Source of the DNA: Piscicola geometra
Lineage: Eukaryota > Annelida > Clitellata > Hirudinida > Piscicolidae
Direction of reading: 5' to 3'
Assembly (NCBI GenBank): GCA_943735955.1
Contig: OX030956.1
Coordinates: forward strand, 9,942,445-10,006,444
DNA: 64,000 nucleotides
In this document: piece after piece, positions 1 to 64,000 of the stretch
Numbering within the stretch: position 1 is the first letter of the stretch
How the letters are laid out: each line of letters opens with the position of its first letter
Translations under genes and position numbers: made by a program
Notes under the pieces: generated by a model
The model's input: only the letters and a program-made list of their open reading frames with translations
The model's database searches: none
Told to the model about the DNA's origin: nothing

Positions 1-279
1 TTTTTTCTTTTTTTCTCACAATTCTTAAATATTCTCTGCGAAAATGAGAAATTTAAAATCAATTTTTAAAAATTGTGGTCGTTATGACGGCCATTTAAAT
101 CTTCGTAACTTATTATTTTTCACGAAAATAGCTATTATTACTTCATGAAAGTTTTTATACACTAATTTATTTAATATTCACTTACTTTTTATCGAAAAAA
201 CATTTATTATTTTATAAGAACGTAGGATTGTAAGAAAGCTTTATTAACAAGCAAAACATAATAGTGTATTAATGTCCAT

Positions 280-640
280 TTTTCACTATGAGAATCGGGA
301 CAAATGGTGCTATTTAACTAGTTTAGAAGCTTTATCAAAAAATATTATTAGACGATGCTTATGTCGAATAGTCTTCAGTCATTGCATTGTTCAATTAATA
401 TTTATAAAAACTAAAGATTTACAGTAAATTCGTGACACCTAATACTAATATGATGAGAATCGGGACATTTTTTGTTAACTTTATGGTATGCATGATATAA
501 AATAAGGATATAGTTCTACGAAAAAGAAACATAAAAGCACAGATTTTTTAATTTGATTTTTCTTCACTGTATTCAGTAAAAAAGTAAAATTGTATTATTG
601 CCTTGTTGCTTATTAAATCGCGATGATCAACGGGACGCAG
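280..640. repeat. Dispersed repeat RW, copy 1
   Basis: The stretch shares, in the same order, phrases such as gaatcgggaca, cacctaatacta and atggtatgc with 26790-27060, and in inverted form with 38810-39070. No ORF or terminal repeat was identified, so the class is unknown. Confidence 0.5.
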
Positions 641-1119
641 AGTCAGAACAGAAATTGTAATAATGAACAAAAGAACCAAAACCTCATATAAGATACATTA
701 TTCTAAAATCGAGAGAAGTAAAATCACGTTTTCAAATGTGCCTACCGCTGAATAAATCAAACCGGATAGCACTAACTAAACATAAACCTAAATATTTAAT
801 ATTAAAGATTTTAAAATAAATTTAAGACATGCGTTTTTAGCCTATTTTCAACTTTTAAATATCCAGAAAGTATAATATCGTATTTTTTATTTTGAATATT
901 TTAAATGCATAATATTTTTATATCCATTTTCTTCAAAAAAAAGGCATCCAGTCTTGGATACGATTCTTTTGAGAAACAAGTGAGACACCGCAAATCGCAA
1001 GTCTAATCGAATCTGGATTAACCCATATATGAAGTAACAAAATAAATAATACTTTTAGAAACTGATTTTGCCTTTATAAACTTTATATTATAAACTCAAA
1101 AAATTTAAATTGGACAATC

Positions 1120-1330
1120 CAATTTGAATGTCTATCAAATAACATAGTATAAACAGCCTGATCAAAAACACTCAAATTATATTAATTAAACTAAGATGTC
1201 TCAAAACATGATGAGATGGAGTATTTCTGATTTCATTTTCACTTTAAGCACAAAAATCCTTTAAAACACATTAACTGACACATGATTTACAAAAATGCTG
1301 TTGGCCAGTCTAATTACTTATGTAGACAAT
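1120..1330 (+). repeat. Dispersed repeat RV, copy 1
   Basis: About 200 bp are recognisably similar to 52450-52645 and 59572-59725. Shared phrases in order include cagcgtgatcaaa-like, aaacgtgatgaga, gatttcattttc, actgac and ggccagtgtaatta-like. All three copies point the same way. No coding potential was seen; a non-autonomous transposon or a LINE untranslated fragment is possible. Confidence 0.55.
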
Positions 1331-1620
1331 TTTGGTTGTTGAAAACTTTAATTTTTGGCTTACAACATACGTTTGTTTAGATTTAATTATTAAACTGAAA
1401 TTTTCGTCGTTAAATCTTATTTTTTTGCTTTTAATAAAAATTAATTATGCAAAAAAAAGTTCAGCTTAATTTCGGTTTTGGCCAAAAGTGTAATCTCAGT
1501 TTTGGCTTAGTTTCGGTTTCGACCAAATAAAAAGATCAGTTTCGGTCGGTTTCCAGTTCTTGTGTGATATTTCTATAAACATCTCTTCACGGCATCACAC
1601 CCGCTAACCACATGTCCAAG

Positions 1621-4600
1621 CACAAGACAAACATGACAACGCTTCTGCAGGAAATTGCAGGCGGTTTAAAGGTGCAAGCATGCAGTTCAGGCCACAGTAT
1701 TGGTAGCTGCAACTGGATCATCTTCTCTGATTACCACAAGGTTGGGCTTCTCTTATTGCTGCTGGGGGCACTGTGGGTTTAGTGTAGGCTATTTTCCATT
1801 TATTTGTTTAGGATGTTGTTTTTGGTTTTTACGTGACAAAACATTTGTGAGCGTATGACTAATAAAAACAACAACAATAACACAGATCAGCTACATTGGG
1901 GCTTCTTCAGCCCTCTCCACACATACCATGGTTGCTTGAGAAAATAAATAGAACATTTCTCTATTACAGCTAATTATGAATAGAATAAAATATATGATTG
2001 AATTTAGGAATTAATAAAATTTAAAATACTCTTGAATTCTTCAGCCAATGGCCAAGGTCGATTTGAAGGCGTGTGACGTCATGATCATGGCATGCCTCAC
2101 GCAGAATCCCCTCAACAACCCTGACAACTATATGAGGGAGTTCTGTTTGAACACATGTATGTGCTGGTGATGATGGTGAGAAAAATGGTGAAGAGGATAA
2201 GAAAGATGAAAAACACCAAACGTTTCCACCTCGACAGCAATGACACTAAAAAGAAAAGGGCGAGTACTAGTGCCTTGTTCGATGGTCGGAGTGATCTTCG
2301 ACTTGATTGACTGTCTCTTCAGCCACCTAGACTCTTCCCCCCTCCTCTCCACCTCTGTCTACATCATCTCGCCTGTCGCCAAGAATAGCCTTGCTTTCGC
2401 TAATATATATGCTGAATGGTTAGTGTGTGGAGTGTTCATAAGCCTCATCTTCAGCATCATAATCATCGTCGTCATGATCATCATCATCACCTCCAAAGGC
2501 TGTCGAGTCACAAGCAATGCAAAGTATACCAGCCGGAGCCGCCTTTTGTCCACGCTGAAGTCATTACTAATAACAAAAATATCTCCAGCAATAATAAATT
2601 GTTTCCTTATTATTTAATTTGTTGATTCTTACTATTATTAACCTCAGTGATGATTCATTGTTATTAATGCTACAGCTGATCAAGGGAAAGCGGTTGGAGG
2701 TGTTTTCAAGCATGTCAGGTGGATGAAATCATCACCATTATCATTATCAATATCATCATCATTATCAATATCATCATCATTATCATCATCATTATCATCA
2801 TCATTATCATCATCATTGTCATCATCATTGTCATCATCATTATCATCATCATTATCATCATCATTATCATCATCATTATCATCATCATCATCATTATCAT
2901 CATCATTATCATCATCATTATCATCATCATTATCATCATCATTATCATCATCATTATCATTATCATCATCATTATCATCATCATTATCATCATCATTATC
3001 ATCATCATTATCATCATCATTATCATCATCATTATCATCATCATTATCATCATCATTATCATCATCATTATCATCATCATTATCATCATCATTATCATCA
3101 TCATTATCATCATCATTATCATCATCATTATCATCATCATTATCATCATCATTATCATCATCATTATCATCATCATTACCATCATCATTATCATCATCAT
3201 TATCATCATCATTATTATCAACATCATTATCATTATTATCATCATTATCCTCATCATTATCATCATCATCACCATCATCATTATCATCATAGAAGGTTTC
3301 AGCAAGGCAGTTAAACATCCTTGTGTCGTTTTCTGCAGTGATCAACTACTCAGGTTTTATAAAATCGTCCTAAGAAATAAAAATAGGAATAAAAAACAAT
3401 AAATGAATTAATTTAATTATAATAGTTAAACACTAATAATGAAGTAAATAATATAATAACGACCAACAAAGGTATGGAGATGTGGTGGACTTCATGCTGC
3501 AGTGGAAGGACGACTCTGCCAATTCTGTCATTTTCACTGGCACGTTGGGATGTCACTAATAATAATAAGAATAATAATAAATAATTCGAATGTTTAATGA
3601 AAGAATTTATGTTTCTGGATTGTTACCCTCTTCACTCCCACCAAAGAGCCCACGCTGAACTGCTTGGAGGTGCTCGGTCCCTATCTGCCTATGAAGATGA
3701 AGGTGCCATTGGCGGGCCTAGTGTGGTATGGTGTGGTAAATGCAGTGTTCTTGGTGGGGAAGTTAATGATCTTATTATGCTGCGCAAATCATTTTCAAGC
3801 AAATGAACCGATACCATCTGACCGGCCAGGTCTTTCACTGCCCCATTGACACTCGTCTGAGCGCCTTTCAAGCCAGCAAACTTCTCAAGGACCTCCAACC
3901 ACGCCATCTCATTTTGCCCCACCACTACCACAACTCATTCAACCCCGATCTATCCATCGATCCGGTTCGTTTTATTGGATGTAGTTTTTTCCATTAATTA
4001 TATTAATATATACATGAAGACTACAGTGAAAGAACGGACATAGCACGTAATTTTGATTGTGAGATAATTAAAATGTTAGCTTCAAAGACTAATATCACAA
4101 GTATTGCATGCTTCAGTTGCACAGACAAGTGACATTATAGGAAACTTTCTTTTGAAAACGTACTCTCAGTTCTAGAACCATATGGCGTGTTAACATTGTA
4201 ACGCAAATTGACGTCATGGGCATCATAATTGCGTCTAAAACGTTAGTATTTTGTGAAAAGTGAACATTATTAAACACTTTCCAAAATCCTTGTTTTCTGA
4301 GATTTCAAAAATTTGCCATCGCTCTAAGATTAAAAATCGATTAAAAATAAAATTAAAGGGAAATTTATAAAAATAAAAATAATTCTTTTTAAATATTGGT
4401 TAAAAGAGAAAATACCAAGGGTTGTTTAAAAGTATGATTCTTTTTTCCTTACTACAAAATTTTTCAAATGCTAGCAATTTTTAAATATTGTTTCGCTTCT
4501 CGGGTCAGGCTTGCAGAGCAGCCTATTCTTTTCGACTTGGTTTTGGCTTCCTGTAGAGGGGTGTCACATGAGACAAACTTGCGCTATCCTTTGGCTGAAA

Positions 4601-6519
4601 CATTGACTCAAAAAATAAAGCAATAATTTATGAGTGCCTTCTGGGTGGTTGATTAAGATTTGTTTTTTTGTTTTAACTAATTTTTCTCTAGTTAAAGATG
4701 GTATACTATAACAGTTATAGTAGGGGGGATGATAATCATCGATTTCAAAATTTCTAATCGTTCACTTAGGAAATGATTAACACTAATAATGCGACAAGTT
4801 TGACACCAGAAATCCTTTTTATGTGAAAAATAACTACCCTACCCGCGATTGAAAAAAAACAAAAAATGGGAGATGTTAAACCTTTTATTCACTAGAAAAA
4901 CACTTTTGTTTCAACTTTAATGAAGATTTTTGCAGTTTTTCATATTTTTATCTTTCTTGGTACTTTCATTTATGAAATTATTTTCAACTTTTTATTTTCA
5001 GTGAAAGTTTCATCTTTTTATTTCAACAGGCATAAATGTTCAAGTGTTTTTCGCTTCTTTCTATGAGCAAGCTTTTGTTTTATTTTCGCTTTTCTTTGAA
5101 ATTTAGCTTTCTTCTTTTTACTCTAGTTAAGTTCTAACTATTTTTCTGCTTGAGACGCTGCTTTGAAACCTCCGAAAGACGGGATCTGGTCATCTCTAGG
5201 CTGCTGGCTCTTTTGTAAGAGGATGGATCTAGTTACTGCATTCAATTTGCTAGTTTCCTCAGTCTATGGTTTATCTTACCACACTGCCTCTCCATTCTAA
5301 GGCTGTGAAAATTAATGTTATCGATTTTAAAAGCCTGCTCACTGATTGGGTACTCCATAGGGAAGGCTTCTTCATCAATGTCCTAGTCTTTCTTCTGCCT
5401 ATCTAAAACCGTCTTGAGATGGGGTTGCATAAGAAAAATTAGCTTATATACTTACTCCAAGTGCTCAACAGCTACCTCTGATACCAAGTCCACATCCAAG
5501 CAGGAAAACACCAAATGAACAACTTCAAATAGGGAAATAACTTCTCTGACTAGACAGGCTAAGCGATTGTTTAACTGTGCGTTCTGGCTTGAGAACTCGG
5601 TGAGATAACTGAAGTTGCAAATGAGGACTGCTGCTGTTTTGGAAAGAATCTGTTTTTATTTTAAGAAAACAGCCTACTGGAAACCCTTAATTGCTCAAGG
5701 TTCCAGGGTTTGTCTGAGCTCGGGAGCCACCAGCTGAAGCCACATGTAAAGTGCATGTCCAACTAAACTAAGATTATTTCTATAGACGTATTTTTCCACT
5801 ATAAAACCCTGATATATCCTCATATCGGCGAGCGGGTTGGCTTGGATGGTAAAGTCGTTGGACTTGCAACTTAAAGGTCGCCAGTTCGAATCCCTGTTCA
5901 GCCAACCGTGAGCTATCATATACCAAGTGTATAGAAAGTTAACTTATATTAAAGCACAGCTCTAATTTTAACTAACTTTTTCAATGTATTTTCATATATC
6001 TTCTATATTTTTGTCTTCGATTCTCGTAATTTCCTATATACTCTACCATCACTTTCTTCATAAATAAAATAATTCTGAGCAGGATTTGAACCCAATACTT
6101 TTGCCTGAGGGAGGGATGCAGAGAGTATCGTTGAAGAAGAACTTTCAGAAGGTTAGCATGCACCATGAACTGGCCGCTTGTTTGGACGTAAGGAGGGTCA
6201 GGAAGGACTTGGGTGTCTCTTTCGTAGGTGGTTACTTCTCCGGCAAAGACTACAAGGGTGTTTTGAAGGTGCGTTAGGTGATTTTTTTACACTATGCACA
6301 AACACTCACAATGAAACCATCAACAGCCCTTCAGCAAGCGACTCAAGTCTTCTTTAAAGGATGACAAAATTTCTGATTCGAAAGTTCGTGTGACCTTCAA
6401 CGCTCCTAACACTATCAAGTTGATGCAGTGCTTGCAGAGACATGATGTGGAGGCTGTGTTGGAGGAAATGGAAGATGGTCGAGTTGTTGTCAGCATGGTT
6501 AGTGATTGTGAGGTATATA

Positions 6520-6550
<31 letters not shown>

Positions 6551-6918
6551 GCGTATTTATAATGCGCCAAGGCACGCAACTGAGGTGCCACTCACACGAC
6601 ATAAGTCGTGAAACACCATATATGTATTCCAAGTAGTTTCATGTATTTTTATTATATCGATTAATTTAATTTAAAACTGCTCCAAAACTAAATGATTTAA
6701 TAAATTTTATATTTTGTTACTTAAATGATTCAATAAATAATATATTTTTCCAGAAAAAAGAGAATGTCCGTATTGAGATATGTGGCGACTCGACAAGCAT
6801 TTCATTCTGCCATAACGAGCCGTGCGCTAATTCTCCTAATTTTAAAAGAAGTGACTCAGATGATAGAAGAGTGTACAACATAATCAAAAATGCGGTTTTT
6901 GCGTCAATATCCGATTGA
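1621..6918 (+). CDS. INTS9: Integrator complex subunit 9 (INTS9), C-terminal part, 13 exons
   Basis: INTS9 is the catalytically inactive partner of INTS11 in the nuclear Integrator complex, which cleaves snRNA and other Pol II transcripts. The exons read in phase are 1621-1740, 1886-1930, 2045-2156, 2238-2422 (or 2424), 2499 (or 2515)-2559, 2676-2718, 3293-3353, 3472-3539, 3647-3702, 3830-3964, 6110-6268, 6339-6497 and 6754-6918, stop TGA. About 456 residues are visible; from my knowledge of the family the human protein is near 658, so the N-terminal metallo-beta-lactamase region is off the left edge. Recognisable family stretches, in order, are SSGHSIGSCNWII, GRVLVPCSMVGVIFDLIDCL, YIISPVA, VYQPEPPFVHAE, YGDVVDFML, VIFTEP, HCPIDTRL and ASKLLKDLQP of the beta-CASP region, then the C-terminal INTS11-binding domain ending NVRIEICGDSTSI. 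The junction near 2422-2515 and the start of the 6110 exon are uncertain. An AATAAA lies at 6965. Confidence 0.9.
2726..3290. repeat. Giant (TCATCATTA)n microsatellite filling an INTS9 intron
   Basis: About 565 bp of a nearly pure 9-bp unit, itself a trinucleotide derivative, occupies virtually all of the 574-bp intron 2719-3292. Exon sequence ends 7 bp before the array, and the AG acceptor sits immediately after its last cat. The long ORFs on both strands (poly-Ile, poly-Ser-Leu, poly-Asp-Asn) are artefacts of the array. Confidence 0.95.
3540..3646 (+). other. GC-AG intron in INTS9
   Basis: The upstream exon must end at 3539 (ACTG) and the downstream one start at 3647 (AGCCC) to restore the conserved FTEP motif in frame. 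This leaves gcacgt as the donor, a GC rather than GT start, and caaag as the acceptor. The intron is 107 bp. A GT donor a few bases downstream (gttggg) does not restore the frame with this acceptor. Confidence 0.7.
4715..5825 (+). repeat. Dispersed repeat RX, copy A (uninterrupted)
   Basis: About 1.1 kb are collinear with 15630-16230 plus 17601-18000, and in the 3' part with 35830-36080. Shared landmarks are taggggggatgata, acccgcgattgaaaaaa, cctccgaaagacgggat, aagcctgctcactgattgg and gagctcgggagccac. This copy preserves the site where copy B was split by a hAT element (atcgattttaaaagcc, near 5318). No protein domain was recognised. Confidence 0.7.
5826..5945 (+). repeat. tRNA-derived SINE, 5' fragment
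   Basis: A tRNA-like head is visible with an A-box-like block (tggcttggatggt) and a B-box (agttcgaatcc), followed by the SINE-specific phrase gagctatcatatacca. The same head and phrase occur in the longer copy at 51930-52165. It is a retroposed fragment rather than a working tRNA gene because no acceptor stem closes. Confidence 0.7.
6520..6612 (-). repeat. 3' tail of a LINE or SINE with (ATT)n end, in an INTS9 intron
   Basis: An (AAT)n stretch is followed by tgcgccaaggcacgcaactg and cacacgacataagtcgtg. The same arrangement, a simple repeat tail then gcgcc..gcacgcagctga..acgtcgta, marks the 3' end of the minus-strand LINE at 57600-57660. The insertion sits just after the donor at 6498. Confidence 0.6.
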
Positions 6919-8314
6919 GGTTTAAGATTCCAATGGAAGTTTTGAACTAAGAGATTTAGAAGCTAATAAATAATTTCAATTTTTTTTATTTTCTGAACGA
7001 TTGACTTAATCTTTTCATAACAATTCATCACAGAAGCTATCTTTTTTCAAATGTTTGTATTTCATATTTTTCAATCTTTATTTTTTGAAATTAGAGAATG
7101 TTTTTGGCTGTTGTCTCGTATTAAAAAAAACAAAAATAATAATTTAGGTAGAAAGAAATGCAATAGCTTAAAGGTCCAATGTTAAATAATCGCTTATGTT
7201 ATAATTCTTAAAAATCCAATCCCAGAGACTTATAAGACGCGTGTCATATTCAAGTGTCGTATAAAGTAAACTCAAGCAAGATCGAAAATCAGTGTTAGGT
7301 GTGTGGAATAAAGCTTTAGTTTTGAGGTTGCAAACACCTATTTTGTCAGTTAAAGTTTTATTTTTAAAGTTAATTTAATTTCTGTATATTTTTGTTGAAG
7401 TGAAAAAAATACCATAAAATAATTCACTTGTTAACTATCCTCAAATTCTCTCGACATTTATTGAAATAAAGTTTGGTGAAGTATAATAAAGTGATAAGAT
7501 AAGTTAGACTTTTTGCCATTTAAGGGGGGTTTTCATGTGCGGCGTAAAGTTTGATCCACGCAAAAAAAGTTGTTCTAGTTGCTTTTGGAGTTGGTCAATC
7601 GTTGAGTGTTTCAGCTCTATATAAAAAGAATACCCTTATTACATTTCTAACATTCTTGCGATTAAAATACCAATAGATTGATAACAGACGGAAAAAAACT
7701 AATAATAAACTTTAAAATTATTCTGTCTTTATGTTGGTTTTTCTTCTTGGAACAGACCAAAAAAGTATCAACAAATTGAATTATCCGAGTAGGTTTGTGT
7801 AGTAATTTTCTTCTTTCAAATTTGATAAAATACTTATATATTCATTTTTCGTAGACTTTCTTATAGTTTTTTTGTCGATCGTGCTCAACTGCCAGAATAA
7901 GATAAAAAACGAGTGTTGAAACTTTACAAGTTTTTCATCTTGAAAAATTATTTGAGGGCTCATTTATGATGATAAAGCTGCCTCTTAAGAATGACTACAC
8001 AATGATAGCACACGAGAGCTCGACAAGGGTCTGTGGAATTGGCTACCTTCAATTTCATTTTATAATCGCTACCGCTGAATCTTTAACAATTAATAAGACG
8101 CGAATGAATAACTATGCATACCGAAGCTTCACAAAAGAGGTTCCAAATAGGGTGAATAATGAGTTAATGAAGTAGCATACAGAAATGGAGCGAGTTGATT
8201 TTTGAATAGCGGTTTGCCAACTTTCTTATTCAATTTCTTTTATTTTAGTGATTTACTAATTTAATAGATAAAAATCTTAGGTAAAAATAAATGTAATTTT
8301 ACTAATTCTTAATT
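6919..8314. other. AT-rich spacer after INTS9
   Basis: This holds the INTS9 3' untranslated region with AATAAA at 6965-6970, followed by AT-rich sequence in which no exon, transposon end or RNA gene was recognised. Short ORFs around 7781-8175 have no family resemblance. Confidence 0.5.
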
Positions 8315-8668
8315 TTAAAAAATAATTTAATTGTAATAATTTTTAATTAAAACAAATAATTTAATTGTAATAATTTTTAATTTAAACAAAAAATTTATTG
8401 TAATAATTTTTTATATAAACAAATAATTTAATTGTACTAATTTTTTATTTAGACAAATAATTTAATTGTAATAATTTCTAATTCAAACAAATAATTTAAT
8501 TGTACTAATTTTTAATTTAAACAAATAATTTAATTGTACTAATTTTGTATTTAAACAAATTATTTACTTGTACTAATTTTTTATTTAAACAAATAATTTA
8601 ATTGTACTAATTTTTTATTTAAACAAATAATTTAATTGTACTAATTTTTTATTAAAAAAAATAATTTT
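8315..8668. repeat. Tandem array, 34-bp unit
   Basis: About ten imperfect copies of a unit reading acaaataatttaattgtact followed by aattttttattta lie head to tail. Sequence drift is greater at the left end. Confidence 0.85.
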
Positions 8669-10514
8669 CTTATTTAAATATTTAAATATTCATTTATTTG
8701 TATCTAAAACCCTATTTAATAAATGCGCTTACTAGAGTTTTCCATCCTTTCTCATCCTACTTTATCGGGAAAAGAAAAGTTTTAAAAAGAAAATATAATT
8801 TGTCCATTAACAAAAGATAAATTATTTAAAACTTTTTTTTTAGTTAAAAATATTAACGTTCAGTTTCCTAATTCTTTTAACTCGCAATTCGCTTCCTAGA
8901 ATCTTTGAAACCTGTTACAATTGTTTTCGAGGCGTTAATCCTTGATCTGGTTCAATGAAGTTCTCATGCAAGCTTTTATTGTTCTCTGAGTCGCTTCTCT
9001 AAATGCTTATTCAACTGGAAAAAAAGCAATTAAATTTATAACTAAATAAGTTAAAATAAATATCAAATAAAATATCGATATTTAAATATAAAAAGTAGTT
9101 TGATAATTAAATAAATAGGAATAAAACTTTGTAAAGAACTAAATATCCTAATTCAACAAGACGTATTCAGATTCAGACTTATAAATTGAACCTATGTTTT
9201 TTAGGTTTAGAGAGACTTTAACAGGAAAGTTATAATAGTTATAAATGCCTGTGATTGATTGATAATAGTTATTCGTTAATATACTTGATCTCACAAAGTA
9301 AGAAAGAGAGGCCGCTTATTATAGCTCATCAAGTAAAAAATTGCTGTTGACATTACTGTGCATAAACGTTTACACTCTTCACATTATAACAATGATTGAA
9401 GTTTCGTCCACCTAGAGAGCTCCTCCCAACATAACTGCATTTCGAATAGTAAAGATTGTGCTTGCTTCCCTGCGGTATGTACTCATTATGCCTCTAATTT
9501 ATCGCTAGTGGTCGCCTTAATAGGGTCCTTAACTCTGATACAATGACAAACATCGTCAAAAGGGCTCAAGTCCTATAGTCTATAGGACCTGAGCCTCTAT
9601 AAACTCTAGGTTATAGAGTTTTTTAACCTATTTAATTTTTATATATAATTTTTTCCCATTTTTAAACGCCTTATCTGTTATAGGAATATTCTTATACTGG
9701 GCGCAATACTGAAAAATACTATATTATAAAAAGCAAAAAAATCAAACCTCAGAAACTTCTTACACAATAGCTTTTTAAATAAATAATGCATCTCTAAACA
9801 CGTTCAAAAAATTTAAATATTTATCATACAACTCTAAACCAATATAATAAATATAAAACTTCTCATGCAGATAAAAAAAAAGGCAAAGCTTCTGTACGCA
9901 TTAAGCCACAGACATCTTCAAGGATAACGACATCTCGACATAATAATGTCTTTCACTAACTAAATTAATTACCACAGAGCCCTCGCAATAAATTTAATTT
10001 TTTAAAACTAAAATTGCGATCTACTACTGCCTCGTTAGTGCTTTTCATAAAGAAAAAATTAGAAAAGATATTCTTCAACTGCTTATCATAAAAATTATCG
10101 TCAACAAGGAAAAACAAGAAATTTTTTTTCTTCAAGAAACTATATTCCTACATAAGAGATAACACTACACCATAAAACACCCCAAAATCGCACGCAGCAG
10201 CATGATACAAGGACGCAAAGGACCTTACTCTCCAAGTATGAACGATGACTACAAAGGGTGTGTGATTTCTCTTTTGTTCAACAAATTGAAACTAATAATG
10301 TGAACGGCAATGGTGTAATGATTAAGACGCCTAATCGAACGTCGTGAGTTTATTTTCTGCCATCTGCCAGCTTGCGAGGAGATGACTGTGAAATCACCTC
10401 GTGAAACCAAGAACCACATTAAAACATACATGAGAAGACAAATGTCTAGAATCTAAAACGTAATTCAGATGATTTTAAATATTTAAAAACTCACCATTTT
10501 GAGTTGAAGTCACA
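8669..10514. other. AT-rich spacer, no gene seen
   Basis: No coding exon is supported. It contains a near-perfect palindrome at 9563-9595 and a weak tRNA-like patch around 10300-10440 (ggtgtaatgattaagacgc then gtgagttt) that may be an old SINE. Otherwise nothing was recognised. Confidence 0.45.
9563..9595. other. Near-perfect 16-bp-arm palindrome
   Basis: The left arm is GGCTCAAGTCCTATAG and the right arm CTATAGGACCTGAGCC, separated by a single T, with one G-T-type mismatch. A second weaker hairpin (ctctataaactctaggttatagag) follows at once. It could form a cruciform or RNA hairpin; no role is evident. Confidence 0.7.
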
Positions 10515-11945
10515 AAACTTACCACCGCTGCTGCATTTTCACAGCATAAATTTCTATATTTGTTTACTGTTTTAGGACTGATTTGTAAAAATATTTTTCA
10601 TAAACAATAAATTTGAACCTTTAACTTCATGAACTAATTTTTTATATATTTACTTTTTATATTTATAGTCTTTTATTTCTTATTCATATTTAGCAAATTT
10701 CAAAACTATTTTTATTCGCTTAGATAACACAAACAAAAAATGGGGGAAAAAAAAGTAAATGAATAGGTGATTTTTAAGGGATTCTGTGTGCTGAATCTGA
10801 AATGATAATCCGTTTCAACACTACTCATTCAATATTTTTCTCATACGTCATCAAAAGTATTGCTCTATTACCAGGGGCGGCGATCTGCTGCAAATCTTGG
10901 GGGGGTCCTACCAAGCATGTGCGGCGATTCCTGGAAGAGTCTTGGGGGGATCCATACCTTCCCCACAATTTAAAAATAAATAATTGTTTACATTGATATG
11001 AGTATTTAATTATGCAAATAATAGTTTTGTTTTAGACATAAACTCACAATGTATTTCTGTATAAAATTCTGTTTTATGCCATTGGTGACGATTAGGCTCG
11101 TATCAAAACAAAAGTTTAAAAATGTTTTTTTTTGAAAAATTCACATTATGCTGGACCCTCCCCCCAGAATCGCCGTCCATGTCTATTATTATTAACTATT
11201 TCAATACAAAAAGTCAATTTGTTGAATAGATATGCTTCAGTCCGAAAATAATTTTTTCTTTTGAAACGAATGACATAAGCTGGATCATCTTCTGAAGTGC
11301 ATATTTTGTGTGTGAAGTGACAAATTGCAAGTAACACTATTCAAGATGTTACGTATTTTTCACCGCCTAGAAGCTCTTTTGCAAATCTACAAGAAATGAA
11401 AAGTTTTTTGATGAATTTCAATTTTTCACATTCGTTTGTTGACAGTAATTTAAGAAAGTGCTCGTGTTCACTTGCTGACAATGTAGCCAACACAGCAAAA
11501 ACAGTTCAATTTTGATAAATTTAAATGCGTTAATTTTTGTTAAATGCGTTTAAAAAAATCAACAGCATTTAAAATTTTAACGGGCATTAAAAATTATAAC
11601 AAGCGTTAATCAAAAATTAACTCAGATTAGAGCATAGCTCTATTAAAAATAATAATAATAATTATTATTATTATTATTAAATAAATAAAACTAAACTTTT
11701 TAAAACTATTTTCAATTTCAATTTATTTTCGCTTCTATAAATGTGGTTGGAATAAATTTATTTATGAACTTTAATGCATAGAATTAAAGCACACTTCCCG
11801 CTCACATTTCGTTTTCGCAACATTTTGCCTTATTAAAAGTCAGGATTTTACTTGAGTTATTATTATAGTCACATTATGCAAGTCTAAATGCAAAATTCAT
11901 GCTGAATTTATTTCCAGTAGCGGCGGTAAATGGGTTAAAGCGATA
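10515..11945 (+). mobile_element. piggyBac-like non-autonomous element, interrupted copy
   Basis: The left part (ccgctgctgcattttcacagc, then aatttctatatttgtt) and the right part (cattatgcaagtctaaatgc to tagcggcggtaaatggg followed by TTAA) match the two ends of the better copy at 40036-41060. The right end GGG|TTAA fits piggyBac termini and their TTAA target. The middle (about 10740-11690) is other repeat material, including an RZ fragment. No intact transposase is present. Confidence 0.55.
11195..11645. repeat. Repeat RZ, right-hand fragment
   Basis: The stretch is collinear with 24950-25300: gaaacgaatgacataagctgg, atcttttgaa-like, tttttcaccaa-like, gagacattttttgatgaa-like, and an end rich in gcgttaatcaaaa..agctcta. 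RZ carries hAT transposase traces in its other copy. Confidence 0.6.
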
Positions 11946-12048
11946 CTTTCTTTAAAGAGTTTATGTTTTTTTAACTAACCGATAAAAAAAAGAAAAGAAT
12001 AAAAATATCAAGCGTATAAACGTAAAAAAGACGAAATTACAACTTTTA

Positions 12049-12228
12049 ATGGACTTTTACAAACCACCTCAAAAACTTCTTTCAAGTGTTTTTAAATTCC
12101 ATTTTGGTAATTCAACATTCACAAAACCACACTCTACCAGCATCGACTTCAACACCCTGGAAAACCACAAAACACCCAGTACGGACGTAGTGAAAGAGTC
12201 TCTCTTCACCTCATTTGAGGATGTAAAG
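12049..12228 (+). CDS. Probable first coding exon of the TRPC gene
   Basis: ATG at 12049 opens 60 codons of exon-like, GC-richer sequence ending in FEDVK before a donor (AAG|gtgaat). It ends in phase 0, as required by the next exon at 25617 ([16 protein letters not shown]), where the family's N-terminal cytosolic segment leads into the first ankyrin repeat. The peptide itself (starting [11 protein letters not shown]) shows no domain. Assignment rests on phase, position, strand and composition, so it is an inference. The alternative is an unrelated ORF. Confidence 0.5.
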
Positions 12229-15200
12229 GTGAATTAAACATATGTTGTGCGCTCATTTTAGTGAAATGCTTTAGGATTTTTATCATCCACCTCTTCCTCA
12301 CCACCACCATCATGACCACCATCATGACCATCATCTTCATCGTCATCATCATCATCATCATCATTATCATCACAATCATCATCATCATCATCATCACCAC
12401 CACCATGCGCAGTCTCCCCATCGTCATCAAGTACATATAACTACATATTTTCAATTAGCTCAGCCATTTATTTGGCCGTTCCGCTAGAATGCAAATCAAA
12501 TTTCACCGCGGCTCTTCACTCACTCAGTATTAATTTAATAATTTCAAAGAAAAAACTCATTTTCCAATTCATGTTTAATTTTTTTAATGTTATATCATGA
12601 ATTGTATTAAATAAATTGGTCATATACTACAGACCAAACCATATAGGCAATTAGCGGCACCCAATTACTGAGGGTGATGCTTGAGAATATGTCCCAAATA
12701 AATATCTATCAAACAACTTATTGTATCAAAATTCTCCAAGTCAAACAAGTGAGATAAATCTGACTAATAAAAATAATATACTATACTAATTTAAATTCAG
12801 TTGGCGTATAATTGGACGTTTCAGTTCACAGAAGTTTTCCGGTAGACCCATTGATGATGGCTTTTAAGTAGAGCTGTTCCACCATTCAAAATTTTAATCA
12901 CCGTTAATTCGAACGATTAGAAATTTTAATCAAAACTTAATCGTGTTTTAAAGCAATGTTTTTAGCATATTTTAAAATGGTATAAGATAATATTTGTTTA
13001 AAAAATGGAATAAAAACTATTTAAATTTTACCAGAATTAATTTATAAAAGTAATCCACTTTTAAATAAATGAATCTATGCGTCTGTCAAGCTGGGAATAA
13101 TACAGACCATAAAAAACTGAAAAAAAGTTTAATATTTATTTGTTTATTATTTATTTAATTATCATTTCAGTTTTCAAATTAATTTACTTAATTAATTATC
13201 ATTTCAATCTGTTTTTAACTTTTCAAAATCAAAGTAACTACTGCATACTAAACAGTCTATACAGACTGAATATAGTGTATAGACACGTGTTCAAAAGATA
13301 AAGGCTGAACAAAGAGAATATAAAAAAATGAAATAATAATTTTGATTATTGGAATCAGTGTTGTTCCAGTTAACTGTAACTGTAACTGAAATGGTAAATT
13401 AACTGAAAAATATGATTCAGTTAACTGTAACTTTAACTGTAACTGTAATTCAATGCATAACTGTAACTGAAATAGAAACTGAAAAACAATAATACTAACT
13501 GAATAGTAACTAAAAAAATATCTACTTAAAAAATGGGAAGCGCTACAAGATAAAAAATTGGCGGATGCACGTTTTTGAGCAATAATATGATTAATTTATA
13601 TTATTCTTCGAGTCCGATTATACAAATTTTTATGAAATGTTTAAGGTTAATAGCGGCAGAAAACAAGAAAATGCCGTATGGGCCTATTTTATTTACGAAG
13701 CTTCATGCAACAAAAGCGAATGTCAGGTTTCAGAAGAGGATGATAATGATAAAGAGAATGTTACAAGGCAACACACTGTAGTTGATAGTTATTTACGTAT
13801 TTACATTTTAAAATATTATTTACCAAGTTATGAGCATAATTTATAAGCCATTTAAATAATTTCAATTAAACAGTCGTAAATACATGCAATTTCTATCATT
13901 TAGGTTCAGAGAGAATGATTTATTTGATAAAAAGAATATAAGAACAATGTAAAAGATCGAATTCGTATAGATCTTCAAACTGGACATCGCGTTGTAATTA
14001 GCATGGATTGCTGGACTAAGAAGGGTCTTACACTTTCATGCCTCGGGATCTCAGCATCCTTTATAATCCATCAATGCGTCGTGCAATTCAGGTTCTGCTA
14101 AATGTTCATTCTGTGTCTCACCCACATACAAGAGAAATTTTAGCACTTAAATTATCGAGTACCCTAGATTATTAGCTTCTTTTGTGCAAGACATTGTTTC
14201 AGCTCCCGCTTCACAAGCGTATGTGGAAAGGGTGTTTTAAGTGTGCGGAGACCTAACTGCAGAGGAAGAAATCGCCTCAGCAAAAATCTGGAATTGAAGA
14301 CATTTATGAAAATGAACAGCATATATTATGAATAATATATTCATATATCTTTTAAATAATTTGACTTTTAAACATTAATTTAGGCTGTATTATAAATAAA
14401 AATTGATTTTTTCTCCATCTTGATTAACTGTAACTAACAAAAATAACTGAAACTGAAATAGTAACTGAAAAATTAAAATTTGCATAACTGTAACTTGAAT
14501 AGTAACTGAAAAATTAAATTTTTCATAACTGTAACTTGAACTTGAACCGAAAAATCCGAACTGGAAAATCACTGATTGGAATGATAATTAATAAGAAAAT
14601 TATTTTAAAAACTGAAAATTTGTTAAAATAAAAATAGTTAACAAATAATTTTTACATCTAAAGAAATACTTTAAGTCTCTATAATAATAATAATTTTAAT
14701 GAGCATTTCAGCTGACATTGTTAATAACTTGAGTAGGTATTCTTACAAAAATTCCAAAAAAAGTATCAAAATCTATTGACGATAAATTTTTAGATTCATA
14801 AATCAAAGCATTCAAATACTTGAAATTTAAAAAAATAAAGATAGGAGTTAAGAAACCAAAATGACAGGTTCGAAAATACATAGAATAAAACTATCCACCT
14901 TTTCTCTTCCATCATTAAAACACTTTTTCCCTAATCATTCTTAAAATAATAATAATGATCATCCTTTTATCACAATCACATTTTTTCCATAGGTATTCAT
15001 AAGTGTTTATGATTTAGTTAGTAAACGTTTTTGAGAAGCGAAACTAGTTTGTTAATGAGGGTGTTAATGTAGTGTGAATGTTTTTATATATTTTGTAATC
15101 TTTGTTATTCACTCTTTGACAGACGCAAGCCATGCTACAAAAAATATACGGCAAAAACAAACAAATAGTGCAAGGCAAAAAAATTAAAATTTAAGAATAA

Positions 15201-18200
15201 AAAACTGTTGAAATATATCATTAATAAAAGTTACTATAACATATTATTGCATAATGATAATGGATTAAAATAAAATAACACGGTAAGAATATGGTGAAGA
15301 AAATAATGAAATAGATAGGGTAATATAAATTTAAACTATAAAATGATCAGAAGTCGTTAGAGAATCCCATCCGTTGTTAAAAAATATCCAGAATATCCGA
15401 ATGTAGGATAAAAAACCTCCTAGAGAAAAAACATATTTATTACGGTTAAACAAGGCACTGGCTACGGGTCCAGCAGTGAAATAAAGAAAAGTGAACGCAT
15501 ATATTTGTATTAAATAATTATTTCCATTAAAAGCTGATTTCTTTAGATCGTTTGATACACTTTGCTTTTTCTTTATTGTAAATTATATTTAAACGCTATG
15601 TTTTATATTTAGCATGACATAAACTTTAAAGTAGGGGGGAAGGCATAATAATTGATTTTAACATTTTAAAACGTCTACTAAGGAAGTGATTGACAATATA
15701 AAAAGTTTGACACAAAAATTAATTTTTTATGTTGAAAATAACCCCCCTCCCACCCGCGATTGAAAAAACACACAAAATGGGAGGTGTTAAAACTTTTATT
15801 CACTAGAAAAACACATTTTTTAAAACTTTTTATTTTTTTTAAATATTTTAATCTTTTTTGGTTGATACCTCAATGTATACATTTTATCAACTTTTTAATT
15901 TTCAGTGAAAATTTGATTCTGATTTCAACAGGCATTCAAGTTGAAGTCTTTTTAGCTTCTTTCGATAAGCCAGTTTTATATATTTTTGCTTTTCTTTGAA
16001 ACTTAGCTTTTTTTCTATTACTTCAATTGAGTTTTGACTGTTTTTTTAATTTACCAGTTGCCTTGAAGCCTCCGAAAGACGGGATCCCGCCATCTCTAGT
16101 TTGCTGGCTCTTTTGTAGGATGATGGATCTATTGACTGCATTCAATTTACTAGTTTTTTCAGTGTATGGTTTACATAACACACTGTCTCTCCATTCCAAG
16201 GTTGTGAACAAAAGTGTTTTCGATTTCAGACAGGGGTGCAACCAGCAAAAAAGACTCACTTTTGAGAGAAAAAACTCAGTGGTTTAAATCAAAATTAGCC
16301 ATTATAAATAATAAATAACTTGACATAGTTTTTTCGTGATAAAAAAAACGGCAAACTAAGTTGCATAGTATAATAAAGTCCTTAATTTTTCAATTTAAAA
16401 AAATGGTAAAAAAAAGTTTGATATGAGATCCTAAAAAGTAAAAAAAATTAAAATATTTCAATTTTAAGTACATTTTGATGTGTTTTTAGAGAACAAATAA
16501 TTGTTCGATCGGTATGGGAAATTTGTTTGACCCTTTCATTTACTGGAAGAATTGCAGTAGTTGTGTTGTTAGCCGATCTTTTCAATAAACTTTGTAAATG
16601 GCATGCAGACTTAGTCGTCCTAAGATGACTTTTAATAAGCCGAAGTTTCGAAAATGCTCTTTCTGCATCTGATGAAGTAACTGGCAGAGTCAGAGCAACA
16701 TCGAGCATTTAATGCAGCTCGAGTGAAGGCTTGTGGCACAAAAGAGCTCTTGCAGTTCGATACATGCATTAGGATCAGACTAATCCGCACGTAAACTTGT
16801 TGATGTAAATTTGAGCTGTCTTTGAACTGTTTCAGCATCCTTTCCATGAAGAAGGCATAGCTCCGAAATCTCCGGAGTCATTATTCTATTCTGCAAAGCA
16901 TCAAGAGCAGCCAAGGCAGGGTTGTCTGATAAGTAACCAGATCGATAATTTCGTAGTATTCTTCTATTTTCAGTTGGGTTGTCTTTGTATTGCTATGCAT
17001 TGATCAAATTGGCATAGCTTGCAATAAAACAGAGTCTGAAAGATTTAATGGTAGACAAAATTTTCTTGTGGGTCTGTCTGAATTTAATTGGAAATAGAAA
17101 ATCAAAGATGGAATCTACTAATAAATATATATAATATAAGAATAAATTATATTTAGTTCAGCGCGGGTTATATCTTAATATCATAAATGATATCTTAATG
17201 ATTTCATGACATTAGACTAAGTGTATTAGACTAGATTAGGCTATAATTAATATTATAATTATTCGAATCTTTTAAATTATTATTTTTTGATTAACTTAAT
17301 ATTTTGAATACTCGTCAATTTTGGAAAATTGTTAATGAAATCGTAATGGTCTAATGGTGCTCGATTTTTCCCCAGAATTTGTCACATGTTAGTGTTATTT
17401 CAGTGAGATCTCTATGTTCTGTGTTGATATATAAAATATTTCATGAGATAAAGGCCTGATGGCTATCCAGAAAAAATATTTGTTTCCTATGGCATATTGA
17501 AAAACCCATTACCTCCCTTCCCAAAAACTCATCGATTTTCTAAAAATTGCGAGACCCTTCGAATTGGCCTGGAGGAGGGGGGGGGGCGCTTGAGCCACTG
17601 ATTTTAGAAGCCTGCTCACTGATTGGATACTCCATTCTTCATCAATGTCCTAGTCTCTCTTTTGCCTATCTAAAACCGTCTTGAGATGAAGCTGCATAAG
17701 TGAAATTAACTTATTGACTTACTCAAAGTGCTCAACTGCTGCCTCTGACACCAAGTGCACATTCAAGAAAGAAAACTTCACCAGAACAACTTGAAATAGG
17801 GAGGTTCCATAACTTCTCTGACTAGACAGGCTTGGCGGTTGTTTATCTGTGGGTTTTGGCTTGAGAACTCAGTGAGATCATTGAAGTGGTGGATAAAAAT
17901 TGTTGTTGCTTTGGAAAAACCCCGAACTTGTTGTCTTTGTAAAAAACAGCCCACTGGATATCATTCTATGCTCAAGTTAGAGAAGAAAATTGGGGTTTCA
18001 TAAAAAGTACCAACTTCCAATATTAAAAATTCGTGAAATAAGCTCATGAATCATATTCCAAGAGGACGTAACGAATTTCAAATTTTTCGATTTTTTGCTT
18101 ACTTATTTTTTATCACTAGCTTCTATTTGCATGTGGCAATGCATCTTCAAACACTTCTTCGTATATATTTTTATTCTCAATAGGGTAAATCATGTGAACC

Positions 18201-21200
18201 AGAAATAATTACACAAGAAACAATTAATGATAATATCTGTTTATTTTTTAAAACTAGTTTTACCAAAGTTGAATATCTACCAGCAATCTTTGCAGATTCC
18301 ATGACAGTCTGTTGTTCTTGTGTTTGAATAGGCTCTCTACATGATTGCATGTATATTTTAAAACTTGATGAACGGTCTGACGAATGAAGATTTCTAACGA
18401 TCTCTTTTAAAACTGGTTGATGGTTGAAATAATAAGCAATATTTTCAAAATGTATGTTTCAATTTTTTGAGTACGCCACCACGGAGAGTATTTTTCCAAC
18501 CATTGATAGGTAACTCATTGTTATTATGTTCTTTGTGAGTATGTACTCAAATAGAAGATTTTAAAATTTTGCTACTAAGTAAATTGTTTCCGAGTTAAAA
18601 TAGAGAAGCAGCTGCCCCCCTTGCTTTCCCCTTCTGGATACGCCCATGAGCCTATATCATATCATCATACAACGTATGGCATTTAACGTAAATGTCAATA
18701 CAATGATTGTTGTTCCAGATGCTAGTAGATGTTATTCAAACATTTAGTCTTAAAAACACCTATAAACATAGGCGCCAATTGTCTAAAATATTGGGAGGGC
18801 CCAGGCCACCTATACAACAAAATACAACGACGAATATGATTAACGTGGCGTTAACGGGGACGAGCTTCAAGACCACCTATGATATAAGAGTCTTATCTCT
18901 TTATATTTTATAAATTAATATTACATCATTTAACAACTTTATAATCAGGATAGTTATTGATGAATAAACTATTTTAATAATTTTTTGGTGAAATAAGTTC
19001 AGTCAATTAGCAATCTTAATCTTAATACTCTTAATCTTAGATAAATCAATTGTGGTTTGTCAAAGTTTCATTTCTAATAAATTAAAAATCAGTTAACATT
19101 TTTGTGAAAATAATATTTTAGATGGATTTTTAAAATGTTTATATATTTTAGTACGTTATCTAGAAGTAGAAGCGGGACCTATTTTCATTACCAGTCCAAA
19201 AAAAAGTTCCCGTTTTGTCTCTTTTCGCTGGTCATCATAACTTTGGTTCTCGAAAATGTTGACATGGTTCCGACACATTCCTGAAACTAAAACTTTTTTC
19301 TCTCCACTCACTCCCGGTCCAAAACTTGATATTCTTGACATTTCTTAGCAAAAAATATGTGAGCGTCTAAATTTGGCAAAAAATCAAAACAAATATAAAT
19401 TTGCAATAATTGTTGAAATAAAATAACTTGAGATAATTGTAATTGTTTTAATGTAATTAAATTAAGTTTCTATGGCTTTTTACACGAGTTAAACCATCAA
19501 AGGTTTTAGCTAACAAAAAATGGCCTTAGGTCTAAAGTAGAGGTCTGCGTCGGAAGGCTTTATCATGCCTTTACCTTAAACAATTTAACGGCTTTTTAAT
19601 ATTTAACGGTCGTTAATTGATTAATGCGTTAATCGAAAGTTAACTTAGATTCTGCGTGTCAGTTAGTGAATACAAAAATAGTTTCAAAAAAGTTTAACTA
19701 CTTTTTTTATAGTTTATTTAACTATTCTCAAAAACAAGTTTTTAACTATTAGTTTAAAAGTTTAGCTATCTTTTTATTGGTTATTTAACTATTTTAAAAC
19801 TAAGTTTCTAACTTTAGTTAAGCTACTATTTTTTAGTTTAAAAATATTTATAATTTTACTACAAATACTTTCAAATATTTATAGTTTAACTACAATTAGT
19901 TGCCCATCAATGCATAATACAAATGATTGAATATAATATAAATGATTAAACACAATATAAATGAATAAATAAAATATAAATTATTATAAACAATACAGAT
20001 TATTTTAAACAATACAAATTATTATAAACAATACAAACTATTATAAACAATACAAATTATTATAAACAATACAAATTATTATAAAAAATACAAATTATTA
20101 TAAACAATACAAATTATTATAAACAATACAAATTATTATAAACAATACAAATTATTAAATACAATACTATTTTTCTCCAAGAGGCTTTTTCTCCGCTCAC
20201 CGGAACATCCTTACGAAACCATCCATGTTTTTCATTTATAATATTTTATATTAAGTTTAGATTTTTAGTATAAACTGTTTTTTAATAAATTTCTTATAAT
20301 TATAATTTTTGTTTTGTGTTCATATAATACATTGGTTTTGGTGTTGTCATATGATTTTAGTACTTTATTGTAGCTGAGTGCACAGTAGCTCATGCAATCG
20401 CTTACATGGCATAAATGATATATCTGTAATATAGAAACTCAATACAAGTGAAGAAAACATAATATTTACATAACATAAAAATGAAGGATGCATAATAATA
20501 GTATCAAAAGTAGGGCATATAGCGATTGAATAGACGTACAATAAAAAGATGAGCGGCATTGAAGGTAATGAAAAAGAAGTGCGTATGTTATCGATCAAAA
20601 AATCAATGGCGATCAATGGTTCTCTCTCTAGGATTTTGGAATGAAGAGGGCATCATGACAGCTGGAAACGGAATCAAATGAAAGCAATAAGTGAGTTGGA
20701 AAAAAATTAATAGTTTCAATAGATTTGAAAAAAGATAGGAAAGGTATAAAATGTAAAAGAAAAGGCAAGTTCATATGGACGGATCAGCATGACAATGAAG
20801 AGTTTCTAGCATATGTTTAGACGGTCATTCCAATCGGCATCAAAGGCAATTGAAGGAGCATGGAAGAAAAAGACTTGAGATTAATCGCTTCGAAAGTTTT
20901 TATTAATGAGGCAATGGGGATGGCCGGAAAAAACAAGAAGCCAGTGATGAATGGACGAAGAAAAGTTAATGAAAAATGTGAAAATTAATGTAAAAGATGT
21001 CATTTTTCCACATGTAGGTCCAAGTTTGAATGATTAATAATACCTTTATGTGTTTGCGTGCTTTTATCTTGAAAAGCGGTCTTATGAAAGTGCCTTATTG
21101 AACCAGTTTGTTTTCATAGCCTACTTACCTACAAGTACCTTTTTCCAGTGACTATTAACTGACTGAAAAGTTTTCAGTACATTATTTGAAAGACAAAAAT

Positions 21201-24200
21201 ATTTAGGAAAAACCTCAACTCATCTTATTGTGATGTAAAATATTTAAAAAACGGATTTTATTAGCGTGGTTTAACCATGAAAATGCTGGAAAATAGTGTA
21301 AATGAGACTTCAAGGTATCCCTTTCTTAGTAATTAAGTAAAGAAAATGCTGATGAAGGATTAGAACCGGGAATTTGATAATAGCCAATGCCTCATGAGTA
21401 ACTGCTTTTGCAATAAAGGCTTTGTAAAAACAATTCATTTTTTCTCATGTTCATTGATTGAGTTTTCCTAATTAACTGGATATAATAAGCAATGATTAAT
21501 AAAACTTGTTTTTTTCAAAAGTTGAATGTTATTGATTGATGTGATAACCGCTAATGCTTGCTTTTTCCTGGAATTATTTTATCTGTTCGAGAGAAGTGTG
21601 AAAAGTAGATTTATTAGCTCAAAGAAATTATAAAAAAAAGAGCCTATATTAGGGTTCGGAAAGTTGATACGAAATTGACGCGTTATATAGTTAATTATTT
21701 AACGATATTTAAAAAAATTAACACAATTGAATTTTTTCAAGATTTCTTATATAAAAAACTCTTAATAACTAATGAAAATCTCTAGATAATAAAATTGAGT
21801 ATCATTAAATTCAATTGCTCTAAGAAATGATATTGAATATTTTTTAATAAAAACTTATGCTATTCTTCAATCTACCACAACCAAAGAAGAAAATGTTTCA
21901 AATTGTGAGATAACAGCGTATAAAAAAGAACCACGTGGAAGGAACACCAAATTACTTATCCATTGTTAGCAAGGAAATATTAAGCAACTTTTGGTTTCTT
22001 GCGGATAGACGAAAATCATCATTTCACTTGACTTTTTGGGTCATATGCATCAGAGCTCTACCCAGACTGCGTCATTTAGTCGTGCCGCGGAAAAAGTGGT
22101 ATTTTGACTTCTTATCTGCGCTCGCTTGATGATTAGGATGGATGTAAGAGTAAAATCGAGAAAAGTTGTAGTAGTAAAAAAAAGATTTTTTAAATTGTTC
22201 ATTTTAAGCAATTTTTATGAATTTGAGCGAAAATATATTAGAAAACATAGTATAAATTTTCTTACAAACTAAGAAAAAGAAAAATCAAATCAAGCTAATA
22301 GGCGTCATAAAAAAAGAAAGAAATTAGAAGCAGAAGAAGGAAGAAGATGGCAAAGATAAGAGCAGCGACACTTGTCATTTGCATTTTCAAGATGCATACA
22401 ACATTCCTTTGTTTGCTCGAACCTTTTCTCCCATCATCATCAACATCATCATCATCATATCATCATTATCATTATCATCATCATCATCATCATCATCATC
22501 ATTGTCACTACTCCTTAAAAACCAATTTTGCATAATCATCATCAAATGAATCAAATGGATTGATGGTTTGATCGTTGTGATCGTTTTCTTTGGTTTTTTT
22601 CAAACAGAGAAATCGTGTTTAGTCCAGTTTCAATGAAAGATACATAAATAAATAATTTTATCATGACAAAATTATATTACTTTGAAATAATAATAATAAT
22701 TTAAAAAATGTTAATTAAACCATCAAAAAACATGTTACACATGACTTTATGCAAATGAGTTGGGTGATTTTGACATTTATTTAACTCTTTTGCAACTCTT
22801 TTCATTTTTCTGTTTTTTTATTAAAATTATATTTTTATTATTGTGGTTTTCGGTTGACAATGGTTTCCAGGAAGCAATTTCAATAGAGGAATCTGTGTAC
22901 GGGTTGTTACAAAGTGAACTAAATTGATTACTAAAGAGATATGAAAAGGAACATTTGAGAATAATTTAATTCTAAATATAGCTGTTTCCATAGGTGCCGA
23001 CTTGTCAAAAATATTGGGGGACCCAGGCCACCTATACAATACAATACAATACAATACAATACAATACAATACAATACAATACAATACAATACAATACAAT
23101 ACAATACAATACAATACAATACAATACAATACAATACAATACAATACAATACAATACAATACAATACAATACAATACAATACAATACAATACAATACAAT
23201 ACAATACAATACAATACAATACAATACAATACAATACAATACAATACAATACAATACAATACAATACAATACAATACAATACAATACAATACAATACAAT
23301 ACAATTCAATACAATACAATACAATACAATACAATACAATACAATACAATACAATACAATACAATACAATACAATAAAATACAATACAATACAATACAAT
23401 ACAATACAATACAATACAATGATGAATATTATTAACGTGGCGTTAACCCGGGCGAACTTCAAAGACCACCTATGATATAAGAGTCTTAACTCTTTATATT
23501 TTATAAATTAATATTACATCATTTAACAACTTTATAATTATAGATAAATATACTATTTGAATAATTTTTGATGAGGTTAGTTCAGACAATAAGCTATGAA
23601 TTCATTCATTTTAATACTCTCAAACTTAGAAAAATAAATTTTAGTTTGTCAATGTTTCATTTATAATCAATTAAAAGTAAGTTGAAATTTTTGTGAAAAT
23701 GATATTTTAAATGGATTGTGAAAATGATATTTTAAATGGATTGTGAAAATGATATTTTAAATGGATTGTTAAAATGATATTTTAAATGGAATGTTAAAAT
23801 GATATTTTAAATTGATTGTTAAAATGATATTTTAAATGGATTGTTAAAATGATATTTTAAATGGATTGTTAAAATGATATTTTAAATGGATTGTTAAAAT
23901 GATATTTTAAATGGATTGTTAAAATGATATTTTAAATGGATTGTTAAAATGATATTTTAAATGGATTGTTAAAATGATATTTTAAATGGATTGTTAAAAT
24001 GATATTTTAAATGGATTGTTAAAATGATATATTAAATATAGTTTAGGGAGCAAGACCACCGCAGGTCTTTTGACCTCTAATATGAAAATTAGTATGGAAA
24101 TTTCATAAAATATTTGTAAATTATATTAAAATATTTAAAAAAAGTAATTGAAATATGCCAACATCAAAAAATTAAATTTAAATAAAAATATTGGAGTGGG

Positions 24201-27200
24201 GGGGGGAGAGGTCAGGGGGAGGTCAGTTAATGGCGGGCCCGAGCGACTAAATATTGGGGGGCTTGAGTCTCTCCAAGCCCCATGGAGACAGCGCCTAGGC
24301 TGTTCCACAAATAAAATCGAAGTTGATCGAACGATTAAAACTTTTGATTGAAGGTAATCGTATTTTAATGCAATGTGGTATCAGCTAATTTGACATAAAT
24401 ATACACCTTTTTTTCCTTCCTAAAAAATATTGAAGTTTCCTCACAATGTATTTATAAAATTAAGCCATATTTCAAAGATTATACAAATAATGCATAACTG
24501 TTCAAATATGAAAACGTCACAGTTACTCATGCAAACAAGCTTTTCTACATTGGTTGGATCTAGATGACTCTTATTTGTTTACTATGTGCCCTGAAAAGAT
24601 GAATAGACGATCACAAGAAACTATACTTGCAGAAGATGACAAGTACTTTCTTGCCAGTTTCGCAAGAGCAGATATGCTGCTTCAGATTGTTGCCACCAAA
24701 AAAAAGAAAATTTGTAAGCCTACTTGAGATTCTATTCGATTATGTTCAGAATCTGGAGCTTACATATGTTCGCAGTCACTTGTTTGCTGAAGATTGTAAA
24801 GTTTAAGAAGTGTTAAACTCTTTTCCGAGTTTTTTTCAACTTTCCTCTGTGAATTCTTTTTTATTTTTTGATCACATTTAAAATTTTAAAATTGGGAGTC
24901 ATGATGTGGCAATTCTTTAAAATGGATATTCTAATTCATCTTTCTTTACTCCAATTCGGAAATACGATTTTATTTGAAACAAATTAAATAAGCTGGATTA
25001 TCTTTTGAAAGGCATAATTCTTGTTTAAAGTGAAAAATTGCAAATTCCACCATCTTACATATTTTTCACCAACAAGAAGTTCTGTTGCAAATCTCCAAGG
25101 AATGAGACATTTTTTGATGAAATGCAACTTTAAAAAATGGAATATCTTTTAAACAAAATGTATTTTACTATTTTCTGTAACGCAAAATAAGAAAATAAGT
25201 ATAAGAAAATTTAATTCCGATAAATTTTGTTACCCGTGTTAAAAAATGAAAATGCGTTACTAACGCGTTAATCAAAAGTTGAAGCACAGCTCTAATAAAT
25301 AGAGATTAAAATTCCAGTGATTCGATTTGATCAAAATAATCGTCTGGGAACGCATTAAAAATGTTTTATAAACTTACAGTTACCAAATTAACAGGTTTAC
25401 GGAAAATTAGTGTAATTAAAATTAATTAGTCCATTAATAAATTAAAATTCAACTTAAAAGCTGCATCGTTTAGAAGAATTTTAAGTTTGCTAATAACGTT
25501 TAAACGGATAAACGGTTTGGAGCTCAGATTTTGTCTCTTCTAAGTGTGATACCTGTCTACATCTATCACCACTTTGTTTCTGTCACAACACTGCTTCCAC
25601 TTCCACACCACCACAGTTGACAGACGAAGAAAGGGTGTACCTCAACGCGGCCACTCTGGGAGACTTGGCAATCGTCCGGCAGTCAATTGAAGATCTCGAT
25701 TCACCTCTGAACGTCAACTGCGTCGACTATATGGGACGATCAGCCATTCACTTGGCGGTCGACTGTGAAAACATGGAAATGGTGGAATTGCTGCTAGAAA
25801 GGATCAATTATGCATTGGTGGAAGAAGCTTTGTTGCATGCCATCAGTAAAGGTTCCACTAAGCTGGTTAAAGTAAGTAAGCGCTCTTAATGTTCAAGAAA
25901 GAGCGCTATAGAAATCTATTTGATTGGTTGATTAAGTGTTGTGATAGCTGCTAGAGAAATTGAATAAATAGTTGTGAATGTTGTAGAAGTTGATGGTATT
26001 TTATATAATAAATTGAATGCTGTGAATTTCTTTGAGTCAAATAATGCAATACTTTTTTTTGCAATGTTGAATTTTTTTAGGTGATAATAGAGCACCCGAA
26101 CTACATAGCAGCAGCAGACCAATGCAAGCGTACCCTAAAGGACCCCTTCTTCAGAACTGATGAAAAGAGCCAGTTCTCCCCAGACATCACTCCTATCATC
26201 CTTGCTGCCCACCACAACAACCACGAAATCATTCAAATGTTTCTCTATCGCAACCACACAATCGAACGACCACACCCAATCTATTGCCAATGTAACGACT
26301 GTGTCACTAAGCAGAACTATGACTCTCTGAAAAGATCAAGGTGGTTTGTGAATAAACATTTTGATTTAAAAAATGAATTTTGTGTGTGAATAAAGAAGCT
26401 TTTGTGGTGGGTAAGTGAATTGGGTGAGCTGAACAAGTTGAATTAGGGTTAAGGTTAGGGTTAGGGTTAGATTATAAAACATATGATTTATGTTGTGCCT
26501 TAAAGAGTTTGATTTTCAACTATAAGGGAGAAAATACTTCAAATGCTATTTTTTCAAATGAAAAAACAAAACTGTATTTATTGATAAACTTTCATTCTGA
26601 ATATCTATTTTTCGGACATTTCATCAATTTTTTGCTCTGTAACAGAATGAACAGAAGAAATATCGAATAGAAGTAATGAAACTTTCGGGCATTTTAAGGC
26701 AAATTTAAATTCTTAAAAATAATAATAATTGAAACATTTTGATTTTTACGACATCTAAAATATGAACAGTATTCAAACAAAGATATAATGACAAGCACAG
26801 TGTACCAATGGCTTGATTCCGATAATCGGAATTGGACTAAAAATTGCTATTTTATAAATTTAAAAGCCTCATTTAAATATTATTAGACTATGTCAAAATA
26901 CCTGTCAAACATAGTACTCTTAAATAAACTATATGAAACGTCCTAAAGAGATTGTTAATTCGGGACACCTAATACTAGCATGTTTGGAATCAGCCTATTT
27001 TGTGCTAACGACATGGTATGCGTGGAAAGATTGATCATATAACTCTTTGAAAAATAAATTTATTTGTTTTTTTATATGCTTGCAATTCCTATTGCATGAA
27101 CATTCTGATCACTTGAAATGCCCTGAACTATATTTATTTCAAAATTAAAATTGTTTTTCCAGTATTATCTATACATATGAACAATTCGAAACCAAAATTC

Positions 27201-30200
27201 AAGCCCAGTGGTAACTTAGATTTCAGTATAAAACTAGAAACAAATGACCGGGTAAGAGCCCACTGATCCGATATCGGACATTATAGTTTGTATGTAATTT
27301 ATAGCTATTTTGGATAAATTAAAAAAAAAGTTTTTTCCTATTGTGTTGTTTGCGGTTAAAAGTATATACTTTCAAAAAAATAAAAATATAATTACTGTCG
27401 TATTATTTTTTATTGGGTCAAAAAAGTTAAACAAAAAACGTCGATTTCGCATGATTTTAAAAATTCACTGTAAATAAACTATAGCACAAATTTAAAGGAA
27501 TATAAATCTTTAATGTAGCTAACGCATCTATAATACCTAACAGACGCACACAAAATATTTATATATGATTGCTTAGTTAATTATAATATTTTAATTTTCA
27601 TGTCAAAAATATTATTATTATTAATATTATGTCCAAATTTGGATCACTGGGCTCTTATAATCTAAAAAACTACTTGCTTATTTAAAAGAAACTAATGCAA
27701 GTCTTGTTTTTTAAAATTATTTTTATATTCTATAATACATACATGAGTATACAATGTATACTGTATACATAAGACAAGTTTTATTGAAATTGAAAACCTA
27801 CATATGGAAAGACACAAAGTCTGTAGTAAAATCTGGATTTATCCAAAATTTTAAATTTAGAAAAATTAAAAATTGATTAAGAACTTTTAGCTACGCTATA
27901 AATACAACTCTCACTAATATTTTTACACCAAAACCACAAAAACCACAACCACTACTACATCACCCCCATATCCATCAGATCTCGCTTGCATGCCTACAAA
28001 GCTCTGGCGAGTCCAGCCTACATGGCCCTGTCCAGCTCCGACCCCATCATGACCACCTTTCAGCTTCGGCAGGAAATGAAAAAACTAGCTCAAGTGGAAA
28101 AGGAGTTCAAGGCGAGTGTTGAAAGAATGATTTTATTGTAGTAAAAGTTCAAAATATTCTTCAATATCGATTTTTGAAAATGTAATTTGTTTTAGCAGTT
28201 AAAATAAAAGCGCTAAAGTCAAATTCTAATAAAGAACACAACCGCATCACTTATCACATCGTCACAGAATGAGTACTTGAGCCTGGTTGAACAGTGCATG
28301 GACTTTGCATGTGAGTTGATGGATTTGTGCAGAGGAACGCAAGAAGTAGAAGCAGTCTTGAGTGAAATTGCTGAAGACGGAGACAGTCCTTTAGAAAGAC
28401 TGAAGATGGCAATGGAATACGAGGAGAAAAAGGTGGTGCAGTATAAGTAATAAATTAAACGAAAGATAGTTTAGTAAATGACGAGGGAGATAAGAATCAG
28501 TTCAAGTTTATTTTTGAAAAAGGAGTTTGAAACCTACAGACATTTAATATTTCTATTATTCTAATATAGAATTCGATTAAATATTCAGTAAAACAAAGTA
28601 TAAAACAATTTTTAAAGACACATACAAGCAACAACCACGCAGTTCGTAGCTCATCCAAACTGCCAACAGCACTTGACCAGCATATGGTACGGAGCCGAGA
28701 TGGGTTTCATGCAATCCTTGGCGTTGTGGAAAAAAATGTTGCTGTGGTTGCTTTCGGTCCCTGCGGTACCCGTTCTTTGTATTATCTATCTCATAGCTCC
28801 CAATAACAAGGTGGGTGTTAGGTGGGTTGATACAGGCTCTAATGATTCTTTGAAGGGAGAGTTTTGATAACCCTTCACTTCAATTAGAAAACTTTGTTTA
28901 GTCTAGAAACAAATTTTATTTTCATTTTGTTGTTTTTAGCTTTAAAAACATTTTTTTTCAAGTTTTGAGTGCAAACTACTTTTCAAAATAAAAAATAAAA
29001 AACAAATTTGATTTAAATGCCGTTGAGTCGATCATAACCTAAGCACTATGTATCCAAATGTTGAAAACTGTCCGATAACATTAAAGTAGAAGATTAAAAT
29101 GTAATAAATACAATCTTTGTAACAAAGTTGTTATAGAAGAGGATTCATACCGATAAGTTTTCAGAAAAAAGCTAATTATAAATGCATTAAAGAATTAATC
29201 AAAACAATAATTTTTTATAAATTATTTGAAAGCGTTTTTTGATTTCAACTAATAATATATAAAAAAATTTAAAACTTGATTTGAAATTAAAGGCTGCCTT
29301 TCTTTCTCCTGAAACCTTAGGGTCAAAAATTGACAACCCAGCCAAAATTTTATTTGAATACCACGAGTGTCGACTTAATGATTTGATTGCAGCCTCACAA
29401 AGTCATCGTGTCGTCACTTGTAGTATTTAAGTGAAATTCTGGTTGGGTAAGCCTTTTCTGACCGGAGGTGTCCCCAGATCTAAAAATCGATAAAAAAGCA
29501 TTCAAAAATATTTTTACAAGTTTTTGAGATTTTTCATAGAATTTTTATCGAGCATTTTTATTGGAGTCTATGATTGGCCCCTTTCACCGCATATTCATTA
29601 TGCTTAGTGATTTTCTAAACGACAAAAAACGATTAAATTTTGAAATGATTTAAACATTTAAAAAAACATTAAATTGAAACTTTCCTGTTTCATTATTTTC
29701 CAATTCTGCATTAATCACAGCCTAACAGACGCAGGCCATGTTACAATGCTTTTATGCGCCAGAAGCGCCACTCCACACGACGTACATATCTCTCAATACA
29801 TACATCGCAAACACCGCAGCATATATAGCTAATGGTTGCTCATAAGGGATTAGAATAGACAACATTTGAATTGCAGGTCTGACGTCTACCATTTAAGCCA
29901 TCCTGGCTGCTCGGCCTTATATTGATAAGACCTATTTAGGGGGAACCGGGGCAAGATGACGAATGTCTTTTTTATCAAATTATTTCCTAGGTAAGGGCAA
30001 TAGCGGACACTACTGGCTCTCCTATCTGCCTTCCGTTAAGTCAAAGTACGGAAACTCTGAAATAACAATTTTTATTTAAGTTTAGTAAGCATTTATTGTT
30101 TTTCGTGGCCACCTTAAAATTTTTATGCATGTGAAAATAATCTCTGCTGCAGTACTGGGGCAAGATGAAAAATTGGTAGAGTTATAGAAAATTTAACGTA

Positions 30201-33200
30201 TTCCTTAGTTATATTTGTTATTATAAATAAATGTTGATACATTAATTAGAACAAATTAATACTCTAACAGTTCAGGTAAAATAATTTTGGTTCTCTTAAA
30301 AAATAAAATAACAATATGAAATAAATGTCATCTTGCCCCGGTCTCCTCTACTTGTTGCTAGATTTTTGTACTGCAATTTGTACTTACGTTTTTCATATTT
30401 AATATAAAATGAAAAAAGGCTTTTTTCCACATTCCGCTTTCACTTTTGAAGCTATAATTGAATCTTCAACCTTGTTTAAAAAATTAGTTTTACAACTCCC
30501 ACATCCTGTTTTAAATCTTTTAGGTTTATTATATGAATAAATTTTATACTCCTCATTCAAAGATTACTTTAATATCCTAATAATATTTTTCATTGAGATA
30601 TAATAAAAGATCCTACTTGGATTGGTTTTAAGCCGGAAGCTCCCAGACCATAGAGATTATATAAAGAGTAATACAATTATTGAACACTTCATTCACTACA
30701 GCCTTTTTCCTTCAATTAGTAATTTTTTCAACGTATGATTCAATGCTTTTTGTTATGTACTTTATTGTTCTGAAAACTCACAACGCTAACAAAGGCGATC
30801 CAAAAACTTCATATCACTAATGAAAAAATCAAGACAAAAATAAATCGTCTCAGTAAATAACTAATCACACTAACACTTAAACAACTACTCACAATAATAC
30901 CCTTCTTCCACTACACTATTCAGATTTCAAACATAATACGATGTCCTGCGGCCAAATTCATCACGCACACCCTCTCCAACATGTTTTTTTTGCTGCTTCT
31001 AACTGCTGCCACCTTCAGACTCGACGAAGAGCCCCATCTCATGGACTCATTTCCAGACCTTTTTGAAAAAAATTATTCGTTGATTGGGAGAGATAAGCTC
31101 AATGAGGAGATTGAACAGGTGGACATGATGAAAATAATTATTAAGTTTTAAGGGTACTCATAACAATCTCAAAATACTTCCTCTATGGTAACGCATCTTT
31201 GCAGGTGTTGAAAGGAACATTCAGGCCTGCTAACATGCTGATCACCAAGGTTCAAGTGTGTCTCATCTTCTGGATTCTTGGTTTGTTTTTAGTTGTGTTT
31301 TCATAAATATATTAAAGTTATTCTTAGTTTTAAAGATACTTTTCAAAGTGATTTTGAAAGCTAAATGGTTTTTTGGAGGTTTTATAATGGTCTGCTTTAG
31401 AACACCAGTGTGAAACAAATGATATTTTAAAATGTAAGAAAGCCGGGTATTATGAAACACTGAGGTTTTGGCTCCGTTTTTATTTTCAAATAGATAGAAA
31501 CATCATGATTTGCTTAAGATTACCCCAATGATAGAACAGAGAAAAAAAAGTCAGCTGATTTGTGTCCTAACGCTCGCTTCAGGCCAGAAAATGTTTGTGA
31601 CATTCGATAGTTTTAACAGACGTTTTTTCACAAATTGTGGACTAAACTTTGAAAAACTATTTTTAACTTAACGTACAGTAAAAGATGTTTATTATAGTCT
31701 TAGAATTTTTATTTTGACAAAGTTTTAACAGCAATTATGAAAGTTCTTTAACAACATTTCGGCTCATATAGAGCACTATGTATTTCATTTTAATCGACAT
31801 ATTAAACTTTAACATTCGACAAATCATGCATGACTTAACTTCTGCAATAACCCTTACAAAATAATTATATATTCTAATCATAAAAATATGTTTTTAAATT
31901 TGACTTCCAATTAATAATAATAATTCTCAATTACTTCACGAAGTTTAAAAAGTGTCTTTGGTAATTTTTATTTTCACTTCAAAAGTTTTATAAAATGTTG
32001 TTGCTTTTTTAATAATTTCAATTTCCTAAATGAATTATAATACAAGTTTTATGAATTATAATACAAGTGCTTTTTCATTAATTTACATACTACCCAACTA
32101 CTCTACATGGACTTATCCAGCCCCGAATAAAAACGAAGCAGTTTTTATTATTTTAAATTTACATTCAACACAGAGATAAAACTACTTTGCTTATTATTTA
32201 TTTAAAATTTCAATTTTTTATATATAATATGAATATAAATTTGTTTATTTACATAACAAACAAAAAAAATAATTCTTCAACCAATTTTTGCTCGAATTAT
32301 TTATTTTATTTATTTTTACAATTTATTTTTCACAATACAATCAATAAATAAAAAAATTAAAACAAAATTAATATGATGAAAAATGTTTTGTCTAGAACCA
32401 AAAATGTAAATGTTCCAATAATGAAACGCTGAGCATGAACGAGGCGAGTCAAATACAACACTGAATAAAAGATTTTATTATCAAAAAATATGTAAAAATT
32501 GTTTTAAAAAATTATTATTCTTTGAATATCAAAATGAAATTTGTTCAAAAATATAATCAGTAAAAACATTAAAATTAGTTTATCTTGTATGAAATTTTAA
32601 AAGGCATTTTTCACATATTCTAGTTGTGTTCTTTTTGTGAAGAGCGCACCTGGTTTGCTTTCCTCCTAAAACTAAATAATGGTCTAGCTCAGTGGCGCAA
32701 CCAGGGGGGGGGGGGGCTGGGAGGGGCTCAAGCTCTAGAGGTCGGACATGGACGATTTTTCATTCCCGGTCCCGTCCCGTTCCCGAATTTTTTGTTCTCG
32801 TCCCATCCCAGAATTTTGCTTCCCGTTTCGTCCCGTTCATGCAACTCGATTCCCGGTCTCGACCCGTTCTCGAAACCTTTTTGTTTTTTTATTCATTTTG
32901 GCTGCTGTTTTCACTGGTCCCAAACTTCCTAGTCCTAATATTTCTTACAATTTATTATTTGAAAGTCAAAGAATATTTCTTTTAGTAAAATAAAAAAACA
33001 CGATTTAAAATGCAAATATTTATTGAAATGAAAGTATTGAAGCTAGTCATTGTTTTTGAGTAATTCAATCAAGTCTTTATTGCTTTTCACACGGATTAAA
33101 CCGTCAAGAGTTTTAGCTTTCAAATTAGATGATTTGGGTCTAAAGTTAAACGACCACATGTTGAAAAATTTCGTTCACAGGGAATATAACTTGCAGGTAT

Positions 33201-36200
33201 ACTAAAAAAAATTTGGCTACTTCTTGTAGTATTGGAAAATTGCTAATTTTACTCAAATAAAATAAAACATCTTTATAATCTTCCATTTTGTTGGGAAGTA
33301 AATTGTGAATATTTGTACAATTCATCTTCCGAATTTTTTTCTTCGTTCATTATTATTAATTCCTCAATAATGTTAGAAATATGTTTTTTGACAACATTCT
33401 TATTTTCCACAACTGCAAATATAAAATCATTCGTATAATTTGATACTATAATAATTTATTATAATTTTTACGTTATAACAACAAACATAATAGGTCTAAA
33501 TAACCATCATTTGATTTTTTTTCTCTACGGCACTGCAGCTTGGTCTGGCTGTACAAAATAGAATTAAATTTTCTCTAATGAAAGTTTTGATATTTATTTC
33601 TTTTTTATCCAAAACTTTTTTCTTATTATTCTTTCATACTGGGGGATGCAACAGACATGCTGCCATATGAATAGGATCAATGGGCATTTTTTGTTGAAAT
33701 GATCAACTGAGCAATCATTTGTAAATTAATAATTCAAAGTCAAAGTATTAATTTATAAAATAAAAATAATATAACTGACCATTTTGATTTAATCTGACAA
33801 GTTTTCATCATTACCCATTTTTTCTAATCTCCCTAATAGTTGAACTCGCCATTACAACTTCAAATGTAGTGTTGAAGATTTTGACATTGGCAATGGTGGC
33901 TTCGTTATACATTTATATTGCATTTAATACTTATTTTAAGTACAGATTATCGATGAAATAGAGATTTCCATACTTAGAAGTTTGCTGAAAAATCATTGTC
34001 AAAAAATCCAATCCCAATAACTTTTATTCCTGTTTTTTCCGTTCCCGATTTGAATGTTGATTCCCGTTCCCGTTCCCGTATCGAAAACCTATTCCCGGTT
34101 CCCGACTTTTCCCGTCCCGAAATTAATTTTCATTCCCGTTCCCGCAGACCTATTTGAAGGGTTTCACAATTTTTCGAAAATCGATTAGTTTTTTTGGTGG
34201 AGGGGGGGGAGTAATGAATTTTCCAATATGCCATAGGACAATGATATTTGCTCTGGATGACCATCGGGTTTTTATCTCACGAAATATTTTAATTATCAAC
34301 ACAGAACATAGAAATCCAACCAAAATAACACTAACATGCCACAAATTCTGAGAAGAAATAGAGCACCACTAGACCATAATCTTAGGAAGACTGTATCTGC
34401 TCTTCGTTTGCAAAGCTTGTTTGAGAATATCTGTTACTAAAACAGCTACTGCACTTCTTCCAGTAAATGAAATGGTGAAAAGATTTTCACAAACTGATGA
34501 CCTAACTCTAAGAATACTATGCAACTTAGTTTTTTTTTAAACATTAATAAACTATCTAAATTCTTTATCAACTATAATTGGTAGTTTTTATTTAGCCCAT
34601 TTACTGCCGCTACCCGAGAAAAAAAGTTAACATGGATTTCAAATTTAGACTTGCATCATATGGTTCATAAGTTTTAATAGGGCAAAATGCTTCGAAAACG
34701 CAACGTGAGCAGGAAGTGTGACATACTTCTGTGCAGTAAAAAATCATAAATAAATTGATTCAAACCACATTTATTAAAACAAAAATAAATTTAAATTGCA
34801 AATAGTTCGATAAAACTATGACTTATAATTATTTTATTAGTTATAATAATAAAAATAGTAATTTTAATTACAAAAAGTAAATTATTTAACGTGAATTACA
34901 ACAGCACATTCATAAACTCGTGCTGTTTCAAAGACGACACTGACGACGAATGTTATCTTTATTTTTATTTTATAATCAATCTATGAGAGGTAAAAAAATT
35001 ATATTCTTTTTAATAAAAGCTTCAAGTGTGAAGCTTTTGCGGTTTGCAATTTTTTTCAAAATATAAAAATCAACATTCATCTACAAAATGCAACTTTTTA
35101 TTTTATAAATTCCTTAATACATTAACATTCAAATAATAATTGTATTATTTTTCTAATAACTATTGTAATGAATGACTAGGCTTAGTAAAAATCATATGAA
35201 ATCATTTACGTCAAAGTTGCGAAAACGCACCATTGATTTCAATGAATGAAGAAAAAAATTCAACATTTTTGTTCGATATCTTAACTTGAAGGTTTTTATA
35301 TTTTCTGCATCAAGGAGTTGATGCTTAGAAGTTGTGTTGAGTAGAGAAAAAATTATTTTTTGTTGAAAAAGCTAGATGTAGGTGTAATGAACAGTTTTCC
35401 ATAATCAGCAGTCTCTTTCTGTTAGCATTATTAATTTTTTGGTTAATTTTATTCAGCCAGTCATGAAAAATAATTGTTGTCATCGAAGCATTAGACTTTG
35501 CTTCATAATGAACTTTTAAATTTAAAATGTTAATGGACTTGAAACATCTTGGACTTTTAGATTTTCCAATTACTAAAGGTTTCAGTTCTTCTCCTTCCAG
35601 ACTGCAAGCAAATAGAACTCCTTAGTCTTTTTCATTCCACTGCATGTATCAAATTTAATTACAATTGATTTTGCTAGAGATAATTTATAAAATAACTCTG
35701 TTTCATCGCAATTAAAAATATCTTAGAACTGTAACTTTTAGATAAATAAGACAATCTCACAACCCCTTCATCAATAACTTCTTTTAAAACATTTTCTGCT
35801 TCACCAATTTAAATCAAAAACTTAATGTTGTGAATAAGACATTTGTTGTCTTGGAAAAACCTCGAACTTGTTTTCTTGGTCAAAATACAGCCCACTGGAT
35901 ACATTTCTTTCCTCAAGGTAGAGAAGACACTCATTTAATCGGTTCCAGGGTTTGGCTGAGCTCGGGAGCCACTAGCCTAAAAACACATGTCAAATGCATG
36001 TCGAACTACTCTAGATTTTTCTCTACAAATGTCTATTAGCACTATGAACATTTTAAAACCTGATATATTTTTATATCTTTTCAATTAAACGCAGAACTTC
36101 ATTCATGCCACTGCTAAAGCCCAGTGTAGCGTGAGCGGCACAAATATTTTTTTATAATATTTATTATATTATATTAAGTATTTTATTGAGTAACCTTATT

Positions 36201-39200
36201 ATCGTACATTTTGAGTAAAGTAAATTATCTAATGATTTCTTTTTACTTGAAAACGCAGACTTAATACTAAAAGTTGGATATAGTTTTTTAGGTGTGGGGG
36301 GGGGGGTTCATCAAAAGTACCAACTTCCAATATTAACTAGTCATTAAATAATCTAATGAACCTTTTTCCAAGTGGATGTAACGAGTTTTCAATTTTCGAG
36401 ATTTTGCTTACTCATGCCCCCCCTATCAATGGCTTCACTTAATAGCACACAGCTCCGCTTCATCTGCTAATGGATTGAATATCATATATCGGTTTCAAAG
36501 GAGATTATGTTTGTATTATTTGAAAATTAAAACTTTTTATCGAAAACCTTTTTTTTCTAAAGATTTTTTTTCTGTTACCTTTACAAATACCGTTAAAAAT
36601 GTTTTTTAGCTGCTGGGGGAAAGGGTATTTTCTCTGTTAAGAATGATAAATTTTCATAAAATCGTATTAATTGCGTTTATAAAAGAAAAAAAAACATAAG
36701 CTCTGGAGGGGAAGGAAAACATGTCCCCGATGCCCCCACTGGATCTGCCCCTAGCAATACTTTTAATGACGTATAAAAAAATGGAATGAGATTTGTGAAA
36801 ACGGATTGAGTTTTCAGATTCAAAACACGAAATAAATGAAAACAAATTTATTCACATTTCATTTACGTAAAATTTGTTTCTATTTGTCGGCAAGTATAAT
36901 TTGCAATTATAATAAACGGTGTAATATCTTGGTAGAAAACACTGTTTATACCATTTAAATCAAAAAATTAAAAAATTTGATTATTTGAAAATAAATATTG
37001 AACTGACTAAGATTTCAACATTCTATCCTCTTAGAGATTTTATGGGTGGGGGCCAGTGGCAATTTTATGTGTACGTCTGAGAGTGAAATAGTTTCAACAC
37101 AGTCAACAAGAGTTTAATCAAATGAGTGAATGCTCATTCGCTTTTACGTTTTCAATAATAATTTTAAATAGAAAATACTTGTAATAAATAAAATTTTTGT
37201 TACAAATTTATTTACATAAATGAAGTTGCTTCATATAAATAGTTTTTAAATAATTTCTTTTTATATATAAAGCGATTTTTACCACGAGCACAAACGTGAT
37301 AAAATTCCCCAAAGGGTCGGATATTATCCAATGGATAAGGTTTAAAAAAGGTGCTTCAAAATGACGTTTGAGAGCAACGTGATAAATTCAACGTTTTCAC
37401 GAAACTTCTAGCCTAAAATTTAAAAACTTAATATCAAGGTGTTCAATTTTATTTTATATCTGTAGTTTTAAAACATACATCCTTTACACTACTTCAAAAA
37501 CGTCATTATGTTTTATAGAAAAAGGAATCACAAATACTCGAAGGTGGACCTCATTGAATTTGGAATTTATACGCAGTATCTCTAAGTAAATAGAGTCATT
37601 GAAGTAAATAAATTTCGCACTTTTTAAGAAGCAATTGTATGAAGCCATTATAAATACAAAAGCCATCACTACAATTCCTTCATACCCATGAAATATAATA
37701 CATTATAAAAAGGTTTCGAGTGCGCCTATAGAGACATTTTTCTGGTCAGAATTTTTTGTGTTTGCACATAACCAAAGAACTTAAAAAAAGTTAAAAAGAA
37801 ATTTATTAAAGAAGTCAAAGACGGCGACAGAAAAAGACAATCATATTGTCAAGCCTTGTCATAATCGCAAAGTTAGTACTTAATTCATTTCAATTTCGAA
37901 TTAAAATCGGAAAGGAGGTTTTAGCCGCTGACAAAGGCATCGACACCATTGCGAGATTCTGCTTTGTGACATTGAAACATGCCATAAACTAAAGACGAGT
38001 ACAAACATTATAAAAATAAGGCTAATAAAGATCCTGCTCTATATACACACAAAAGAGCCTATCTGAGCAATTATTGTCATAATCCTGCATGATTAATCAG
38101 TGTAAAACAAACAATTTTCTTCTTCTTGTGCACACGATCTCGAACTGACTTTTGCACGTACATTCTATAAACTCTATACACACAAGCACCCACACACCCA
38201 CATACAATACAATACAATAAAATAGAATACAACGACGAGAATTATTAACGCGGCGTAAACCTGGACAGGCTTCAAGACCACTTAGTTATGAACAATTCAA
38301 TAATAATATTTATAATGATAAATGAATAAATAGACAAATGATAAGTATAAGTAAAGTAAATGGAAGAAAAAAATTAATAAATTAGTATACGAAAAAAATG
38401 TTAGAAAATAAAATACAAAATATAGATATACAAACCTGTACGTGTATATGGGTCAATCCAGATTTGAATACAGACATTCGATTTTCAGTGTCTTTTTTTT
38501 AAAGAACGAAAAATTCCATCAAAGATTGAATGAATTTATTTTAAAGAACAAGAGTAAAAGAATATGATTCATTTGAAATTTTTACGATAAATACTTCAAC
38601 ATTGTACTTTCTAGCTGTTTAAAAGTTGAAAAGAGGCCTAAAACGCATGTCCTACATATTAAAAAAAATCTTTACTATCAAATATATAAGTTTATCTATT
38701 AATTAGTCTTCTTCAGTATAATTTATTCAGTTGAAGCCATATTGAAAAACTTTTTTTTACTGCTCTCGATTTAATAAAACTTTATTTTTCATACTTTCCA
38801 GCTATTTTATTCTACAGTTTCTCTGACCCGATTACGATCGTTTTTTGTTTCGCGACAACTTTTTGAGACAACAAGTGAGTACTCTCCTTCTAATTTTTTG
38901 TTGAATACAGTTCACATGTATAGATGTGAGGTTAGCACAAAATAGACCAATTCCGAACATACTTGTATTAGGTATTATGAATGAACAAAATATTTTCAAA
39001 ATGTTATATTCTATTTTACGAAAAATGAAATGTTTGACGAGTTTTCGACATAGGCATATTCTAATCATATTTTAAGGGTAGATTCTAAATTGAAAAAAGA
39101 ACACGATATGTATTTGATAATAGGAATCGAGATATAATAATACTATGAATAAAAATGTCATTGATTGGTATGAAAAGTTTCTCAGTTAGATGTCCACAAG

Positions 39201-42200
39201 ATGAGGTCTCCACAGGATGAGGTCTCCTAAGATGAGGTCTCCTAGGATTAGGTCTCCACATACCAAATTTTGGTAACAGCATTTCTTCTAAATGAGGAAA
39301 CGAGCGTCTAGAAGTAACTAAATTGAGATAAATCAACTTAATTTGGTTATTTCGCTTGATTTCAATAATATTCATAAGGAAAAAATAAAAATCCTCAAAA
39401 TGGATTTAAGTTTCTCTCAAAACCAAAATTCAAACCATTTGTTTATCCAGTAGTCCACTGTTATAAATGTTCTTTACACGTTTTAAAGATGTGGTGTGGT
39501 GGTCATATTTTATCTTTATCATCAATTTTAACACCAAAGTAACCAAGATAAGCTTTATTCTTTAAATCACTCAGAGTTTTTCTGTTTTCTTTTCATGTGT
39601 GTTCTCCACAAATATAGCAAAACACATCAGGAATATTTAAACAACTTCTTCTACTTAAACTCATTTATTTTTAATATTAAAAAAATAAATATTATAATTT
39701 TATCAACTATTTTTTAAGTTTAATACCAAAAATACAGATATTTCTATTGCGCAGTGTTATTAAATATTGCAATATATTAAATAAAAACTTATCGGAAAAA
39801 CTAGACCTGATTGAAGAAAACTGATTTAAAATCAGCACCTCAAATATAGTTGAAATCAGTTTTAAAATTCAAAACACTAGAAAATTTTTTTTTTGGCATG
39901 GTTAGAAATAAACTCTCTGTGAACTCAACACTTTGAAAAAATTCATTTTGCAAATATTGTTTATTATTTCCAGGGGCGCAACTAGCAAAAATGCTAGGAA
40001 GGGGCTCAACTTTAGTGAAATTTAAAAAAATTGTTTAACCCATTTAGCGCCGCTGTTGCGTTTTTGCAACATTAATTTTTATATTTTCTTGTTGTTTTAA
40101 TACAGAGTTTTTTCCACATATTTTGTAAAATGAATTTGAAATTTTAATTTCATAAGTTAAATTTCAAATTTATTTATTTATAATTTTTTATTTCCTGTTC
40201 ACATTTAAAATTTATCAAAAAAATCTTTCCTCGCTTGGATTTTTTTTTCGTTCGATTTTAGTATTTTTATACAAATTTGCTTTTAATTTCAGGGTGAAAA
40301 GATAGTTAATCATTAAATTAATTTTTTTTCTTCAAAATAACTTGTAGAACGTTTTCAATGCATTTAAAAATCAATGTTGCGTTTTCGCAACTTTGACGTA
40401 AAATGATATCATATGATTTTCAAAAGGCCTAGTCATTCATTACAATAGTTATTATGAAAATAATAAAATTATTATTTTTATTTTAATGTATTATGGAATT
40501 TATAAAATTAAAATTAAAATTTGAATTTTGTAAATGAATGTTGATTCTATATTTTTAAAAAAAGTTCAAACCGAAACCGCTTCACACTTGAAGCTTTTAT
40601 TGAAAAGAATATTATTTTTTAAACTTTCATAAATTGAGTATAACATTTAAAAAAAGATAAAATTCGTCGACAGTGTCGTCTTTGAAACAGCTCGACAGTT
40701 TATGAGTGCTGTTGTAATTCATATTAAATATTTTGCTTTGTTGTAATTAAAATTATAATTATTATTATTATAACTAATAAAATAGTTAGAATTAATAATT
40801 TTATCGAACTATTTGAAATTGAAATTTATTTCTGTTTTAGTAAGTGTGGTTTGAATATATTTATTTATGATTTCTTACTGCATATAACTATATCATACTT
40901 CCGCTCACGTTGCGGTTTCGCAACATTTTGCCCCATTAAAACTTTTGGAATCATTGTTTTCAATTTAGCTTGAGTTATTATTATAACCATATAATGCGAG
41001 TCTAAATGTAAAGTTCATGTTAACTTTTTTTTCAGGTAGCGGCGATAAATAGACTAAATAAAAACTAATAATTATAATTGATAAAGAATTTAGATAGTTC
41101 ATTAATGATACAAAAGAAAAACTACAAACTAAGTTGGAGGGTATTCTTAGAGTTACGTCATAATTTTGATATGAGATCCTAAACAGTCTATAATTTTTTA
41201 AAATATATTGTTTAAACTAAATTTTGATGTGTTCTCAGTTACAAAATAATTTTTCGATCAGTTTCTAAAAATCTGTTGACTATTTCATAAACTGGAAGAA
41301 GTGCAGTAGCTATTTTGGTAGCAGATATTCTCAAACAAGCTTTGCAAACGACGAGTAGATACAGTCGTCCCACGACGAATTTTAATAAGCCGAAGTTTAG
41401 AAAATGCTCTTTCTGCATCTTATGAAGTAACTGGCAGAGTCAGAGCAACATCGAGCATATAATGCAACTCGGGCTGAAGGCTTATGGCTCAAAAGAGTTC
41501 TTGCAGTTTGATTCATGCAATGAGATCAGACTGATCCACACGTAAACTTGTTGATGTGATTTTGAGCTGTCTTTGCACTGTTTCAGCATCCTTTCCATGA
41601 AGGTTGGATAATTCTGAAAGTTCGGAAGTTATTTTGTCTATCTGCGTTGTTCTATATATACTGTGTCATGGCTGGAAAAATTTACATATGATAAGTGTAA
41701 AAATTTAAGAGTGTAGTTAAGGTCTAATGGTGCTCTATTTTTCTCAGAATTTGTGACATATTAGTGTTATTTTGGTGGGATCTCTATGTTCTGTGTTGAT
41801 ATATGAAATATTTCGTGAAATAAAAGCTCAATGGCCATCCAGAGCAAATATCATTGTCCTATGGCATATTGATAAATTCATTATCCCCCCCTCCCACCAA
41901 AAAAACTCATCGATTTTCGAAAAATTGTAAAACCCTTCGAATTGGTCTGGGGGGGGGGCTCAAGCCCCCCTCAGCCCCCCCCTGGTTGCGCCACTGATTA
42001 TTTCAACCATCGGTTGAGTGTTTGAAATGAGGTAGTTATAAATCTTCAATCCTCAGACCGTTCATCACATTTTGAAATATCCATGAATGCTGTAGAGTGC
42101 AAATTCGAACAAAGCCACACCAGACTGTCATGGAATCTGAAAACTTTTTGCTGGAAGCGATTCTAGTAGATATACAACTTAATCAGTATTTAGAATAACT

Positions 42201-45200
42201 AATAGTAAAATATAAACGGATCTTATCATCAATTGTTTTCTGTGTCATTTTTTCTGGTTAACGTGATTTACCTCAGTGAGGAAAAAAATTGATGAAGGAA
42301 TGTTCGAAGATTTATGCCGAAAGGAAATTTAATTTGGTCTCCTATTATTTAAATGAAACAGTAATTCTTTGCGGAAAAAAAATAAAAGATCATATAGTCT
42401 CCGAACTTAAATTTTTAGTCTTTTTGAAAACGAGACCGCAGATATTTTAGAAAAAGCGCAGTTAACACTTAAACACCAATCTAAAAAAATACCGCTGGCG
42501 TCCGCATGGGTCGAATTGACCCATCGCATATTTCAACAGAAAGGTTTAATCGAGATTCTTCTGGTTTGCGTTCATACTTGCAGCTGGAGACAACGATGCT
42601 AACTGGTGAAGTGAACCATGATATTTGCAAGCAGTATCGTGAGTTAAATGAAACTGGTTTTTGTTCACAGTTAACTATGTTTAAAGAAAAGTACGAACTT
42701 TAACACAAACGCAAAAAATAAAGCAAGCTATGATCACGGAAGTCAGACATCTGTTTCCTTAGGTTGAAAGATTGATCAGTTTGATGCTTGTGTGTCCAAT
42801 AACGTGATGTACTGCAGAAAGATCTTTTAATGCTTTGCGGCGTCTTAAGACTTGGTTGCGTGCACCTATGACACAGCATCGCTTGAATTCACTGACCGTT
42901 TGTCATGCACATCAGGATATACTTGACATACTTGGATTTAAAAAGGCTAGCAGAAGATTTTGCTAGTCGGTCAGACATTCGAATAGGTCTTTTTGAAATT
43001 TGAAGTAAACGAGCTGAGGAGAGAGGGCAGGAGGACAGGCAGAGAGGGTATTTTATGTTATCTAAATATACACTGTGGGTCACAAAAAATTTCTCATTTT
43101 ATATTTGTTTATAGCTTTGGCAAATTTAAATCTATTTGTAATTTTTTAAAACTATTTGACTCAGAAATGAATGGAAAACAAGATGTTATAAAATTTATTT
43201 GATGGCTTGATGGTTAGTTGTAATTGAATTTATATAGATGACAAATAATAAAAGGTACTAAAATCACGATTTTTTTCTTCAAATCGCTCATAGTGGCAAT
43301 AGAAAAGTATTTTTATTGAGTATCACATTTTTAAAAATGTTCGGTGATACAAATATTAGTAGTTGATACAAAAATAATTTTCACTACAGTAAACAATACT
43401 AAATAATATCGCTGGTACTGTATTGGCCGATACCGGTCCTTTGATTCCAGCTCTGGGGAGGACCCCTCCAAGATTTTCCGCAGATCGCCGCCCTTCGTAT
43501 CCAGAATTGAAATGGTCGCAATCTCTTTATAAGCATCTCATCAATCTCAAAAAATTTTTCCTCTAGGTGAAATTTTTTTATTTATCCATTTAAACTTAAG
43601 AAAAGATAAATAATACACAAATAAAATAAAACAAAAACATAGAAAAAATCAGACATGAGTTCATACTTGCACTGATTTTCAAGACATTGATTTGGAGTGT
43701 TGGCTTTCATTGATTAAGATTTTTTTGTTTAATCAAAGATCGTTCTTGTTAATTATTTTTCTTCGTTTGTCTGTCGATTTGACGATGATGATTCAAACAA
43801 TTAGTTTGAATACTTGGGGTTAGTATCAGGGTCGTCAATCCCCCCTCAAAACTGGAAGCAAATATCCCCCAATCAATTAAGATATTGAAGATTCAGATTG
43901 AGAACGGGTAGCCTAGTGTGTAACGACTTTCGGCTATAATGAAAGGTCCTAAGTTCGAGTGCAACCAATGCCCTTATAACCCATTGACGCAAATGAAAAT
44001 ATGCAATGCATTTTTATAGTTACAACGTTGAAATTTTCAAAGACGTTAATTTATCTCAAAAGTGAAACTTTTTATATAAAATGCTTTGGTCAGATAAGCA
44101 TGCTAAGGCGAGCCTAGACCCCAGAAGCATCTATTCAGACCTTTAAACCTTTTTAAATTTCCGTTTTTATCTTTTTCATTAAAAAAATAAAATTTCAAAG
44201 GACAATGAAACAGACCATGAAAAGACAAACTTTAGGTATCTTAAAGACATGAAGGTTTTTTTAATTATAGAAACTGGAATCAAACTGTTTCTTTCATCCT
44301 CATTCTCATTAAAGAGGCGCATCTAAGAGGTCAAAAGGCATTTTTGCGGATCGATGGAATGGCTTCTCCACAGCTTTCTGTTCACTGCACATGATAAAAC
44401 TGATTGATTTCATGCGTTGGCTGTCCTAGATTGATTTACAACGCGGTTTGTTGTCGATCTGATATCCTTGGTCTGCCAGGTCCTTTTCATGCTTTTATCT
44501 CAGATTCGTAGAGTAAGTAATTGAGAGGCTCTTGTCCGACTCGTGATTAAAAAACGAAAACGCAAATCCGAATCAAATTCTCACATCGTGATTAGCAGAC
44601 CCAACATAGGATTTATGGTATTCAAAGTCGTTCCTGATTCCTCCTATTTAATAGAATTAATAAAATATTAATGATAAAAATTATAATCAAATGACGTTAT
44701 TGAGTTGATTTAAGGAAAAAATGGTGTAGCAATGTTATAATTTCACAAAAGGATACTTCAAAAATGAACTTTTCATACCACGCAATTTCCTGAAAATCTC
44801 ACAGGCTTGCTGTGGATGGAGTACAAGCAGATGTACAACACAGGTCTCAGAGTCTACCTCCTCTCTAACTACAACCTCATCGACTTTTCTGTTCTTTCGC
44901 TCTACGTGGCTTCCTACGCTCTTAGGTGGCCTTTCTCAACTATATTGTTTATTTTTTCTATGATATTTAAAAATTAAAAGTCGATTTTAAAGTTAATAAA
45001 AATTGAAATGTGTATACAATTTTCTGACTTGCTTATATTACCACACCAAACTAGACATTTAAAAACATTCATCTATAGCCAAAAGTACTAGTATTTTCTA
45101 AACCACTGACAGATTCCTGGTGGACCATTGGATCAACGAGACAAACCAACACTACGACGGAGTGGAAAGAGCGAGAGAAGCGTTGTTGCGTCAAAATAAG

Positions 45201-48200
45201 ACGCTCTATTACAATATGTTACACGAAATCTTCAACGACCACCGCAGCTACTTCATGAAAGCTTGTGAGTTTTTTAGAGTTATTTTGTATATTTGTGTGT
45301 GTATCTATATTTGTGGGATTGTATTTATTTATTTATTTGGTTAGATTCAAAAAGTAAAAAAATTTAAAAGCAAAAATTTTACCTTTCACTTACTTTCCCC
45401 TTACTTTATTGAAATTTTAACTCAGCACGCTTCGAGTGGAAACCAGATGATCCTGAGATTGTGTCAGACATTTTGTTCGCTATTGCAAACGTTCTCAGCA
45501 TTGCCAGAACCACCTTTCTCATGCCTGCCTTTGAAGTCCTGGGTACTTTGCAGATCTCGCTTGGTCGCATGCTCGGAGATATCACACGCTTTATGGTGCT
45601 CTTCATTCTGGTGAGTGGGATTGAAGCAATTTCAGAAAACTTTAGCTATTTTTCTAGAACATTTCCTTAAAGTGTAAAAAAACATTCCATTGCATAATAA
45701 CCAATATTATCGAAATATATGTACAAATTGTACATATAAAAACAATTCAACATAGTTTGCGAACTATATATAATATATTATTATATTTTTCTTAGGTATT
45801 ATTTGCTTTCATGGTGGGACTGCACAATCTCTACTGGTACTACGGAACGCAAACTTACATGGCGCAGAAGGGGGACATGGACATCCTGATGCACACCTCA
45901 GAAGCCTTTCAAGGGTCAGTTCTGTTGCTTGTTCATTTTATTTATTTAATAGTCAGTTGCACAGTGTTTCGCATATTCTAATTTTTAAATAAAGTATAAA
46001 AAAAGTTTATGATATCGAGAAGAATTACAAATAAAAACTAGTAAGTTCCCGCCGCTTTGCTTGCAAGTTATTTTGAGTGTTTTTACTTTTAATAATTATA
46101 ATTAAATAATTCGTTCGTTCATACTTCGAGTCAACGATGACCACTTCAAGTCATTCGGGAGTGTGTTGTGACTGGCTCTCTGTGTGTGCGCAGATGGCTG
46201 ATGAGGCCGATCCTGGCACGGAAAGTTCGAGAACATTAGGAACAAGGGATGAGTGAGACGTCTCTAGGAGGGTTAACAGCGCGGGCTTTTCTGATTTGTC
46301 TCATCTTTTCTGCGGCGATGATCCTGTTTGCCTTGCAGGTCACGGTACCTTTATGAATGAAAGAACGCCGAGTGGAACGATTCGTTGCAGCTTGTTCCTA
46401 CGTTTCTACGTTGATGGCAAACGCTTTTATTAAGAATTTCAGAGTGACTATTAAAGCGTTTATTTTGCTCACCCTGAGACCGCTAGCTATAGAAAAGTTC
46501 ACCAAAGAAGAGTCTCTTTGGCAGTCTCTCGTCTGGCTTTCGGGCTACGTGCCATAATTAACGAAGCTGAAATTGCAATAGGAGGGTGAGTTTGCTGGGA
46601 AGTCCGGCTATGAACAGTATCACTGTGTCTAGAGTTTTTTTTGCCAATTTGTGCCGAGGATCTTCCTGAGGCTTATTGAGTAAAATTGGTTTAACTTCCT
46701 AGCATGGCGTTGATATACAGTCCACGTTTCACATGCATAAAGCAGTGTGGGGAGCACCACAGCCCTGTATACTTTCAGCTTTGTCTTGGTGGTGATGCCT
46801 CTTCTGTTCCAGACGTTGGGGTACAGCCTGCCAAAGGTGGAACTGGCTCTAGCAATTCTGAAGTTCACTTCGTCATCGATAGTGACACTTTGGGATAGTG
46901 TACTGCCTAGGTAGGTGAACCGGTCCACTGTGTTGAGCCTTTGGCCATTGACCGTGATGTTGGGCTCAACGTAGAGCTTTCCAGGTGCTGGCTGATAAAG
47001 GACTTCAGTCTTCTTTCTGCTGATCGTCAGACCAAAGTTTGTGCAGACGCTGGAGAACAGGTTAACGCTGCAGTGCATGTTGGCTTCTGAGACAGCGTTG
47101 AGGGCCCCCTCATCAGCAAACAGCAAGTCTCTGATGATGTCTGTCGTAACCTTGGTTTTTGCCTGGAACTTCCAAAGGTTAAAAAGTTTGCCATCTGTGC
47201 GGTACCTTAGATTAACACTAACCACCTCATCTCATCATAAGGCTAAACAGAGTTGGTGCCAGAACGTAGCCTTGCTTAACCCCGCTCGTGACTGGAAAAG
47301 AGTCATATGATTCTCCATTGTCCTGGACTCTGGTTGCATGCCTTCGTGGAATTTTTGCACCAAGACGATGAATTTCCTTAGACAACCGTAATTGGCCATG
47401 ATCTTCTACAGACCTCTCTACTGCCGGTGTCAAAAACCTTGGTGAGAAATGTAGAAAACAGGTCAGACTTTTGGTTCTGACACTTTTCTTGCAGCTGCTT
47501 GGCAGTGAACATCATGTCAATGGTTATTCGTTCTTTTCGGAAACCGGACTTTCAGGCAAGAAACCTTGGTCAAGGTGGTATGTGAAACGGTTGAGCAAGA
47601 TTCTAGCAAATATCTTTACTGCACTAGAAAGCAGTGAAATGCTTTTGTGGTTTTCACACGCTTGTCTACTTCCTTTCCGCTTGTAGAGATGTAGAGTGGT
47701 ATCATCTTTGAACTTCTGCACATTAATAAGAACAACTGGTGGAGCCTGTTAGCCAAGGCTAGAGTTACGTAGTTATGTGGTGGAACTTTAGGGTAAGGGT
47801 TATTATTAAAAATTTCTTTTAGTTGTTAAAAATCTGTAATCTCTGCTTTTTAACTACGTAACTTAGTGGTGTTAGATTATTTAATAGGACCCCAAAAACT
47901 ACTTGATGACGTCGCATTTCTAGTTAAACCAATCCTTGCGCTTTTTGATCTAGGGTCCCAAAGTCTCTGAAGTGGCATGGAGTTCTCTGAATGTCTTTTT
48001 CCACATTTTGGTTATTTGGAGAAGTGGAATTCCAAACGTTCTTCCAAAGCGTCCATAAAAGATTGCTTGCAACCAACGGAATTCAGCTTGCGATATAAAG
48101 CCGTTTGGGAACCTTTTTGACCTGCAGCCATCGTTTTGCTTGAATGTGGATGGTGAGCTTGGTGATAATGAGGTGGTGGTCTGTCCAGCATTCAGCGCCG

Positions 48201-50520
48201 CACATCGACACTTGGTTTTAGTAACAAATTTTCTAATTTTCTTAGTTTTGGTCATGTTTCGGTTTATTCCGAATCTAATATTTACAGTTCCAGATCAAAT
48301 TTGGTTTTGGCCGAAATTGATATCAAATTGACCGAAAAGCCAAAAAAGCGTAGGATCAATAGGACATCCAACATCTTTACGTATTAACATTGCAGTCAAT
48401 ATTGGTGCCCTGAGTCTGATGCTCGAAAATATTTATTTGCTCCCCCTGCAAGTGTTGCTAGCGTGCAAGTATTTAGTGCTAACATGGCTTGGCATTCAAC
48501 TTTCCACAGGAATGCTACTTTTGGGCCTTCTATTTTTTTAAGAAAGAGTCGCGTATCAACAGGAATTTTTTTTACTCTGTTGATACCCATCGTTGACATG
48601 AAAAAACTTGATTGATGTCTTTGACATTTCTTATGATATAAACTAGAGAGTTATCATTTCAAATGAATCTCTTACTATTGGATGCTTTTTCCAGTTTATA
48701 ATAAAAAAAATCCCTAGGATCTTTTTTAATGTGTATTCAGCAATGCTAATTCTTAGCCTAAATGGACATTTTCCTATTCTGTTGGACCTTACTGTCCCAC
48801 AGTATCCATAACATTTTCTTTGAAATTCATCAATTAGCTTCAGTGAGTTGAAAAAAGTATCTCCAAAAAAACATTTTTTAGTTTTGAAACTAAAATCAAA
48901 ACAACGCTGGCACCAAGACCCAACTCCTTGTCATATACTTGACCGATTGTTCCCTGGTAGGGTTCATATTGAATTGAATAACCAAGACGGCTGCGAAGAC
49001 ACCAAAACTTAAACCCAACCCTTATTGGCTTCTCTCTCATAAATTTTTTCGCCCCATTTTTCTACAATGCGTACTGCCATGTTTTCATCAACACTATAGC
49101 TTCCAAGAAAGCATTTTCAATACATTTTTGATTTAGCAAAACAATTAGAAGTCTCAATTCGGTTATAAAAATTTAAACATATTTTAATTTTGCAAAACGA
49201 ATAAAATGAATAATTAAAAACATATTGTAAAATTTGACACCCCCCATTCATGCTCACTGTTCCAATAATGGAACATTGATTATTTGTTGACAACTAATGA
49301 TGAGTAGACAAGAAATTGATGATGAAATTTTAATTATGTATAAAAGAAAGGTAAATTATTGAGAAAAAGCACAAAAATACAAAATATAGAAAGTTTGAAA
49401 ATTTTAGTAATTATTTTTCATTAGTCATATTTTCAAAATAGTAGGAAAAAAATCACAAAAAATATAATTTTGAGATAATCAACAAACTATTAAAACCATA
49501 TTGTAGTTAATTCATTTTTAAACAAATTTCAATTAGCAAATTTACAAATTATTTAATTTTCTGTTACTTTTTTTTCTTGTGTTTCCAATAATGGAACACT
49601 GAACAAATATGGGTTAAAGATAAAAAACTTTTTTTTTCATGAACTGTTAGAGCATTTATTTTTTGTAATAAATTCATCAACATCTATTAAAATAAATTAA
49701 TATAACTAAGGAATAATTTCATTTTCATAGAACCCTACTGAAAAAAGTCTAAAATTTTAGTCATTTGAATATTTTACATAGTTTTAAAAAATTACAACAA
49801 TTTTCTCACATCTGGAAAATATCAAATAAAGTTAAATACATTTTAATATCATGAAAATATGATGAAATCTAGACATCTGTAATTATCTATAAGTTACCTC
49901 ATTATTTCTTTGTGGTAATTTTTTATTTATAAAAATTGACTAATAATTAAGTAGCACAAAAGCTCCAGTATCCTAATCATATTTATTTTTCAAAATTCTA
50001 AAAAACGAGTCAAGCTGACGAGATTTTCATCTTGCCCCGAACTGTTGAAAGTTTTCGTTTTTATTGCCATGTATGAAGTCAACTAATGTATAAAGGAAAA
50101 GTAGTAATTTAAATAAACTACTAATTTTCAAACAAAATATGTTACCTATTTCTGCAGCAGAGATTATTTTAACGTGCATAAAAGTTATAACTTGACCACG
50201 TAAAATAATAAAACCTTCACAACTAAAACAAGGAAAGTATTCTACTTATCTTTAAATTTGCATGAGCTGGCCACGGGTTCTGCACTCAAACTATTAAAAG
50301 TTATGGCTTATATTTTAATAAATGAATTTGTTAATTTAAAAAACCTATTTCTATAGATCTTTTGGTGAAATTTTATTTTATCGTAAATTATATTTATAAA
50401 TATATTTTTGTTATTTAGCGTACAATTTCTCATTTTAAGATTAGTAGAATGCAAACTGAAATATATGTTTAAAAAACTGTTGCTCTAATTCTATTTATTA
50501 TCATAACCATATAACTATAG

Positions 50521-50601
<81 letters not shown>

Positions 50602-53600
50602 TATAACTATGAAACATAACAAATATAAGTAATTTTGAATATTGCACTAAAAATTAACTTTTCAAAGTTCTAAAATAATTTATTTGTAAAAGTTATATGT
50701 TGCGGAAATTTTTCAATGATCCAATAAAATTACAATTAAAAAGTGATACATTAACTAAAAGTTTTTAAAATGTTGTTAATCTGAACCTTACCCTACAGTC
50801 TTCTACGGACTTTCTACAGTTTGTTCTGGTCGATGTTTGGTCAGGTTAGTTTGGAAAGCATCGAAATCAAGTATCCTACAAAAGCGCATAAGTCCTCTAC
50901 CTTTAGCCAAAAACATTCCAACGAAAGCAAGTTCTTTTTACCAGCTTCAATGGGTGTCAGAAGTAATAACGATGCGACTTCAGTGATCGAGGGCGTGGGA
51001 ATGTTCCTCTTCGCGCTCTATCACGTCACCATCATTATCGTTCTCATCAACATGCTCATCGCCATGATGAGTCATTCGTTTGAAGCGATTCAGGTGCCTT
51101 GGTGTATGTAGCGACTTGAAAACATTTATTAAGTTTTTATTATTTAAACAAAAACTTTGATCAATATAAGTTTTTTTCAAATCATTTCAGGAAGACTGTG
51201 ATGTAGAGTGGAAGTTCGCAAGAACAAGTCTATGGATGAATTATATCAACCCTGGCAACACCCTTCCCGTGCCCTTCAACATGCTGCCTGCTCCCAAGGC
51301 TGCCAGAAGGATTTGGCGCTACATAAAAAGGTGTTGGGTCTCCAAAGGAAGCCAATTATCTCCCGTACACTCCCCTATCAAGACTTCTTTCAGCGATGTG
51401 TGGAGAAGTTTTTATAAATAGGATTAATTACACTGGCCAACAAATTTAAACAAATTTCACGTAAATGCAACATTAATAGTGATTTTCATCAGTTTTGTGT
51501 GCTGAATCTGAAAATATAATCCGTTTTTACACATTTCATCCAACTTTTTTATACGTCATCAAAAGTATTGTTCTATTTACAATGAACTATTTCAATAAAA
51601 TATTGGAATTTTTTTATAGATATGAAATATTCTGTAAATTTCAATATAATATTTTATTATGTATGTTAGATAAAAAAACCTAATTAAATAAAACAACAAT
51701 AAATAAAACATAGTTATTTAAGAGACAAATTTGTAAACTAATGACCCAGAGGGAATTTTTCTTTCTTTTGTGTTCTGTAAGGCTCTTAGTGAAATAATTC
51801 AGCCTATCTTTTATTCTGTTTCTTTACTATAAACTCTCAGCATTCTTACTCAAAAAATTTAACTTTATAAACTGGGCTCTTGAAGTTTCGATTGCTGTTA
51901 TGAGAAATACAACTCGCGAACTAAAGCATAAAGTGGGAGCGGGATGGCTTAAATGGTAAACGTCGGACTTGCGACTCTAAGGTTGCCTGTTCGAATCACT
52001 AACGAGCAACCGTGAACTATCATATACCTAGTGTATATGATGTCTTGTTTGCGACTTATGTATTAAGGGATGTCTACTTCGTGTGGAGTGGTGCCTCTGG
52101 CGCATAAGAACCATGGTTCTAAGAACTATTGTTACATGGCCAGCGTCTGCCAGGCTGTGAATAATATAGACACAAAAAACGCTTCACTTGTGAAATGAGA
52201 TGAGGTTCACTAGAGGATTTCACTGATTTTTAGTCATTTGTCTGAACTTACCTCACCAAAAAATTATTCAAATAGTTTATTTATCTATAATTATACTGAA
52301 ACAGAGTTGTTAAATGATGTAATATTAACTCATAAAATATCATAGGTGGTCTTGAAGCACGTCCGGGTTTACGCCACATAATAATATTCTTCGTTGTATT
52401 GTATTGTATAGGTGGCCCGGGTCCCCCTGATAGGTTGGCGCCTTAGAACATGATTGTCTATCAAATACCATTTTATTAACAGCGTGATCAAACACTGAAA
52501 TTATAGTCATTAAACTAAGATATATCGAAAACGTGATGAGATAGAGCTTTCTGATTTCATTTTCCTTTTCAACACAAAAGAATCATTCAATGCACACTAA
52601 CTGACGTACGATTCACAAAAATTCTGTCGGCCAGTGTAATTAATTATCAATAAGAACTATTTATTAATATTTCAGCTACTCGTTAAAACTTTTATCAGAA
52701 CCAATTCTGTTTAGATTTCTTATAGATGGTTTCTAAATATATACAAAATAGTTTTGCCCTCAATAGAAATTTGTTCTTTTATTAATAATTAATATTAAAA
52801 TCAAAAAACTTGTAAAAAATGAATAATTCAGAAGTAATATATATTCTCTTAAACTGTTTTCACAGCTTCGACGACAGCAGATATGTGAAACCCTAAACCT
52901 ACCTTCTCATTACACTTCCAACGCTGACATGCTCCAAAGACTGGTCAGAAGATATCTCTTCAAGTTGGAGCGAAAAAAGGAAGAAGGTTTAATGAAGATT
53001 TTTTGGTGTGATGATGTATTGCTGTAGTGGTAAAACAGTTGATTAGGTTTATGAAAGATTGACTAGGAAACGTATTATTGGATGAGTAGAAAACACATTG
53101 ACATTATTTGAATGCCGACCAGGAAAGGACACTGTGGTGAGCAACGAAACAAACCTACTAAACCCTAGTACTATGGCGGAAACAGTTCTGAGTCCTGAAG
53201 ACAAACCCGAACCAAACTTCGCTGGTGATTTATCTCTTTAATATTACAATTTTCACCTTGCACAGTCCCAATGTATGATAAAAATTATTTTAAAAAGTGA
53301 TTTTTATAAATTTCATAATAAGGGACCTCATCCAAGGAGACCCCATCCTATAGACCTCATCCTGTGAAGACCTTATATTAGGAGACCTCATCCTGTGGAG
53401 TTTTCAACCTGTGGAGATTTCATCCTGTGGAGATTTCAACCTGTGGAGATTTCATCCTGTGGAGACCTTATCTTTTAAAATTTTCTTTTTTAATTTTTCA
53501 TATTAATCAATTAAATGTTCAAGAAAATTATTTATGTAGCTACTTAAATTAATTTTTACAATTTTAAATGTATTTGTTCATTATTTTTCATTTATTAAAG

Positions 53601-54735
53601 TTATCATTTCAGTTTTCAAATTAATTTACTTTTTGAATTTAATTAGCATTCCAATCTGTTTTTAACTTTATTAAATCAAAGTAACTACTGTATAGACACG
53701 TGCTCAAAAGATAATTGAGGAACAAAGATAACATAAAAGACAATGAAATAATAATTTGATCATTGGAATGCTAATTAAATTCATTAAGAAAATTATTTTG
53801 AAAACTTAAATGATAATTTCAATAAATGAAAATTGTTAACAAATAATTTTTAATATAAAAGAAATAATTTAAGTACCTATTATAATAATTTCTTTAAACA
53901 TTTCATTGATTAATATTAAAAGTTTGGCCATTAAATGCCCACAAAATGAGATTTCCACAGAATGAGATCTCCTAGAACGAGATCTCCACAGGATGAGTTC
54001 TCTAGGATGGGGTCTACAAGGATGAGGTTTCCTAGGATAAAGTCTCCGCATACCAATTTCATATTGAAAGCTCAAATAAGTTCATGAGTAATTGATACAG
54101 TGAAAATGTTTGTAAAGATATTTCAAATGGATAGAACAATACAACATAAAATTGAGACTACCAACTCTACAGAAGAGTCTGATGGACTGATGTCGGTTGC
54201 TCAAAAGCAAAAGCCTAGACTACAGTCAAAACTTTCAACAGCGGGCAGAATCTCGACACAGAGACCTCAGATCCAATTACTCTCTTTGCCACAACTCGAC
54301 TCCATACAGCGAACGCTGAAGATTTTGGATGTTAGGCTTCAACATGTACAAAGCAACATCAGAGACGATGAGAAGCAGACTCAAGATATCGACCACATCA
54401 GAAGGTGTGCGGATGCGAGACTTGTACATTTTTCGTGAAGTTATCTTTTCATGATTGTATGAACCTGTAGCTTTATCTAAATAAAAAATATATAATCTCA
54501 TTAATCAGATTTTTTTTCTTTAAGACTGATGACCGAGAACCAGATGGCTTTAACATCAGTGGTGACAATCTTGTCTTCGATCCAGGAAGAAGTGGGCAGT
54601 CTGCGTACTTTGGTGACTAAACAGCAGACAAATACTTTTCAGATCCAGCCCTCTTCCAGCCGTCGTAAAGTCAAGAAAGCAGAAAAGAAACAGCCTGTCA
54701 TCACAACTGTAGCAGATTCTAAAACCAAGCCTTGA
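12049..54735 (+). CDS. TRPC-family cation channel gene, about 18 exons
   Basis: A short (canonical) TRP channel subunit: a tetrameric plasma-membrane cation channel, typically opened downstream of phospholipase C. Exons read in phase are 12049-12228 (probable first), 25617-25871, 26081-26340, 27979-28111, 28268-28432, 28643-28810, 30925-31118 (end plus or minus 1), 31205-31280, 44805-44925, 45113-45264, 45426-45610, 45796-45914, 50799-51093, 51191 to an uncertain end, 52866-52986, 53123-53224, 54173-54404 and 54525-54735. The product is about 1,040 residues, near or slightly above the usual TRPC length. Family landmarks are N-terminal ankyrin repeats, the linker motif [18 protein letters not shown], the pre-S1 FVAHPNCQQ, the pore LFWSMFG, the S6 LINMLIAMM, the TRP box EWKFAR and proline-rich LPVPFN. 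A C-terminal coiled coil follows. Which TRPC subgroup it belongs to cannot be settled by eye; the S4-S5 part most resembles the TRPC3/6/7 and insect TRP types. Confidence 0.9.
12296..12415. repeat. (CAT)n-type microsatellite
   Basis: Interrupted cat/cac trinucleotides run for about 120 bp shortly downstream of the probable first TRPC exon. ORFs rich in Met or His across it are artefacts. Confidence 0.85.
12865..13090. repeat. Repeat RZ, left-hand fragment
   Basis: It begins tagagctgttccacc and contains ttaatcaccgttaattcgaac, matching the start of the RZ copy at 24298 (ggctgttccacaaataaaat, then cgaacgattaaaa). Confidence 0.5.
13130..14720. mobile_element. Foldback-like inverted-repeat element, copy 1, split by a hAT
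   Basis: Left sequence (attatcatttcagttttcaa, aatttactta, tttcaatctg, actactg, gacacgtg, aaaagata) and right sequence (attggaatgataattaat, aagaaaattattttaaaaac) match the palindromic element at 53324-54052 in order and orientation. A 1.2-kb hAT element occupies 13356-14574 at the right edge of its central loop. Confidence 0.65.
13356..14574 (+). mobile_element. hAT transposon, internally deleted, with 8-bp target duplication
   Basis: Ends are CAGTGTTGTTCCAGTT and, inverted, CAGTGATTTTCCAGTT, flanked on both sides by ATTGGAAT (13348-13355 and 14575-14582), the 8-bp duplication expected of hAT insertions. Subterminal aactgtaactg words are repeated near both ends. Inside are a BED-finger-like peptide ([19 protein letters not shown]), a piece resembling the hAT catalytic region ([19 protein letters not shown]) and the C-terminal dimerisation motif ([13 protein letters not shown]) followed by a stop. 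At 1.2 kb it is far too short for a whole transposase, so it is a non-autonomous deletion derivative. Confidence 0.88.
15630..18120 (+). repeat. Dispersed repeat RX, copy B, split by a hAT element
   Basis: 15630-16230 and 17601-18000 together are collinear with copy A at 4715-5825. The two halves rejoin at the atttcaga/attttaga duplication flanking the hAT element 16231-17600. The tail 17990-18120 (aaagtaccaacttccaatatt) also matches 36315-36440, downstream of copy C. Confidence 0.75.
16231..17600 (-). mobile_element. hAT transposon remnant with near-perfect 8-bp target duplication
   Basis: The left end is CAGGGGTGCAACCAGC and the right end is GCTTGAGCCACTG. Flanks are ATTTCAGA (16223-16230) and ATTTTAGA (17601-17608), seven of eight identical; the empty site in RX copy A reads ATTTTAAA. 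On the minus strand 16448-16708 encodes the hAT C-terminal dimerisation region, with [20 protein letters not shown] as the diagnostic motif, and the neighbouring frame 16632-16847 carries a further decayed piece. The rest of the transposase is lost. Related copies are at 32690-35250 and 39971-41996. Confidence 0.88.
18772..19130 (+). repeat. Repeat RY, copy 1 (unexpanded)
   Basis: It starts taggcgccaattgtc, continues gggcccaggccacctatac, aacgtggcgttaacggg, caagaccacctatgatataag and ttaatattacatcatttaac, all found in order at 22991-23690. Here only a trace of the (ACAAT) motif and one copy of the 25-bp unit are present. Confidence 0.75.
19480..19660. repeat. Fragment related to the CGGGA-type element and to RZ
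   Basis: The phrases cacgagttaaaccatcaaagg, ttttagct and ggtctaaagtagaggtctgcg parallel 33095-33150 and the right end near 34145. Downstream, gcgttaatcgaaagttaac resembles RZ ends. Confidence 0.4.
19970..20165. repeat. Tandem array, 19-bp unit
   Basis: About ten copies of caaattattataaacaata lie head to tail with minor variation. Confidence 0.9.
22436..22502. repeat. (CAT)n microsatellite
   Basis: Sixty-odd bases of cat/atc trinucleotides, interrupted by a few tat and acat steps. Confidence 0.9.
23036..23420. repeat. (ACAAT)n microsatellite, about 77 units
   Basis: 385 bp of the pentanucleotide acaat carry only two point interruptions, near 23305 and 23375. Because five bases shift frame each unit, all six frames stay open and give artefactual repeat ORFs. 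Confidence 0.98.
23691..24037. repeat. Tandem array, 25-bp unit, about 14 copies
   Basis: The unit ttgttaaaatgatattttaa plus atgga is repeated with very little variation. A single unit occurs at the equivalent place in RY copy 1 (near 19100-19135), so the array expanded within this copy. Confidence 0.93.
24298..25300 (-). mobile_element. Repeat RZ: decayed hAT-type transposon
   Basis: The minus strand near 24560-24680 reads [19 protein letters not shown] then FSGHIVNK, the shape of a hAT dimerisation domain, with stops on either side. The outer ends (ggctgttccac at left, agcacagctctaa at right) are roughly inverted. The right half is shared with 11195-11645 and the left end with 12865. Confidence 0.6.
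25617..28432 (+). CDS. TRPC exons 2-5: ankyrin repeats and linker
   Basis: Exon 25617-25871 starts after ccacag with [15 protein letters not shown] and carries the first ankyrin repeats ([26 protein letters not shown]). Exon 26081-26340 holds the third and fourth ([20 protein letters not shown]) and the conserved cysteine-rich [10 protein letters not shown]. Exon 27979-28111 has the TRP_2 linker [12 protein letters not shown] and ends EKEFK. Exon 28268-28432 ([19 protein letters not shown]) continues the linker helices. The intron 28112-28267 has a GC donor (AAG|gcgagt). These parts lie in the cytosol and help assemble the tetramer. Confidence 0.93.
26442..26470 (+). repeat. Short interstitial TTAGGG repeat
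   Basis: The sequence attagggttaaggttaggg continues with two more ttaggg units. It matches the usual metazoan telomere repeat but is only a few units long. Confidence 0.7.
27255..27656. mobile_element. MITE with about 30-bp inverted ends and TA target, in a TRPC intron
   Basis: The left end AGAGCCCACTGATCC and the inverted right end AGAGCCCAGTGATCC are each flanked by TA (27253-27254 and 27657-27658). Beyond these the arms continue imperfectly (ggacattatag versus ggacataatat). The size and TA duplication suggest a Tc1/mariner-type non-autonomous element. Confidence 0.7.
28112..28267 (+). other. GC-AG intron in the TRPC gene
   Basis: The upstream exon ends TTC AAG and the intron begins gcgagt; the acceptor is gtcacag before AATGAGTAC. 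This joins EKEFK to NEYLSL in frame as expected for the family. The nearest GT (gtgttg, four bases on) would create a stop at the junction. Confidence 0.75.
28643..31280 (+). CDS. TRPC exons 6-8: pre-S1, S1, S2
   Basis: Exon 28643-28810 begins [16 protein letters not shown], a hallmark of the TRPC family just before S1, then the hydrophobic S1 ([20 protein letters not shown]). Exon 30925 to about 31118 encodes [19 protein letters not shown] and the S2 helix ([11 protein letters not shown]), followed by a charged extracellular stretch. Exon 31205-31280 ends in VCLIFWILG, continued as [10 protein letters not shown] in the exon at 44805, 13.5 kb away. Confidence 0.9.
29705..29930 (-). repeat. 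tRNA-derived SINE, near full length, inverted
   Basis: Reading the minus strand, the head has gccaggatggcttaaatggt (A-box region), then gagcaacc, the phrase tgtgtggagtggcgc-like, and the tail aacatggcctgcgtctgtta. The order matches the direct copy at 51930-52165. The B-box is degenerate (tattctaatccc). Confidence 0.75.
29939..30348. mobile_element. MITE with 22-bp inverted ends and TA target, in a TRPC intron
   Basis: The left end GGGGGAACCGGGGCAAGATG and the inverted right end GAGGAGACCGGGGCAAGATG are flanked by TA on both sides (29937-29938 and 30349-30350). The element is 410 bp with no ORF. Part of the interior (ttgcatgtgaaaataatctctgctgca-like) and the end phrase recur at 49990-50210. 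Confidence 0.78.
32690..35250 (+). mobile_element. hAT remnant (inverted relative copy) carrying two other insertions
   Basis: It begins CAGTGGCGCAACCAGGGG, the same end as the inverted right end of 39971-41996. After a 1.4-kb foreign insert it continues at 34153 (gaagggtttcacaattttt) as a reverse-complement copy of 41945 back to 41090. From 34570 it runs into an inverted copy of the piggyBac-like element of 40380-41060 (cccatttactgccgc, ttcgaaaacgcaacgtgagc). Its far end is lost near 35250, where Tigger sequence starts. Confidence 0.72.
32735..34152. mobile_element. CGGGA-repeat element nested in the hAT remnant
   Basis: Both ends are crowded with cccgttcccg/cccgtcccg words. The left end is tagaggtcgg and the inverted right end taggtctgcggg. 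The central kilobase is AT-rich without a recognisable transposase. The left and right neighbours belong together in the intact hAT copy, showing this is an insert. No clear target duplication was found. Confidence 0.65.
35250..35760 (-). pseudogene. Tigger/pogo-type DDE transposase remnant
   Basis: The minus strand reads, across one frameshift, [16 protein letters not shown], then [17 protein letters not shown] and [12 protein letters not shown]. These are the order and spacing of the catalytic core of pogo/Tigger/Jerky-like transposases, where the first aspartate sits in N-DET and the second in L-(I/V)-DNC. The second catalytic aspartate is replaced (MENC), the frame is broken and neither end is present, so it is dead. 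Confidence 0.82.
35820..36440 (+). repeat. Repeat RX, copy C, 3' part
   Basis: It shares ttggaaaaacctcgaacttg, cagcccactggata, ggttccagggtttggctgag and gagctcgggagccact with copies A and B. After a gap, 36300-36440 (aaagtaccaacttccaatatt, gtggatgtaacgag) matches 17995-18100. Confidence 0.65.
38195..38300 (+). repeat. Repeat RY, copy 3 fragment
   Basis: Three acaat units are followed by acaacgacgagaattattaa, cgcggcgtaaacctgg and ttcaagaccactta, the central part of RY without expansion. Confidence 0.65.
38810..39070 (-). repeat. Dispersed repeat RW, copy 3, inverted
   Basis: Read on the minus strand it has the acctaatac, ggaattggtctattttgtgc and ctatacatgtgaac phrases, parallel to those of RW at 26950-27010 and 430-500. 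Confidence 0.45.
39180..39265 (+). repeat. Minisatellite of about 16-17 bp (gatgaggtctcctag type)
   Basis: Five imperfect units built on ggatgaggtctccaca lie in tandem. The same unit forms both inverted ends of the foldback-like element at 53324-54052, so this may be one end of a degraded copy. Confidence 0.75.
39971..41996 (-). mobile_element. hAT transposon with perfect 8-bp target duplication and nested piggyBac-like insert
   Basis: The left end is CAGGGGCGCAACTAGC and the inverted right end CAGTGGCGCAACCAGG. ATTATTTC flanks both sides exactly (39963-39970 and 41997-42004). The minus strand near 41400-41460 retains traces of the dimerisation region also seen at 16448-16708 (the LP-VTS and S-K--A-F type stretch), now with stops. 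A piggyBac-like element (40036-41060) sits close to the left end. Confidence 0.9.
40036..41060. mobile_element. piggyBac-like non-autonomous element nested in the hAT
   Basis: It begins TTAA|CCCATTTAGCGCCGC and ends agcggcgataaatag, an inverted match, with the right TTAA degraded. The interior is AT-rich with gcgttttcgcaac words near each end and has no ORF. Related copies are at 34570-35250 (inverted) and 10515-11945. Confidence 0.65.
42485..43010 (+). pseudogene. hAT transposase C-terminal remnant
   Basis: The first part reads [20 protein letters not shown]. After a frame change it continues as [20 protein letters not shown] then [20 protein letters not shown]. This is the hAT dimerisation domain of the kind found in TTF-finger/ZMYM-like transposases. 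It differs from the family at 16231, so it is a separate lineage. Frameshifts and missing 5' parts make it non-functional. Confidence 0.82.
43905..43990 (+). repeat. tRNA-like SINE head
   Basis: The phrase gggtagcctagtgtgtaacg resembles a tRNA A-box region and ggtcctaagttcgagtgc a B-box, about 45 bp apart. The body differs from the other SINE copies, so it may be a second SINE family. No closing acceptor stem was seen. Confidence 0.45.
44805..51093 (+). CDS. TRPC exons 9-13: S3 to S6 and pore
   Basis: Exon 44805-44925 encodes [10 protein letters not shown] and the S3 helix ([18 protein letters not shown]). Exons 45113-45264 and 45426-45610 give the S3-S4 region and S4 ([19 protein letters not shown]) plus the conserved [19 protein letters not shown]. 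Exon 45796-45914 gives S5 ([15 protein letters not shown]). Exon 50799-51093 gives the pore helix SLFWSMFGQ, an unusually long polar insert, then S6 ([20 protein letters not shown]). All junctions restore one frame. The intron 45915-50798 holds a LINE and a piggyBac remnant. Confidence 0.93.
46070..48240 (-). mobile_element. Non-LTR retrotransposon (endonuclease plus reverse transcriptase), decayed
   Basis: The minus strand runs from an endonuclease end near 48180 ([14 protein letters not shown]) through RT motifs at 47524-47721 ([28 protein letters not shown]) and 47227-47433 ([20 protein letters not shown]). At 46629-47225 it has [12 protein letters not shown], where the usual ADD is ADE, then FTYLGSTLS and [11 protein letters not shown]. 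Several frameshifts separate these blocks. The GC-richer 46070-46620 is probably its 3' untranslated region. It lies antisense in the TRPC S5-pore intron. Confidence 0.88.
48370..49612 (-). mobile_element. piggyBac transposase remnant
   Basis: The minus strand contains [20 protein letters not shown], then YEPYQGT and [12 protein letters not shown] (48840-49040), a conserved block of piggyBac-type transposases. Further downstream it has a [18 protein letters not shown] block and [12 protein letters not shown]. Stops and frameshifts are frequent. A GGGTTAA at 49608-49614, with ttccaataatggaacactga just inside, could be its 5' end. The phrase recurs at 49256 and 32411. Confidence 0.82.
49613..50798 (+). 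other. AT-rich part of the TRPC S5-pore intron
   Basis: Contains a fragment of the GGGGCAAGATGA-type MITE near 49990-50210 and a 75-bp (TA)n run at 50524-50598. Nothing else was recognised before the acceptor ccctacag at 50798. Confidence 0.55.
50524..50598. repeat. (TA)n dinucleotide run
   Basis: About 37 uninterrupted TA units lie 200 bp upstream of the TRPC pore exon. Confidence 0.97.
51191..54735 (+). CDS. TRPC C-terminal exons: TRP box, calmodulin/IP3R-binding-like region, coiled coil
   Basis: Exon 51191 begins [18 protein letters not shown], the TRP box, and the proline-rich [12 protein letters not shown]. It can read on to a stop at 51419-51421 or splice from phase-0 donors at 51338, 51365 or 51398. 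Exon 52866-52986 has the family's basic helix ([21 protein letters not shown]). Exon 53123-53224 is acidic and polar. Exons 54173-54404 and 54525-54735 encode a heptad-patterned helix ([39 protein letters not shown]) and end in a basic tail, KKAEKKQ, at TGA 54733. The coiled coil probably drives tetramer assembly. AATAAA is at 54957. Confidence 0.85.
51930..52165 (+). repeat. tRNA-derived SINE, near full length
   Basis: The head has gcgggatggcttaaatggta (A-box region) and tgttcgaatcac (B-box), then gtgaactatcatatacctag, gtgtggagtggtgcctctgg, cgcataag and the tail acatggccagcgtctgccag. It shares all landmarks with the inverted copy at 29705-29930 and its 5' part with 5826-5945. Confidence 0.85.
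52185..52450 (-). repeat. Repeat RY, copy 4, inverted
   Basis: Read on the minus strand: ggcgccaacctatcagg, ccgggccacctatac, three acaat units, acgaagaatattattatg, gcgtaaacccgg, caagaccacctatgat, ttaatattacatcatttaac. This confirms RY as a mobile family, with only three pentanucleotide units here. Confidence 0.75.
52450..52645 (+). repeat. Dispersed repeat RV, copy 2
   Basis: The phrases cagcgtgatcaaacactgaa, cattaaactaagatat, gaaaacgtgatgagat, gatttcattttcc and gatttcacaaaaat-like are collinear with 1120-1330. Confidence 0.6.
53324..54052. mobile_element. Foldback-like element with minisatellite termini, in a TRPC intron
   Basis: The left end is a run of ggagacctcatcctgtggag-type units (53324-53470) and the right end the reverse complement, gatgaggtctcc units (53935-54052). 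Between them, 53480-53680 is inverted-repeated at 53760-53930, with landmarks attatcatttcagttttcaa versus ttgaaaacttaaatgataat, and ttagcattccaatc versus gatcattggaatgctaa. A loop of roughly 80-100 bp separates the arms. This layout is that of foldback transposons. It lies wholly in intron 53225-54172 and also preserves the empty target of the hAT at 13356. Confidence 0.8.
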
Positions 54736-55732
54736 TTTGTCAGTCATTGTCTTTAGTAGGCTTTATTTTTAGAACTTTAGTGTAATGTTTTTTGCAAACA
54801 TAGAAGACACAGCTTCAAGAAATGTTTTGATTTTTAATATTTAAGTTCTAATTCGCCTATGAACATTTTAAAAGTGTTTATTTCTGGGATGACATTTCAT
54901 TACAACGTCCATTTTACGACTTAGTTGTATTGAAAACTCAAAAAATATTCGAATTTAATAAAACAGTTGGTTGTTTTTGGAAGAATTCATTTAATCAGCA
55001 AATTAAAAATTTTACTTAAAAGATTTCATCATTTTGGTTTACATTGTTTCATGTCAGTACTTTAAAAATATTAATTTAAAGTGATCATCTGAAAGGTGAC
55101 GACTCAACCTCTCTTTACTGTCTCATCGATGTAGTAATTACGTTTTTACATTTTATTCAATTCAATAAGATTTGAAATCATATCGTTTTAATTGATTCTA
55201 GCTATTGGTTAAATAATATGACTAGTTTTACTAGAAATACGAAGCTGATGCTGGTAACTCTCGTACTGTTGGAAATGTTACAAAAACTATTCAACAATTG
55301 CCCAATAATACACGTGCATTTATTTTTTCATCCTTTTCTGCATTAATTATCTTCTTTATTTACCTACCAATAAAACTGATTTTGATACCTTCAATAAACC
55401 TCCATCTTCAATCAAAACTTATTTAAAAACTCCTTAGAACTTATTGTTTTTTCACAAGAAAAATAATCATATTACTTTAATTCGCATTTTTAAGACACAA
55501 TCTTATAAATTTATAATAGGAACGTGTTTGGTCTTAACTCGAACTTTTAAGTATCCAATCACAAGCGTTGATAAGAAAATGAGTTCTTAATTAAATACGA
55601 TAAAGCTGATTAATTTTTTTATTAGAAGCTACTTTTGTAGTTAACAATGCCTTATAAAAGTTTTTTGAGACTAAATATCTTACTCAAGTAACTTAAAATC
55701 TGAATACACTAACTTTTTAGGTAAATAATACT
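54736..55732. other. Spacer between TRPC and gene A
   Basis: Holds the TRPC 3' untranslated region with AATAAA at 54957-54962. Then comes AT-rich sequence up to gene A. An acceptor-like ctaactttttag ends at 55720, 12 bp before the gene A start codon, and could mark a 5' UTR intron or a trans-splice site. Confidence 0.5.
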
Positions 55733-58700
55733 ATGAAAAGTTATCTGTTTATTTTGCTGATGTGTGGAAAAGTTTTTTCATACAGTAAGTTACTTCTAAA
55801 CTTATTCACTCATGCCATCAAAGTTAATTTTGAAAACGTTAACTATCAACGCTTGACCCACCCACTTCTACCTCGATGTTCAGACATTCCAGACGGAGAA
55901 TTGAAAGTGTTTCGTTACATGGAGAATGAAGAAGTGAACTTAAAGGAAACGGAATGTCCTTCGGGTGGCAATTTCAGAGACCTTGTGACCGGAGACATGT
56001 TTCCAAGCGTCTTCAAGGCTTCTGGAACTTCTGCCAAGAAACTCGTCTGCGTCCTAAATGACAAAACTCTCTTTGCTTTTAGAATCGTAGTTTTCAGTCT
56101 GTTTGTTCTTTAATCTATGAACTAACAATTTTCTAAAATATGTTATATTAATCTCATATTAAGTTTCAAAATTGTAAGTAAATAAAAATTTAAAACATGT
56201 TTAAAACAGAACGTTATCTGAAGTTTTCATTCGAGAAGAGACCTCCCCACAGGGAAGGCGATGTCTTCCCTTACTCATGCAGAGCATCTTTTTACCTTAC
56301 AGACCCTTACAACCTCACAAGGGTGATGATGACTGTGAGGCAAGGTAATACAATTTTTGAAGAACGAAGCATTGGCACTTCACCTAGTGTGCTTAGCTCT
56401 CTAGAAATCGATTCAACCATCACTATCACTAATGCAAGCCTTCAGAGTATAAATGGTGTGTTATTTCCAGTTATTTAAAACATATTCAAATAATAATATC
56501 GACTTCGATATTTGTTATTCTTTTATTTTAATCATGTTCTTTAGAAACTTTCCTTCCCTAACCTCCTCACTCTGACCAGTACAGGTATTCCTCAAGACAG
56601 CACTGTAACGTATGAATGCAGTTTGAGAGTGGAAGAGTCTGCTCATAGGTTCATTTTTCCTGTAGCCTTTTTCACTCTACACTTTGTTCAATGTGAGTTA
56701 CCATTTTAATAGAAAACATTTTTAAAACTTTTGAAACAGCTTAAATAACATAAAATATCTCCATCTGGAAGTTCCAGTTCGAAAGGCGGGCATTGAAAAA
56801 ACGAAGGTAGAAATAGGAGAAGAAATAGAGTGTGTTTCTGAAAGTTTTCCATCAGCTCATCATTGCCAGTGCATCTCCACTACAGCACTTATCACCAACT
56901 CAGTAACTGAGATTTTTTCAGCTCTCAAGAGTGAGAATTACACAAATGATGAAGTGGAAATGCGTGAAAGCACGGATAGTCGAAAGGAAAAAAAAGATTA
57001 CTTGAACAGTATACAAAAAAATAAAGAAGAAGAAAAGTATAACTTTTTGGAAGACGATGGCGATGCCATGGAAATCCCCCATTACAAGCATAAGGTAGAG
57101 TTTTTTTTATAAAATGATAAAATATATATATTAAAATTTAATATAAAAAGATTCACTATATTGATATTACTTTTATTTTATTTCATAAATAATGTAATAA
57201 CCATATTATTATTCATTATTCAGATTAATTTTTCTTAATATTAACCTCACTATCATTATCTCTCATTTAATTTTACTATTTTTAAATGTCACATAACCTG
57301 CGTCTGTCAGCAATAATAAAGATTAAAATGAAAAAATAGAATTACGCTTTGACTTTTAGAGCTACAAGCTCATACACTAATGAATTTAGAAAAACATCGT
57401 CATTATTTTAATCCTCTCATCAATCATTTTTTCTCCTTTTTCACCACCAGTTTTTCATTGGAACAGTGGGCTTACACCGTATCAACTGTACTGCTAGAAG
57501 CTGGTTCAACAACAGAGAGGTCAATAACACTTGGTCTGGATACGCGCAAGCCTACGGTGAAGCTGCTAATTTGTTTAGTTTTCAATTAATAATAATATTA
57601 ATAGGTGTCGTTTTTGTATAGCGCCTGGGCACGCAGCTGAAGCACTTTCACTACGTCGTAATGCAAGAAAGAAATAAAAATAATTATAATAGCAATGTCA
57701 TAAAAAGAAAAGCAAAGAAAAGCATGGAGTAATTATTATGAGTGATAAGCTAAGTTAAAATAATGAGTTTTCAGTTTGGCTTTGAAAGTCGAAAATTGGT
57801 TGATGTTGCGAAGTGCAGGTGGAAGGGCATTCCAAGTTGTTGGAGCTGCGTGACGGAAAGCTCTTTTTGAGATGTTGTTTGTAGTGGCTTCTTGGTTGAG
57901 AAGAAGAGATGAAGATGAACGCAGTTGTTTGTTTGATGTTTTGTTAGTAATGAGTTTGCTGAGATATAACGGTATTGAAGTTTGTAGAATTTTGAATGCA
58001 GTGATGGCTATTTTAAAGGAAATTCGAAAATCTATAGGAAGCCAGTGAAGTTTTATAAGATTATCATTTGATGACTGAACAAGGTGATGGCCTGGGTAAT
58101 CACATTTGAGTGTGATTCTAGCCGCCTTGTTTAAAACTGACTGTAGACGATTTCCTTCTTAATTGGTGATATTATATAATAGCGAGTTATAGTAGTCAAG
58201 TCTTCTTAATATTAGACATCGGAAAAGTGAGGCGGAGAGGTCAGTAGTAATGAATGGGCGTATGTGTTTGATTGCTTTGAGATGATAGTGTGATGATTGG
58301 ATGATAGATGTAATATGGTTTTTGAAAAGAAGTTTGCTATCAAGAGTGACTCCAAGTATTTTGAGATTGTTATTAATGGGGAAGTTATTTGAGTTGATGT
58401 CGATAGATGATATGGTGTTTAAACTATTTATTTGAAAAGTGGCGCCTAGTATTATGATTTCTGATTTAGTGTTGTTAAACTGGAGATAGTTATTGAAAAA
58501 CCAAGTTTCCATGGTTTGTATGCAACATTACTAGTAATGTTGGATGTATAAGGTGTGATGAATTAAACAAGTTGTATATATCAGCATATTTATGGTAGGT
58601 TATATCGAACTTTTTGACTATATTTGAGATAGGTGAGATGTATGTGGTGAAAAGAAGCGGTCCAAGAACAGAGCCTTGAGGAACCCTGTGTTGTATATTG

Positions 58701-61290
58701 GTTGGTGATGAGTTGTGTGTGCCTAATTTAACTTGATAATGTATATTTTCTAGATATGATGACAGCCAGTTTAAAGCAGTTCCATCGTCTCCAAATTCGT
58801 TATGAAGTCTGTCGATGAGAATAGAATGGCTGATGCGAGAAGGGTGGTGTTTTTTGAAAATGTAGTCGGTGAGATGCAGTAGTACTATTTCTGTAGAGTG
58901 GTAAGGTCTGTAGGCTGATTGATGACTGGGATAGTTTGGATTGAGGTGATATGAGGTTGTAGTTGTTTTAATACGGCTCTTTTCATAATTTTTGAGATGG
59001 TGGACAATTTGGAAATAGGTCAAAAATTTGCCGGATTGGTTGTGTCAAGGATGGCTTTTTTAATATTGGTGTAATTTGAGCTGCTTTGAAAACAGACGGA
59101 AGCCATGTTTGTATTGCTTGAGTTTGTGGAAGGATAATTTTTTTGCCGGTTTAATTGTTTTTTTAAGATTTTGCCATAGAGTACGTGGATTATTGGAAAA
59201 ATCTATTTCCGTTTTGATCATTTCCATTCTTGATTTGACAAGTGCTTCTCTTGTTAATGCTTTAGCTTTATCATATTGTTGTTTATTAGAGGATGAAGGA
59301 TCTTTGAAATAGGTTTTCTCAGCTTTCCTTCTATGTCTTTTGGCTTTTATTGCATCCAGTGACATTTTGTGGCGATTTTGATATGATCACCGTATGACTT
59401 TTGTGGCACATGCTTATCAAATAGTTTGAAGATGACATTGTTTATATGTTCGACGTAGCTTATCGAGCCTAATTGGGCTTGGCACTCGACTTTTCACAGG
59501 CTTGCTACTTTTGGGCTTTCCACTGTTGCGTGCCTTGGTGCATTATGAGAAGGCCAATTTTTTATATAGGATAAACAGCGTGATCATGACACTGCAATTA
59601 TAATCATTACACTAAAATATCTTGAAAACGTGACGTGATTGAGTATTTCATATTTCATTTTCAGCACAAAAATTTTTTTCTAACTGATTCACAAAAATGT
59701 TATCGACCAGTGTTATCATTATAGGAGGCTCGTTCCAGGATCATGAACATATTTTTTTCCAATTTCTCTTTTTGAAACCATCCTAGGGGCAGCATGTGAG
59801 CTCATGTTGTACGGCCTAATCATATCAAGTTGGGAAGCTTCTGTGACGCTTCTAGTTTTTGATTAAATTGGAATAAAGTGTGCCTTTAGTCTTGGACCCT
59901 TTTGGAAGACGATAAACATGACCAAGCAGCTTCAAAAATGAGAATTCTTTTAGTTCTTTTGAGACGGTTTCATTTTTACTCTTTTTGACTAATGATTACT
60001 GCATATTCATCGAGGACAATGAGAACCAAAAGCATCAAACTTTCTAGCGTTTCTTTTTGAGACGGTCCAAGTTTTGACCCATACATCAGAATTGTAAAAA
60101 TGTATCCCCTGTATAGCCTGACTTTTGTTATCTATTAAATAGGGCTACGCGAAGAACAGTTCTTGAGCAGACTAAAAGCACTCCGTTTCAATGTCAGACG
60201 AGCTACTACAGAAACCATCTATTATTGCCCTAAGGTTTACGAACTGCTTTAAATTTTCAATCTGGGGACCACGAGGCTGTAGATGAGATTGCTTTGTTGG
60301 GAAGTTACTAGATCTTTGTCTTTTTATAGTTGAATTAAAGAACCAAAGATGCAGCTTCTTCAGCGAAAATGTAGAAAAGCAAGGTCGGTAAAACTGTTAT
60401 CTTCAAAGCTGGTGCCCAACATTACAAGACCCGTTGACCATTTCTAAACTTGATCCAGCCCTACATTGAATGCGCCAGGTTCCAATATAAAACCTTGACG
60501 AATATGGAACCGTTTGCTAAAGAATCTATCGTATTTTACGTTGCTTTCGGTTTTTAGGTGAAGGGCCTGGAAGATCCGGATTAGCTCTACAATAATGGTC
60601 AGATTAGCTCTACAATAATGGTCAGATTAGCTCTATAATAATTTTCGTCATTATTCTTGTTTACGCAAAATAACGGCTCTCTTCTACGCATTTTTTTCCT
60701 CATACAACATGCCATTTATAAAAACTTTATAACATATTTTCTAAAGACTAATATTTTAACACTAACCGAAAATATTAAAATATAACACGTTTTTTTGGTT
60801 GTGGAAATAGTAAACAATTCTTAGATTGTAAAATTTAAATATTTTTTCAGTTTTAAAACGAGACGAATTCTGAAATTACACTAATCAAGCTGTCCTAGAT
60901 TTAGATTAATGAAATTATATTATATTTGATCTTTCTTTATATTTTATTGTTTTATTCAATTTTTGAGTTTGTATCCTTCAAATTAATTTTTAATTACACT
61001 TTTTACAGAAAAGGCCAAACCGTCTATTGTTGACTATGGTGTGTTACAGCTTTGGTTTTAATAAACTCATTTCCGCAAAAAGAAACATATAACAAAGTTT
61101 TTTATATTCATCATGTATGCTGTATATTATATTAAACAGCCAACCTTACAAACGTCTAAACACAACAGATGGGTTTCAAGCAAAATGTGAGTGTCGATCT
61201 GGAGCCACAACTAATGGATGTCAAGGGATGCTGATAATAGTTGTGGCTTTTTTTGCACTACTAGAGAAAAACTTTCACACGAAAGTTTGA
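55733..61290 (+). CDS. Gene A: secreted or surface protein with Ig-like modules (unrecognised)
   Basis: I do not recognise this protein. Eight exons join in one frame: 55733-55784, 55824-56096, 56210-56457, 56545-56692, 56772-57094, 57451-57556, 61009-61038 and 61169-61290 (TGA), giving about 433 residues. A signal peptide (MKSYLFILLMCGKVFS) is followed by three two-cysteine, Ig-like units: unit 1 (exon 2; TECPSGG to LVCVLND), unit 2 (exons 3-4; YSCRASF to YECSLRV) and unit 3 (exons 5-6; IECVSES to INCTARS). Unit 3 carries a long lysine/glutamate-rich insert. The last exon has a KCECRSG motif and a short hydrophobic run (MLIIVVAFFALL), possibly a membrane anchor. N-glycosylation motifs are frequent. 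It is collinear with gene B next door. AATAAA is at 61448. Confidence 0.7.
57600..59400 (-). mobile_element. CR1/Jockey-type LINE, 5' truncated and frame-broken
   Basis: The minus strand reads, from 59365: RHRRKAEKTYFKDPSSSNKQ (pre-RT linker); then, in 58490-59023, HQSAYRPYHSTEIVLLHLTD and VPQGSVLGPLLFTTYISPIS, typical RT motifs. It goes on to KYADIYNLF (the YADD box decayed to YADI) and at 58159-58512 the region after the active site (LKILGVTLDSKLLFKNHI). The 3' end near 57600 has a short taatatta-type tail preceded by a gcgcctgggcacgcagctga block. The element is inactive. Confidence 0.87.
59465..59560 (-). repeat. Scrap similar to the piggyBac remnant at 48466-48535
   Basis: The shared words are gcttggcactcgact/gcttggcattcaact, ttttcacagg/tttccacagg and gctacttttgggc, in the same order. 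Confidence 0.5.
59572..59725 (+). repeat. Dispersed repeat RV, copy 3
   Basis: Collinear with 52480-52645: aacagcgtgatca, cattacactaaaatat, gaaaacgtgacgtgat, catttcattttcagcacaaaa, gattcacaaaaat, gaccagtgttat. Confidence 0.6.
59740..60560 (-). pseudogene. Very old LINE reverse-transcriptase remnant
   Basis: In several minus-strand frames there are weak echoes of LINE RT: SFEDNSFTDLAFLHFR, similar to the region around the ADD box, and a later ILMYGSKLG-like block resembling LLYG-E-W. Stops interrupt every frame. The call is tentative. Confidence 0.4.
60576..60645. repeat. Tandem array, 23-bp unit, three copies
   Basis: The unit ggtcagattagctctacaat plus aat is repeated three times, with one c-to-t difference in the last copy. 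Confidence 0.9.
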
Positions 61291-61599
61291 ACCACCATAA
61301 TAGAAAATCAGTTTAATGGATGAGTTTTTGTGGTGATCATGTGGTAGTATTAATGAACTTCTGTAAAAGTTATAAAAAACTGATCAAAACCAAAGAAGAG
61401 CATATATTGAGCAACTTTTTTGAAATCTTTAAACATTGTTGTTAATCAATAAAAAATATTTTTTCTTTATACTTATTTAAACCTATATAAAAGCTGTTTT
61501 TATGAATGACGTTTAGTTATTAAACAAAACAAAATCAAATGAAGATTTAGCAGTTTGAAAAGTCTTAAGTGAAGTGATTTTGGTGAAAATAAACAAGAA
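61291..61599. other. Short spacer between genes A and B
   Basis: Only 309 bp separate the gene A stop from the gene B start, including AATAAA at 61448-61453. No TATA-type or other promoter motif stands out beyond general AT richness. Confidence 0.6.
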
Positions 61600-64000
61600 A
61601 TGAAATACAAAAATTTGTTCAATGTCTATCGATTTTTTCTTCATTTTTTTTATTTTTATATTTTGAACTTTTCAGGTAAATGATGAAATGTACGCATATT
61701 AAGTATTTTAAACCATGGTTTCATAATTTTCGAAGCGATGTTTAATCTATTTAATGATACTTCAATACCCACCTCAAACAAACTAGGATCTTTACAACCC
61801 TATTGTATCTCCCTCAAGTGGTTAAACACCCCTCCAGCTCATGCTGCAGCAGCCACTGTAACGGAAGGCAATGCTTCTAATCTCATGTTCAAGGTGGTTA
61901 AGCCTCTAGAGCAGGTGAGACTGAGCCACCGAAACTGCCGCAACGACAGTGAGTGGACTGTTTCAGCCACAGCTGAAGTTGTCGAGCCTTTCTTCGCAGC
62001 CACCCCTCTCAACGCCCACCGCTATGTCTGTTTCAACGAGGAAAAGAGTGGCACTCTAAGAGTGGTTTACATGGGTTAGAGCTATGCTGTTAGCTAGTGC
62101 GATTAAAAACGTAATATTTCAGCCTTTTTCCATTATTAATAAATTATTTTGTCTTTTTAAAAAATTATTCTTTTTCTTTTACATCAACCTAACAGACCAA
62201 ACCATGAAGTTGCACACATACAACATCACCAGCATCTTTCATAACAAATTCTTTCACATACACTGCTCCGTGGGCTTCTGGATGCTCTACCACTATGGAG
62301 CCATTTTTCTCAGGCTTTTCCAGGGTTCTCATCTTTTGTTCAGAACCGACAAGAAAGTGGAAATTGGAAAGGTTTCTTAAAGTATATAGGAATAGAATTT
62401 TTTTTTTATGTCTATATTGAAACTATGTTTTCAAAAATATTGGTTTCAAAGATTATAAAAGCTATTTTTACAGAATTTACCTACACATCTGAATCCCTAT
62501 GCAGTCAACCCACTTGCTGATAGACATCCACGTCGAAGCCAACTTCCACCACGGCAGCCAATTCACTTGTGTCTGGAGCATACAAGACTTCTCAGAGTAC
62601 CTGCCGGTGGAACACGTCATAAAACTTTCCACCACCGTCCAAATTCTCAGTCACTTTAAGTTTTTAATACGATAAAAGTATAGAAATTATTTGAAAAACG
62701 TTATAAATGTCGTTTAAAAGTCTCAAAAGAATCAAAAATAATTTTTCAAGTATTTTAAACAAATTTTTTACAATTTTCAAAGCGATGTTTAAACTATTTA
62801 TGCAAATTCAGTGCCTGTGACCAACGTTCGAGTTTCAAAAACACAAGGAAGGGTGGCGGAAGTGGTACAATGTCTGTATGATGGACTGCCCAAACCTCAC
62901 AGCGTGGTTTGGGAAATGATTAAAAGCCCAGGCGGAGGAGAATTTGAAAGTTTTTACAGAAATGGAAATTTCTTTGGTGTTTTGGATGAGATGAAAGTGG
63001 AAAGTAAAAATGCGCCAGTAGCTATAAATGTTGAAAAGTTTAAAGAATCAGACGAAGCGGTTGTTCATGGAAGTGTTGTAATTAGAAGAAAGGAGAAAAT
63101 GGATAAAGAAGATACAATAGATGAATCATCTGACGTTGAACAAGGAAGCCTACTACTGCTGTCTGAAAGTGGAGAGTTTCAGCTTAAATGCACTGTTAAC
63201 AACACATATGACTACTTCGAAGGCGCTGTAGCCGAGTGGAGTGGCATGATAATGGTGGAAAAATTGGGTCTGTGGCATACTAAATAGAATTTCGTTTTTA
63301 TCATTTGAATCTACTGAATTAATTTTCTTTCATTTGTTTAATTTTCTCTCATTTGTTTAATTTTCTCTCATTTGTTTAATTTTCTCTCATTTGTTTAATT
63401 TTTTCAAACATACTCACAAACAACATTTCAATAGATGTATATGAAGTCGCAACAGTTCCTAGCAAAATAACGACAGTCAAAGTAGGAGAGATGTTAACAC
63501 TAGATTCTTCCCAATGTCCTAACGAAACGCTGTGGACAGATGGGTTCAAGAAGGTGAAAAAGGAATTGAAGGTAGTGGCTGGTAGTTACTTCGCCAAGAG
63601 GTACGTCGCATTTTACCACTCTGGTCCCTGCGACAGTATAAGCGTTGTCGTGCTAGGTTAGAATATATATTTTTAAAACTATGTTTTGAAAACAGTAAAA
63701 TAATAAATCTCATTGAAATAAAGAGTAAATATAAATTTTTCAAGATGTTTTTTAATTGGAAATAATGTGATGTGAATGTTTGAAAGTGACATGAACAGCT
63801 TAAAACAATCTATAAAAATTTCCAAGAAAAAGAACTGCATTTGAGACAACCAAGTAAAACATTGTACAAGATAGAAGAAGAGTTGATAATGTCTTGTTCA
63901 GTCTCTGGTTGGTTCAACAACAAGATGATCCTTCAAAATTATCTTTCCTTCTTCGTCAACGGCACCAAGCTGCCTGATATCGCCTACTCCAGTTTCAATG
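61600..64000 (+). CDS. Gene B: tandem paralogue of gene A, multi-Ig-like, runs off the window
   Basis: Unrecognised, but clearly a relative of gene A. Exons in frame are 61600-61675 (signal peptide MKYKNLFNVYRFFLHFFYF), 61787-62074, 62196-62371, 62505-62649, 62812-63267, 63435-63656 and 63827 onward. Exon 2 matches gene A exon 2 (NCRNDSEW to YVCFNEEKSGTLRVV). Exons 3 and 4 match gene A exons 3 and 4 (IHCSVGFWMLY; FTCVWSIQDF). Exon 5 (VQCLYDG to LKCTVNN) equals gene A exons 5 plus 6 and also has a charged insert (RRKEKMDKED). Exon 6 repeats the exon 2 type (QCPNETLW) and exon 7 the exon 3 type (MSCSVSGWFNN), so the protein is a tandem repeat of a three-domain unit. It is probably secreted or on the cell surface. 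Confidence 0.7.
63319..63402. repeat. Tandem array, 19-bp unit, about four copies
   Basis: The unit tttaattttctctcatttg is repeated in the gene B intron just upstream of the acceptor at 63434, contributing a pyrimidine-rich stretch. Confidence 0.9.

Follow-up and report, generated by a model that had tools for sequence, protein, structure and literature searches.

In the fish leech Piscicola geometra, three neighbouring genes are best explained, with a probability of about 0.64, as a small local family encoding extracellular proteins with one or two copies of a diverged Ig-like unit of three domains (D1-D2-D3). Two of them, genes A and B, lie near the right end of the analysed stretch of chromosome 2 (the window; 64,000 nucleotides, contig positions 9,942,445-10,006,444), and their motifs and exons are present as the original prediction had described them from this stretch. 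That prediction had also expected further domains to the right of position 64000. They were found: the downstream DNA completes the second unit of gene B, with the rest of its D2 and a D3, and adds gene C on the opposite strand (65.5-79.8 kb). Genes A, B and C together comprise four units in a fixed domain order within about 24 kb; unit 1 is gene A, units 2 and 3 form gene B, and the fourth unit is gene C. Positions above 64000 are window-extended coordinates (window plus downstream DNA, 121 kb).

Table. Features of genes A, B and C in window or window-extended (w.e.) coordinates.
Feature	Position	Strand	Remark
Gene A candidate TATA box, TATAAAAG	55653..55660	+	80 nt upstream of ATG
Gene A exon 1, predicted signal peptide	55733..55784	+	phase 1 out
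Unit 1 D1 exon	55824..56096	+	pairwise shuffles; structure model
Unit 1 D2, first half	56210..56388 (alternative end 56455)	+	D2 type by position only
Unit 1 D2, second half	56545..56692 (alternative start 56585)	+	D2 type by position only
Unit 1 D3, first half	56772..57094	+	K/E-rich insert; pairwise shuffles
Unit 1 D3, second half	57451..57556	+	phase-1 donor at 57556; open frame continues to stop 57621
LINE (reverse transcriptase)	57585..59050, limits approximate	-	3' end fused to open frame of gene A exon 6
Gene B candidate TATA box, TATAAAAG	61486..61493	+	114 nt upstream of ATG
Gene B exon 1, possible signal peptide	61600..61675	+	T-rich, weak by itself; phase 1 out
Unit 2 D1 exon	61787..62074	+	
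Unit 2 D2, first half	62196..62371	+	phase 0 out
Unit 2 D2, second half	62505..62649	+	
Unit 2 D3	62812..63267	+	single exon, K/E-rich insert
Unit 3 D1 exon	63435..63656	+	
Unit 3 D2	63827-64147 (window part 63827..64000)	+	single exon
Unit 3 D3	64411-64692	+	beyond window
Gene C D1	79603-79830 w.e.	-	
Gene C D2	between 76044 and 76663 w.e.	-	three exons
Gene C D3	65471-65742 w.e.	-	stop at end

The repetition of the unit was assessed by a shuffle test on the twelve domain sequences (66 pairs, 1000 shuffles each; gene A D2 entered as its phase-0 variant only). At a level of at most 5 in 1000 shuffles, 7 of 18 same-type pairs stood out and none of the 48 cross-type pairs did; with up to 50 in 1000 allowed, the counts were 10/18 and 4/48. 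Restricting the comparison to units 1-3, with gene C excluded, gave 5/9 same-type versus 0/27 cross-type pairs at the stricter level, and a first run on ten sequences, which held both splice variants of gene A D2, agrees with these results. Among D1 pairs, the counts were 0 for units 1-2 and 2-3, 1 for unit 1 and gene C, and 136-437 for the remaining three; among D3 pairs, they were 0 for 3-C, 1-3 and 1-2, 10 for 2-3, 18 for 1-C and 30 for 2-C. Comparison at the sequence level hence leaves D1 and D3 well supported as repeated types. The D2 type is backed in sequence by one pair of six (units 2-3, 0 shuffles; the other five, 106-822). Outside that pair it is recognised from its place in the unit and from phase-0 introns; this applies to the D2s of genes A and C, whose introns resemble that of unit 2. 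The pairwise similarity of corresponding exons, which the original prediction had named as a check, is therefore found for D1 and D3 and, within D2, for units 2-3 only; the D2 of gene A does not show it, its best comparison with another D2 being 246/1000 for the phase-0 variant and 21/300 for the other splice variant.

Intron phases point in the same direction. Entry in phase 1 is common to the D3 exons of all four units, which start with x-P-V or x-P-I in units 1-3 and with x-P-L in gene C. The phase series 1-1-0-1, originally proposed for both genes, is seen directly in gene B, but gene A yields it only if a weak donor is used (56388 / 56545); the other possible junction, 56455 / 56585, is in phase 1. 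Gene C D2 is interrupted by two phase-0 introns; the phases of this gene were taken from the domain reading frame, as the splice table count is shifted by a doubtful first exon. Gene A consists of a signal exon, D1, D2 in two exons and D3 in two exons. Gene B, which had been noted to repeat the exon 2 and exon 3 types, turns out to hold two whole units: a possible signal exon, D1, D2 (two exons), D3, D1, D2 (one exon) and D3. The shuffles, together with the extra copies in genes B and C, uphold the proposal that a three-domain unit (exon 2; exons 3+4; exon 5), flanked mostly by phase-1 introns, was duplicated within and between genes. Phase-1 introns mark the boundaries of domains and units alike, so that either a single domain or an entire unit can be copied without breaking the frame. 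Joining of two units may have produced gene B, and duplication together with an inversion would account for the three genes. D3 carries a K/E-rich insert (about 40-50 residues) in units 1 and 2 but not in unit 3 or gene C.

Gene C was picked by similarity among 2666 ORFs, its D3 ORF at E 0.009 and its D1 ORF at E 1.7, and its D2 was added by eye. Because the gene was found in this way, its D1 match is by itself weak evidence; this does not apply to the match between its D3 and that of unit 3 (score 67, z 8.4). A candidate first exon at 80138-80203 is doubtful, as it does not join the gene in the expected phase. The presumed large intron of gene C harbours a tandem array (66220-72500, window-extended) with a higher-order period of 2,799 bases in its ORFs.

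Assignment of the domains to the Ig fold is plausible but weak. The spliced gene C model matches Pfam Ig_3 at E 1.4e-4 (two stretches; 22.8 bits, below the cut-off of 30), while spliced genes A and B have no Ig match in Pfam and no single domain matches a Pfam Ig model above threshold. Against a profile built from 94 Ig rows of the same leech genome, some of them overlapping, the number of shuffles in 1000 that reached the real score was 1 for gene C D3, 11 for gene C D2, 25 for unit 1 D2, 36 for unit 2 D3, 44 for unit 2 D1 and 46 for gene C D1; one of the twelve domains thus has a clear match to the leech's own Ig profile. The structure model of unit 1 D1 has a mean pLDDT of 71 (blocks over residues 31-90 at 78-85, residues 21-30 at 65); judged by titles, its first 50 rows in Foldseek all contain Ig-type domains, as do 49 of the 50 rows in VIA-align, the exception being CD45. 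The D1 model is thus of fair confidence and Ig-like in appearance. The Ig-like folds of the original prediction are suggested by the D1 model and are marginal in sequence, whereas the model of D2 (pLDDT 57, low confidence) lies nearest to jelly-rolls.

The D2 model and the missing Pfam Ig matches for single domains and for spliced genes A and B would also suit a repeat that is real but in which some domains, D2 foremost, adopt another beta-sandwich. We regard this as distinctly unlikely, since the best Ig_3 stretch of gene C falls in its D2 (residues 87-138; this D2 alone gives 0.022) and since, in the PDB, D2 and D3 of gene C have weak sequence matches to two Ig receptors, KIT (E 0.6) and TrkC (E 0.9). 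Decay of the whole cluster into pseudogenes would explain the weak donors, the LINE at the end of gene A and the very low similarity among copies. It is nevertheless very improbable, given that exons of 273-456 bases remain open in AT-rich DNA and that exon and intron GC contrast sharply (0.41/0.24 in gene A, 0.43/0.25 in gene B, 0.40/0.29 in gene C).

Whether A and B are separate genes depends largely on the end of gene A. A LINE adjoins it, marked by an RVT_1 match (E 7.9e-10) at 58490-59044. In a search for copies elsewhere, in which 40 of 600 candidates were scored, 39 of the 41 listed matches start at query 57-78, equivalent to window 57579-57600, with 91-94% identity; the remaining two comprise the query locus and a short fragment. 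As judged from these copies, the last codons of gene A as read, from about 57579-57600 to the stop, are LINE insertion. Upstream of it, the phase-1 donor at 57556 matches the ends of D3 exons in gene B. The LINE end and this donor leave gene A without a proven end and allow for a nine-domain gene spanning A and B, with one signal peptide, three D1-D2-D3 units, the LINE in a 4.2 kb intron and no real exon at 61600. Such a gene would accommodate the donor, which sits at the D3-end position in exon 6 with the next D1 exon entered in phase 1, as well as the LINE-derived end of the open frame. It would also fit the nature of the putative signal exon of gene B: the original prediction gave both genes a signal peptide, and that of gene A is strong (among the 4 forward candidates in 64 kb that pass the highest threshold), but the T-rich exon of gene B is a possible one only, clearing just the lowest threshold, as do 15 forward exons in 64 kb, those of A and B included. 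Consistently, none of the 45 tails enumerated for gene A within 59500-61448, with at most one extra exon, ends in a strongly hydrophobic stretch. A hydrophobic frame at 61141-61290 was rejected as an end of gene A; it requires phase-2 entry, which no enumerated donor supplies.

Against a single gene stands the word TATAAAAG, found 80 nt before the ATG of A and 114 nt before that of B; it was picked after being seen, and 29 of 2211 forward ATGs in the 121 kb carry it 60-150 nt upstream. Polyadenylation words are uninformative here. AATAAA occurs at 61448, between A and B, and the words of B (65335, plus strand) and C (65363, minus strand) face one another, but at a density of 2.4-2.8 per kb in this DNA none of the three is evidence for a gene end. 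On balance, the single gene is rather unlikely, and two genes are clearly the likelier arrangement. The tandem pair of the original prediction is in this sense favoured but not proven, and the end of gene A as read is LINE-derived.

Searches beyond the cluster returned no clear relative. Word-based searches among 5.8 billion proteins gave 1396 candidates for gene A, none at E 1, and for units 2+3 of gene B none at E 10 among the best 7995 candidates by shared words; this method is weak at 20-30% identity, and leech COX1 is present in the searched set. Searching the same genome with all twelve domains recovered the exons used as queries plus three weak hits (E 0.6, 0.96 and 0.23), the last of which is without a family domain. 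The neighbouring paralogs escaped these searches as well, so a restriction of the family to this cluster does not follow from them. A profile search of the 121 kb, in which the weakest candidates (E 0.11 and above) were set aside, detected no further unit; its profiles failed to pick up gene C D2. Among the papers listed in literature searches, titles and the opening parts of abstracts describe no such leech family, which speaks for those parts and not for print as a whole.

By description, the nearest parallels in organisation may be Hydractinia Alr and Botryllus fuhc-tm, with MDM and FREPs among molluscs. Alr is a cnidarian allorecognition complex, whereas the leech cluster comprises three genes, and the likeness is one of organisation; some Alr candidates bear signalling motifs (PMC12065747). 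Botryllus fuhc-tm resembles the leech genes in having a signal sequence and three tandem Ig domains, but it is a polymorphic type I transmembrane protein of a tunicate, and a repeated three-domain unit is not mentioned in the passage on it (PMC12065747). The molluscan defence molecule (MDM) and snail FREPs are likewise described as lophotrochozoan immune proteins with Ig-like domains, FREPs differing in that their IgSF domains are joined to fibrinogen domains (PMC11999971). A fibrinogen domain was not detected in the leech exons, the spliced models or the three tail ORFs scanned, the tails being predicted. The mammalian CEA/PSG family also consists of clustered, fast-changing Ig genes that reuse domain exons; it differs in being mammalian and in having recognisable Ig domains.

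We read the cluster as a small, fast-diverging Ig-like subfamily whose function can be proposed from its architecture. The signal peptide would direct the proteins into the secretory pathway and so outside the cell. Multi-domain Ig-like proteins of such build mostly serve adhesion or recognition, and the leech proteins may be secreted or membrane-anchored molecules of this kind. Among 19 enumerated tails of gene B, 4 finish in one hydrophobic stretch with a stop at 65226; such a tail, composed of predicted exons, would anchor the product in the membrane or by GPI. The gene C product may be secreted, since a stop directly follows its D3. Low identity between neighbours and the lack of a detected relative suggest rapid change, for which reason we considered immune, allorecognition, gamete and host-interface roles; nothing in the data favours one of them. 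Speculatively, the strong divergence could have been selected for by a partner that itself keeps changing, be it microbes, other leeches or the fish host. A more specific idea, which we hold to be unlikely, is a fast-evolving system restricted to leeches and serving self/non-self, gamete or host-interface recognition, in which three Ig-like types are shuffled as in-frame cassettes, Alr-like in kind but of separate origin, and hidden from annotation by domains too diverged for Pfam. More broadly, the cluster would be an annelid case of neighbouring Ig-like genes that repeat a unit and are hardly recognisable as such, beyond the few animals whose loci of this type have been examined in connection with allorecognition or immunity. 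Its coordinates, exon phases and domain seeds are now at hand for a search in other leech genomes.

Elsewhere in this genome, I-set domains spaced ~1.05 and 1.09 kb apart, their scores identical or almost so, form arrays at C16:995519-1007256 and C4:4973864-4987124; they are probably internal repeats of giant genes. COX1 of the assembly shares 97% identity with that of Codonobdella sp., a piscicolid leech, and the mitochondrial genes, as read by eye, follow an annelid-type order; PF16915 matched nowhere, an uninformative result. Rfam and tRNA scans gave no match. The window also contains an ankyrin-repeat ORF at 25512-25889 (+; Ank_2 E 1.1e-11), which we take to resemble the N-terminus of a TRPC channel, a second reverse-transcriptase-like fragment at 46629-47231 (-; RVT_1 E 0.0024, under its cut-off), and long simple repeats, open in several frames, at 2654-3402 and 22827-23507.
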